This document shows, piece by piece, positions 1-36,726 of a stretch of 36,726 nucleotides of DNA. The stretch is taken from positions 1-36,726 of the IMG/VR virus record IMGVR_UViG_3300009285_000157, one strand, 5' to 3'. The stretch is from a virus. Made by a program: the position numbers and the translations under genes. Positions within the stretch are counted from its first letter, which is position 1, and every line of letters starts with the position of its first letter. Below the pieces are notes generated by a model. That model searched no databases and was not told the DNA's origin. It saw only the letters and a list, made by a program, of their open reading frames with translations.

Positions 1-494
1 GGTTGACCATTAAGACCAGTATCCACACTATCCCCACGCCAAACATAGATTGCGTTAGAAATAGGAGCGTGTCTAAAATCTCCGCTAGCAACTGTTAAAT
101 CATAAATAATCTTATACCAAGCCCCCCGTAAATAAATCTCAAAAGTATCTGGATCGCTAGTTGTATTAACTCTAATTGCTCCATTTTCGTTCCTAACATT
201 ACTGCCGAGTAAAACATTGGCTAACAATTTATCTGTAATTGCATCTGCGTAATAACCGTCTTTACTATTGTTTTGCATTGCCCCCATATCAGGGTTAGCA
301 CTGTCTGTATAGAACTTTAGTGAAGCTCTACGCCAAGCACTACCATCTGCTACATAGAAGAACTGGGTATCTGTGCCGTAGGCTGTGTTTCCTGACTTTG
401 GTGTTTTAGCCAATATAACTGCCTCCGTATCAACGGTCATTATTTTCTTAATGACATCCAGTTTTCCTGTTGTTGGGTTTAATGTTAAGCTCAT
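1..494 (-). CDS. Virion-associated/tail-fibre-like protein, 3' end outside window
   Basis: An open frame starts at 494 and runs off the left edge after 164 codons, so the C-terminus is missing. The N-terminus reads MSLTLNPTTGKLD, followed by a soluble beta-rich-looking sequence with the segments FFYVADGSAWRRA and YVWRGDSVDTGLNGQ. Its start overlaps the stop of the preceding gene as ATGA, so it is the last visible member of the same virion operon. I recall similar short proteins among metagenomic phage fibre or baseplate genes, but no named domain is certain. The product is inferred to be a virion surface protein because of its neighbours. It is not an enzyme that I recognise. Confidence 0.7.
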   Translation of the reverse strand, partial: MSLTLNPTTGKLDVIKKIMTVDTEAVILAKTPKSGNTAYGTDTQFFYVADGSAWRRASLKFYTDSANPDMGAMQNNSKDGYYADAITDKLLANVLLGSNVRNENGAIRVNTTSDPDTFEIYLRGAWYKIIYDLTVASGDFRHAPISNAIYVWRGDSVDTGLNGQ

Positions 495-889
495 GTTTTT
501 GTTACACTACTAATTTCATTACTACTATTATATGCTAAAGTTAAAGTTGCAATAGTTGTACCACCAGACCCTCCAGTCTTGAAGACGGCAGTTTCAATCT
601 CTCCAGCTCCGTTACCTGCTGCAACGTATGTAAGGGCGATGTAGTCATATCCAGTAATAGTAAACCCCGCTATTCCTTGAAGTAAGGTCGTTTGAGCATC
701 CTGTTTCGCACTTGTAGCGGCTCCTGTGGGAAGGGGCAAATCGCCAGCGATACTCGCAGAAGTAAGTACCCTCTTTGTCGTCGGGTCTATCCTGACGTTT
801 ATCTGTGATACCTCGTCGACCGAAGATACACCACCTATTATTGCACCAGCCCCATGGTTACTCGTTGGCGAGATGATTTCGTTAGACAT
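491..889 (-). CDS. Small virion protein with PTSNHG N-terminal motif
   Basis: The gene encodes 132 residues. The start at 889 has a good ribosome site (AAGGAG, 5 bases before ATG). The first 13 residues include SPTSNHG, a motif repeated at the N-terminus of the product of 2348-2845. The middle holds LPTGAATSAKQDAQTTLLQG, a sequence style I know from phage tail-fibre and head-fibre proteins. The C-terminal half is rich in Gly, Thr and Ser. It overlaps the upstream coiled-coil gene by 8 bases. Together with that gene it forms a pair that also exists at 2348-3611. It is likely a virion surface or fibre component; the shared N-terminus may be its attachment or assembly tag (inference). Confidence 0.8.
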   Translation of the reverse strand: MSNEIISPTSNHGAGAIIGGVSSVDEVSQINVRIDPTTKRVLTSASIAGDLPLPTGAATSAKQDAQTTLLQGIAGFTITGYDYIALTYVAAGNGAGEIETAVFKTGGSGGTTIATLTLAYNSSNEISSVTKT

Positions 890-1808
890 TTTTCTCCTTG
901 ATAGCAGTATCTAATTGAACTCTTTGTTCTTTTATTATAGCCGATTTTTCGTCTAACTGTATATCCCTTTGCTCTTGGAACTCTTTTTGTGCGTCAAGAC
1001 GTTGCTTTTCGGCAAGTAATAGTAATCGTGATTCTTCTAACTGTTTGACCGCTTTTTCAACGTCTACTTGGCCGTTACATATTCTCTCTATTATTGGTGC
1101 TACTTCCCCTGATACAAACAGCATAATAGCAGACAGCCTTTCTAGGGTTGATGTTACCTGATTGAGTTGCCCCTGTATTTCTACTCTTAATCGTTCCTGT
1201 TCTTTGCCAATTTCTATTGTGTTGTGCTGTTCTGATAGAATAGTCTGCTCACTGTCCTCGATTCGTTTTTGAGCCTGTTTTATCCTCTTGGTAGTATCCC
1301 TTGATTCACGAACTTGAACCTGCAACTCGTTTTGTAACTTGGCGTTCTTGTCTTTTATCTGTTTCGCCTGTTTTAGTGTCTCGTCTGCACGTTTCTCGGC
1401 TTCTGCAATAATGTCTATGCCCGACTGCTCTGCCTTTCGCTTTGATTCCTCAATCTCTAGCCTTAGATTATCTAGTTGCCTATTCTTTTCTGCGGTCTTT
1501 GATTGTGATTCCTTTAACTTCTCCAGCTCCTTTTGCACTTTCGTCAACTGCGTGTCTAGCGTGTTTTTGGCTATGCTCATCTCGCTTTCTACCTGTGAAA
1601 CACGGTCAATAATGTCACTCGCCTCCTTTCGTGCCTGTTCAACTATGGATTGCCCAACAATAATTGCACCCTGCTTCTTCTTCTCTAGCTCCGAGTTTAA
1701 CTCCTGTAATTCCCTCGCCTTTTTACTAATAATCGTGTCCGTCTCGGCTGTACTCACCGTCTTCTTTCCTTCGTCAAATGCGTGTCTAATTTTCTCAAAA
1801 TCTCTCAT
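882..1808 (-). CDS. Long coiled-coil virion protein, paralogue A
   Basis: The product has 308 residues and is nearly all charged heptad-like helix (many E, K, Q, R, almost no Pro or aromatic residues). The chosen start MRDFEKIRHAF at 1808 overlaps the upstream stop as ATGA; the frame extends upstream to 1874 but that would overlap the previous gene by 70 bases. The C-terminal part (DIQLDEKSAIIKEQRVQL) aligns by eye with GIQQDKQWAIIKDNRRQL in the product of 2835-3611, and both start MxDxxxI. A short less-charged stretch near residues 215-235 (AIMLFVSGEVAPIIERI) matches AISSKLEPIV in the paralogue. The role is probably a structural stalk or a fibre-associated helix; the function is not known. 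Confidence 0.85.
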   Translation of the reverse strand: MRDFEKIRHAFDEGKKTVSTAETDTIISKKARELQELNSELEKKKQGAIIVGQSIVEQARKEASDIIDRVSQVESEMSIAKNTLDTQLTKVQKELEKLKESQSKTAEKNRQLDNLRLEIEESKRKAEQSGIDIIAEAEKRADETLKQAKQIKDKNAKLQNELQVQVRESRDTTKRIKQAQKRIEDSEQTILSEQHNTIEIGKEQERLRVEIQGQLNQVTSTLERLSAIMLFVSGEVAPIIERICNGQVDVEKAVKQLEESRLLLLAEKQRLDAQKEFQEQRDIQLDEKSAIIKEQRVQLDTAIKEKNV

Positions 1809-2347
1809 GTTCCAACTCCACTCAATCCAAGTATATGGGCTGTTGTCACAGGTTCTCCGTAAACATAGAAGCACATATCATTGGTATTGGGGTACCAAGA
1901 AGTCTGGAACAACAATACTTCGTTACCACCGTGGGTAGGCGAACTATTGTCCACCCCAACAAATATATTGCCCACATTTCCGGTAACTGTGGCTAATAAT
2001 AAATAGGGTACACCATTGTGTAACACTTTCTGGTCACCGCCAGTAAAAGGAAACGATATGAGCGAATATGCGGTTTGAACTGACACTCCTACGTCCACGC
2101 TGTCGGACGTACATATTGGGTTCCCAACTCCTACCGAGGACGTCCCATATACACCGTCATGCTCGTAAATTTTGACCCTCAATGTACCTGTTGCTCCCGC
2201 TACCTTTACAAGATATAATTGCGCCTCGGTCACTTTGCACCCATTACCCATAAAAGACTGCCCGAAATAGGTTAGATACGGGAGCTCATCCAACACATTT
2301 CCGAGGTTTGTGTTGGTCTCTGCATAGTAGTCAATTACTTCCGACAT
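1805..2347 (-). CDS. Beta-sandwich-like receptor-binding or fibre protein
   Basis: The gene encodes 180 residues with no signal peptide. The pattern QSFMGNGCKVTEAQLYLVK, then TLRVKIYEHDG, then YSLISFPFTGG and NGVPYLLLATVTG is that of a jelly-roll or carbohydrate-binding-like beta sandwich often found in secreted and phage tail proteins. It sits between the two coiled-coil/PTSNHG modules, 0-4 bases from each neighbour, so it is co-translated with them. A host-surface binding role is inferred from fold and place only. The start at 2347 directly follows the preceding stop. Confidence 0.75.
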   Translation of the reverse strand: MSEVIDYYAETNTNLGNVLDELPYLTYFGQSFMGNGCKVTEAQLYLVKVAGATGTLRVKIYEHDGVYGTSSVGVGNPICTSDSVDVGVSVQTAYSLISFPFTGGDQKVLHNGVPYLLLATVTGNVGNIFVGVDNSSPTHGGNEVLLFQTSWYPNTNDMCFYVYGEPVTTAHILGLSGVGT

Positions 2348-2845
2348 CTAAGAAAAAAGCACATTTATCGTTACGGCGTTTACTGCTGGAGTTCCAGTGT
2401 CGTTATCGGCTATTCCAGTCGTAGCCGCCACGGTGATTGCCGTATCGAACTCAATACCGATATCTGAGTAGGCATTTGCGGCTGCGCCCGGCGGAAGAGG
2501 TATAGTCAATACCGGCGTTGTAGTTCCGACGGTTACGTTTGCGACCGTTGCGTTATAGAACTTGATAAAGTGAGTAGTTGCCGCATTATTGTATATGTAG
2601 TATCCGTAAATTTGTCCCGCACTGGCTTTAACCGCTTCTTCGGTTTCGTCTAGATCAATGCTTCTAAATATCGAAAGTCCACCGGATGTTGACGGTTCAG
2701 TAACCGTAAGTGCAGAAACCAACATCCTGAATGTGGCAGAGTCCAGTCTAGGAGCAATCATGTCGCCATTTTCTGCATTGGAGTATCCAAGCATCAAGCT
2801 CGCTGGTCCGTGATTACTTGTCGGGGTCGCATTGTCACTTGCCAT
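2348..2845 (-). CDS. Virion protein with PTSNHG motif (decoration or fibre-like)
   Basis: The product has 165 residues. The N-terminus ATPTSNHGPASLMLGYS shares TSNHG and its spacing with the product of 491-889. The centre (SIDLDETEEAVKASAGQIYG, then YYIYNNAATTHFIKFYNAT, then VLTIPLPPGAAANA) is a beta-rich block that I recognise as recurring in metagenomic phage structural regions, where it looks like a small trimeric or decoration-type beta domain. It overlaps the upstream coiled-coil gene by 11 bases. It is probably displayed on the virion; the exact position in the particle is unknown. Confidence 0.8.
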   Translation of the reverse strand: MASDNATPTSNHGPASLMLGYSNAENGDMIAPRLDSATFRMLVSALTVTEPSTSGGLSIFRSIDLDETEEAVKASAGQIYGYYIYNNAATTHFIKFYNATVANVTVGTTTPVLTIPLPPGAAANAYSDIGIEFDTAITVAATTGIADNDTGTPAVNAVTINVLFS

Positions 2846-3611
2846 TTGCTTTTGTTCTTAATTCATTTGCTGTCAATTCCAACTGACGACGATTATCTTT
2901 AATTATAGCCCACTGTTTGTCTTGTTGTATACCTCTTGCGTCTAGGAACTGTTCTTTTGCCTCAATTTCGGTCAATTCTCTCTCGATCATTACCGCTAGG
3001 GTGGCGTAAACAGCACTCATTTCCTGTAAACGTGCCTCCCCACTGTCTAAGTCGTCTACTATAGGTTCTAACTTGCTAGAAATCGCTTGTATCAACTCTG
3101 TAAGCCCACCCAAAACCTGCTCCACCTGTTTGATAGCTTGTCGCAACTCGTTATTCCTTGCTATTGTCAGTGCTTTCCCCTCTTTTAGCTCCTCTTTGAG
3201 GGTATCAACGTGCCGTTTTTCTTCTTCCGTTTGATTTTGAGCCATTTTTGCTCGATTTAGCATTTCCAGCGCATTCTGCTCTTGCTTTTCCACCGATAGT
3301 TTGGTACTTGCTGCGGATACCTCTATTTTCTTAGCACGATTGATAATGTCCTGAGCCTTCTTCTGAGCCTCCGCAATAGCATTAGCACTGTAAGTTTGTG
3401 CATCCTCTTTTACTAGTTGTGCAGTTTTGTTTAGTTCACCCAATTCCTTATTGCGTTCGTCAATAACTTTCAGTATCGACTTCTGTTTTTGCTTGGTTGA
3501 AACTGAAACCCTAACATTAGGGATATTGGTACTAACTACTTCTGCCGTATCTCTATTTAGTCGTGCAGACTTTTCTAACGCTGCCTTTTTGATAGAGGAT
3601 AGGTCTTTCAC
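2835..3611 (-). CDS. Coiled-coil virion protein, paralogue B
   Basis: The product has 258 residues and is predicted by eye to be nearly continuous coiled coil from about residue 40 to the end. It is a diverged paralogue of the product of 882-1808, as judged from the C-terminal segment (GIQQDKQWAIIKDNRRQL) and from AEAQKKAQDIINRAKKIE against EQARKEASDIIDRVSQVE. It overlaps the next gene, which carries the PTSNHG motif, just as its paralogue does. It is likely a structural partner of that protein. No catalytic motif is visible. Confidence 0.85.
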   Translation of the reverse strand: MKDLSSIKKAALEKSARLNRDTAEVVSTNIPNVRVSVSTKQKQKSILKVIDERNKELGELNKTAQLVKEDAQTYSANAIAEAQKKAQDIINRAKKIEVSAASTKLSVEKQEQNALEMLNRAKMAQNQTEEEKRHVDTLKEELKEGKALTIARNNELRQAIKQVEQVLGGLTELIQAISSKLEPIVDDLDSGEARLQEMSAVYATLAVMIERELTEIEAKEQFLDARGIQQDKQWAIIKDNRRQLELTANELRTKANGK

Positions 3612-3628
3612 TAAAACTATTCTAGCAC

Positions 3629-4096
3629 TTATGCAGGAGTAGTAACAGACACCGCCGCATCCGAAGACAATGGACGATAAAGCAAATAGAAGTTCACCTG
3701 TCCTGCTGTTATAGCCGTCGATCCTATCGTTGCAATAATATCTGCTCCACCTCCGACTATTTGGGGGTGTGGAATAACACCCGCCCCGACCTCTGTGTCT
3801 GCATCAACATAAACGTCCCCTGCGTCAAGTGTCGTAGTGTTTGCAATCTGCGCCAAAAGCTGTGCCGTGTTGCTTGCTACACCAACTTCTAATGTCGCTG
3901 CTCCCGCAAGGTTGACCGTACAAACACCAAACACTGTTGCAAGAATATCACCCGTTACGGTAAATAACGTGTGTGCGCCAGTTGCCCCTGTTGTTGCTGT
4001 TACAAAAGTCCACGGAGCAATCAACAGAAACGCCTCATTACTGTCAAACACCTGATGATTGGCATCTCGTGAAATTGCATCATCGTACTTCGGCAT
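3629..4096 (-). CDS. Phage structural protein (virion beta protein)
   Basis: The gene encodes 155 residues, MPKYDDAISRDANHQVFDSN at the N-terminus. The core has TGATGAHTLFTVTGDILATV, then AGAATLEVGVASNTA, then YLLYRPLSSDAAV, a family of beta-rich proteins I recognise from structural clusters of uncultured phages, without a known function. It lies after a hairpin (4124-4146) and before the coiled-coil pair. The upstream region is AT-rich with no clear Shine-Dalgarno sequence. A virion surface role is inferred from context. Confidence 0.75.
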   Translation of the reverse strand: MPKYDDAISRDANHQVFDSNEAFLLIAPWTFVTATTGATGAHTLFTVTGDILATVFGVCTVNLAGAATLEVGVASNTAQLLAQIANTTTLDAGDVYVDADTEVGAGVIPHPQIVGGGADIIATIGSTAITAGQVNFYLLYRPLSSDAAVSVTTPA

Positions 4097-4123
4097 ACTA
4101 ATTCTTTTAACTTATTAAGGAAT

Positions 4124-4146
4124 GGGGAGTGAGCTGCCTCACCCCC
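4124..4146 (-). terminator. Stem-loop between two virion genes
   Basis: GTGAG and CTCAC pair around a CTGC loop, extended by GGGG/CCCC with one bulged base. In the minus-strand transcript it follows the stop codon of the beta-helix gene. There is no clear U tract after it, so it may be an attenuator or an RNA-stabilising stem and not a strong terminator. Confidence 0.45.
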
Positions 4147-4159
4147 CTCATGACCAAAG

Positions 4160-5137
4160 CTATGATACTGCTGGATGAAGAGCAATACCAATGACGTTTG
4201 TCGTGTTGGTGAAGCCCTGCATTTGAATACGACCAGAAGCTGTTGCTTCCCAGTCGGTGATTCCAGTACCCAAGAATGGAAGCCCTGTTACTAGAACGTG
4301 CCCTGTTGCCGTCTGAGCCGAAAGGTTCATACATGCAGTCATGGCTGTGCCATCGTTTGCTGAGAACGAATAGAAACTACAGTCTCTAAACTCTATCCAT
4401 CGGTCAATTGCCGAAGTTCCTGTAAAGAGAACGTGCGTTGGAGTTGCCCCGTCAATCGCAGCAATAAATCTACAGTTCTCAAATACGTTTCGTGAAGCTG
4501 CGTTCTCAAACTCGACAGTTGCGTTGGCTGCACCACCTCGCATAACAGTGTCTTGTCCGAACGTACAACCTACAAAGTAGTTTTCTTGTCCTGCGTCCAA
4601 GTTCAATGCACGCATTGCTGCGTCATCACCTGTAGTCGCGTTCAACGATCCCTTAAAGTCAACTCCTGCGAAGAAGTTGTAATCTCCGGTAATTGTGACT
4701 GGTTCATTGACATCAGCCGTTTGTGTTTGAGTCAAGTTCTTGAAAATACAACCGTTCTCAGAGATTGTGAAGGTCGTGCCTGCCGCCATACCAAACCCTG
4801 CTCTTACGTCTTGAACCGTTGGAGCTGCGCTACCGATCAAGTGAGCAAATCGCTTCGCCCAAGTAACTGATGCTGTTTCCGAAGTTCTACCAGTCCCGTC
4901 TGAGGGAGCGATAATTGCGACATCTTGCGCTCCGTCAGTCATTGCAGCATAAGCAGCAGTAACTGTCGCAAATGCGTCATCTTGGCTTTTACCGGCGTTC
5001 GCCGAGTCACTTCCTGCCGATGGGTCGATATAGAAAATCTCGCCAACATAAGGAATACCTACCATACCAGCGACATCTTCGGGCATAATTTTGTGTCCGT
5101 ATTTAAGTGCTGGAATATAATCTCGTGCTTTTCCCAT
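4160..5137 (-). CDS. Parallel beta-helix virion protein (pectate-lyase-like fold)
   Basis: The product has 325 residues. After an N-terminal segment MGKARDYIPALKYGHKIMPE, the sequence YIDPSAGSDSANAGKSQDDA with FATVTAAYAAM resembles the opening of DUF1565-type right-handed beta helices. It is followed by spaced short coils such as CIFKNLT, FFAGVDFKG, YFVGCTFGQ, VFENCRFIA and IEFRDCSFYS, each about 25 residues apart, which is the coil rhythm of a parallel beta helix. Phage proteins with this fold are often tailspikes or capsid spikes, some with glycan-degrading activity. No catalytic residues can be assigned here. It follows a 46-residue gene with one base between them. Confidence 0.8.
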   Translation of the reverse strand: MGKARDYIPALKYGHKIMPEDVAGMVGIPYVGEIFYIDPSAGSDSANAGKSQDDAFATVTAAYAAMTDGAQDVAIIAPSDGTGRTSETASVTWAKRFAHLIGSAAPTVQDVRAGFGMAAGTTFTISENGCIFKNLTQTQTADVNEPVTITGDYNFFAGVDFKGSLNATTGDDAAMRALNLDAGQENYFVGCTFGQDTVMRGGAANATVEFENAASRNVFENCRFIAAIDGATPTHVLFTGTSAIDRWIEFRDCSFYSFSANDGTAMTACMNLSAQTATGHVLVTGLPFLGTGITDWEATASGRIQMQGFTNTTNVIGIALHPAVS

Positions 5138-5138
5138 G

Positions 5139-5279
5139 TTATTTATCTTTCTTAACTAATTTATCGTATTCCGCTACCAAGTAGAAATCTGGATGATCGA
5201 CTTCTTTTCTGAGCCACTTCATATCGTAGCCCTTATAGAATCCCCCATCTCCTTCTGCTTTCTTTGCCTTCTTAGCCAT
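5139..5279 (-). CDS. Small basic 46-residue protein
   Basis: This short frame begins with a lysine-rich stretch (MAKKAKKAEGDGGFYKGYDM) and ends KLVKKDK. The start at 5279 has AAGGA seven bases upstream, and the gene ends one base before the beta-helix gene. Small Lys-rich genes of this kind next to capsid genes are common in phages. The function is unknown, perhaps head or DNA binding. Good spacing and ribosome site support that it is real despite its length. Confidence 0.65.
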   Translation of the reverse strand: MAKKAKKAEGDGGFYKGYDMKWLRKEVDHPDFYLVAEYDKLVKKDK

Positions 5280-5295
5280 TTTAATCCTTATTAAA

Positions 5296-5329
5296 TTAAG
5301 ATACCCCCATATTGCAGGGGGTATCTTAA
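5296..5329 (-). terminator. Perfect 13-bp stem-loop downstream of capsid-associated gene
   Basis: TTAAGATACCCCC (5296-5308) and GGGGGTATCTTAA (5317-5329) are exact inverse complements around an 8-base loop. In the minus-strand transcript it lies 48 bases after the stop of the 238-residue gene and just before the 46-residue gene. The tail after the stem (UUUAAUAAGG) is only moderately U-rich, so partial termination that lowers expression of the downstream fibre genes is plausible. Confidence 0.65.
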
Positions 5330-5377
5330 CCTTACCTGCAAATCCTGAATTAACTCGTCAATTTGCACTAACTTGTA

Positions 5378-6094
5378 CTAGTCGATGATAAGATGCACTA
5401 GACCAACCGTGCTGTCTACAGATGCGACTTCAATCGCATTTCCAACAACATCAGATGATGTAGCGAACACCTTTACCGAACCGGCTACCGCTTGAGACGG
5501 AGAAACCGCACCAGCGTCTGCTGCTGTGTTTCCACCCGTGTCAAAGAGAACCGCAGTTGGACCACCCGACTGAATCCAGCCGAAGTAGTTTGCCGTCATT
5601 GCATAAAGAGCTGCACCAACCGCACCACCAGTTTTGGTAGTTGGGAATTGGATAACGCCCTTGTATGGGTTCTTGCGAACCGTAACCTGCGAAGAAGTTG
5701 TCAATGCGACTTTTAGAGGTCGATCCAAGTAAAATGTACAAACACCCGTTGTGGTCGCTTGGACATCATGTCTCTCGATTCGGAAGTGTTGACCGATACC
5801 AGTTGACGATTCGACATACAATTCTCCCTCGTCAAAGAGGTTTGCGGTAACCGCAGTTCCTCCAAGAGTGACCTGAACGGACTCGTCACCAATAGCCGCA
5901 GCAGCGTAAACCGCCATGCTTCTAAAGTTGGTGTCCTCTGCCGGCTCTTGCAAGAGGTTCCCTGCAACAAGTGCAGATGCCCCTGCCTTGACGTATCGGT
6001 ATTTATTACCGTACTTGTCAATCCCCCAAGCGCCCAAGACGTGCTGTTGGTACTGGCTCTCGTCATAGATTGCTTGTGATATTAGGTTTTCCAT
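5378..6094 (-). CDS. Capsid-associated protein (possible decoration protein)
   Basis: The product has 238 residues. It directly follows the major capsid gene and has a strong ribosome site (AGGAG before the ATG at 6094). The N-terminus has LGAWGIDKYGNKYRYVKAG, then GASALVAGNLLQEP, like proteins encoded next to the major capsid gene in many uncultured phages. The rest is Ala-, Val- and Thr-rich beta sequence without catalytic motifs. High expression is expected, since it lies between the consensus capsid promoter and a strong hairpin. A head-decoration or second capsid component role is inferred. Confidence 0.75.
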   Translation of the reverse strand: MENLISQAIYDESQYQQHVLGAWGIDKYGNKYRYVKAGASALVAGNLLQEPAEDTNFRSMAVYAAAAIGDESVQVTLGGTAVTANLFDEGELYVESSTGIGQHFRIERHDVQATTTGVCTFYLDRPLKVALTTSSQVTVRKNPYKGVIQFPTTKTGGAVGAALYAMTANYFGWIQSGGPTAVLFDTGGNTAADAGAVSPSQAVAGSVKVFATSSDVVGNAIEVASVDSTVGLVHLIID

Positions 6095-6119
6095 ATTTAT
6101 CTCCTATGTATTAAATAAA

Positions 6120-7190
6120 CTAGACTCCAGTAACACCAGTCAATCGTCCTTGTCGGCGTGGCTGTGTAGTAACTAAGTTTCCGAATAGATAGATGTGTCC
6201 AACTTCACCGTACTGATTAACGGGCTTCATCATTCCACTAAACTGCAATCCAGTGTTGGCTCCCGGCATTTCTGCGTAGACACCGTCTACGTTTCCACCA
6301 GCAACGACACCTTGCATATCTGGATCTTTAAGTCCGTACCAGTTAAGGTATTCCTCGTTTACAAACCAAACGGTCTGTGAGGTTGATTTCTCATCAGCAA
6401 TCCACGGAACGCCACGATATATAATCGAGGTGAATCCAAGTGCGCCTTTAAGATCACCAGCAGACATTGCACCACGACTCGTTCGAGTAACCATAGGATA
6501 CCCGTTAGCCTGATAGTTCGCCTGAACAGTTGGAGCCAAGAGTGATGTACCCAAGTTCCAGACTGTCTCATCGGAGACTATAATCGTTGGCTTTTGTCTT
6601 GTTGCCGATCCACCTGATACCCCTGTGTAAAGGTTGTCAAGTTTCGTTAAAGTCATAGTTCCGCCTGATGCGGTTCGTGTACCAGCAAGAACTGGATAGG
6701 TCGTTCGTGACTGATTTCCGACTGTTGCAGCCGTAGTACCGTCATCGTTCAAGTTACCAAGTCCGTTAAAGTCCTTGCTAGAGTTGCCTGTTCCGTCACC
6801 ATAGAACATATCAGCAACATCATCTGCGGCATCGTTTGCCGAAGATTCCATCTCTACTTTTATAATATCCAGAACTCGTGATTCAGAAACGCCGTTTACC
6901 AGCTTTTCCAATCCCGGTACTGCAACGGGGATTTCGTAAGCCCGTGCATCGTAGGATAGGGTAATTCTCGTTTCAACAGTCGAGGTGCTGTGTTGGTCAA
7001 GTCCTGAGAATGAACCACCGAGATTGTTCTTGGCGATTTTGACAGGAAACTTTAGAGTTTCTCCTGACCATTTCTTACCATTGGAAATAAAACGATAAGT
7101 GACAAAGTTGTCTGACAAATACTGGTCAAACACCTTTGGAACAATCGTGTCTTGGGTTATAGAAATAACCCTTTGCGTAAATGCAGCCAT
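6120..7190 (-). CDS. Major capsid protein (HK97-fold, inferred)
   Basis: The product has 356 residues, a usual size for a major head protein. It begins MAAFTQRVISITQDTIVPKV and contains the pattern FPVKIAKNN, SYDARAYEIPVAVPGLEKLV, RQKPTIIVSDETVWNLG and a C-terminal GEVGHIYLFGNLVT. Long acidic helix-like text around residues 105-135 (VLDIIKVEMESSANDAADDV) fits the spine helix region of HK97-type coat proteins. It lies after the portal gene and has its own consensus promoter. No separate protease is seen nearby, so processing cannot be claimed. The ATG has no Shine-Dalgarno sequence, only an A-rich leader. Confidence 0.85.
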   Translation of the reverse strand: MAAFTQRVISITQDTIVPKVFDQYLSDNFVTYRFISNGKKWSGETLKFPVKIAKNNLGGSFSGLDQHSTSTVETRITLSYDARAYEIPVAVPGLEKLVNGVSESRVLDIIKVEMESSANDAADDVADMFYGDGTGNSSKDFNGLGNLNDDGTTAATVGNQSRTTYPVLAGTRTASGGTMTLTKLDNLYTGVSGGSATRQKPTIIVSDETVWNLGTSLLAPTVQANYQANGYPMVTRTSRGAMSAGDLKGALGFTSIIYRGVPWIADEKSTSQTVWFVNEEYLNWYGLKDPDMQGVVAGGNVDGVYAEMPGANTGLQFSGMMKPVNQYGEVGHIYLFGNLVTTQPRRQGRLTGVTGV

Positions 7191-7267
7191 AGGTTTTTAT
7201 ATGTGTTAAATAATCAAACTTCGCATTTCAGTAATGCTGGGTCTGAAGTGACCTCTGACTGTAGTAC

Positions 7268-7297
7268 ATTATAAGTGAGTAATAACACTAATGTCAA
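7268..7297 (-). promoter_or_regulatory. Consensus sigma-70 promoter for capsid genes
   Basis: On the minus strand, TTGACA (7292-7297) and TATAAT (7268-7273) are separated by 18 bases, so both boxes match the consensus exactly. Transcription should begin near 7261 and give a leader of about 70 bases before the capsid start at 7190. The leader has a small stem, GCATT/AATGC (7223-7237). This explains how capsid genes can be expressed above the packaging genes upstream. Confidence 0.85.
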
Positions 7298-7303
7298 TAT
7301 CCA

Positions 7304-9421
7304 CTACTTTCCACCTCGCAAACGTGCCATTAAGCCCTGTAATCCACGTTGTAGTATATTCCCCGTAGGTGGGGTCGCCATAGGCGTAGACTCTGGCTCT
7401 GGTGTAGGTTCCGGTATCTGTGGCTCCTCTGTAGGTAGTTCTTCTGGTGGTAGTTCTTCTGTAGGTTCTTCCATAGGCATTTCTCCTTGCGGTTCCATTT
7501 GTGACTGTTCACCTATTCCTTGCTTGGCATTCATCATAACTTGTTGCATAAAGCCGATAATTGATTGTTTCTGTTGCTCGTCTAGTTCGTTGAACTTCCG
7601 GCTCTTTAAGAATAACTCTAGGGTGAATAGGTACTTCTTGCTTGGTGATGCCGGAACTTCAATGTTTTGTCCGCCTATTAATGCCATAATGTCGTCCATT
7701 GCTTTACTGTCGTGTTCCGTACCCTCTTCTCCAAGTAACGCAAGATACTTCGGATACTCAAATCGGTAGTACAGTATTCTTCGCGCAACCTCTTTCGGAT
7801 TTTCCTTATCAAGTCCCTCGGCAAGTGTTAATGGGTCAAGTATGCCCGCTAACTGCATAGTTTCGTTCTTGATTGTTTGTTTATCCTTCGGCATGACTGA
7901 CCCTGCCTTTACTCGTACCTGAATACCGTCCTCAATCTTATCTCTACTCCACTCTATGAACTGAGTTTTACCTGCCGAATCCTGAAATCTGACAATCTCT
8001 GGCTCGTCCCAATACACCATCATCATCTGAATCCACGCCTTGTATAGTCGGTCCATAGCGTCCTCGATAGAATCGGCAATGGTCTGAAGTCTACCCAAGT
8101 TGGCACGTTGGCTGATTACCTCCTGTCCTAGGGTCTTGATTCCACTGTTTTCTCCTCGAATAGGAGCGTTGGCTCCAAACAAGTTGTCTATCTCTGCTCG
8201 TGCATCATATTTGTCTTCTGTAACGTAGTTTGGTAACTGATTGATGGGGAGTCTTGCAGCAGCAGCCCTCACGTCACCTTTCACCATAATAATTTCTGAT
8301 GGGTCGCCAATGAGTTTCGCAGCATCGTCTTGGCTAATCATGTCCTCGTTAAGAACTCTACCGCTTGACGCTTGGTCTGCGTTCTCTACAATCTGCCTTC
8401 CCCTCTTGTTTAATGTGTCCTGTAGGGGAATGGACTGGTCCATGAACGATGTGTCGTCAATAATGTATTTGCCGAGATTGAGGTGATTAACCACGATATA
8501 TGGTTTGTGTGGCTCACTAAAGAAGTTCAGGCTCCTAATTCCTTGTTCGATCTGTTGCATCTCGCCATAGTTCCAGTTCGGATTCTTCGCCTTGCCAAGT
8601 ATAAGCTGGTCGATTTTCCACGCAACCGCTTCCTTTCTTTTGTTTTGTGAATCATAATAGGTAAACCAGACCTCCATGTGCCCTATGATTCTTGATGTTT
8701 GGCTTCTCACTCCACGCTTAATATCGAATTTTTGGTATATCTCGTCTTTCTTATCGGGAAATCTAACACATAATTCCTCAATGGTTGACGTAAGGTACTC
8801 GGCAATAAGCCCCACATTATCGGGGTCCGTCGATTGTTGCTCAAATACTACCTTTTCTGGTCTTACGACTTCGGTAACGATTTCACCACGCCTAGAACCG
8901 TCCTCTCGCAACTTGCCCTTTGTCGGGTCAAAACGGTACTTTATCACTGCGATTCTTTTACCTACCATGAGATGTCTGGCAGCCATTGAGAGTTTCTGCT
9001 TCATGTACTGATCTTCGTACATAGCAAGAAGTACGTTACCCAAGTCCTGTGCTAACTCTCGTGATTCATCGGTATCTTGTGCCTCCGTAACTATCGGCTC
9101 GGCTGGCTGAGACGTAATCATTGGAACTAAAGTCTCTACTGCCGTAATGATTCTATTGTTCTTGTATGGTACTTGGTAGTCGTATAGGTCGCTCTCTTGG
9201 TATGATTCATTAAGGTAGTACTTCTCGCCACGCTTTCTGACCTCATCAAGGTTCAACTTCTCGTTCCACCACGCAACAGCGTCTTCTACTCGGTGTCCGA
9301 TTATACTTGCGACCTGTTGGTCAGTGAGTTCAAGTCCTAGAGTATCCCCCTGTTCAGCCAAAACTCCCTCAATTCTCTCGTCTGAGTCGAAATTATTAAC
9401 CATGTTTGGTGATAGCTGCAT
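7304..9421 (-). CDS. Portal protein (P22-like size)
   Basis: The product has 705 residues, near the size of P22-type portals (about 725). The order of features fits: an N-terminal helical region with NRIITAVETLVPMITSQPAE, then VGKRIAVIKYRF, PEKVVFEQQSTDP, then a stem-like segment with QQIEQGIRSLNFFSEPHKPY and SFMDQSIPLQDTLNKRGRQI, then SGIKTLGQEVISQRANLGRL. The last 70 residues are a Pro/Glu/Thr-rich repeat (EEPTEELPPEELPTEEP) ending in RGLQGLMARLRGGK, probably disordered. It forms the dodecameric DNA gate of the head and partners the terminase encoded just upstream. Confidence 0.92.
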   Translation of the reverse strand: MQLSPNMVNNFDSDERIEGVLAEQGDTLGLELTDQQVASIIGHRVEDAVAWWNEKLNLDEVRKRGEKYYLNESYQESDLYDYQVPYKNNRIITAVETLVPMITSQPAEPIVTEAQDTDESRELAQDLGNVLLAMYEDQYMKQKLSMAARHLMVGKRIAVIKYRFDPTKGKLREDGSRRGEIVTEVVRPEKVVFEQQSTDPDNVGLIAEYLTSTIEELCVRFPDKKDEIYQKFDIKRGVRSQTSRIIGHMEVWFTYYDSQNKRKEAVAWKIDQLILGKAKNPNWNYGEMQQIEQGIRSLNFFSEPHKPYIVVNHLNLGKYIIDDTSFMDQSIPLQDTLNKRGRQIVENADQASSGRVLNEDMISQDDAAKLIGDPSEIIMVKGDVRAAAARLPINQLPNYVTEDKYDARAEIDNLFGANAPIRGENSGIKTLGQEVISQRANLGRLQTIADSIEDAMDRLYKAWIQMMMVYWDEPEIVRFQDSAGKTQFIEWSRDKIEDGIQVRVKAGSVMPKDKQTIKNETMQLAGILDPLTLAEGLDKENPKEVARRILYYRFEYPKYLALLGEEGTEHDSKAMDDIMALIGGQNIEVPASPSKKYLFTLELFLKSRKFNELDEQQKQSIIGFMQQVMMNAKQGIGEQSQMEPQGEMPMEEPTEELPPEELPTEEPQIPEPTPEPESTPMATPPTGNILQRGLQGLMARLRGGK

Positions 9422-9427
9422 ATTCTA

Positions 9428-9676
9428 TTATACGACCCTGTGGCAGAATCCACAACGGTTACAAAATATATCTATCGGTCTTTTCTCCTCGACTACCTCG
9501 TCAAACACAAGTATAAGTAGTTCATGGTAGTAGGTAAACATCGGCTTTCCGCACCTGACACAATGAAAGTTCTTCTGCTCGGTGGGTCTGTTCTGATTAA
9601 TCACAACAGTCACCATCTCACGATTGTCTGTCCGATTTGTTCCTTTTACTTTGATTTCTATCATCTTGTTTTCCAA
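9428..9676 (-). CDS. Small zinc-ribbon protein between terminase and portal
   Basis: The product has 82 residues with two CxxC knuckles, HCVRCGKPMF near residue 38 and FCNRCGFCH near residue 71, which would bind one zinc ion. The layout is like Com-type zinc-ribbon regulators of Mu-like phages, but similarity is limited to the knuckles. It overlaps the terminase gene by 16 bases and ends six bases before the portal start, so it is translationally coupled. A role in packaging or in translation control is possible but unproved. A later in-frame ATG (MIEIKVKG) is an alternative start. Confidence 0.7.
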   Translation of the reverse strand: MENKMIEIKVKGTNRTDNREMVTVVINQNRPTEQKNFHCVRCGKPMFTYYHELLILVFDEVVEEKRPIDIFCNRCGFCHRVV

Positions 9677-11277
9677 CCCCTTCTACCTTTATTTAACCTT
9701 GCTATTATGTCCTTCGTATCTATACTCGGTACTGTTCCCTCTGGTGAAATTGTAACACTCTCGTTATCCTTTTTGATAGTAGGTCGCACAACACCCCCAC
9801 CACTGAATGTTTTTTCCATCGCAATTCTGAAATACGTTGTGGCAAAACAGAAATGGTCGGCTCTCCCCTCTATAGTCTTCCAAACAGGTCGTTGCATACC
9901 CTTCTCGTTTTCTTCTACCGTTCTGTAGAGCTGTAACCAATGGGTGATATACGTTTCTAGTTCACTTCCCACCATATTAAATACAATCTCTTTCTGTTGT
10001 AGTTCTGATACAACTCGGTCAATGATCTTTGTTCTGTCTGAAGTTACGGTGTATTGTTTTTCACCCGACCCCCACTTAATGACCTGTAAGTCCTTTTGTT
10101 CCTGTGTGAAAAAATGCACGAACACTTTTCCGTGATACTTCTGCGCCAGCTTCATAGGTATGGTCGGGAATGGATTGCTATCTATCACGCAGTATGCGTT
10201 ATACCTGACTATATCGTCTTCTACCTTTTGCCAATCGTCTGTTTCGTAGACTCTAAATATCCCAAACACATTGCCAATTACAACTGTTTTAACAACTCCA
10301 TTGTCAACTCCCATACATACATCGGTCATCGGATTGCTACCGGGGGCTAGACAATCAATTATATTCTGCCTTGTTATTCCAGCATCACCTGAAATGTACG
10401 GTAACCCTAACGTGAAGTTGTTGAACACCTGCTGATCCCCCTTGCTGTCTGCAATAATCTTCTTAGCACTGTGCCACGGTATCATCATTTGCGACAACCA
10501 ATAACCCGAAACCTCCTTGTCTAGGTGTTTTTTAACCCACTCCCCTGTCCTTCTAGTTTCATTGTCTATTTCTCTTCCACATTTTGTACACATATAGATT
10601 CCACGCTTCAAGTCGATATTATCAGGGTATTTCATGTAGAACTTGTTGTTACAGTGTGGACAAGTGATAAACCAGTGTTTTTTATCCGATACCTGCCACT
10701 TCTCGTCAACACCATATCCGGGAATACTTGGGTTGCTAAACTGCCACACGAAACCTAAGTCGGGTCGCATACGCTTCGCGTCATCAAGTCGGCTTCGGTA
10801 AATTTGTAGAACTTTCTGATTTGAACGATCCACCTCATCGTTAATCAAAATGTGGGCGGATATAGAAATCGCCACCGCCTCTTCCCAGCTTCCTCTAAAG
10901 TATACGAACCTGTTTCCCACGGCTTTGAGTGCCACACTGTCTGTCTTTCCCATCCATGACTGATACACGGGGTTCTGCATGATTATCGGGTCTACCTTCG
11001 GCATTACAAAGTCTTTCACTACGCTCTTGCTTGGAAGTGTGTAGACGACATTCGCTTCCATGTACTTCGCCATCCACAAACTTTTATTGATTCCTAGTAC
11101 ACTCCACCCGATTTGCGAGGGCTTCATAATCACCTGCTCTGGTGTCATGTCTTTATAGGGTCGTATGATGAACGCATGGTCTTTGAACTCCATTACTTCA
11201 CCGTTTTCGTTGCGTATTTGATTATTAGAAATGAACGCCAAAGGGTTCACTTCATCCATCACTGATTCTATTCCCAT
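9661..11277 (-). CDS. Terminase large subunit (GpA-like)
   Basis: The product has 538 residues and is the DNA-packaging ATPase and nuclease. A Walker A-like segment MKPSQIGWS lies at 51-59, in the style of the deviant lambda GpA loop (KSARVGYS) and not GxxGxGKS. A Walker B segment HILINDEVD is at 142-150. A zinc-finger insert uses CPHC (206-209) and CTKC (230-233), also typical of the GpA family. The nuclease part starts near MGVDNG (322-327), with CVIDSNPFP and RADHFCFATTYFR further on. It would cut concatemeric DNA and pump it through the portal encoded two genes downstream. Confidence 0.93.
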   Translation of the reverse strand: MGIESVMDEVNPLAFISNNQIRNENGEVMEFKDHAFIIRPYKDMTPEQVIMKPSQIGWSVLGINKSLWMAKYMEANVVYTLPSKSVVKDFVMPKVDPIIMQNPVYQSWMGKTDSVALKAVGNRFVYFRGSWEEAVAISISAHILINDEVDRSNQKVLQIYRSRLDDAKRMRPDLGFVWQFSNPSIPGYGVDEKWQVSDKKHWFITCPHCNNKFYMKYPDNIDLKRGIYMCTKCGREIDNETRRTGEWVKKHLDKEVSGYWLSQMMIPWHSAKKIIADSKGDQQVFNNFTLGLPYISGDAGITRQNIIDCLAPGSNPMTDVCMGVDNGVVKTVVIGNVFGIFRVYETDDWQKVEDDIVRYNAYCVIDSNPFPTIPMKLAQKYHGKVFVHFFTQEQKDLQVIKWGSGEKQYTVTSDRTKIIDRVVSELQQKEIVFNMVGSELETYITHWLQLYRTVEENEKGMQRPVWKTIEGRADHFCFATTYFRIAMEKTFSGGGVVRPTIKKDNESVTISPEGTVPSIDTKDIIARLNKGRRGWKTR

Positions 11278-11363
11278 CGTGAAACATTACATAATCTTAA
11301 ATCCCGCAGTTCCCGTATACTACCCCCGAAGAAATGCGATACCCAACATACATTTCACAAACA

Positions 11364-11783
11364 TCATTTACGCATCAATTCTTCAAACTTCTTCGTGAAT
11401 ACTTCCGACAACTCCTCTCGTTGTTCTGGTGTTAGCACCTGCTTCGTCTCGATAGCACCCCCATCTTTGCCCGTCATTTCGATGTTTTGAGGAGCTTTGC
11501 TAATATGTAACTCTATCCTGTGTAGTACAAACTTCGGGCTTCTTGCATACCTAAACATATCAACTTCTCGTACCGTATAACTCTCTGGATTTAGCTTAAT
11601 ATCCTTTTTTATTGCTAGAAACTGTGCGTAGTTCATTCCTTGGTACTTTTCGTACAAGTCCATCATCTCCTGCGCCACACGTCTTCTTTCCCACCCCGCT
11701 TTCTTCTGTTCTGGATGGGGTTGTCCACTAACATCAAACCCTTTACCTGTAACTCCTCCCGTGTTTTTACCCGTGTTCTCCAT
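11364..11783 (-). CDS. Terminase small subunit (probable)
   Basis: The product has 139 residues and lies 86 bases upstream of the large terminase gene. Its N-terminus (GGVTGKGFDVSGQPHPEQKK, then AGWERRR) and the C-terminal IEMTGKDGGAIETKQV match the build of small terminase subunits: an N-terminal helical DNA-binding part, an oligomerising middle and a C-terminal tail that contacts the large subunit. It would recognise the packaging site. The GGAIE-KQV motif recurs in the small protein encoded at 12195-12437. Confidence 0.75.
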   Translation of the reverse strand: MENTGKNTGGVTGKGFDVSGQPHPEQKKAGWERRRVAQEMMDLYEKYQGMNYAQFLAIKKDIKLNPESYTVREVDMFRYARSPKFVLHRIELHISKAPQNIEMTGKDGGAIETKQVLTPEQREELSEVFTKKFEELMRK

Positions 11784-11787
11784 TCTG

Positions 11788-11913
11788 CTACTTCACTAAA
11801 CTTACCGCCTTTTGCCACGCTTCTTGTGAACTAAAATGCCTTTGCCACTTCATCCCTATGCCAAGCCTCTTAAGCTTTTTATTCTGTAACCTTTTCTTAA
11901 TATCTTTTCCCAT
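11788..11913 (-). CDS. Small basic 41-residue protein
   Basis: This frame is too short for usual ORF cut-offs but is well supported. It starts at 11913 with AAAGGGA about nine bases upstream, ends four bases before the start of the small terminase gene and begins one base after the preceding stop. The sequence starts MGKDIKKRLQNKKLKRLGIG and has 11 lysines and four arginines, plus MKWQRHFSSQEAWQKAVSLV at the end, which looks helical. The function is unknown; nucleic-acid binding is possible. Confidence 0.65.
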   Translation of the reverse strand: MGKDIKKRLQNKKLKRLGIGMKWQRHFSSQEAWQKAVSLVK

Positions 11914-11914
11914 A

Positions 11915-12208
11915 CTACAATCCCTTTAATTGATCTTGAGTAAAATAGTCCTTCAACTTACTAGGGTATGCCTTAGCAAAATCGACATTCACCTTATTCC
12001 CTGTCGTCCACGGCTGTAAAACGTCCTTTTCGTGTTTAGTTCTCTCGTAGTTCACCCTGTCGGATTGAGATTGTGTCGCAAACTCTGGCAGTTGTGGTAA
12101 ATCCGTACCTCTGTCTGCTTCCATACACTGCTTACAGGGGAGTACACCTAGTCGGCTATGAATTGTCGCATCCCTACCGCAACCCCTCGGACACTTAGTC
12201 TTTCCCAT
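11915..12208 (-). CDS. Zinc-finger protein of unknown function
   Basis: The product has 97 residues. The N-terminus carries CPRGCGRDATIHSRLG followed by LPCKQCMEAD, a single zinc knuckle pair. The remainder is polar and helical, ending KLKDYFTQDQLKGL. It overlaps the preceding gene by 14 bases. It belongs to the small-gene string between GroEL and the terminase subunits. No family is recognised with confidence. Confidence 0.7.
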   Translation of the reverse strand: MGKTKCPRGCGRDATIHSRLGVLPCKQCMEADRGTDLPQLPEFATQSQSDRVNYERTKHEKDVLQPWTTGNKVNVDFAKAYPSKLKDYFTQDQLKGL

Positions 12209-12437
12209 GTATCAATTCGTCAACTAATTTCTGCTCTGCCCCATCCCTCTCATCCGCCACTTGTTGTGGGCTTTTCGCTGTCACCACACCCCCAACCTTC
12301 CTTGTTTCTACTGTCTCGACCTGTTTTTCTTCAATGGCACCACCCTTCATTCTACCAATTTCTACCCCTTCTAGGGTAAAATACGTTACATTTTCCCCCT
12401 CGTACACGGCTATAACCTGTACTAGTAGCGATTTCAT
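12195..12437 (-). CDS. Small unknown protein directly after GroEL
   Basis: The product has 80 residues. Its ATG overlaps the stop codon of the chaperonin gene, so translation is coupled. The first 30 residues look like a beta sheet (MKSLLVQVIAVYEGENVTYF, then TLEGVEIG), followed by MKGGAIEEKQVETVE and a charged helical end. The segment GGAIEEKQV resembles GGAIETKQV in the small terminase subunit encoded just downstream. The function is unknown. A role with the chaperonin is a guess from position only. Confidence 0.7.
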   Translation of the reverse strand: MKSLLVQVIAVYEGENVTYFTLEGVEIGRMKGGAIEEKQVETVETRKVGGVVTAKSPQQVADERDGAEQKLVDELIHGKD

Positions 12438-14011
12438 TCTCGCGGTGGCATCTCTTGCATTGGAATTAGTCTGCTAATCGTGAGTATCATAGTACCCACA
12501 GATACCGCATTTTCCATACACAATCTTACAACCTTAGTCGGATCGATAATCCCTGCTTCCATGAGGTCGACTACCTTCCCGCCCATAGCCTCGTACCCTT
12601 CTTTGTATTTCCCGTTTTTTTTGATACTTGTCATAATCTCGCCGATAGTCTTTTGAGATTCTCCACAATTCAACATTACTTTTCTCATTGGCTGTTCCAA
12701 TACTTCACGCATAAGCCTAGCACCGTCAGAATCACCCTTAATTGCTTGCGCAAGTCTAAGAAACGTAATACCACTCCCCGCAACAATTCCCTCTTCTAGG
12801 GCTGATTTTGCTGCCCCTACGGCATCTTTAACACGCTCCACCTTCTCCCTTGCTTCAGTTTCGGTTTTCGCACCGACTCTCACTACCGCAACACCTGTCG
12901 TCATTTTGGCTAGTCGCTCCTCATACGCCTCTTTAATCGCCACATTTGGTGCCTTTGCTAGTAAACCTTTGACTACCTTCACTTGGTCCTTAATGTCCTC
13001 GCTCTTTCCTTTCCCCCCTACAATCATTGTGACTTTCATATCGGCGACGACCTTATCCGCTTTACCCAAGAAAGATAGATCATTCACGTCCATATCAGCG
13101 TCGCTGGCAACAACCCTCCCCCCTGTAACAATAGCAATATCCTCCAAAAACCCTATTTTATTCTCTCCGTATCCGGGTGGTTTCACGACCAAACAGTTAA
13201 TCGTGCCGTTCATCTTGTTTGCTACTAAAATCTTTAACGCAACACCACCTACATCTCCAACTATTACTATGTTCTTAAACCCCTTTGTTACAATAGCCTC
13301 AATAATTGGTACTATCTCCAACTGTGTGGTAATGTTTCTGTCCGTAATGATAATCACGGGATTATTAACTACTGCTTCGTTCCGGTTTGGATCCGTTATG
13401 AAGTACGGCGAACTAAATCCTCTTGCGATACTCATTCCGTCAGTCTTGTCAACATATGTCTCATAGCTTCCTGACTCTTCTACGGTAACTAATCCCTCGA
13501 TACCCATCTCAAACACTGCCTTTCCTACCATGTCACCAATTTCTTTGCTTGCTGAACTAATGGTCGCCACTTGCTGTAATTCTGATACTGTCTTTGCAGG
13601 TTTGCTAATTTTTGTTAGTTCATCTTTTGTGTCCGCTAGTGCTTGGTATATCTCATCACGCAACACCATTGGATTGACCCCATTCTCCTTCAGTTTCATG
13701 CCTCTACTGACAATTTCATACGCTAACAATGTTGAGGTAGTCGTCCCGTCTCCTGCTTCCTCGTTAGTCTTTTGTGCTGCTTCTTTCACCATATCAATAC
13801 CCATCTGTACAAACTTGTCTGTGCTTCTAACTTCTTTCGCTACCGTAACACCATCGTGAACCACAATGGGTGTTCCCCAATTCCTCTGAATAGCCACGTT
13901 GTTCCCCTTGGGTGAAAGTGTCGTGCAAACAGTTTCATAAAGAAGATGAACGCCCGTTAAGAGCTTTTCCTGCGCCTTTTTACCGAAAATAATATCTTTG
14001 GATGTTTTCAT
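12434..14011 (-). CDS. groEL: Chaperonin GroEL (Cpn60)
   Basis: The product has 525 residues against about 548 in bacteria. Conserved elements are in order: KDIIFGKKAQ at the start, TLSPKGNNVAIQ, VVHDGVTVAKE (Asp 53), GDGTTTSTLLA (87-97), GFSSPYFITD in the apical domain, VKDAVGAAKSALEEGIVAGSG for the nucleotide pocket and GIIDPTKVVRLCMENA near the end. The ATPase residues therefore look intact. The end is EMPPRE, without the usual Gly-Gly-Met tail. It would fold phage or host proteins with the GroES encoded at 15170-15436. The best Shine-Dalgarno-like sequence (AAGGAG) is about 35 bases upstream, so initiation may be unusual. Confidence 0.95.
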   Translation of the reverse strand: MKTSKDIIFGKKAQEKLLTGVHLLYETVCTTLSPKGNNVAIQRNWGTPIVVHDGVTVAKEVRSTDKFVQMGIDMVKEAAQKTNEEAGDGTTTSTLLAYEIVSRGMKLKENGVNPMVLRDEIYQALADTKDELTKISKPAKTVSELQQVATISSASKEIGDMVGKAVFEMGIEGLVTVEESGSYETYVDKTDGMSIARGFSSPYFITDPNRNEAVVNNPVIIITDRNITTQLEIVPIIEAIVTKGFKNIVIVGDVGGVALKILVANKMNGTINCLVVKPPGYGENKIGFLEDIAIVTGGRVVASDADMDVNDLSFLGKADKVVADMKVTMIVGGKGKSEDIKDQVKVVKGLLAKAPNVAIKEAYEERLAKMTTGVAVVRVGAKTETEAREKVERVKDAVGAAKSALEEGIVAGSGITFLRLAQAIKGDSDGARLMREVLEQPMRKVMLNCGESQKTIGEIMTSIKKNGKYKEGYEAMGGKVVDLMEAGIIDPTKVVRLCMENAVSVGTMILTISRLIPMQEMPPRE

Positions 14012-14075
14012 AATAATGGAGCTGTTGCGCCCTCTAATCTTATCTCCTTATACTACCATATTGTACAAAAGTCGT

Positions 14076-14663
14076 CTATCGCCTGCTTCTCAAGTGGCTG
14101 TTGCCCGAATCCCAAACCATAGGCGTTATGCCTGCTGCATAGTCGTGTTTCTTATGACAACTCATACACAATGCGATGTAGTCGTCTACATTTCTTCTGT
14201 ATTTGTGATCTATATTTGCCCATCCCACACCAGGACCATTTTTACCACATCGGCTACACTCTATTGGCTTACCTTTGTAGTAGTTTATCCATTTATGTAT
14301 TGCGTGATAGCCGGCTTTATCGCCTTTCCACTTGTTATTCAGTGGTCCAACATTACTTTTTCTTAAAGATTCAACCCTCTTTTCGTTGCCAAGCGACCTA
14401 TTGTGGGCAAGACAACACTTCTGAGAGCAGTACCTTCCACAATTGCCTAACTTTATACATGAGGGGGATGCGTACTTTCGAAAAGCCTTCCCACATTCGC
14501 CACATATGAACGTCCTGTAATTTTCTTCTCGATAGTTCCAAGGCACAGCACCAATCCTGCCAAGATTCGCACACCGCCTAGAACAATATCTGGCTGTATG
14601 TCTCCTGTCATTGCTAACAGTAAATTCTTGCTCGCAGTTTTGACATCGTAACACCGTTGGCAT
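14076..14663 (-). CDS. HNH endonuclease with zinc fingers (homing-like)
   Basis: The product has 195 residues. The first 85 residues hold several Cys pairs (CQNC, CSRRC, CGEC, CSQKC), as in zinc fingers of free-standing homing nucleases. The C-terminal half carries an HNH core: CSRCG (136-140), ANIDHKYRRNVDDYIALC with Asp152-His153 and Asn158, then CMSCHKKHD (166-174). It sits alone between GroEL and the plus-strand gene, with its own promoter, as mobile HNH genes often do. No intron signature is visible. It probably makes a nick or break to promote its own spread (family knowledge). Confidence 0.85.
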   Translation of the reverse strand: MPTVLRCQNCEQEFTVSNDRRHTARYCSRRCANLGRIGAVPWNYREENYRTFICGECGKAFRKYASPSCIKLGNCGRYCSQKCCLAHNRSLGNEKRVESLRKSNVGPLNNKWKGDKAGYHAIHKWINYYKGKPIECSRCGKNGPGVGWANIDHKYRRNVDDYIALCMSCHKKHDYAAGITPMVWDSGNSHLRSRR

Positions 14664-14668
14664 GTACT

Positions 14669-14697
14669 ATTGTAGCCCTATGGCGTAGAGTTGTCAA
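14669..14697 (-). promoter_or_regulatory. Promoter for HNH gene, likely leaderless
   Basis: TTGACA (14692-14697) and TACAAT (14669-14674) on the minus strand are 17 bases apart. The expected start of transcription, about seven bases after the -10 box, falls on the ATG of the HNH gene at 14663-14661. The message would therefore have little or no leader. It probably also feeds the chaperonin and packaging genes. Confidence 0.75.
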
Positions 14698-14733
14698 TGG
14701 AACATTTTTACATCTCATGTTACTATTATATCT

Positions 14734-15021
14734 ATGAATCCAAATCAGAACTCAACACCTGACATAAACCTCCAACTGGAATCGCTTAGACAACGCGCCT
14801 CACTCGGAAACTCTAGTTCCGGTATAGGTGCTGACGTGGCTAATTCACCTACTGTACAGAATCCTTTAGCCCAAGCGGGTCAATTACCCCCTAAAGATGG
14901 TGCGATTGGTAATCCTTCAACCCCTACGATTAAGGGAATGAAACAACAGAAGGGTGAAGCGCAAATACTTGTTGACGCACTCAAACAACGACTTCAAGCC
15001 CTCACAAAGAGAGGCGAGTAG
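14734..15021 (+). CDS. Only plus-strand gene: small polar protein
   Basis: The product has 95 residues and lies opposite to all other genes. The N-terminal 65 residues are polar and rich in Asn, Ser, Gln and Pro (MNPNQNSTPDINLQLESLRQ), probably disordered. The end, KGEAQILVDALKQRLQALTK, looks like an amphipathic helix. No minus-strand gene overlaps it, and it stops exactly where the convergent membrane-protein gene stops. There is no Shine-Dalgarno sequence before the ATG, only TATTATATCT, which could be a -10 box giving a leaderless message. The function is unknown. Its solitary orientation suggests separate timing. Confidence 0.7.
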   Translation: MNPNQNSTPDINLQLESLRQRASLGNSSSGIGADVANSPTVQNPLAQAGQLPPKDGAIGNPSTPTIKGMKQQKGEAQILVDALKQRLQALTKRGE

Positions 15022-15168
15022 TCATTTATCCTTGCTCCCGAACAAGGCACTTAGCACCAGCCATAGAAAAAATGACTGCCAGAAGTCAAGGTAAATACCA
15101 AACCATGTGAGTATCCATCGCAGGACACTGACTGCTATCCAAATACCAAAAACATACAATAGCAACAT
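15022..15168 (-). CDS. Small hydrophobic membrane protein
   Basis: This 48-residue frame follows GroES immediately. It starts at 15168 with AGGA six bases upstream. The sequence has two hydrophobic stretches, MLLLYVFGIWIAVSVLRWIL and YLDFWQSFFLWLVLSALFG, ending GSKDK, so it may be a helical hairpin in the membrane. Its TGA stop abuts the TAG of the plus-strand gene. It could be holin-like or a superinfection or envelope factor; nothing more can be said. It is too short for usual gene callers. Confidence 0.65.
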   Translation of the reverse strand: MLLLYVFGIWIAVSVLRWILTWFGIYLDFWQSFFLWLVLSALFGSKDK

Positions 15169-15169
15169 A

Positions 15170-15436
15170 TTATTCCTGCGGTAATACCGCTAAAATATCC
15201 TTAAAATCTAGAAAGTTGTAAATCTTGCCCTTGATTCGTATCTGATTGTCTGAGTACCTTCTGTACACAATAATGTCGCCAATACTAAACTCGACGGGCT
15301 TCTTACCCTCGCCAATCTCGACAACCTTGCCTATTTCTGGCACTTTTGCCTCCTTGTCATTGACATCGACTACCAGTCCACTTGCGGTATTTAGTGTAGT
15401 CGGCTCGCAAATCACTACTTTTCTTGATGCTTTCAT
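15170..15436 (-). CDS. groES: Co-chaperonin GroES (Cpn10)
   Basis: The product has 88 residues, slightly shorter than bacterial GroES (about 97). TTLNTASGLVVDVNDKEAKV matches the mobile-loop region that contacts GroEL (T..SGIILPD in cellular proteins). It is followed by PEIGKVVEIGEGKKPVEFSI, GDIIVYRRYSDNQIRIKGK and the end YNFLDFKDILAVLPQE, which matches the typical LREDDILAVL. It would cap the GroEL encoded about 1.2 kb downstream, although the two are separated by an HNH gene and an opposite-strand gene. It ends just before the start of the small membrane protein. Confidence 0.92.
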   Translation of the reverse strand: MKASRKVVICEPTTLNTASGLVVDVNDKEAKVPEIGKVVEIGEGKKPVEFSIGDIIVYRRYSDNQIRIKGKIYNFLDFKDILAVLPQE

Positions 15437-15439
15437 GTT

Positions 15440-15691
15440 TTAGATGGTTATTTTAACTTTAACTGTCTTTGCAATCTTATAAATAATTGGGAATGTCGTC
15501 AACTGCTGGTCCCCCCTGAGCCAAGTAAACACCTTCGATTCACTGACTCCTGACTTTCTGATAAGTTCCGATAGCGACATTCGCCCGCTATTATGCAACT
15601 CTTTAACCTTCTCTTTGAGTCTTTTGTTGACATCGAACAATGCTACCGCAGCAGCACGATCCATTTTCATTTTCTGGTCTTCTTCAAACAT
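15440..15691 (-). CDS. Helix-turn-helix DNA-binding protein
   Basis: The product has 83 residues. After a charged N-terminal helix, MSLSELIRKSGVSESKVFTW with LRGDQQLTTFPIIYKIAKTV forms a five-helix XRE-like domain in which the second and third helices are clear. It is the only clear HTH regulator of this type in the window, so it is a candidate for binding the palindromes in the two early promoters (inference). It ends three bases before groES. An internal ATG (MKMDRAAAV) is an alternative start. Confidence 0.75.
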   Translation of the reverse strand: MFEEDQKMKMDRAAAVALFDVNKRLKEKVKELHNSGRMSLSELIRKSGVSESKVFTWLRGDQQLTTFPIIYKIAKTVKVKITI

Positions 15692-15703
15692 AACGTCTAT
15701 ATA

Positions 15704-16396
15704 TTACTTTATTTCTTCAATAGCTCTCAACCTTTGTTCCAAGACTCTTATCGCTGCATTCCACCCTGCCGTGTACAGAACCCCAGCTTGGCTTTTTTGT
15801 CTTTCCATGCCTTTCAAGGTGTCGAGGACGGGCGACCCCGTGCTTTGTTTGATTTCCACTACTTGGGACTCTATTCCATACCCGGTCAATAACAGTCCAC
15901 CAACCTTACTTTTCTTCAACTTCTCGTCAAATGCCCCGGTACTTAACACCGTACCGGAGGTTAAACAGACGGGTTCGGTTATTATGGATTCTCCGAGTAC
16001 CCGGGTGTTCCCAAATATAGCTACATTGCCACGGACATATGCGCCATGTCTGACTTCCGCAGTATCGGCTACCCTTGAGTCCCCACCGACGAAGGCATTA
16101 CCTGATACTTGGGATTGCCCATACACGACTGCGTTGTCGGCAACTATAGCAAGATCGGAAACAAACGCATCGTCAAGAACTTGACCATCGTCTATCACCT
16201 TTGCGTAACCTCCTATCCACGAACGTCCATTTTGTGAAAGGTTATGCTCTCCATAAACAAATCCGCCCAACTGTCCAGCAAAGACATACATACGGAGTGC
16301 CTCAAAGCGTCGTAATGAACGTATTTGGAATAGCGGATGTCCGTTTATAGACAGATCGGTATGAATAAGTTCGTATTTTTGTGGGTCGTCTCTCAT
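15704..16396 (-). CDS. Beta-solenoid protein (YdcK-like hexapeptide repeats)
   Basis: The product has 230 residues. The start KYELIHTDLSINGHPLFQIR, then LRRFEALRMYVFAGQLGGFV is the usual cap of YdcK-like phage solenoids. It is followed by many hexapeptide-like turns: AKVIDDGQVLDDAFVSD, AIVADNAVVYGQSQVSGNAF and SRVADTAEVRHGAYVRGNVA, consistent with a left-handed beta helix. The last 50 residues are different, ending in a helix (LEQRLRAIEEIK). No catalytic His is evident, so acyltransferase activity is not claimed. Its role is unknown, possibly scaffolding or binding in the host cell. Confidence 0.75.
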   Translation of the reverse strand: MRDDPQKYELIHTDLSINGHPLFQIRSLRRFEALRMYVFAGQLGGFVYGEHNLSQNGRSWIGGYAKVIDDGQVLDDAFVSDLAIVADNAVVYGQSQVSGNAFVGGDSRVADTAEVRHGAYVRGNVAIFGNTRVLGESIITEPVCLTSGTVLSTGAFDEKLKKSKVGGLLLTGYGIESQVVEIKQSTGSPVLDTLKGMERQKSQAGVLYTAGWNAAIRVLEQRLRAIEEIK

Positions 16397-16406
16397 AGTT
16401 TAATCT

Positions 16407-16874
16407 TTATCTTATATACTCCCCTACCCAGTAGCAATTCATACCATCTCGCTCGAAACGTATAACTGCACTATCCCAATAATCAACGATTATATCCTTA
16501 TGCGTCGGCGATTGTAACCACGCTTCAACCACTTTTGGCAATGTACAGTACCCCTTAGCCAGTACCTCGCCAGTTTCTTTTTGTATGTTTGCCTCTAACC
16601 TTCTGTCGTGCAGTGTCTTGCCATCACTGTTTACATGGCTCCAGTAGTCGGTAGACACTAAATCATTCAACTTCAAGTCTACAATCTCGTACAGGGGCTG
16701 TTTTGGGGTCGCAGTAACGCCTTTCACTTCGGGCGGTAGCGGTACAGTAGCGTCTTTTGGTGCTAGTGTGCTCCAACGACCGCAGAAGAACGCAAACAGA
16801 ATTGAAAAGATAAACATAGCTATGAGCAACTTCTCGTGTGTTTCCATCTTTGGTAAATCAAAATCACCCTCCAT
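16407..16874 (-). CDS. Membrane-anchored CAP/SCP-domain protein
   Basis: The product has 155 residues with a single membrane segment near 16-32 (LLIAMFIFSILFAFF) and a Pro-rich linker. The C-terminal domain has all four CAP tetrad positions: YWSHVNSDG (His80), GEVLAKG (Glu103), VEAWLQSPTHKDII (Glu117 and His125), followed by NCYWVGEY as in CAP domains that end YWVQ. It starts with GAGGGA upstream. It would be displayed outside the membrane, next to a gene for another anchored envelope protein. CAP domains bind lipids, peptides or cell-wall ligands in other systems; the substrate here is unknown. Confidence 0.8.
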   Translation of the reverse strand: MEGDFDLPKMETHEKLLIAMFIFSILFAFFCGRWSTLAPKDATVPLPPEVKGVTATPKQPLYEIVDLKLNDLVSTDYWSHVNSDGKTLHDRRLEANIQKETGEVLAKGYCTLPKVVEAWLQSPTHKDIIVDYWDSAVIRFERDGMNCYWVGEYIR

Positions 16875-16875
16875 G

Positions 16876-17406
16876 TTATATTTCCCTCATAATTATTTTA
16901 ACTTTCTTCGCCCATTCCTTGTGATTGCCGGGGTTATACCACCATGCAATACTGTTCACGTCACCATCAGATTTTCGAGATATAAGGTCTGCTAGGTAGA
17001 ATATACTCTCACGATACGACTTAAACTCTTTTTTCGTCATAAGTCCAAACGCATTGTACGGTCTGAAGCAGTGTTTGCCCGATCCACTTTCTAACTGCCC
17101 AATTGCCACAAGTACCCTCACGTCTATTCCGTACTCTTGGCTTGCGTCCATGAAGTCTTTCGCTTTCATAGGGCTGTACCGTGCTTTCAAGAATTTCTCT
17201 ACTCGCTTTTCAGTATCAAATACCATAGGCGGTGTGCTGACGTGTTCCGTCGGCTTTGGCGTAGGCGTAACCCTTACTGTCGGCGTGACGGTAACTATTT
17301 CTCCTCGCACTGTATGTGAGATCGAGTTGTTACGCAGTAAGTTAAACGTCATCACCCCTGCAATTATATTCGTACCAATAAAGATGTATGTTGCCACTTG
17401 ATTCAT
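16876..17406 (-). CDS. Membrane-anchored peptidoglycan hydrolase (glucosaminidase/SLT-like)
   Basis: The product has 176 residues. A membrane segment (residues 5-24, ATYIFIGTNIIAGVMTFNLL) is followed by a Thr/Pro linker (VTPTVRVTPTPKPTEHVSTP) and a catalytic-like domain with DVRVLVAIGQLESGSGKHCF (Glu106 as the probable acid) and RPYNAFGLM, the signature of the lysozyme-like glucosaminidase or transglycosylase fold. The start overlaps the upstream stop as TAATG. It would act on the cell wall from the outer face of the membrane. It is separate from the M23 endolysin, so it may remodel the wall or help in early steps and not only in lysis. Confidence 0.8.
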   Translation of the reverse strand: MNQVATYIFIGTNIIAGVMTFNLLRNNSISHTVRGEIVTVTPTVRVTPTPKPTEHVSTPPMVFDTEKRVEKFLKARYSPMKAKDFMDASQEYGIDVRVLVAIGQLESGSGKHCFRPYNAFGLMTKKEFKSYRESIFYLADLISRKSDGDVNSIAWWYNPGNHKEWAKKVKIIMREI

Positions 17407-17630
17407 TATCCCCCCGTTTTTATCTTATTTCTTTTCCAAACCGGTACTTGCTGCACCTTATTTCGGACACTTACCTTTTCCTGTTTTCTTCTAAAGAATC
17501 CCCCTTGTATCTTTGCCGGGGGACGTGGAGACTTCCCCTGCCCTCCACCGCTTCCATTCCACCCTTTATCCGCCCCCCAATTCATGTATCGGCTAAATCT
17601 CGATTGTAGGCTTTCTCGTTCTAGCTCCAT
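17406..17630 (-). CDS. Small basic Gly-rich protein of unknown function
   Basis: The product has 74 residues with many Arg and Lys and a Gly-rich centre (WNGSGGGQGKSPRPP). It is probably disordered. It ends in TAATG, sharing bases with the start of the anchored hydrolase gene. The ribosome site is weak. It looks real because it fills the gap between two tightly packed genes, but its codon evidence is limited. Confidence 0.55.
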   Translation of the reverse strand: MELERESLQSRFSRYMNWGADKGWNGSGGGQGKSPRPPAKIQGGFFRRKQEKVSVRNKVQQVPVWKRNKIKTGG

Positions 17631-17646
17631 AGCCGACTATATTAAA

Positions 17647-18321
17647 TTACTTTTTTCCTACTTTATCCATATCCTCTCGTAACTGGTTCACCGCACGCAC
17701 TAATTTATTGTACTCTTCTCTAGTAACGTAAATCGCTTCTGAGTAGGGTTTTGGTGGGAAGTCGTCTTCTTCGTATTCCGGTAGCAACTCTTGTAGTTCC
17801 TCAATCCTCTCAATGGGGGCTTCGGAGTTAAAACAGTCATTACAACTCCATACTGTTTGCTTATCGGTGCTTTCCTTCCAAACTGGTCGCATACTATTTA
17901 CCTCGTATTCCCGACTACATCTACTACATTTGACGATTGGATTATATGAGGGTATTTCTGGCTTATACGCATTAAAGATACTCCTATCTGGTTCAAAGTG
18001 TGTTTTTGATACTTCCTGTTCCTTCGGTGTGTCCTTTACTACTTTTATAGTACAACCGCACTGAAAACCTTTTGGTTTTTCGTTACCACAGTGTTCGCAC
18101 TTTTCTAATCCCCTTGCCTTTATCCACTTATCTAAATCAGTTTCCCGTTCCTTCGGTGGGGATACTGGGGCTGTGTCTAAAGGTCGCTTGAATATGTATT
18201 TGTAGTAACCTTTCGTTTCAATAGCCGACACAAACTCCCAACCGTCATTACCTAGTTCACACATAGCACTTCCAACTACGTCTTCGTAAGTCCTTTCCAT
18301 AACATAATATTCCCATTCCAT
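17647..18321 (-). CDS. DUF4177-like domain fused to zinc-knuckle region
   Basis: Starting at the ATG at 18321 gives MEWEYYVMERTYEDVV, which with GNDGWEFVSAIETKGYYKYI matches the small DUF4177 fold (WEYK...GWELV...FKR). The frame extends to 18336 with TTG or to 18333 with ATG, but the domain starts at the chosen ATG. After residue 60 come CEHCGNEKPKGFQCGC and later CSRCSREY with CNDC, two likely zinc-binding sites, then an acidic stretch (LLPEYEEDDFPP) and a short coiled coil. I know of no function; a regulator or host-protein binder is possible. Confidence 0.7.
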   Translation of the reverse strand: MEWEYYVMERTYEDVVGSAMCELGNDGWEFVSAIETKGYYKYIFKRPLDTAPVSPPKERETDLDKWIKARGLEKCEHCGNEKPKGFQCGCTIKVVKDTPKEQEVSKTHFEPDRSIFNAYKPEIPSYNPIVKCSRCSREYEVNSMRPVWKESTDKQTVWSCNDCFNSEAPIERIEELQELLPEYEEDDFPPKPYSEAIYVTREEYNKLVRAVNQLREDMDKVGKK

Positions 18322-18363
18322 AAAAAACCCCATCAAAAATTATCTACTTTTCCCCACTCAAGT

Positions 18364-18663
18364 TTAAATAGGCATAGAGCATAGTGTATTCGTATCAGTC
18401 CCACTTTTTAACTCCACGCTGTTTGTACTGCACCAATACTCGATACATTGAATGGGGTTACTGTAAATCGGGTACGTTGGATATACAGGATATGGATAGG
18501 GGACATATCTATCCCTCTCAACAACTCGTTCTATCGTTTTTTCTATAACGTATGGAGCAATCTTTTCCTTGATTGTGTCCCGCAGTTTATCTGCTTTCTT
18601 TACCAACTTGGCAATCTTTGCACGAAGTTCTTGCTCTTCGCTAATCATTTCGTCTAGTGTCAT
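18364..18663 (-). CDS. Coiled-coil protein with Tyr/Pro-rich segment
   Basis: The product has 99 residues. Residues 1-50 form a charged helix (LRAKIAKLVKKADKLRDTIK), followed by YVPYPYPVYPTYPIYSNP, an unusual Tyr-Pro repeat, and a C-terminal part with Cys. It lies downstream of the two RNA-like elements. The leader contains AATTAAAC, as in several other genes here, and no Shine-Dalgarno sequence. The function is unknown. Confidence 0.65.
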   Translation of the reverse strand: MTLDEMISEEQELRAKIAKLVKKADKLRDTIKEKIAPYVIEKTIERVVERDRYVPYPYPVYPTYPIYSNPIQCIEYWCSTNSVELKSGTDTNTLCSMPI

Positions 18664-18729
18664 TTGTAGTAAAAATAAGTTTAATTAGTGTCCATTTACC
18701 GTTTGGACAAACGTGAGTAAAGAGCTCAA
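18664..18729. other. Short non-coding spacer
   Basis: Together with 18730-18986 this is the longest gene-free stretch in the window (about 320 bases). This part has an AT-rich leader for the gene at 18364-18663. The remaining stretch holds the two RNA elements listed separately. Confidence 0.4.
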
Positions 18730-18848
18730 GGATAGGTAGTAGGTGCTTTCTAAGGGCTAGTATGCCCCCGTTATTCATTATGTGGTCAATTACTCCACTT
18801 TTCTAACTGGTGTTAGCGTTTCCTAATACCGTTTTTTACTACCTATCC
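18730..18848 (-). ncRNA. Candidate multi-branched structured RNA
   Basis: A perfect 12-bp closing stem is formed by GGATAGGTAGTA (18730-18741) and TACTACCTATCC (18837-18848). Inside it, in the minus transcript, are further stems: GGTATTAG/CTAACACC with one mismatch (18809-18830) or the competing CTAAC/GTTAG (18803-18816), GTGG/CCAC (18782-18798) and GGGC/GCCC (18754-18767). That gives a junction with three hairpins. No open frame covers it. No known family was recognised. It may be a regulatory or protein-binding RNA made from the operon transcript. Confidence 0.5.
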
Positions 18849-18877
18849 ATCAATCCTCTACTCCTTTCAATGTGCTT

Positions 18878-18948
18878 TGCCGAGGGCAGGGAATCGAACC
18901 CTGTATCAACACCCCTTTCGGTTAGTCGGGTTGTCCAGTCCCCTCGGC
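18878..18948 (-). ncRNA. tRNA-like element with atypical core
   Basis: The minus strand gives an 8-bp acceptor-like stem, GCCGAGGG (18941-18948) with CCCTCGGC (18879-18886), and directly beside it a perfect T-arm, CAGGG-TTCGATT-CCCTG (18887-18903). These are canonical tRNA features, but the 37 bases between them do not form a D-arm plus a 5-bp anticodon arm with a 7-base loop. They fold better as CAAC/GTTG enclosing CC-GAAA-GG. No CCA is encoded. It is therefore a tRNA mimic or degenerate tRNA, not a clear decoding tRNA. Confidence 0.5.
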
Positions 18949-18986
18949 ATATTATTGTATCAAAGAGCCACTGTACTCCCTAGCGT

Positions 18987-19379
18987 TTAATCCCATAAAC
19001 TCTTAAAGTACTTCTGAAACAACTCCATCCCGATTTTTGCTTTTACTAGTAATTTCTTCTCATCTTCTCTTGTTGGAAAGTCGGAAAGTTTCACCTGTGC
19101 CTCAAATCCAACCGCAATCTTTTCAAGAGTTGTATTCCACTTTCGTACACTTAAATCGGCAGGGTAGCCAGTTCCATCTTTCAGTTCCCTAACACCGTTA
19201 GCGATAACTCTTGAAAGGTAACTATCAAAATCCCAAACATCACAGTCGGCATAACCCCTCTTTCCTCTTTGTATAAACCATTTTATCTCACGAAAAAAGT
19301 CTTTTACTTTTTCAAGCATACTAGGGTGAAGTACCTTATCCAAACTCTCGTAAAAACTTTCACTAAATACTATTTTCAT
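18987..19379 (-). CDS. Phage protein of unknown function (WDFD...YP motif)
   Basis: The product has 130 residues. The segments VWDFDSYLSRVIANGVRELK, then GTGYPADLSVRKWNTTLEKI and VGFEAQVKL resemble a phage protein pattern I know from other genomes (W..D..I......L..FK....GYP......W...L..M...F), with no assigned function. It overlaps the upstream gene by four bases, with AGGGAA before the ATG. It probably acts early, as the operon is controlled by the promoter at 22225-22252. Confidence 0.7.
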   Translation of the reverse strand: MKIVFSESFYESLDKVLHPSMLEKVKDFFREIKWFIQRGKRGYADCDVWDFDSYLSRVIANGVRELKDGTGYPADLSVRKWNTTLEKIAVGFEAQVKLSDFPTREDEKKLLVKAKIGMELFQKYFKSLWD

Positions 19380-19810
19380 TTCCCTGTTTCTCCCCCAATC
19401 TTATCCTCTGCCAAGCCCTGCAACTTACGCAATTCGTATTTGCCTGCACAACAACCACTTTCGTAGCCGTGTACTATAGAATAAACCCTACCAAGTATTT
19501 CTGCCATTCTCTTCGCTTCTTCTTGTGTCCACTCCGTATATCCCTTTGGGTCACTTGTCGCCAAATGACAATCCGTAAGGTTAAAAACCTCATCGCCTCT
19601 TGTGACCAAGTCATAAATATCTTTACACATAGCTTTGTGGTTTATGTTACCAACAGCCTTCTGCTCTGCCTGTGCGATTAACTGTTCAATGGAGTTAATC
19701 AACCCTCCTAAATTCTCAACTATCCAATACTCCCCACCCAAAGCGGTTTTAAGTACAGATAAATGCTGTTCTATTTTTCCTAACTCTTTATCAATCAGTT
19801 CATTCAACAT
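19376..19810 (-). CDS. Unknown early protein
   Basis: The product has 144 residues with a GAGGAG ribosome site before the ATG at 19810, and it overlaps the upstream gene by 11 bases. It starts with helical text (MLNELIDKELGKIEQHLSVL). The middle contains CKDIYDLVTRGDEVFNLTDC and the end ESGCCAGKYELRKL. No domain is recognised. Confidence 0.65.
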   Translation of the reverse strand: MLNELIDKELGKIEQHLSVLKTALGGEYWIVENLGGLINSIEQLIAQAEQKAVGNINHKAMCKDIYDLVTRGDEVFNLTDCHLATSDPKGYTEWTQEEAKRMAEILGRVYSIVHGYESGCCAGKYELRKLQGLAEDKIGGETGK

Positions 19811-20363
19811 TCTTCTCCTCGTTATCTAATTTCTCGACCTCGACCTTTAACTCCTCTATCTTCTTGAGCAGTACAGCTTTCTGTTCTGACTTTTTGTTGT
19901 CTTCTGGCATACCTAGCTCCTTCAAAATGCCGTACTCAACTACCCCATAACCTTCTTTTCTTCCGCAAGTTATAGTCTTTTCATCTTCGCTTATTTCTCT
20001 CCATGTATAAATACCCGCAAATGCTTTTAATCCAAACTTTAACAACCCCTTACAGGTTATCTGCAACCCTGCTTGTATACCGTAAGACTCACCAGCTTCG
20101 ATATACTCACCAGCTTCGATATACCCACCAGCTTCGATAGACCCACCAGCTTCGATAGACCCACCAGCTTCGATAGACCCACCAGCTTTGATAGACCCAC
20201 CAGCTTCGATAGACCCACCAGCTTCGATAGACCCACTTACATAAAGTCCCTTATCTAGGTCAACCGTAATCGAACCAGTCGCTTCCAACGAGTCTTCAAT
20301 CTCATATCGCCAACCAACGCTCTTTAGTCCCTTGTAGCTCTTCGTAACTATTAAGTCTTTCAT
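19800..20363 (-). CDS. Short-repeat beta-solenoid protein with IEAGGS repeats
   Basis: The product has 187 residues. Residues about 45-92 are eight near-perfect six-residue repeats (SIEAGG, later YIEAGE), encoded by the 18-base repeat at 20087-20230. Such hexapeptide arrays form compact beta helices as in bactofilin-like proteins. The N-terminus (SVGWRYEIEDSLEATGSITV) leads into them, and the C-terminal 80 residues include TCKGLLKFGLKAFAGIYTWR and a coiled-coil tail. The role is unknown. Repeat number may vary by slippage. Confidence 0.75.
   Translation of the reverse strand: MKDLIVTKSYKGLKSVGWRYEIEDSLEATGSITVDLDKGLYVSGSIEAGGSIEAGGSIKAGGSIEAGGSIEAGGSIEAGGYIEAGEYIEAGESYGIQAGLQITCKGLLKFGLKAFAGIYTWREISEDEKTITCGRKEGYGVVEYGILKELGMPEDNKKSEQKAVLLKKIEELKVEVEKLDNEEKNVE
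20087..20230 (-). repeat. Eight tandem 18-base units
   Basis: The plus-strand unit ACCCACCAGCTTCGATAG occurs eight times with few changes: the first two units read ACTCACC, three units end in a different base, and one has TTTGATAG. It codes for the IEAGGS repeats and shows no spacers, so it is not a CRISPR array. Confidence 0.9.
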
Positions 20364-20381
20364 AATATAAGTAAAATAAAA

Positions 20382-20612
20382 TTATTTACTGCCCAGCTTA
20401 TCTAATACCTTCTTATGATTCCTATGTAACCCAATTCCCACTCGTAGTGCTTCCGCATACCCTTCCTTTCTGCCCTTTTCGTAGGACTCGGAAAGAAGTT
20501 GCTCGATGTAGGCAAATAGTGAATCACCATATTCGTCTTCTCTTCTCATTAGAACAGTCATTAAATCAAGAATACTTACCTTCTGTTGCTTTGTCAGTGC
20601 TTCTTTTGCCAT
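20382..20612 (-). CDS. Small unknown protein
   Basis: The product has 76 residues, mostly helical and charged, e.g. TKQQKVSILDLMTVLMRRED and SYEKGRKEGYAEALRVGIGL. It lies between two small genes, with one base after the upstream stop. No known domain. The sequence is plausible as a small regulatory protein. Confidence 0.6.
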   Translation of the reverse strand: MAKEALTKQQKVSILDLMTVLMRREDEYGDSLFAYIEQLLSESYEKGRKEGYAEALRVGIGLHRNHKKVLDKLGSK

Positions 20613-20613
20613 G

Positions 20614-20835
20614 CTATATCTTAGTAAGATTATCTACTTCTCTTTTAATCGACTTTCTCGGATTCCAACTATCCGTAAAAATACACCCACTGAAGTTATC
20701 ATCACCATTCAGCTGTGCAATCTTATCGACAAACTTGACATTAACAAAAAGCTGTGTAGCGGGGTTTAGCCACACCCATACGTCAACAAGTATATCGGAA
20801 ATCCGTCGCTTCACTTTTAATACAATGTTTGCCAT
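20614..20835 (-). CDS. Small unknown protein
   Basis: The product has 73 residues (MANIVLKVKRRISDILVDVW at the start) with GAGGG nine bases before the ATG. It looks beta-rich with Trp and Phe residues and a basic end (NPRKSIKREVDNLTK). It sits just after the exonuclease gene, so it may belong to the recombination operon. The function is not known. Confidence 0.6.
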   Translation of the reverse strand: MANIVLKVKRRISDILVDVWVWLNPATQLFVNVKFVDKIAQLNGDDNFSGCIFTDSWNPRKSIKREVDNLTKI

Positions 20836-20840
20836 GCTAG

Positions 20841-21569
20841 TTACCCTCTTATATTATGTAGTTCCTGTAGATACTTCCGTGATTCTTCAATTCTAGTCTT
20901 TAATAACCCACGATCCGCTTCGTTGACTGGTATCTCAAATATCTTTACTTTTTCTTTTAGCGGAATATCGCCAAACGTCAGCCCGTCTTCAATTTTCTGC
21001 TCCAACTCCATGTACTCCTCACTGTCGGGATTCATATCGTACAGTGGGCTAAACTTCTTAGCTTTCACTATTTGATATTCGGGAGCGTCTGGTAGCACAT
21101 AAATCAGCTTTACCGTCTGTCCGTCTTTCAACCCCATGAGCCAAGCGTACCCTACCGCTAATTGCCAGTAGTAGTTATCTTCGGGACATTCGGTTTCAAA
21201 CATCGGGAATGTATGTAAATCCCAAGACACCTTAATATCACCCACAAACGGTACGGTTAGGTCTGGTGTGCCTGTAATCCACTCGTTCTCGAGCTGTCGC
21301 TTGTTTTTAATAAGAATACCTTTCTTGCCTGTCGTCTGCTCAAAATAGTCCGTTACCATCGTCAAGGCGACTTCTTCTTGCCGTGTACCCTTTTCCATTT
21401 CCTTAGTCGTAAAATCTCGTTCACGACCATAGACTTCTTTGATCCACAAATCCTTTAGGTACGTTTTGGTCGTTTCCGATAGGGTTTCACTCTTGTTGCG
21501 TGGGCTGGTCATAAGTTTTCCAATGGCTGAACATCGAAACTTGTAATTTGTAAAATCAATTTGCTTCAT
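20841..21569 (-). CDS. PD-(D/E)XK exonuclease (YqaJ/lambda Exo-like)
   Basis: The product has 242 residues. Motifs in order: KGTRQEEVAL (60-69) with the helix Glu, ITGTPDLTV (98-106) with Asp103, VGDIKVSW (109-116) giving the D-x-K pair, and YYWQLAVGYAWLMG (133-146) with the conserved Gln. These are the hallmarks of the lambda-Exo/YqaJ group, which resects double-strand ends. It overlaps the stop of the annealing-protein gene by four bases, so both proteins should be made together for recombination. Confidence 0.85.
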   Translation of the reverse strand: MKQIDFTNYKFRCSAIGKLMTSPRNKSETLSETTKTYLKDLWIKEVYGRERDFTTKEMEKGTRQEEVALTMVTDYFEQTTGKKGILIKNKRQLENEWITGTPDLTVPFVGDIKVSWDLHTFPMFETECPEDNYYWQLAVGYAWLMGLKDGQTVKLIYVLPDAPEYQIVKAKKFSPLYDMNPDSEEYMELEQKIEDGLTFGDIPLKEKVKIFEIPVNEADRGLLKTRIEESRKYLQELHNIRG

Positions 21570-22192
21570 TTTGACAATTCTTTCAGCTTAGTATCGTAGG
21601 CAACTCTTAGAAGTCCGTTCTCTATATTGTCTTCAACCATTTTCAAGTCATTCACGTCTTTACTGGTCATAATGTGTACCAATATCCGCTTCGATTCCTC
21701 GTCGTTTTCTTCTTTAGTTGGTATCACCTCAATATCCTTGAAGTCCTCTTTGCCGTAAATATCCTGCGCAATTCCAATCATACTGGCACACTTTTTCAAT
21801 GCGTCAGAAGCAGCAGCCTTCAGGTCGTTACCTAGATCCATTGGTAGTGTTGTACCCTTAGTAAACATAATGTCTTTTCGACCAAACTGCATTTTCGCAA
21901 ACGATTCATCGCCCACCGTAAAGGTTAATCTGCCCTGTACAACCACTTGTCGTTCTGTAATGTCTTGTTTCACTATCTCGAAGCTCCATCTCCACCCGAA
22001 CACCATATTGAGTACCTTCTGCACATACGCAGTCGATACATAATCCCAAGTGCCACCACCCTTTGCAGGGCGTTGCTTGATAAATCGTTCTGGTGTCTTT
22101 CCTAATAGGAGTTTTAACTGTTTACCATTAAGTAGGTTATTCGCTACTAGCGCGAGATCGCTTTCCTCTACCTGTACTGCAATTCCTTCCAT
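21566..22192 (-). CDS. Rad52/22-family single-strand annealing protein
   Basis: The product has 208 residues. The family pattern is visible: WDYVSTAYVQKVLNMVFGWR, WSFEIVKQ, VVVQGRLTFTVGDESFAKMQ, and the conserved DLGNDLKAAASDALKKCASM with IGIAQDIYG. It starts at the leader shared with another early gene (see promoter 22225-22252) and is coupled to the exonuclease. It would pair single-stranded DNA made by the exonuclease, for recombination or for replication by strand annealing. Confidence 0.85.
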   Translation of the reverse strand: MEGIAVQVEESDLALVANNLLNGKQLKLLLGKTPERFIKQRPAKGGGTWDYVSTAYVQKVLNMVFGWRWSFEIVKQDITERQVVVQGRLTFTVGDESFAKMQFGRKDIMFTKGTTLPMDLGNDLKAAASDALKKCASMIGIAQDIYGKEDFKDIEVIPTKEENDEESKRILVHIMTSKDVNDLKMVEDNIENGLLRVAYDTKLKELSK

Positions 22193-22224
22193 AAGTAATC
22201 CGTTTAATTTATCTTTCTGCTCTA

Positions 22225-22252
22225 ATCATACCATACTGTAATGTAGTGTCAA
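22225..22252 (-). promoter_or_regulatory. Early promoter 2 with operator-like palindrome
   Basis: TTGACA (22247-22252) and TATGAT (22225-22230) are 16 bases apart on the minus strand. The 17 bases ATACTGTAATGTAGTGT (22233-22249, plus strand) form an imperfect palindrome with arms AYACT and AGTGT, so they overlap the spacer and the -35 box. The 21 bases ending in the ATG of the annealing-protein gene match those of promoter 1 at 19 of 21 positions. Confidence 0.8.
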
Positions 22253-22258
22253 GCCCTG

Positions 22259-22615
22259 TCACCACGCCCTTACTGGGACACTTCCGTAGTCTATCAATTT
22301 CGGCTGTTGCACATCAGCAACACCTGCGAGCTTCCAACAATAATTCGCTTTTCCGTACTCGCCCGTTACCTTTTTATCTGTCTTTACCAATAGACCTTTA
22401 CTTGTCAATCCCGTAATCGCCCTGCGGACACTTGTAATTGGTACGCCGTCATTCTTGAAAAGTACCTCCCATAAGTGCGCTGGACTGAAAGCCCCCTGAT
22501 TGTCTTTGAAGTATCTGAGTATCTTATCCTCTTGTCTACTAGCATTAAACCTTTCATGCACCATATCTTTGCCTGATAATTTTGTTGTATTGAAAAAGTT
22601 GTCGTAGTTTTTCAT
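22259..22615 (-). CDS. Winged-helix protein, possible replication or regulatory factor
   Basis: The product has 118 residues. The region ASRQEDKILRYFKDNQGAFS, then PAHLWEVLF and ITSVRRAITGLTSKGLLVKT is a clear winged-helix DNA-binding fold, with YGKANYCWKLAG as its wing. It overlaps the preceding zinc-finger gene and ends just before promoter 2, so it could control that promoter, or act in replication. The start at 22615 lies inside the previous gene's end. Confidence 0.7.
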   Translation of the reverse strand: MKNYDNFFNTTKLSGKDMVHERFNASRQEDKILRYFKDNQGAFSPAHLWEVLFKNDGVPITSVRRAITGLTSKGLLVKTDKKVTGEYGKANYCWKLAGVADVQQPKLIDYGSVPVRAW

Positions 22616-22842
22616 TTTCGCAATCTTCTATACTTTATATACCTGTCTATCATTTCTTGGTATGTATTTGGTATTCTATTCTTTGCTTTCTCGTGATAAA
22701 AGTTCATCGTTGCAAGCAGTATCGTGTCTATACTGTAGTACGCCATATTGCAATACCAACAGCAATCGGTATCCCACCTCCCCATGTGGCTATAATCTGA
22801 TCTTATTGGGTATCCGCAAATCCGACACTTTGGTTTTTTCAT
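22612..22842 (-). CDS. Small zinc-finger protein
   Basis: The product has 76 residues with CRICGYPIRS and DTDCCWYCN, forming a likely zinc site, then helical text (TILLATMNFYHEKAKNRIPN). Its stop overlaps the start of the winged-helix gene by four bases. It follows a 194-base structured leader that lacks a Shine-Dalgarno sequence. It is probably a nucleic-acid-binding regulator. Confidence 0.65.
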   Translation of the reverse strand: MKKPKCRICGYPIRSDYSHMGRWDTDCCWYCNMAYYSIDTILLATMNFYHEKAKNRIPNTYQEMIDRYIKYRRLRK

Positions 22843-23036
22843 AGTAATTGTTAATAATTTATTCTTGGGGCTTGGGGGTCTTTCACCCCCCTCGGCGGTA
22901 AAATAGGACGTTACTTATGCGCCCCCTGCCCTATTATTAGACAGACCTCGCCTTATTTAACTTGACTATCAGGATATCCCTGCGTAGCCCCATATTCGGA
23001 GGCGGTATTTAACCTTGCAGACAACTGCCCCAGTGT
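22843..23036 (-). other. Structured non-coding leader
   Basis: No credible gene covers these 194 bases. Three stems are visible: GGGGGT/ACCCCC (22874-22890), AATAGG/CCTATT (22902-22907 with 22930-22935), and CAGG/CCTG (22970-22982). None is followed by a U tract in the minus transcript. It would form the leader of the zinc-finger/winged-helix gene pair and could host an attenuator or binding site. Confidence 0.5.
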
Positions 23037-23237
23037 CTACTGCCTCCGTGCAATCCCATCAACAACTCCTGACGGCGTTCCGAGAGCTTGCGTACGGTTT
23101 GCGAACCAAACCATAAACCATACAACTGCAACCGCCAGTAAAGTAAGCGTTAAAATCACGATTAACTTAGCCAGTCGCCAATCTCGTCTAGCCAATCGTG
23201 CCTTTTGTTGATATTCCGTTTCAAGAAGTTTGTACAT
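23037..23237 (-). CDS. Small single-pass membrane protein
   Basis: The product has 66 residues. A basic N-terminal part (YQQKARLARRDWRLAKLI) is followed by a strong membrane segment near 27-46 (IVILTLTLLAVAVVWFMVWF) and a short polar tail. It directly follows the gene at 23238, and its stop is TAG. It could be an inner-membrane accessory for lysis or exclusion; it has no lipobox. Confidence 0.65.
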   Translation of the reverse strand: MYKLLETEYQQKARLARRDWRLAKLIVILTLTLLAVAVVWFMVWFANRTQALGTPSGVVDGIARRQ

Positions 23238-23516
23238 TTATTCACCCTCCTCATCTCTCACATCATCTCTAATCGTGTCGTCCCTGTCGTCTACCCAGCC
23301 ATCGCTTTCTCTTTGTAAATACTCAAGCATAATCTTGTAGTCAACAGGATCTAAATACTCGCCACTGATTAAGAACACCTTAAATGTTGGTTGCGCGAAG
23401 TCCTTTACTGAAACAATAAAATGCTGATTGCGGAAGTCGAAGTATAGGGTTTCTGCACCAACCATAATACCCACTCGGCTTTCCGTTGTCCTGACAAGAT
23501 TTTGTATCTCTGACAT
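23238..23516 (-). CDS. Unknown early protein with acidic tail
   Basis: The product has 92 residues. The N-terminal part looks beta-rich (GIMVGAETLYFDFRNQHFIV) and the end is strongly acidic (DGWVDDRDDTIRDDVRDEEG). It is the first gene after early promoter 1, and its leader is nearly identical to that of the annealing-protein gene. An acidic tail on an early protein could be a DNA mimic, but this is only speculation. Confidence 0.65.
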   Translation of the reverse strand: MSEIQNLVRTTESRVGIMVGAETLYFDFRNQHFIVSVKDFAQPTFKVFLISGEYLDPVDYKIMLEYLQRESDGWVDDRDDTIRDDVRDEEGE

Positions 23517-23541
23517 AAGTAATGTGTTTAATTTATACTAA

Positions 23542-23569
23542 AGTATACCACACTACAGTACAGTGTCAA
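23542..23569 (-). promoter_or_regulatory. Early promoter 1 with operator-like palindrome
   Basis: TTGACA (23564-23569) and TATACT (23542-23547) lie 16 bases apart on the minus strand. Overlapping the spacer is ACACTACAGTACAGTGT (23550-23566, plus strand), with 5-bp arms ACACT/AGTGT. It is the closest match in the window to promoter 2 in spacing, palindrome and leader, which suggests control by one repressor. Confidence 0.8.
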
Positions 23570-23585
23570 GTCCCCTGCAAGTTAC

Positions 23586-23828
23586 CTAAAATGGGGCAAT
23601 GCCTTTGACCTCGTTTCCTGCGTTCTTGTTTGCGACGTGAGATCCTTTGTCAATAACTTTGAGAATCGCCGTGATAAGAGAGATTACAATCAGTACTCGT
23701 TCGTTAGATACATCGTACCCAAACGCTCGTGCCACAACATCGACACCCAGTGTGAGTAATGTACCCACAACCGCAAATAATACCAATCGTGCAAACTCTA
23801 AAGCGCTTTCTACTATTGGACTTTTCAT
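23586..23828 (-). CDS. Holin-like two-helix membrane protein
   Basis: The product has 80 residues with two membrane segments (LEFARLVLFAVVGTLLTLGV and RVLIVISLITAILKVIDKG) and a polar tail. It directly follows the endolysin gene. This size, topology and place fit a class II holin, which would form lesions that release the endolysin. No name is assigned because there is no family signature. Confidence 0.7.
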   Translation of the reverse strand: MKSPIVESALEFARLVLFAVVGTLLTLGVDVVARAFGYDVSNERVLIVISLITAILKVIDKGSHVANKNAGNEVKGIAPF

Positions 23829-23829
23829 C

Positions 23830-24666
23830 TTATTTCTTCTTGAACTTATTTAACAATTCTCTCACTTTTTCAACGTAACGTCTAATCAGACCAGACAACG
23901 CTTCTTTAGCAGCCAGTTCCCGCATTTTCTGTAGCACCTCATCGTAGCGGTATCTTTGCAAGTCCCATTCGGTGTTAATATCGTAGCTCACGCCGAGTAA
24001 TGAATCCACGTTTGATAAACCGTCTTGGTACTTATGTTTTAGGTCTTGCTCAATCTGTGTCTTTTCTTCTTGCTTGGTTATCTCTAGGTTTTTCGTAGAC
24101 AGCAAACTGTTTAACGCTTCTATGGTTTTTGCATCGTCTAGCTCCTTTGCCAAAAGTGCCTGATAAACCTTTTCTGGAATTACAACGGTACTTTCTACTG
24201 GCGGAACTACTACGGGCGGTTTTTGATCCAATTTTAACGTCATGCGGTCAAAGAATGGCTGGGGGTCGAGCGTGTTTGTTGTCGTAGTCCCTCGAACCGA
24301 CCTACCCCTCTCGAATTGAACGTGGGTGTGTTCTGCGTAGACACCAGACTTTCCCAGTATCCCAATCGCATCGCCCTTCTTTACTTTCTGCCCTGCTTTT
24401 ACAAGTACCTTTTTTATATGCCACGTTATGTCGCTTGCGTTTTCCTTCGAGTTGTACACGGATACAGCATTTCCAGCCGTCTTATCCGTAGCGACTAGAC
24501 ACTCACCATCCCAAATTGCATACAGGTTTGGTGTTTTCTTTAGGTCAACAGTTCCAAAATCGTAGCCCGAATGAAGCACCGTAGTACCATTCGCTAACTT
24601 AACCTTTTCCTTGAATCCTAGTGTCAGCCTACACTTTTTCTCAAACGGATAGCATAAGTCTTTCAT
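23830..24666 (-). CDS. M23-family endopeptidase, phage endolysin
   Basis: The product has 278 residues. The metallopeptidase domain covers about 1-135, with LHSGYDFG (His32, Asp36), TWHIKKVLVKAGQKVKKGDA (His83) and HTHVQFERG (His113, His115) in the family order. It cuts peptide bridges in peptidoglycan. Residues 150-278 form a linker (VVVPPVESTVVIPEKV) and coiled-coil tail ending in basic residues, perhaps for wall or membrane binding. The start has AATTAAAC just before the ATG and no Shine-Dalgarno sequence. It is followed by the holin. Confidence 0.88.
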   Translation of the reverse strand: MKDLCYPFEKKCRLTLGFKEKVKLANGTTVLHSGYDFGTVDLKKTPNLYAIWDGECLVATDKTAGNAVSVYNSKENASDITWHIKKVLVKAGQKVKKGDAIGILGKSGVYAEHTHVQFERGRSVRGTTTTNTLDPQPFFDRMTLKLDQKPPVVVPPVESTVVIPEKVYQALLAKELDDAKTIEALNSLLSTKNLEITKQEEKTQIEQDLKHKYQDGLSNVDSLLGVSYDINTEWDLQRYRYDEVLQKMRELAAKEALSGLIRRYVEKVRELLNKFKKK

Positions 24667-24668
24667 GT

Positions 24669-25112
24669 TTAATTATAACCTAATTTAGATATGATATTGA
24701 TTCGTTCCAATAAATCTTTGTAAATCGCTTGCAGTTCTCCAACCGACAAACTCATCTGTTCAACCAACTTTTCTCGCTGTAACCATTCCCACTCTTGTGG
24801 CTTAATTCCTCGATACCACCTTTCTGATGCTTCGGGATGGTCGTGCCACCAACTATGACAATTTCTACATAACTTCTCGGCATTCCGTATATCCCAACGT
24901 AAAATCATGTACGTTTTCGACACCGTATGCGAGCAGTCAAACACCCCCGTAGTTCTACCACACCTCTTACATCCCCCATTTGTCATTTTTACCAGTTTGC
25001 TAAACGCAGTGTCACACTTGTATATCAAGTCTGCCCTCGTTCGATTTTGAGCCGTTTTTGGCAACGCAGCTAGTGAGTTAAACAGCTCTTCCTCTTTAGA
25101 AATCAACTTCAT
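24669..25112 (-). CDS. NinG/Rap-like recombination nuclease
   Basis: The product has 147 residues. NGGCKRCGRTTGVFDCSHTV (Cys48, Cys51) and NAEKLCRNCHSWWHDHPEAS (Cys82, Cys85, His86) form a zinc-bound HNH-like site, in the layout of lambda NinG (Rap), a junction-cutting nuclease. It starts inside the end of the replication gene, with a 17-base overlap. It likely helps resolve recombination or replication intermediates. Confidence 0.75.
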   Translation of the reverse strand: MKLISKEEELFNSLAALPKTAQNRTRADLIYKCDTAFSKLVKMTNGGCKRCGRTTGVFDCSHTVSKTYMILRWDIRNAEKLCRNCHSWWHDHPEASERWYRGIKPQEWEWLQREKLVEQMSLSVGELQAIYKDLLERINIISKLGYN

Positions 25113-25809
25113 CGGGGTCTACCATTAGCTTATCTATATCTTCCGCCTTAGTTTTCATTTCATGTGATTTCTTTAACAACCTTTCAACCAACTGCTTTGC
25201 GTGTTCAGACATTTCCAGTTTCTGATTTCCCATTTCTTCTTTCTCTATTTGGGTTTCTGGTTTCTTATTTCTTATTTCTGTTTTCTGGGCGGTATGTATA
25301 GGGGTACTTATGGGGGTATATTTACCTGTATCTGTTAGGTATGCATACCTGTTATCTACCCTATCAAAGAACTTTGCCAACTTTTGATAGCTTTCGCTCG
25401 GACTGCTTCTATAGGGTTTTATATCTAAGTCTATTTCTGACATCCAAAGCCCAATTTCCTTTGCGAAGAACAGTATAACCTCGTCAGACATCTCAAATAT
25501 CGTTCTCAGCTTCGGATTGGCGTTTTTGATGCCAGAGTACGTCTGATACTTGTATGCGTTGCGAACGTATATGTAATCACCATACAGCTTTAACTTGCCG
25601 TCCGTCCCAAACATCGCAAGCCACTCTGCAACTTCCCGTGCATTGATACCAGTTTGCTGTGCAATGACAGCCACAGGTACTTCAATAACACCCAGTACGT
25701 CTATGTACTCATTTGTAACTAGCCAAAGAAACAGTAATTTACCCTCTGGCTTCAAGCCGTGAAAGTATCCATCTGCCCATATCTTAGTGTGTATTACTCG
25801 TGCTTCCAT
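25096..25809 (-). CDS. Replication initiation protein (RepO/DnaD-like)
   Basis: The product has 237 residues. The N-terminal domain starts with TKIWADGYFHGLKPEGKLLF then LWLVTNEYIDVLGVIEVPVA and IAQQTGINAREVAEWLAMF, which fits the winged-helix part of phage replisome organisers. A central polar stretch is followed by a C-terminal helical region. It probably binds the origin and loads host helicase. The gene has a long structured leader (25834-25919) and no Shine-Dalgarno sequence, with the start codon preceded by an A-rich stretch. This suggests translational control. Confidence 0.75.
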   Translation of the reverse strand: MEARVIHTKIWADGYFHGLKPEGKLLFLWLVTNEYIDVLGVIEVPVAVIAQQTGINAREVAEWLAMFGTDGKLKLYGDYIYVRNAYKYQTYSGIKNANPKLRTIFEMSDEVILFFAKEIGLWMSEIDLDIKPYRSSPSESYQKLAKFFDRVDNRYAYLTDTGKYTPISTPIHTAQKTEIRNKKPETQIEKEEMGNQKLEMSEHAKQLVERLLKKSHEMKTKAEDIDKLMVDPDEVDF

Positions 25810-25812
25810 TTT

Positions 25813-25829
25813 TTGCGATCTTTAATTTA
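25813..25829. repeat. Direct repeat, copy 1
   Basis: TTGCGATCTTTAATTTA matches TTGCGTTTTTTAATTTA (25933-25949) at 15 of 17 positions. The copies flank the large hairpin of the replication-gene leader. They may be origin iterons or duplicated regulatory sites. Confidence 0.65.
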
Positions 25830-25833
25830 TATT

Positions 25834-25919
25834 CAGTAACACAAGAGGGAGAAGTAGTCGAACACGCAGAATCGCAAAAAACTGCTTGCCGATTGTTACC
25901 TCCCCCTCTTGCACTACTG
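25834..25919 (-). promoter_or_regulatory. Long hairpin leader with loop complementary to the start region
   Basis: Left arm CAGTA (25834-25838) and CAAGAGGGAGAAGTA (25842-25856) pair with TACCTCCCCCTCTTG (25897-25911) and TACTG (25915-25919), using G-U pairs in RNA. Higher up, GCAG (25866-25869) and CTGC (25882-25885) close a 12-base loop (25870-25881). That loop (minus strand UUUUUUGCGAU) is perfectly complementary over 11 bases to the sequence just before and including the A of the start codon (25809-25819). A pseudoknot or switch that hides the start is therefore possible. Confidence 0.65.
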
Positions 25920-25932
25920 ATTATTTTCACTA

Positions 25933-25949
25933 TTGCGTTTTTTAATTTA
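25933..25949. repeat. Direct repeat, copy 2
   Basis: TTGCGTTTTTTAATTTA, the second copy of the repeat at 25813-25829, differs by two bases. It lies between the promoter and the hairpin, so it is in the transcribed leader. Confidence 0.65.
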
Positions 25950-25959
25950 CCCTATGAAC

Positions 25960-25988
25960 ATCTTACATGGTAATCATAAACGTGTCAA
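25960..25988 (-). promoter_or_regulatory. Promoter of the replication-lysis operon
   Basis: TTGACA (25983-25988) and TAAGAT (25960-25965) are 17 bases apart on the minus strand. Transcription should start near 25953, giving a leader of about 145 bases that carries the hairpin and both repeats. The palindrome found in the two early promoters is not visible here, so regulation differs. Confidence 0.75.
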
Positions 25989-26035
25989 CTGCCATAAATG
26001 GACGTGGTATAGCTTTTTAGCGTTGTCAAATCACC

Positions 26036-26338
26036 CTATTTAGCTAGAACTTTCTGCACCAAATCTATTAGTGAGGCTATCGAAGAAACTCCAAGCACCC
26101 CCATCATAGCCCAGAAAAACCTTGCGTTGGATAGTATCGTATTAACTGTCTGCACCGTCTTTTCGTGCCTTGCAACTTGACCTACTAAACCTTCCTCTTG
26201 AAACTCTGCCGAGCCAAACAGCCCCCTCTCTACCCTTCTCTGCGAATCAAATAACACTTTCTGATTATCGACAACCGAGTTTACTGTACTCTTAATTTCG
26301 GTTATATCGTTTTGTAAGTTTGCCATAGTTGGTTGCAT
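26036..26338 (-). CDS. Coiled-coil protein with C-terminal membrane segment (XhlA-like)
   Basis: The product has 100 residues. The first 60 residues form a coiled coil (LQNDITEIKSTVNSVVDNQK) and the end has a hydrophobic helix (FFWAMMGVLGVSSIASLIDL). This layout resembles XhlA-type lysis accessory proteins, but without sequence identity I rely on topology. It starts two bases after the end of the large virion gene. An internal ATG (MANLQND) is a possible start. Confidence 0.6.
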   Translation of the reverse strand: MQPTMANLQNDITEIKSTVNSVVDNQKVLFDSQRRVERGLFGSAEFQEEGLVGQVARHEKTVQTVNTILSNARFFWAMMGVLGVSSIASLIDLVQKVLAK

Positions 26339-26340
26339 GG

Positions 26341-28437
26341 TTAAAAGGCGGTCTGCCCGTTACTAAAGTAAAGTTCCTCTGATGTTCCTTTTTGGCTCAT
26401 TGTGTCGTCAAATAATCCCTGCAAGTATTTCAACTGATACCTGACCGAATCCTCATTACCCCAAAAGTTCGATAGGTAATCTTCTGCCCTTGCTTTCAAC
26501 TCCTTTTCACTAAATGCGGCTCCCGATTGTATATAAATCGAGGACATAGCAGCGTCAAGTAGTGCTGCATAAAGCGTTCTATCCCCGATGCCCAACGCAC
26601 CCTTTGCGACACCAGTAGCCCTTATCTTATTCATATCGAGTGTTCCGTCGTCTTTGTAAATCCTCTCCTTGATAGTACTCATGGCACGATTACCCGCTCT
26701 TGCCTTATTTACTGATTGAATCTGAGTCGCATTTAACGGCTTTTCCGCCGGATTAAGTTCTTTCTGGTATTTCAACTCATCGTTGTACATCTGGCGTAAG
26801 AATGATGCGGTCTTATTATCTCCGGCGTTGTGCGCATTCATCATCTCACGGTATATTTCTTGTGGTGAATGACCAGTAATATAATGGTTTTGTTGTGCTG
26901 GTGATCCTGTCTCTACGTTGCCCCCACCCATATCCACCGATTCGCCAGGCTTATACAGTCTACCCGAAGTCGTAGCACCTGCACTTGGTACTGCCAATTC
27001 TGATTGTTCCTGCGTCTGTTCTTGCGGTTGCTCCACTGTCGGTGTTGCTGGAGAAAATCTCGATGCAATCTGCCCTGCTTTTGCAATACCCCCTACAGGT
27101 GTCTTCGCTGCAAATTGTAGTCCCTTACCAATCCCAGACATTGTTTTACCTGCGACACTAAAGGCTAGTGGTGAACCTGTCAACTGTTCTACTATCTTTG
27201 ATGGCTTGACCAGTCCACCAACCAGTCCTGCATATTCCCTGTTTCCCATTAGCTCACGAAACTTTCGCAAAGACTGTAATTCTTTACCCACGGATGCAGA
27301 ACCCGGTACAATGTTGTCAATATACTCGATAGCCAATGCGCCCGCCTTTTCTTCAGCTCTTTTTGCTGCGGCTATCTGTGGATTTTCTACTTTTATTCCT
27401 CGATATAAATCCGACTTAATATCCGTGATTTCCGAAACTGGAACTGTTTTTCTACCACTCTTTTGTGCTAAATCCTCTATTGCTTTTGCTTTTGCCTCTA
27501 GCGCATCGGCTATCATTTCTTGTGCTGGATTTATGCCACCCCTCATTCCCCGTGCTTCCTTTCTTAGTATCGATGTATAGTCCGATGGATTTACCTCTAT
27601 ATTCTTATTCCTCGCTTTAGAGTCGTATAGTGCCTGTTTTTGTACAATTAGGTCATCCGTCTTTTCTATTATTTGTTTGGTATTACCAGTTAATTTGTAC
27701 TTATTTACCACTTTCGAGAGTTCCTGTTGTGTAGACTTCTTGAAGTTCTTGAGGTCTGCTGCTGTAAGTTTTGTTTGCCGTGCCGAAACCTGCTGACCAA
27801 TCTCTTCTAATCTTGCACCTTTTTGCGCCATTTTTGGACCGACCTTTGCCTTGGACAGGAGTTTGCTGGTCTGCGCCAATGGGTCAATCACGGCACCTGC
27901 CCTTGTAAGTTCACCCCCCAGCTTTGCTAACTTCGCAGATTTTGTAACCGTTCCGACCTTCCCGGCAACTGAACCCGCCCCACCTGCTAGTATAGACATA
28001 TCCATCGCCCAACCGATGGGGTCATCGTGTATGGTGTTTGCTATGTTTTGCACACCGCCATACCTATTCTTGTAGAATTTCCCGACGTTTCTTACCTGCT
28101 CTTCAGACTTCGTATAATTACCTTTCTTGTCCGTGAAGACCCTTGACGCAAGCTGTGCTGAACCTAAACCAAGTCGTCCCAAATTTGTTACGGTGTTCTT
28201 TTCCATGTTCGGATTGAAAACATTCACCGCTGCAGAACCAATATCTTTTGCCGCCCTAAAGGCACTCTTTGGAACATTTTTTGCGAAACCCAACGCAGAT
28301 TTACCCAATAGCCCTAGATTTTGTGTAATACGTTGTCCGAATGTCTGCCCCTTCTGTTTCGACTGCTTTACCTCTGGGTCTGTAGCTCCATCGTTCACCC
28401 ACACTTCCATTCCGTTTTTATCTTTTTTCCATGACAT
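26341..28437 (-). CDS. Large internal-virion (ejection) protein, putative
   Basis: The product has 698 residues. The N-terminus includes MSWKKDKNGMEVWVNDGATD, then a long stretch of small and Lys-rich helices (LGKSALGFAKNVPKSAFRAA), then a Gly/Ala-rich part and many helices up to the end. Long, polar, Ala- and Gln-rich proteins between the tail genes and the lysis genes are usually ejected with DNA in short-tailed phages. No transglycosylase motif was found. Residues near 470-500 are Gln- and Pro-rich (VEQPQEQTQEQSELAVPS). Confidence 0.7.
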   Translation of the reverse strand: MSWKKDKNGMEVWVNDGATDPEVKQSKQKGQTFGQRITQNLGLLGKSALGFAKNVPKSAFRAAKDIGSAAVNVFNPNMEKNTVTNLGRLGLGSAQLASRVFTDKKGNYTKSEEQVRNVGKFYKNRYGGVQNIANTIHDDPIGWAMDMSILAGGAGSVAGKVGTVTKSAKLAKLGGELTRAGAVIDPLAQTSKLLSKAKVGPKMAQKGARLEEIGQQVSARQTKLTAADLKNFKKSTQQELSKVVNKYKLTGNTKQIIEKTDDLIVQKQALYDSKARNKNIEVNPSDYTSILRKEARGMRGGINPAQEMIADALEAKAKAIEDLAQKSGRKTVPVSEITDIKSDLYRGIKVENPQIAAAKRAEEKAGALAIEYIDNIVPGSASVGKELQSLRKFRELMGNREYAGLVGGLVKPSKIVEQLTGSPLAFSVAGKTMSGIGKGLQFAAKTPVGGIAKAGQIASRFSPATPTVEQPQEQTQEQSELAVPSAGATTSGRLYKPGESVDMGGGNVETGSPAQQNHYITGHSPQEIYREMMNAHNAGDNKTASFLRQMYNDELKYQKELNPAEKPLNATQIQSVNKARAGNRAMSTIKERIYKDDGTLDMNKIRATGVAKGALGIGDRTLYAALLDAAMSSIYIQSGAAFSEKELKARAEDYLSNFWGNEDSVRYQLKYLQGLFDDTMSQKGTSEELYFSNGQTAF

Positions 28438-28449
28438 AATGTTTTACCG

Positions 28450-29274
28450 TTATCTAATAAACTTCCACCCATTATCTCCCTCCGGAACCCAAATATGACC
28501 TTGATAGTTCACTGCACCCGATGATACTGGGGCGGACCAGTTTGGTGCTGACGCTGCTGTACTCTGTGTTGGTGTCGGCGTAGGAGTAGGTCCTCCGCCA
28601 GTATCCCATTGCGGCGTATAAGTTACGCTTCCACTTCCCACTCTAGTTGCTTTCGACTGCCTGATGTTCTCATCTGTACCAAGTTTAATCAACGAACGCT
28701 GACGTAAGTAGTCGGTCTTCGCCATAGAAACCTGTCTCTTGTACTCGTCCTCTGCTTGTTTCGCAGCGAACGCCTGTTGTATTTCTATATCCGATAGTTG
28801 TTCGCCACGCTGTATCTTCTGTAATGCAAGATTGAGTGTCGATTCTCTGTCTGCCGTGAATCCTGCGGTTAACCGTGCCGACCTGTCCTGTAACGCCGTG
28901 ATACCCTCGGTAATACGACCCAAATTAGTTGCTTGTGTAGCTAAGTTTTCTTGTATAGGTCGCTGTGCTGCGTTAATCATATTTTCTCTTTGTGCCTGTG
29001 TTACTAGAGATTGCTTCGTAGTAGCATCTACGTTTGGTGCGACACGCTTTAATTGGTCCTCTAGCGAGTAGATCTGCTCTCTGACCGTTCCTGCTATCTT
29101 TTGCTGTTGTGGCAATCCAAGTTCCTCATCAGTCTTTTTCATAAAGTCTAACGTGGAAGGCTGTGCCTTCGCTAACTCATCGTAATTGTTCGGTAAAGTC
29201 GTCTGTGGAGGCGTAGCGTTCTGTGGTGCTGTCGGCTGCGCGGTCTGTACTTGGTATGTAGGAAGTGTTGCCAT
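28450..29274 (-). CDS. Second internal-virion-like protein
   Basis: The product has 274 residues, strongly helical and Gln-rich between residues 40 and 205 (e.g. LEDQLKRVAPNVDATTKQSL and KQAEDEYKRQVSMAKTDYLR). The two ends are Pro- and Thr-rich (GGPTPTPTPTQSTAAS) and the C-terminus ends YQGHIWVPEGDNGWKFIR. It lies between the fibre and the large ejection-like gene. It is probably a structural partner of that protein. Confidence 0.65.
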   Translation of the reverse strand: MATLPTYQVQTAQPTAPQNATPPQTTLPNNYDELAKAQPSTLDFMKKTDEELGLPQQQKIAGTVREQIYSLEDQLKRVAPNVDATTKQSLVTQAQRENMINAAQRPIQENLATQATNLGRITEGITALQDRSARLTAGFTADRESTLNLALQKIQRGEQLSDIEIQQAFAAKQAEDEYKRQVSMAKTDYLRQRSLIKLGTDENIRQSKATRVGSGSVTYTPQWDTGGGPTPTPTPTQSTAASAPNWSAPVSSGAVNYQGHIWVPEGDNGWKFIR

Positions 29275-29316
29275 TGTTTATTATATCCTAATTTATACTT
29301 GTTTTTCTATGCACGT

Positions 29317-30270
29317 TTATAAGTTACTTAGATACATTCCACTAACGCTTATTTGGTCACCAGTAGTCCATGTAAATGGAGCGGTATTTGTGATGTAGTT
29401 GTTGCCATAGAGGGGGTATGTGTAGGAGCCAGAAGTATAAGCTCCCATAACGTATGGTGCCGTGCCGGAATCATCTGCTCTTGCGCTCAAGGCAAAAACA
29501 GCACTCGCAGCTATAGGCAGGTCGAACTTCCAAAGCCCAGTTCCGAACGTCGTTGTGCTGCCCGCCGTTAGATTTATTGAAGCGTAAACCCACTTGTTTT
29601 GCATATAAAACTTTCCGGTAAGTGTTCCATTTCCTAAGGCAGGTGCCGTTCCTGCCGTAGTCCAATTCGGCGTGTAGTTAAGATAGGGCGGAAACGCCAT
29701 TGGGTCTCCACCGTGCGTAAAATAATTCGCTGATATTGCTGCGTTGGCAACCGTATAGTCAGTACCACCGCTCACGGTGAGTAGTGTATCCGTAACGACA
29801 GTTATATAAAAATATTTTACTGTCGTTTGGGTAAGCTTTACTTTATCTCCTACCCGATACTTAGACGCTGCACCAGAGGGGACAGTAATCGTTGTAGCTG
29901 AGGCGTATGTCCATGTCTCGTTGGCATCTTGCCATCCGTCCCATAATTGTATTACCGGAGACGTGAGAGTTTTGTTGGTTAATATTTGCGTGTCAGTTGT
30001 GCCTACAATGTCCCCGTCAGGAATTTCCTTACCCACATCTATCCATGCATCGTTCCAGAGGCTTAATATGCTTGTATCTGTAGAAAACCATGCTTTCACC
30101 CCCACATCTCCACCATCTGTAGGTCTGTCTGTAGAAAGTCCCTCGGTGAGTATAGTGCCGTCAATATGCCTTCGCTTCACTGCTCCGGGTATAATGTCAT
30201 TCTGATAAATACGTCGATCGGCTTTCATCAGCTCCTCCCTTACTATTTTCCTCACTTCTTCGTCAGACAT
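29317..30270 (-). CDS. Tail-fibre protein (putative)
   Basis: The product has 317 residues. It starts MSDEEVRKIVREELMKADRR, then AVKRRHIDGTILTEGLS, typical of a helical attachment followed by beta-rich shaft text. TQILTNKTLTSPVIQ is a common phage fibre motif. The C-terminal 120 residues are Ser/Thr/Gly-rich beta sequence that could form the receptor-binding tip. A strong ribosome site (GAGGAGG) precedes the ATG and it overlaps the tail gene by eight bases. Confidence 0.75.
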   Translation of the reverse strand: MSDEEVRKIVREELMKADRRIYQNDIIPGAVKRRHIDGTILTEGLSTDRPTDGGDVGVKAWFSTDTSILSLWNDAWIDVGKEIPDGDIVGTTDTQILTNKTLTSPVIQLWDGWQDANETWTYASATTITVPSGAASKYRVGDKVKLTQTTVKYFYITVVTDTLLTVSGGTDYTVANAAISANYFTHGGDPMAFPPYLNYTPNWTTAGTAPALGNGTLTGKFYMQNKWVYASINLTAGSTTTFGTGLWKFDLPIAASAVFALSARADDSGTAPYVMGAYTSGSYTYPLYGNNYITNTAPFTWTTGDQISVSGMYLSNL

Positions 30271-33124
30271 TTTCCTCCTCTGCTTTCAAGTCCTCAACTA
30301 CAGTAAGACCGTGAACTGCTGGTGAAGTAGTCGTTGTTCTCATGTTTAGCTTCACCTGATATTCAACGTGTCTAGTCTTTGGCGCTTGCACCCGAAGTTT
30401 CTTCTTACCTACCGTATTTTCTGTTACTTCTGTTGTCCACGCATCACTTCTGTCTATCTTGTACTGAATACCTATGGTCTGCCCTGTTACTAGAGGCTCA
30501 AAATCGGCTCGAATTAGGTCAATCTTCTTCTCTTTCCAAACACCACCCTCATCACGAATCATAAAGTCTATTGATCCATCGCCAAACACCGTGGAGCTTT
30601 CCGGTATACTGTCAATTCCATACGACACATTGTCTTTCCACCCGACCAAAAGACTCCCCCCCACTGGCAACACCATACCTACTTTTATTGTATTCCCCTG
30701 TGAGTTGCCCGTAGAAATCCTGTAATCAAACGAAAGAGAATCCGGGTAGTTATTGTTCTGCGATCCATACGTGTATACTCCCTGCTCTAACGTATCACTT
30801 TCCGTAGATCCAACACCGATTCGTAATAGCGTTTTCCACATACTAACTGCACCCGGATATACTTCTAGCTGTTCACCGTTTCTAGTAATTGTTTTGACGG
30901 TTTCTGCGGAATCACCTCCACGATATTGGAGTAGGTCACCCCCGTAACCGGCAATTATATTAAGTATTCCCTGCGCCCCAAACATCGCGTTAATTCCGCC
31001 TTCCGGTACATTTATATAGTAGTTATAAGTTTCCGAAATACCATCCCATAAGAATATAATTCCCTCATCGTAATCATTAATAGCACTTCCTTTCCAACAC
31101 CCAAACGCTGTGTATTCCCTGAACGGCGCAATTACCCTTACTTTCCAGCCGGATGGGAAGGTTAATCTGTGCGGGTCGTAGGTCGCCCCGTCCCATTTAG
31201 CAACATATCGTCCGTTTCCTACTACTATAAAGTTAAGACAACTTGCGATTGGGTGAAAGTCTGAATCCGTAACTAAGAACTGATAGTACGACGTAAACTG
31301 AGCTGTCTCTAGGTCGTTTGCTGTACCACTCACTACAGCAGGTGTACCTGTTGTGTTTGTAACAGTAAGATGGAAGTGATAGGTAACGCCAATGATCGGT
31401 GTCCATACATCGTCAAATATAAATTCGTATGTTCCCGTGTTAAGGCTGGCATTTGTTATGGTCTTACTCGCCACTTCACGGTTCAAAGTGTCATGCACTG
31501 TTAGCGTCCAGTCTGCCGTTGTGCCGATTGCACTTATATTAACAGCTATAGATTTTTGCGGGTCTTTTGCCGGAACAAACGATTGTCTGCCGACAGCAGC
31601 CTCCGATATAGTAGTTGGAACGGCGTATGTCTGTCCGCTTGATGAATCAGATTGATCGATATCCCGCCGTGTTGTTGCAGCAGCAAAAGGAACTGAGGTT
31701 GAATATATTGGAGCAGCAGCCAGTGTGAGGTCATTGTTATTTGCGGTAACATCGTCATCATCGTTATTGAGAGACCAATACCCAACTAAATTAGACTCAG
31801 TTCCCGCCAGTTGCACCTGCCTGTTTGCTGATATTTCCGATGCAGTACGGATGTCCGACCAAAGCCTAATGTCGTCAATGAGACCATCAAGAAAACTTCT
31901 CGCTGCACTAGCCCCATCAAAATCCGCACCTACTCCAAGCAGTGCAGTGCTATTGTATATTGACGTTAATGTGCCAGTTGCCGTACCTATCGACGTACCA
32001 TCTTCATAGAAAGTCGTAGTAGATGCCGATATATCGACGCTTACAGCTAAATGTTTCCAAGTGTTTGTACTTAACGCTAAAAGTGCTTTTGTGTATGTGT
32101 CTATATTCGTTCCATCATCCGAAGTAAACAGGTTCAGTTTGTATTCTGTATTTGCCGTAAGTGTAGCATCCTGTGATGCCGTTATCGTTGGGCTAGTTGT
32201 GCCGGTGTAGGAGGTAAGATAGTCTATGTGTATACGCCCATCGCCACCTGCCCCTCCTACCCCTCCGGCAGTGCCACCTGTTGCTGTTATAAGTCCTGCG
32301 CCTAATGTTGCCGTTTGTGCTTTAATGAGAACGGAACCTCCTGCCCCCGCACCTCCGTCAAGATCATCAGTACCGTTCGCACCATCACCCCCATCGGCAG
32401 TTATGGAACCAGTAACTACCACATCTACCCCGGCAACAAACACTATGCCGCCACCACTTGCAGCATTTGCACAAGTTGAGGTAGTTGTCGTATTCATGGC
32501 TGCACCAGACCCACCCGCACCAAAAACCATTGTTGTTAAATCTGCCGAACCAACTATATCTCCCGGGTCTCCACCACCGGTGCCCTCACCACCTGCTGTT
32601 GCATGTGACCCGCCAGAGCCACTCTTGGAGGTTGCCCCGGATACATACGCACCCCCGGAACCTGACCCATTTGAAGTCGATACATAAGAACCTGCCCCTC
32701 CAGTTCCTTCGCCTTGATCTGACTGCGTAGACCCTACTACTATCGTAGTAAGCGTTATTGTGCCGGAAACAGAACCGCTGGTCGGTCCGTAAACCGTTGG
32801 AAGTGATCCACTACACGAAACCGATATACTTTTGGACCCATCTGCATTGTGGGTGATGGTCTTAGACCCGGAAGCCACGAGGCGAGGGGTAGTCTCCGGG
32901 TTCATGTCGATATAAAGCCCTGAGGTCGTAAACGCAGTGCCGTCAATGTAAAGCGTGTTTGAGTTACCAGACCCTTCCGTAGAGTATGATGATATTTTCT
33001 TGACGTAAACACTACAGGTGACCTTTGATGTGTTTGCAACCGAGTTAATTTCCGACTCAGACCAAACAAGGTAGTATGAGTACCTTGTACTGTTTGTTGA
33101 CACCGAACCCGTTATGGTAGCCAT
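30263..33124 (-). CDS. Tail protein, C-terminal part, with DUF859-like N-terminus
   Basis: The product has 953 residues. Residues 1-125 resemble DUF859 (NTLYIDGTAFTTSGLYIDMN, SKTITHNADGSKSISVSCSG). Then a Gly-rich region (GEGTGGAGSYVSTSNGSGSG, later SVLIKAQTATLGAGLITATG) and the second half of a LamG-like domain follow (LSTNTWKHLAVSVDIS, SFLDGLIDDIRLWSDIRTAS, LVGYWSLNN). The rest is a propeller-like region and a C-terminal beta part. The first half of the LamG and Gly-rich modules lies at the end of the upstream gene, which stops as TAATG at the start of this one. It looks like one split tail protein, with coupling of the two reading frames. Confidence 0.8.
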   Translation of the reverse strand: MATITGSVSTNSTRYSYYLVWSESEINSVANTSKVTCSVYVKKISSYSTEGSGNSNTLYIDGTAFTTSGLYIDMNPETTPRLVASGSKTITHNADGSKSISVSCSGSLPTVYGPTSGSVSGTITLTTIVVGSTQSDQGEGTGGAGSYVSTSNGSGSGGAYVSGATSKSGSGGSHATAGGEGTGGGDPGDIVGSADLTTMVFGAGGSGAAMNTTTTSTCANAASGGGIVFVAGVDVVVTGSITADGGDGANGTDDLDGGAGAGGSVLIKAQTATLGAGLITATGGTAGGVGGAGGDGRIHIDYLTSYTGTTSPTITASQDATLTANTEYKLNLFTSDDGTNIDTYTKALLALSTNTWKHLAVSVDISASTTTFYEDGTSIGTATGTLTSIYNSTALLGVGADFDGASAARSFLDGLIDDIRLWSDIRTASEISANRQVQLAGTESNLVGYWSLNNDDDDVTANNNDLTLAAAPIYSTSVPFAAATTRRDIDQSDSSSGQTYAVPTTISEAAVGRQSFVPAKDPQKSIAVNISAIGTTADWTLTVHDTLNREVASKTITNASLNTGTYEFIFDDVWTPIIGVTYHFHLTVTNTTGTPAVVSGTANDLETAQFTSYYQFLVTDSDFHPIASCLNFIVVGNGRYVAKWDGATYDPHRLTFPSGWKVRVIAPFREYTAFGCWKGSAINDYDEGIIFLWDGISETYNYYINVPEGGINAMFGAQGILNIIAGYGGDLLQYRGGDSAETVKTITRNGEQLEVYPGAVSMWKTLLRIGVGSTESDTLEQGVYTYGSQNNNYPDSLSFDYRISTGNSQGNTIKVGMVLPVGGSLLVGWKDNVSYGIDSIPESSTVFGDGSIDFMIRDEGGVWKEKKIDLIRADFEPLVTGQTIGIQYKIDRSDAWTTEVTENTVGKKKLRVQAPKTRHVEYQVKLNMRTTTTSPAVHGLTVVEDLKAEEENV

Positions 33125-34287
33125 TACGTTCTAAGCGTTCCCCCCCTGAACCCACCGCCTGTTGCACCTGCAAGTGTAGCACCGTCTGCGACTGATGATG
33201 TACTTGCGTTTGTACCTGCGGCTGACAATGTGCCTGTAATTGTGATAGTCCCATTTGCTACAAACGCTATAATTCCGCCCACAGTTCCGTCCCACGCCTT
33301 TGCGGAGTATGTGATGCCTGTATTTATCGTTACGTCGGTATACTGTTTAAGAACTCGTACTTGTGCTGCATCGTCACCGGATGTGTTGTATGAAAAATTC
33401 AATGCATTTTGTAGTGTGATTGTTCCCGCAGTGTATGACGATATAACATTCCTCTGCCAAGTCCCTGCCCCTAACCCTCTTGTTTGATGTATCATGACGA
33501 TCTGCCCGGCTGCAAAAGATGCATTGGTAGCTGTTAGAGTATACGCACCAGATGTCCCATCGGCAGACGAATCAATAGGTGCCTCGGTAGTATTGGTAGC
33601 GACCGTCAATGCGCCATCGGAACCGTCGCCAAAGTATCCTGACACGGTAGATACTGTCATCTTATAGCTTCTTTCGGCACTGTTCTCATCCCATTTACTG
33701 AGTAATACCATTTCACTTCCAGCAGCTGGTAGTGATTCAAATTTCACGTTAGCTTCGATGGTTATGTCTCCCGTTTGTGAAAGGCTTGCCGAATCAGCCC
33801 CAGTCGCATACTGACTAGATGCAGCCTCTAAGTCCAAAGAGTACGTATTAAGAGGTACACCTCCCTCGGCGCCGAGAAAATCGTCGGCATACGCAAGTGT
33901 ACCATTGGGAAACTGTCCCAGCCTTCCAATCGTCGTATCCGTCGAGTAGTACAAAAAACCATCTTCACCGTAGTATCTCAATCCGTTGCCGTGAGATCCA
34001 GACACCGTACGTTCTAGGGAAACCGACCCAGAAAGTGTGCGCTTGTAAATAGAACCCGCATCACCGTACACATACACATCGTCTACTACCCGCTCGCCCC
34101 ACTTTGGCAAATCAACAACCACTGTACCAGACTCTTTTTGTGCTTTCGGCAGTAAAGTCCACCGTCTTGGATTTGACCTATAGTCTACACAACGGATAAA
34201 CGCAACACTATCGGGAATGACCGATTCTTTGTCGTAATCGGCAATCCCACCTATTATTCTGCTGAACTCTATAGGTGATTTTGCCAT
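33124..34287 (-). CDS. Tail protein, N-terminal part (propeller start plus half LamG)
   Basis: The product has 387 residues. The first 130 residues (IEFSRIIGGIADYDKESVIP, RWTLLPKAQKESGTVVVDLP) look like the start of a nozzle or propeller-type tail protein. From about residue 145, LNTYSLDLEAASSQYATGAD and GDITIEANVKFESLPAAGSE form the first half of a LamG domain. It then continues into the beginning of a Gly-rich module (FGDGSDGALTVATNT, ending GGGFRGGTLRT). Both halves resume in the downstream gene. The stop overlaps that gene's start (TAATG), so this half may be translated with it or separately. Confidence 0.8.
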   Translation of the reverse strand: MAKSPIEFSRIIGGIADYDKESVIPDSVAFIRCVDYRSNPRRWTLLPKAQKESGTVVVDLPKWGERVVDDVYVYGDAGSIYKRTLSGSVSLERTVSGSHGNGLRYYGEDGFLYYSTDTTIGRLGQFPNGTLAYADDFLGAEGGVPLNTYSLDLEAASSQYATGADSASLSQTGDITIEANVKFESLPAAGSEMVLLSKWDENSAERSYKMTVSTVSGYFGDGSDGALTVATNTTEAPIDSSADGTSGAYTLTATNASFAAGQIVMIHQTRGLGAGTWQRNVISSYTAGTITLQNALNFSYNTSGDDAAQVRVLKQYTDVTINTGITYSAKAWDGTVGGIIAFVANGTITITGTLSAAGTNASTSSVADGATLAGATGGGFRGGTLRT

Positions 34288-34288
34288 G

Positions 34289-35179
34289 CTATGTCATACC
34301 ACTAGGATAATTGTTTGGGTTTATCGGCACTCTTAGAACTCTTTTACCTAGAATGTACCGTGTCGAGTACCTACGCCCATACGTTGCCTTAGCTCGTTTT
34401 AGTTCTTGCTCAAAACGAGATTTGTACAATTCGGCGTTACTTGTGTCCTTTTTGTATCCCTCGTAATACTGCCACACTGCGTAAAGTGCCGGAATATGGT
34501 GTGTTGCCGGTGGAGTTCTAGGACATTCGCCAATCTTAAAGGTTTCTGTACCTGCCGTGATAGATACTCCCTCATAGGCTTTTGCAAGGGTTAGTGTTGT
34601 CGTGGTCAAAAACGCACTAATTTTGTACCAGTTGCCGTCTGGTAGGTAAATGTACCTGCCAACCATTGAGGAAGTAAATGTCGTGCCACTTGCTGTCAAG
34701 GCGGTACTTCCATTTGCTAGGGTGGTGATTGTTCCTGTTGTGTAATCCTCTGCGGTCAATTCCCTACCCCCAGCCTCAAATTTGATAGTTATGACCAAAT
34801 CGTCGTCAGATGGAGTTGGGAATACCTCTACATTGTCCCGTGTTACGAAAATCTTTGTGAGTATATTTGATGGTTGTGTTTGTCTTTTGTACATTTGCCA
34901 CTCATCTTCCTCGAATACCTCTTCCATTGGGTAGTTGTATGTTCCTAGTGTAATATACGCACTCTTTAACCGAATAAAGTTTACAGGTAGTGCATAAGTG
35001 TCCTCATCAGCCGTTGTAGTTATTGTGTCAGTTTCCTCGGTATAGAAAGATCCGAGTTCGGATTCAAGTATTCCTAACCCTATGTTGATATTAGTTGCAA
35101 AGAATGTCGCTGATTCTGTGGAATTATCTGACGTTAAATCAGCACATTGCGTTTTGAGACCAGTGAAAGATAAAAACAT
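34289..35179 (-). CDS. Head-tail connector/adaptor (gp4/gp11-like, putative)
   Basis: The product has 296 residues. It starts MFLSFTGLKTQCADLTSDNS with helical text, then a beta insertion (TYALPVNFIRLKSAYITLG) and a second insertion with TTLANGSTALTASGTTFTSS. It ends with a long helix (YAVWQYYEGYKKDTSNAELY then KSRFEQELKRAKATYG). This helix-rich layout with inserted beta domains is the pattern of head-completion connectors in short-tailed phages. It lies immediately before the tail gene, which supports this. It would sit below the portal. Confidence 0.7.
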   Translation of the reverse strand: MFLSFTGLKTQCADLTSDNSTESATFFATNINIGLGILESELGSFYTEETDTITTTADEDTYALPVNFIRLKSAYITLGTYNYPMEEVFEEDEWQMYKRQTQPSNILTKIFVTRDNVEVFPTPSDDDLVITIKFEAGGRELTAEDYTTGTITTLANGSTALTASGTTFTSSMVGRYIYLPDGNWYKISAFLTTTTLTLAKAYEGVSITAGTETFKIGECPRTPPATHHIPALYAVWQYYEGYKKDTSNAELYKSRFEQELKRAKATYGRRYSTRYILGKRVLRVPINPNNYPSGMT

Positions 35180-35204
35180 TAGTCTATTCTAACACCAAAC
35201 CCTA

Positions 35205-35429
35205 CTATGTTTCTAGTACAGGTGGCTTCTGTTCATACTTCTGTTTAGCATCAGCAAACCCAAATATCGGTTTAATGCCGTTGTTTTTGTAATCAAGAAT
35301 CGGAACAATCTCGACCATGTTCTTGTTGCTTGCCTCAATCAAATCCTTCTTCATTTGCTCGACACGATTGGCAAATTCCTTGTCAATTGCCTCTTGTGGG
35401 CTGACTGTATCCTTCTTTTTAGAGTTCAC
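35205..35429 (-). CDS. Small unknown protein near scaffold-like gene
   Basis: The product has 74 residues (MNSKKKDTVSPQEAIDKEFA at the start). It is charged and probably helical, with a short C-terminal part (IKPIFGFADAKQKYEQKPPV). It overlaps the preceding gene by 11 bases. No family is recognised. It may be a head accessory. Confidence 0.65.
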   Translation of the reverse strand: MNSKKKDTVSPQEAIDKEFANRVEQMKKDLIEASNKNMVEIVPILDYKNNGIKPIFGFADAKQKYEQKPPVLET

Positions 35430-36159
35430 CTAACTCCTCTTGAATTAAGGTATCAATGTCTTTGTTGTGTAATTCTGCGTAGCTTCTACCCTGTTTGTTT
35501 GGTGTCGCCGAACCACTCCCTCCACCAATCTTTGCAGAAACAGCCCTGTTTGGATTGGAACTTGACACTGGCTTTGGTGCGGTATAATTCAATCCACCTC
35601 CTTGTTCTTTCGGTACGACCTTCCATAGTTCTGCTGCTGCGGTAATTGAGGTCTGATTGTACTTTACACCGAATTGAGTGATTTGCTTGTTAAGTTCTTG
35701 TCCTTCCGGGGTAGAAAGCGAGGGCAATCCACTTGACCTTGCAAATGATTCATACTGTTGGTCAAATTGGGATTGTGTTTCAGAATACTTCTTGGCTTTC
35801 GTTTCTTGCTCTTTGGAAAGCTCCCTCTTAGCCACATCAATGACCTCTTTCCAGTCCTTCGGTGCAGGGTTGCCGAACTCGTCAACTCCCGAAAACAATG
35901 GTTCATCCTCGGTGTTTTCCTCTTGGGGTAACAGTTTCTGTCGTTCCGCTTCAGCCCATGCATCGTACTCCGCCTGTGTCTTGAACTGCATAAACGGTTC
36001 TTCTGTCGATTCTGTTGTTTGTTCTGTCTGGGGTGTTTCTGGAACTGGCGCTGTTTGCGTATCCGCAACAACTCCCGGTAACTCATCACTTGGCTCTAAC
36101 TTTGCCGGTACAACGGGTGCCGTCTGTCCCTCAACTGGTACAACTACTTCCTCTGCCAT
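35419..36159 (-). CDS. Scaffold-like acidic virion assembly protein (putative)
   Basis: The product has 246 residues. The first 90 residues are acidic and rich in Pro, Thr and Glu (VVADTQTAPVPETPQTEQTT). The middle is helical (EVIDVAKRELSKEQETKAKK), and the end is Gly/Ser-rich then LHNKDIDTLIQEELGEL. This is the usual composition of scaffold proteins, but it lies far from the major capsid gene in this linear layout. It has a strong AAGGAGGAG ribosome site. The role is inferred. Confidence 0.55.
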   Translation of the reverse strand: MAEEVVVPVEGQTAPVVPAKLEPSDELPGVVADTQTAPVPETPQTEQTTESTEEPFMQFKTQAEYDAWAEAERQKLLPQEENTEDEPLFSGVDEFGNPAPKDWKEVIDVAKRELSKEQETKAKKYSETQSQFDQQYESFARSSGLPSLSTPEGQELNKQITQFGVKYNQTSITAAAELWKVVPKEQGGGLNYTAPKPVSSSNPNRAVSAKIGGGSGSATPNKQGRSYAELHNKDIDTLIQEELGEL

Positions 36160-36161
36160 GT

Positions 36162-36701
36162 TTACTCCTCCTTATAATCTAATTCTTTCTTCAACTGCAA
36201 AAATGTCATTTTCTCAAACGATTCCTTTGTCTTTGGGTCATCTACATTCATACCGAGTACGTTTTTAGCGTATTCAATCAGCCCAGCCTTCGTACTTATT
36301 TTCGGCTGTTTAAGCCCCTCAAATTTCTCAGTATCGTCTTTACCTTCCGGCTGTTTCTCAAGCGCCTTGTCTAAATCGGACTTTGGATTCATATTTGCAA
36401 CAACTTCTGCATCAGATGGATTTTCAGGTCGTGTGTACTTCTCCTCTCTACGAACTATTTTACTTGCCAATTCAGCCCTCAACGCTGCATTCGCCATACT
36501 CTTTCCTGTATGGTCTTGCTTTTCGAGCATTCTATCAATCAAGTGTTTCACCGCCAAATCCGCAATGAACTTCGGGAAATTCTTTACCTCTCCTGCTAAA
36601 AGTAGGTACGGTGTACTGTTGTGTGCAAACTCGAATGGCTCATTGTCAATGTTTTGGATCGTAACTATATTGTACAGATTGGCTGTAATGTCCTCATTCA
36701 T
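36162..36701 (-). CDS. Virion-associated protein (QNIDNEPFE motif)
   Basis: The product has 179 residues. The N-terminus includes IVTIQNIDNEPFEFAHN and LLLAGEVKNFPKFIADLAVK, which I recall as a short conserved pattern in head-region proteins of uncultured phages. The C-terminal half is charged (DLDKALEKQPEGKDDTEKFE) and ends in a SAP-like helix pattern (GLIEYAKNVLGMNVDDPKTK). The frame stays open upstream to the window edge, so an earlier start is possible, though the chosen ATG is where the conserved pattern begins. Confidence 0.7.
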   Translation of the reverse strand: MNEDITANLYNIVTIQNIDNEPFEFAHNSTPYLLLAGEVKNFPKFIADLAVKHLIDRMLEKQDHTGKSMANAALRAELASKIVRREEKYTRPENPSDAEVVANMNPKSDLDKALEKQPEGKDDTEKFEGLKQPKISTKAGLIEYAKNVLGMNVDDPKTKESFEKMTFLQLKKELDYKEE

Positions 36702-36726
36702 AATGAAAGATTGATAAAATAATTTT

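Follow-up and report, generated by a model that had tools for sequence, protein, structure and literature searches.

The locus considered here raises the question of whether the leader of a phage replication gene can open and close the start codon of that gene through RNA structure. The gene lies in a 36.7-kb window (the whole stretch of viral DNA analysed, 36,726 nucleotides), in which nearly all genes are on the minus strand, and the initial annotation had proposed that a hairpin loop in its leader hides the start codon in a pseudoknot. The reading developed below keeps the pairing between loop and start region and places it in a fold that excludes the hairpin.

The replication gene and its leader hairpin

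The gene (25096-25809, minus strand) encodes a 237-aa RepO/DnaD-like replication initiator, whose product matched PHROG 1701 (DnaD-like helicase loader, E=8.2e-8) and PHROG 6251 (replisome organizer, E=8.1e-6). These replisome organizer and helicase loader matches are accompanied by a winged-helix-like N-terminal domain, as expected of a phage RepO/DnaD-like initiator. The predicted structure is a low-confidence model in which the fold is confident only for approximately residues 11-90, comprising the winged-helix-like N-terminus, and a fold search with the whole model returned generic winged-helix matches only. The ATG at 25809-25807 was assigned as the start codon because two distant homologues, L003 and L015, share this starting point, with M-x-x-RVIHTK. 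A frameshift fusion of an upstream leader ORF to RepO via an A6 run was dropped as a candidate, since both homologues start exactly at the RepO ATG.

Upstream of this start, the minus strand contains a long hairpin in which the 5' arm (25920-25897) pairs with the 3' arm (25856-25833) in an unbroken run of 24 pairs that includes five G-U; approximately ten further inner pairs follow and are closed by a 12-nt apical loop, which carries TTTTTTGCGAT (inner stem and loop 25858-25892, loop 25870-25881, inner stem approximately 10.7 kcal/mol). Within the loop, UUUUUUGCGAU (25871-25881, read from 25881 to 25871 on the minus strand) forms 11 of 11 perfect Watson-Crick pairs with AUCGCAAAAAA in the start region (25809-25819), the last A of which is the A of the ATG. 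The coordinates and the 11-base complement given by the initial annotation proved exact on rechecking, and its hairpin was recovered; its stem of 15 pairs with G-U wobble plus five outer pairs was an underestimate, the structure being stronger and uninterrupted over 24 pairs. The 5' arm also buries GGAGGU (25902-25897), a consensus Shine-Dalgarno core that is followed by no start codon and is far from any start, and the 3' arm resembles the 16S anti-Shine-Dalgarno sequence in being rich in pyrimidines.

When both strands of the window were searched, the 24-pair stem was the longest uninterrupted one, the next having 16 pairs. The minus strand folded at -47.4 kcal/mol (z = -4.48 versus shuffles) compared with -36.6 kcal/mol for the plus strand (z = -2.80), the plus-strand fold being weakened by the loss of the five G-U pairs, which read as A-C there. 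At the DNA level, all five stem mismatches are G-U on the transcribed strand. This strand specificity would favour a function in RNA in the direction of the gene's transcription, as mismatches in both senses would be expected of a DNA palindrome in decay. An inverted-repeat assembly artefact was also considered and dropped, as G-U pairing accounts for all five differences between the arms.

The loop-to-start complement was assessed separately. Composition-preserving shuffles contained an 11-base complement of this kind in 8 of 20,000 cases. Upstream complements were also measured for 41 gene starts in the window: RepO reaches 11 nt, and none of the 40 others exceeds 7 nt; a random site reaches 11 bases with a frequency of 0.0012, or approximately 0.05 when corrected for 41 genes. 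The position of the complement, within the apical loop that caps the longest stem, probably makes chance a still poorer explanation. The leader structure is real, does not arise by chance and is an RNA-level element on a phage replication gene.

Putative leader transcript and start-site motif

A sigma70-type promoter-like site (TTGACA-17-TAAGAT, 25960-25988, minus strand) is suitably placed for a leader transcript. Approximately 30 nt after it lies a GTG at 25930, in an arrangement similar to that of the genes at 23238 and 21566, and this GTG opens a possible leader ORF of 48 codons (25784-25930, minus strand) that runs through the hairpin and shares 26 nt with the beginning of RepO. The leader ORF and RepO are each preceded by one copy of a direct repeat: copy 1 (25933-25949, minus strand) places TAAATTA 12 nt before the GTG, which is the standard spacing, and copy 2 (25813-25829, minus strand) places it 13 nt before the RepO ATG. 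Beyond this motif the two copies share a CGCAA core.

In the window, TAAATTA (UAAAUUA in the RNA) followed by ATG or GTG after 12-14 nt has seven occurrences on the minus strand and none on the plus strand. Six of these lie in front of predicted genes, most of which belong to the early region, and the remaining one is copy 1 of the direct repeat, before GTG 25930. Minus-strand starts with TAAATTA upstream, usually by 12-14 nt, are those at 5137, 22192, 22842, 23516, 24666, 25809 and 29274, and the sister promoter-like sites at 23569 and 22252 also precede genes with this motif. The motif could be a ribosome-binding enhancer or the target of a translational repressor. Translation of the leader ORF is possible on the basis of these signals; its codon usage is poor (2nd percentile among real genes).

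As the initial annotation stated, RepO is not preceded by a Shine-Dalgarno sequence, but in this phage that is the norm rather than a distinction: 33 of 42 genes have none, a 4-nt core being present at the usual place in the other 9. Such a situation is also known from Bacteroidetes (PMC6847099), whereas the promoter-like sites in the window resemble TTGACA/TATAAT and not the Bacteroidetes type. Among these sites, a 12/12 match to TTGACA-18-TATAAT is located at 7268-7297 (minus strand), just upstream of the gene at 6120-7190, and perfect TTGACA boxes were also seen at 14697, 22252 and 23569.

Scans for other known element types were negative. The hairpin stem is not followed by a T run, and neither strand carries a terminator-like structure there; a simple consensus scan of the plus strand from 25000 to 26600 found no promoter-like or terminator-like site for an antisense RNA; and Rfam covariance models run on the whole window gave nothing at the gathering threshold. 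Elsewhere in the window, a 16-bp terminator-like hairpin with an 8-nt loop (5293-5332, minus strand) lies between the genes at 4160-5137 and 5378-6094, and near-identical 18-bp tandem repeats at 20135-20220 (core TGGTGGGTCTATCG, minus strand) are self-complementary with G-U pairs.

Alternative folds and rival readings

In nested folding predictions of the full leader, the outer stem formed with P=0.97, loop-start pairing had P=0.000 and the start region was 0.77-0.79 unpaired. Masking the 5' arm with the upstream leader kept raised loop-start pairing to P=0.36-0.41. Masking the 5' arm with the upstream part removed, which mimics a ribosome at leader codons 4-10, raised it to P=0.91-0.96 and left the start region only 0.05-0.09 unpaired, while masking the 3' arm gave P=0.95. 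Because masking either arm raises loop-start pairing, the hairpin and the loop-start helix are alternatives, with the hairpin corresponding to the ON state. The part of the initial annotation that called for an RNA element on the replication-gene transcript, with a loop able to pair the start, is therefore retained, and the pseudoknot as drawn is not.

That pseudoknot, in which the loop of the intact hairpin would pair its own downstream start and block initiation, has the exact 11-nt complementarity in its favour, but we regard it as very improbable, since it is sterically implausible and was not predicted to win. By geometric reasoning from the coordinates, an 11-bp helix in the intact 12-nt loop leaves 0 nt for the crossing strand, and the linker at 25832-25820 provides 13 nt to span approximately 34 stacked pairs. 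Opening the inner stem would cost an estimated 10.7 kcal/mol (from -43.5 to -32.8), about equal to the gain from the new helix (-10.9 kcal/mol including initiation) before any pseudoknot penalty is included. By the same geometric reasoning, the leader would not accommodate the two coexisting stems and groove-spanning loops of an H-type pseudoknot operator like that of gene 32.

We tentatively interpret the leader of the replication initiator as a two-state translational switch that is ON by default, a reading to which we give somewhat less than an even chance. Transcription from TTGACA/TAAGAT (25988-25960) would begin near 25953 and produce a leader of approximately 140 nt, in which the 24-bp hairpin would form first and lift the anti-start sequence into the apical loop, out of reach of the start; RepO would then be translated for as long as the hairpin remained intact. 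Completion of the hairpin before the start region is transcribed would also favour the ON state. If a stem arm were occupied or removed, the freed loop sequence could base-pair with the start of RepO and shut it off. The most plausible occupier of an arm would be ribosomes on the leader ORF from GTG 25930, or otherwise a bound protein, an RNA or a nuclease. Regulation by the leader, its trigger and translation of the leader ORF are all inferred from these elements. The interpretation is consistent with a stem that is both the longest in the window and specific to the RNA strand, with a complement that is unique among the 41 starts, and with a promoter and start-site motif (12 nt before GTG 25930) arranged as they are for the early sister genes at 23238 and 21566. 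Several observations weigh against it, including the leader ORF codon usage, which does not look coding, the inner hairpin, which still competes when the 5' arm alone is masked (loop-start P approximately 0.4), and a hairpin so stable that switching would need an active agent, here only hypothetical. Additionally, searches found no homologous leader that could provide covariation or conservation, and the closest relative sharing structural genes is without this replication module.

The other readings assign the hairpin a different role. It may be a structural leader element only, serving mRNA stability, RNase III processing or the positioning of an AU-rich standby site near the RepO start, with the 11-nt complement arising by coincidence or from the repetition of the CGCAA motif; we consider this possible but rather doubtful. 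Such an element would fit the clear dominance of the stem over every other signal, a ground state with an accessible start and no loop-start pairing in the equilibrium ensemble, and the likeness of the loop sequence to an inverted form of the CGCAA motif found in both direct repeats; it would not fit a complement at the start codon that sits in the apical loop and is so rare (8 of 20,000 shuffles; one of 41 starts). Action in trans, with the loop of a processed hairpin or of a second transcript kissing the open mRNA start in the manner of an antisense RNA, appears quite unlikely. The ground state does combine a single-stranded loop with a mostly open start, the 11-bp duplex is worth -10.9 kcal/mol, and RNase III could plausibly cleave a 24-bp stem; yet the scan showed no processing site, separate promoter or terminator for such an RNA, and the loop sequence has no second copy near another gene start.

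A reading at the DNA level, with three CGCAA-containing copies (two direct and one inverted, approximately 60 bp apart) as operators or part of an origin, is improbable to a similar but slightly greater degree. A 17-nt direct repeat (88%) flanks the hairpin with the inverted copy midway, but the direct repeats contain the start-site motif of the phage, the stem pairs fully on the transcribed strand only, and a better-suited array lies inside the gene. This array consists of 3.7 copies of a 21-bp tandem repeat (25210-25286) and is a candidate for initiator-binding iterons or an origin; initiator-binding repeats lie more usually within the initiator gene, as lambda O illustrates. By this analogy, the array within RepO is probably a better origin candidate than the flanking direct repeats, and the earlier suggestion that the latter mark an origin is weakened accordingly.

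Relatives and comparable systems

No close RepO relative was found in IMG/VR or in GTDB genomes. The IMG/VR search returned 12 distant relatives with 30-38% identity over the N-terminus, and no corresponding hairpin was detected in their leaders or in that of Tenacibaculum phage JQ. The 16-pair stem in the L015 leader is a low-complexity repeat region, and that leader folds no better than shuffles (z=-0.60); directly upstream of its RepO homologue lies a low-complexity (GGTCGA/GGTCGT)n array (3720-3862), with two short hairpins in between. A pattern search of IMG/VR for TTTTTTGCG, a gap and CGCAAAAAATG returned 13 stretches, none in a comparable leader, and a stem-arm DNA pattern returned 10 stretches, none with a comparable hairpin.

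Searches with the neighbouring genes recovered zero relatives, and the terminase search recovered L005, L006 and L007, of which L005 (IMG sample 3300009285) has 88% identity in the terminase. The nearest complete-looking relative (G005) has structural genes with up to 64% identity and a different replication module, which suggests that a module may have been swapped at the junction where the hairpin lies. The record L007/G005 (IMGVR_UViG_3300006805_000010) is circularly permuted, spans 40.9 kb and has the structural module in common. The window also encodes a phage GroEL-like chaperonin (12434-14011, minus strand; PHROG 5725, E=3.5e-116), copies of which in G005 and L006 show 53-56% identity.

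Among known systems, the leader is similar to those of IncI/IncB/IncL-M plasmids (repY-repZ of ColIb-P9; repB-repA), in which an initiator mRNA has a leader ORF across a long hairpin and a loop that can pair with a site near the beginning of rep; the ORF at 25784-25930 is a possible counterpart of that leader ORF. For repZ of ColIb-P9, the loop of stem-loop I pairs upstream of the Shine-Dalgarno sequence, forming a pseudoknot, and activates translation, with an antisense RNA competing. Here the element belongs to a phage, the loop is complementary just upstream of the rep start over 11 nt that overlap the start codon itself and would repress, and no antisense gene was found; moreover, the RepO start is mostly unpaired instead of being sequestered in a ground-state nested stem. 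Exclusive helices combined with a leader ORF are also typical of erm-type translational attenuators, from which the present leader differs in that its predicted ground state is ON and its leader ORF is putative. In plasmids, repA has been found to need a leader peptide (PMC10286972), and replication is controlled by antisense stem-loops (PMC10724649).

Structured leaders also control translation of phage replication genes in T4 and RB69, where the gene 32 pseudoknot and the gene 43 hairpin are autogenous mRNA operators (PMC3014915). Those operators are short and bound by their own gene product, whereas the stem described here is far longer and a protein partner is hypothetical. In T4 e, soc, 49 and I-TevI, an RNA helix covers the start in one transcript form and leaves it free in another (PMC3014915), the longer transcript being OFF and the late, 5'-shortened one ON; the polarity predicted here is reversed. 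In this reversed-polarity form, the hairpin would hold the anti-start sequence away (ON) and leader-ORF ribosomes or another stem-opener would release it (OFF), a specific scheme that we judge unlikely. If true, it would provide negative control of replication in a phage mostly without Shine-Dalgarno sites.

Plasmids offer well-known examples of RNA control over replication initiators, whereas few have been described in phages. A review of T4 considered gene 32 to be perhaps the only viral pseudoknot in translational autoregulation (PMC3014915). A leader that hides the start, together with an unusual start-site motif in place of the Shine-Dalgarno sequence, would constitute a compact and testable switch on the decision to replicate.
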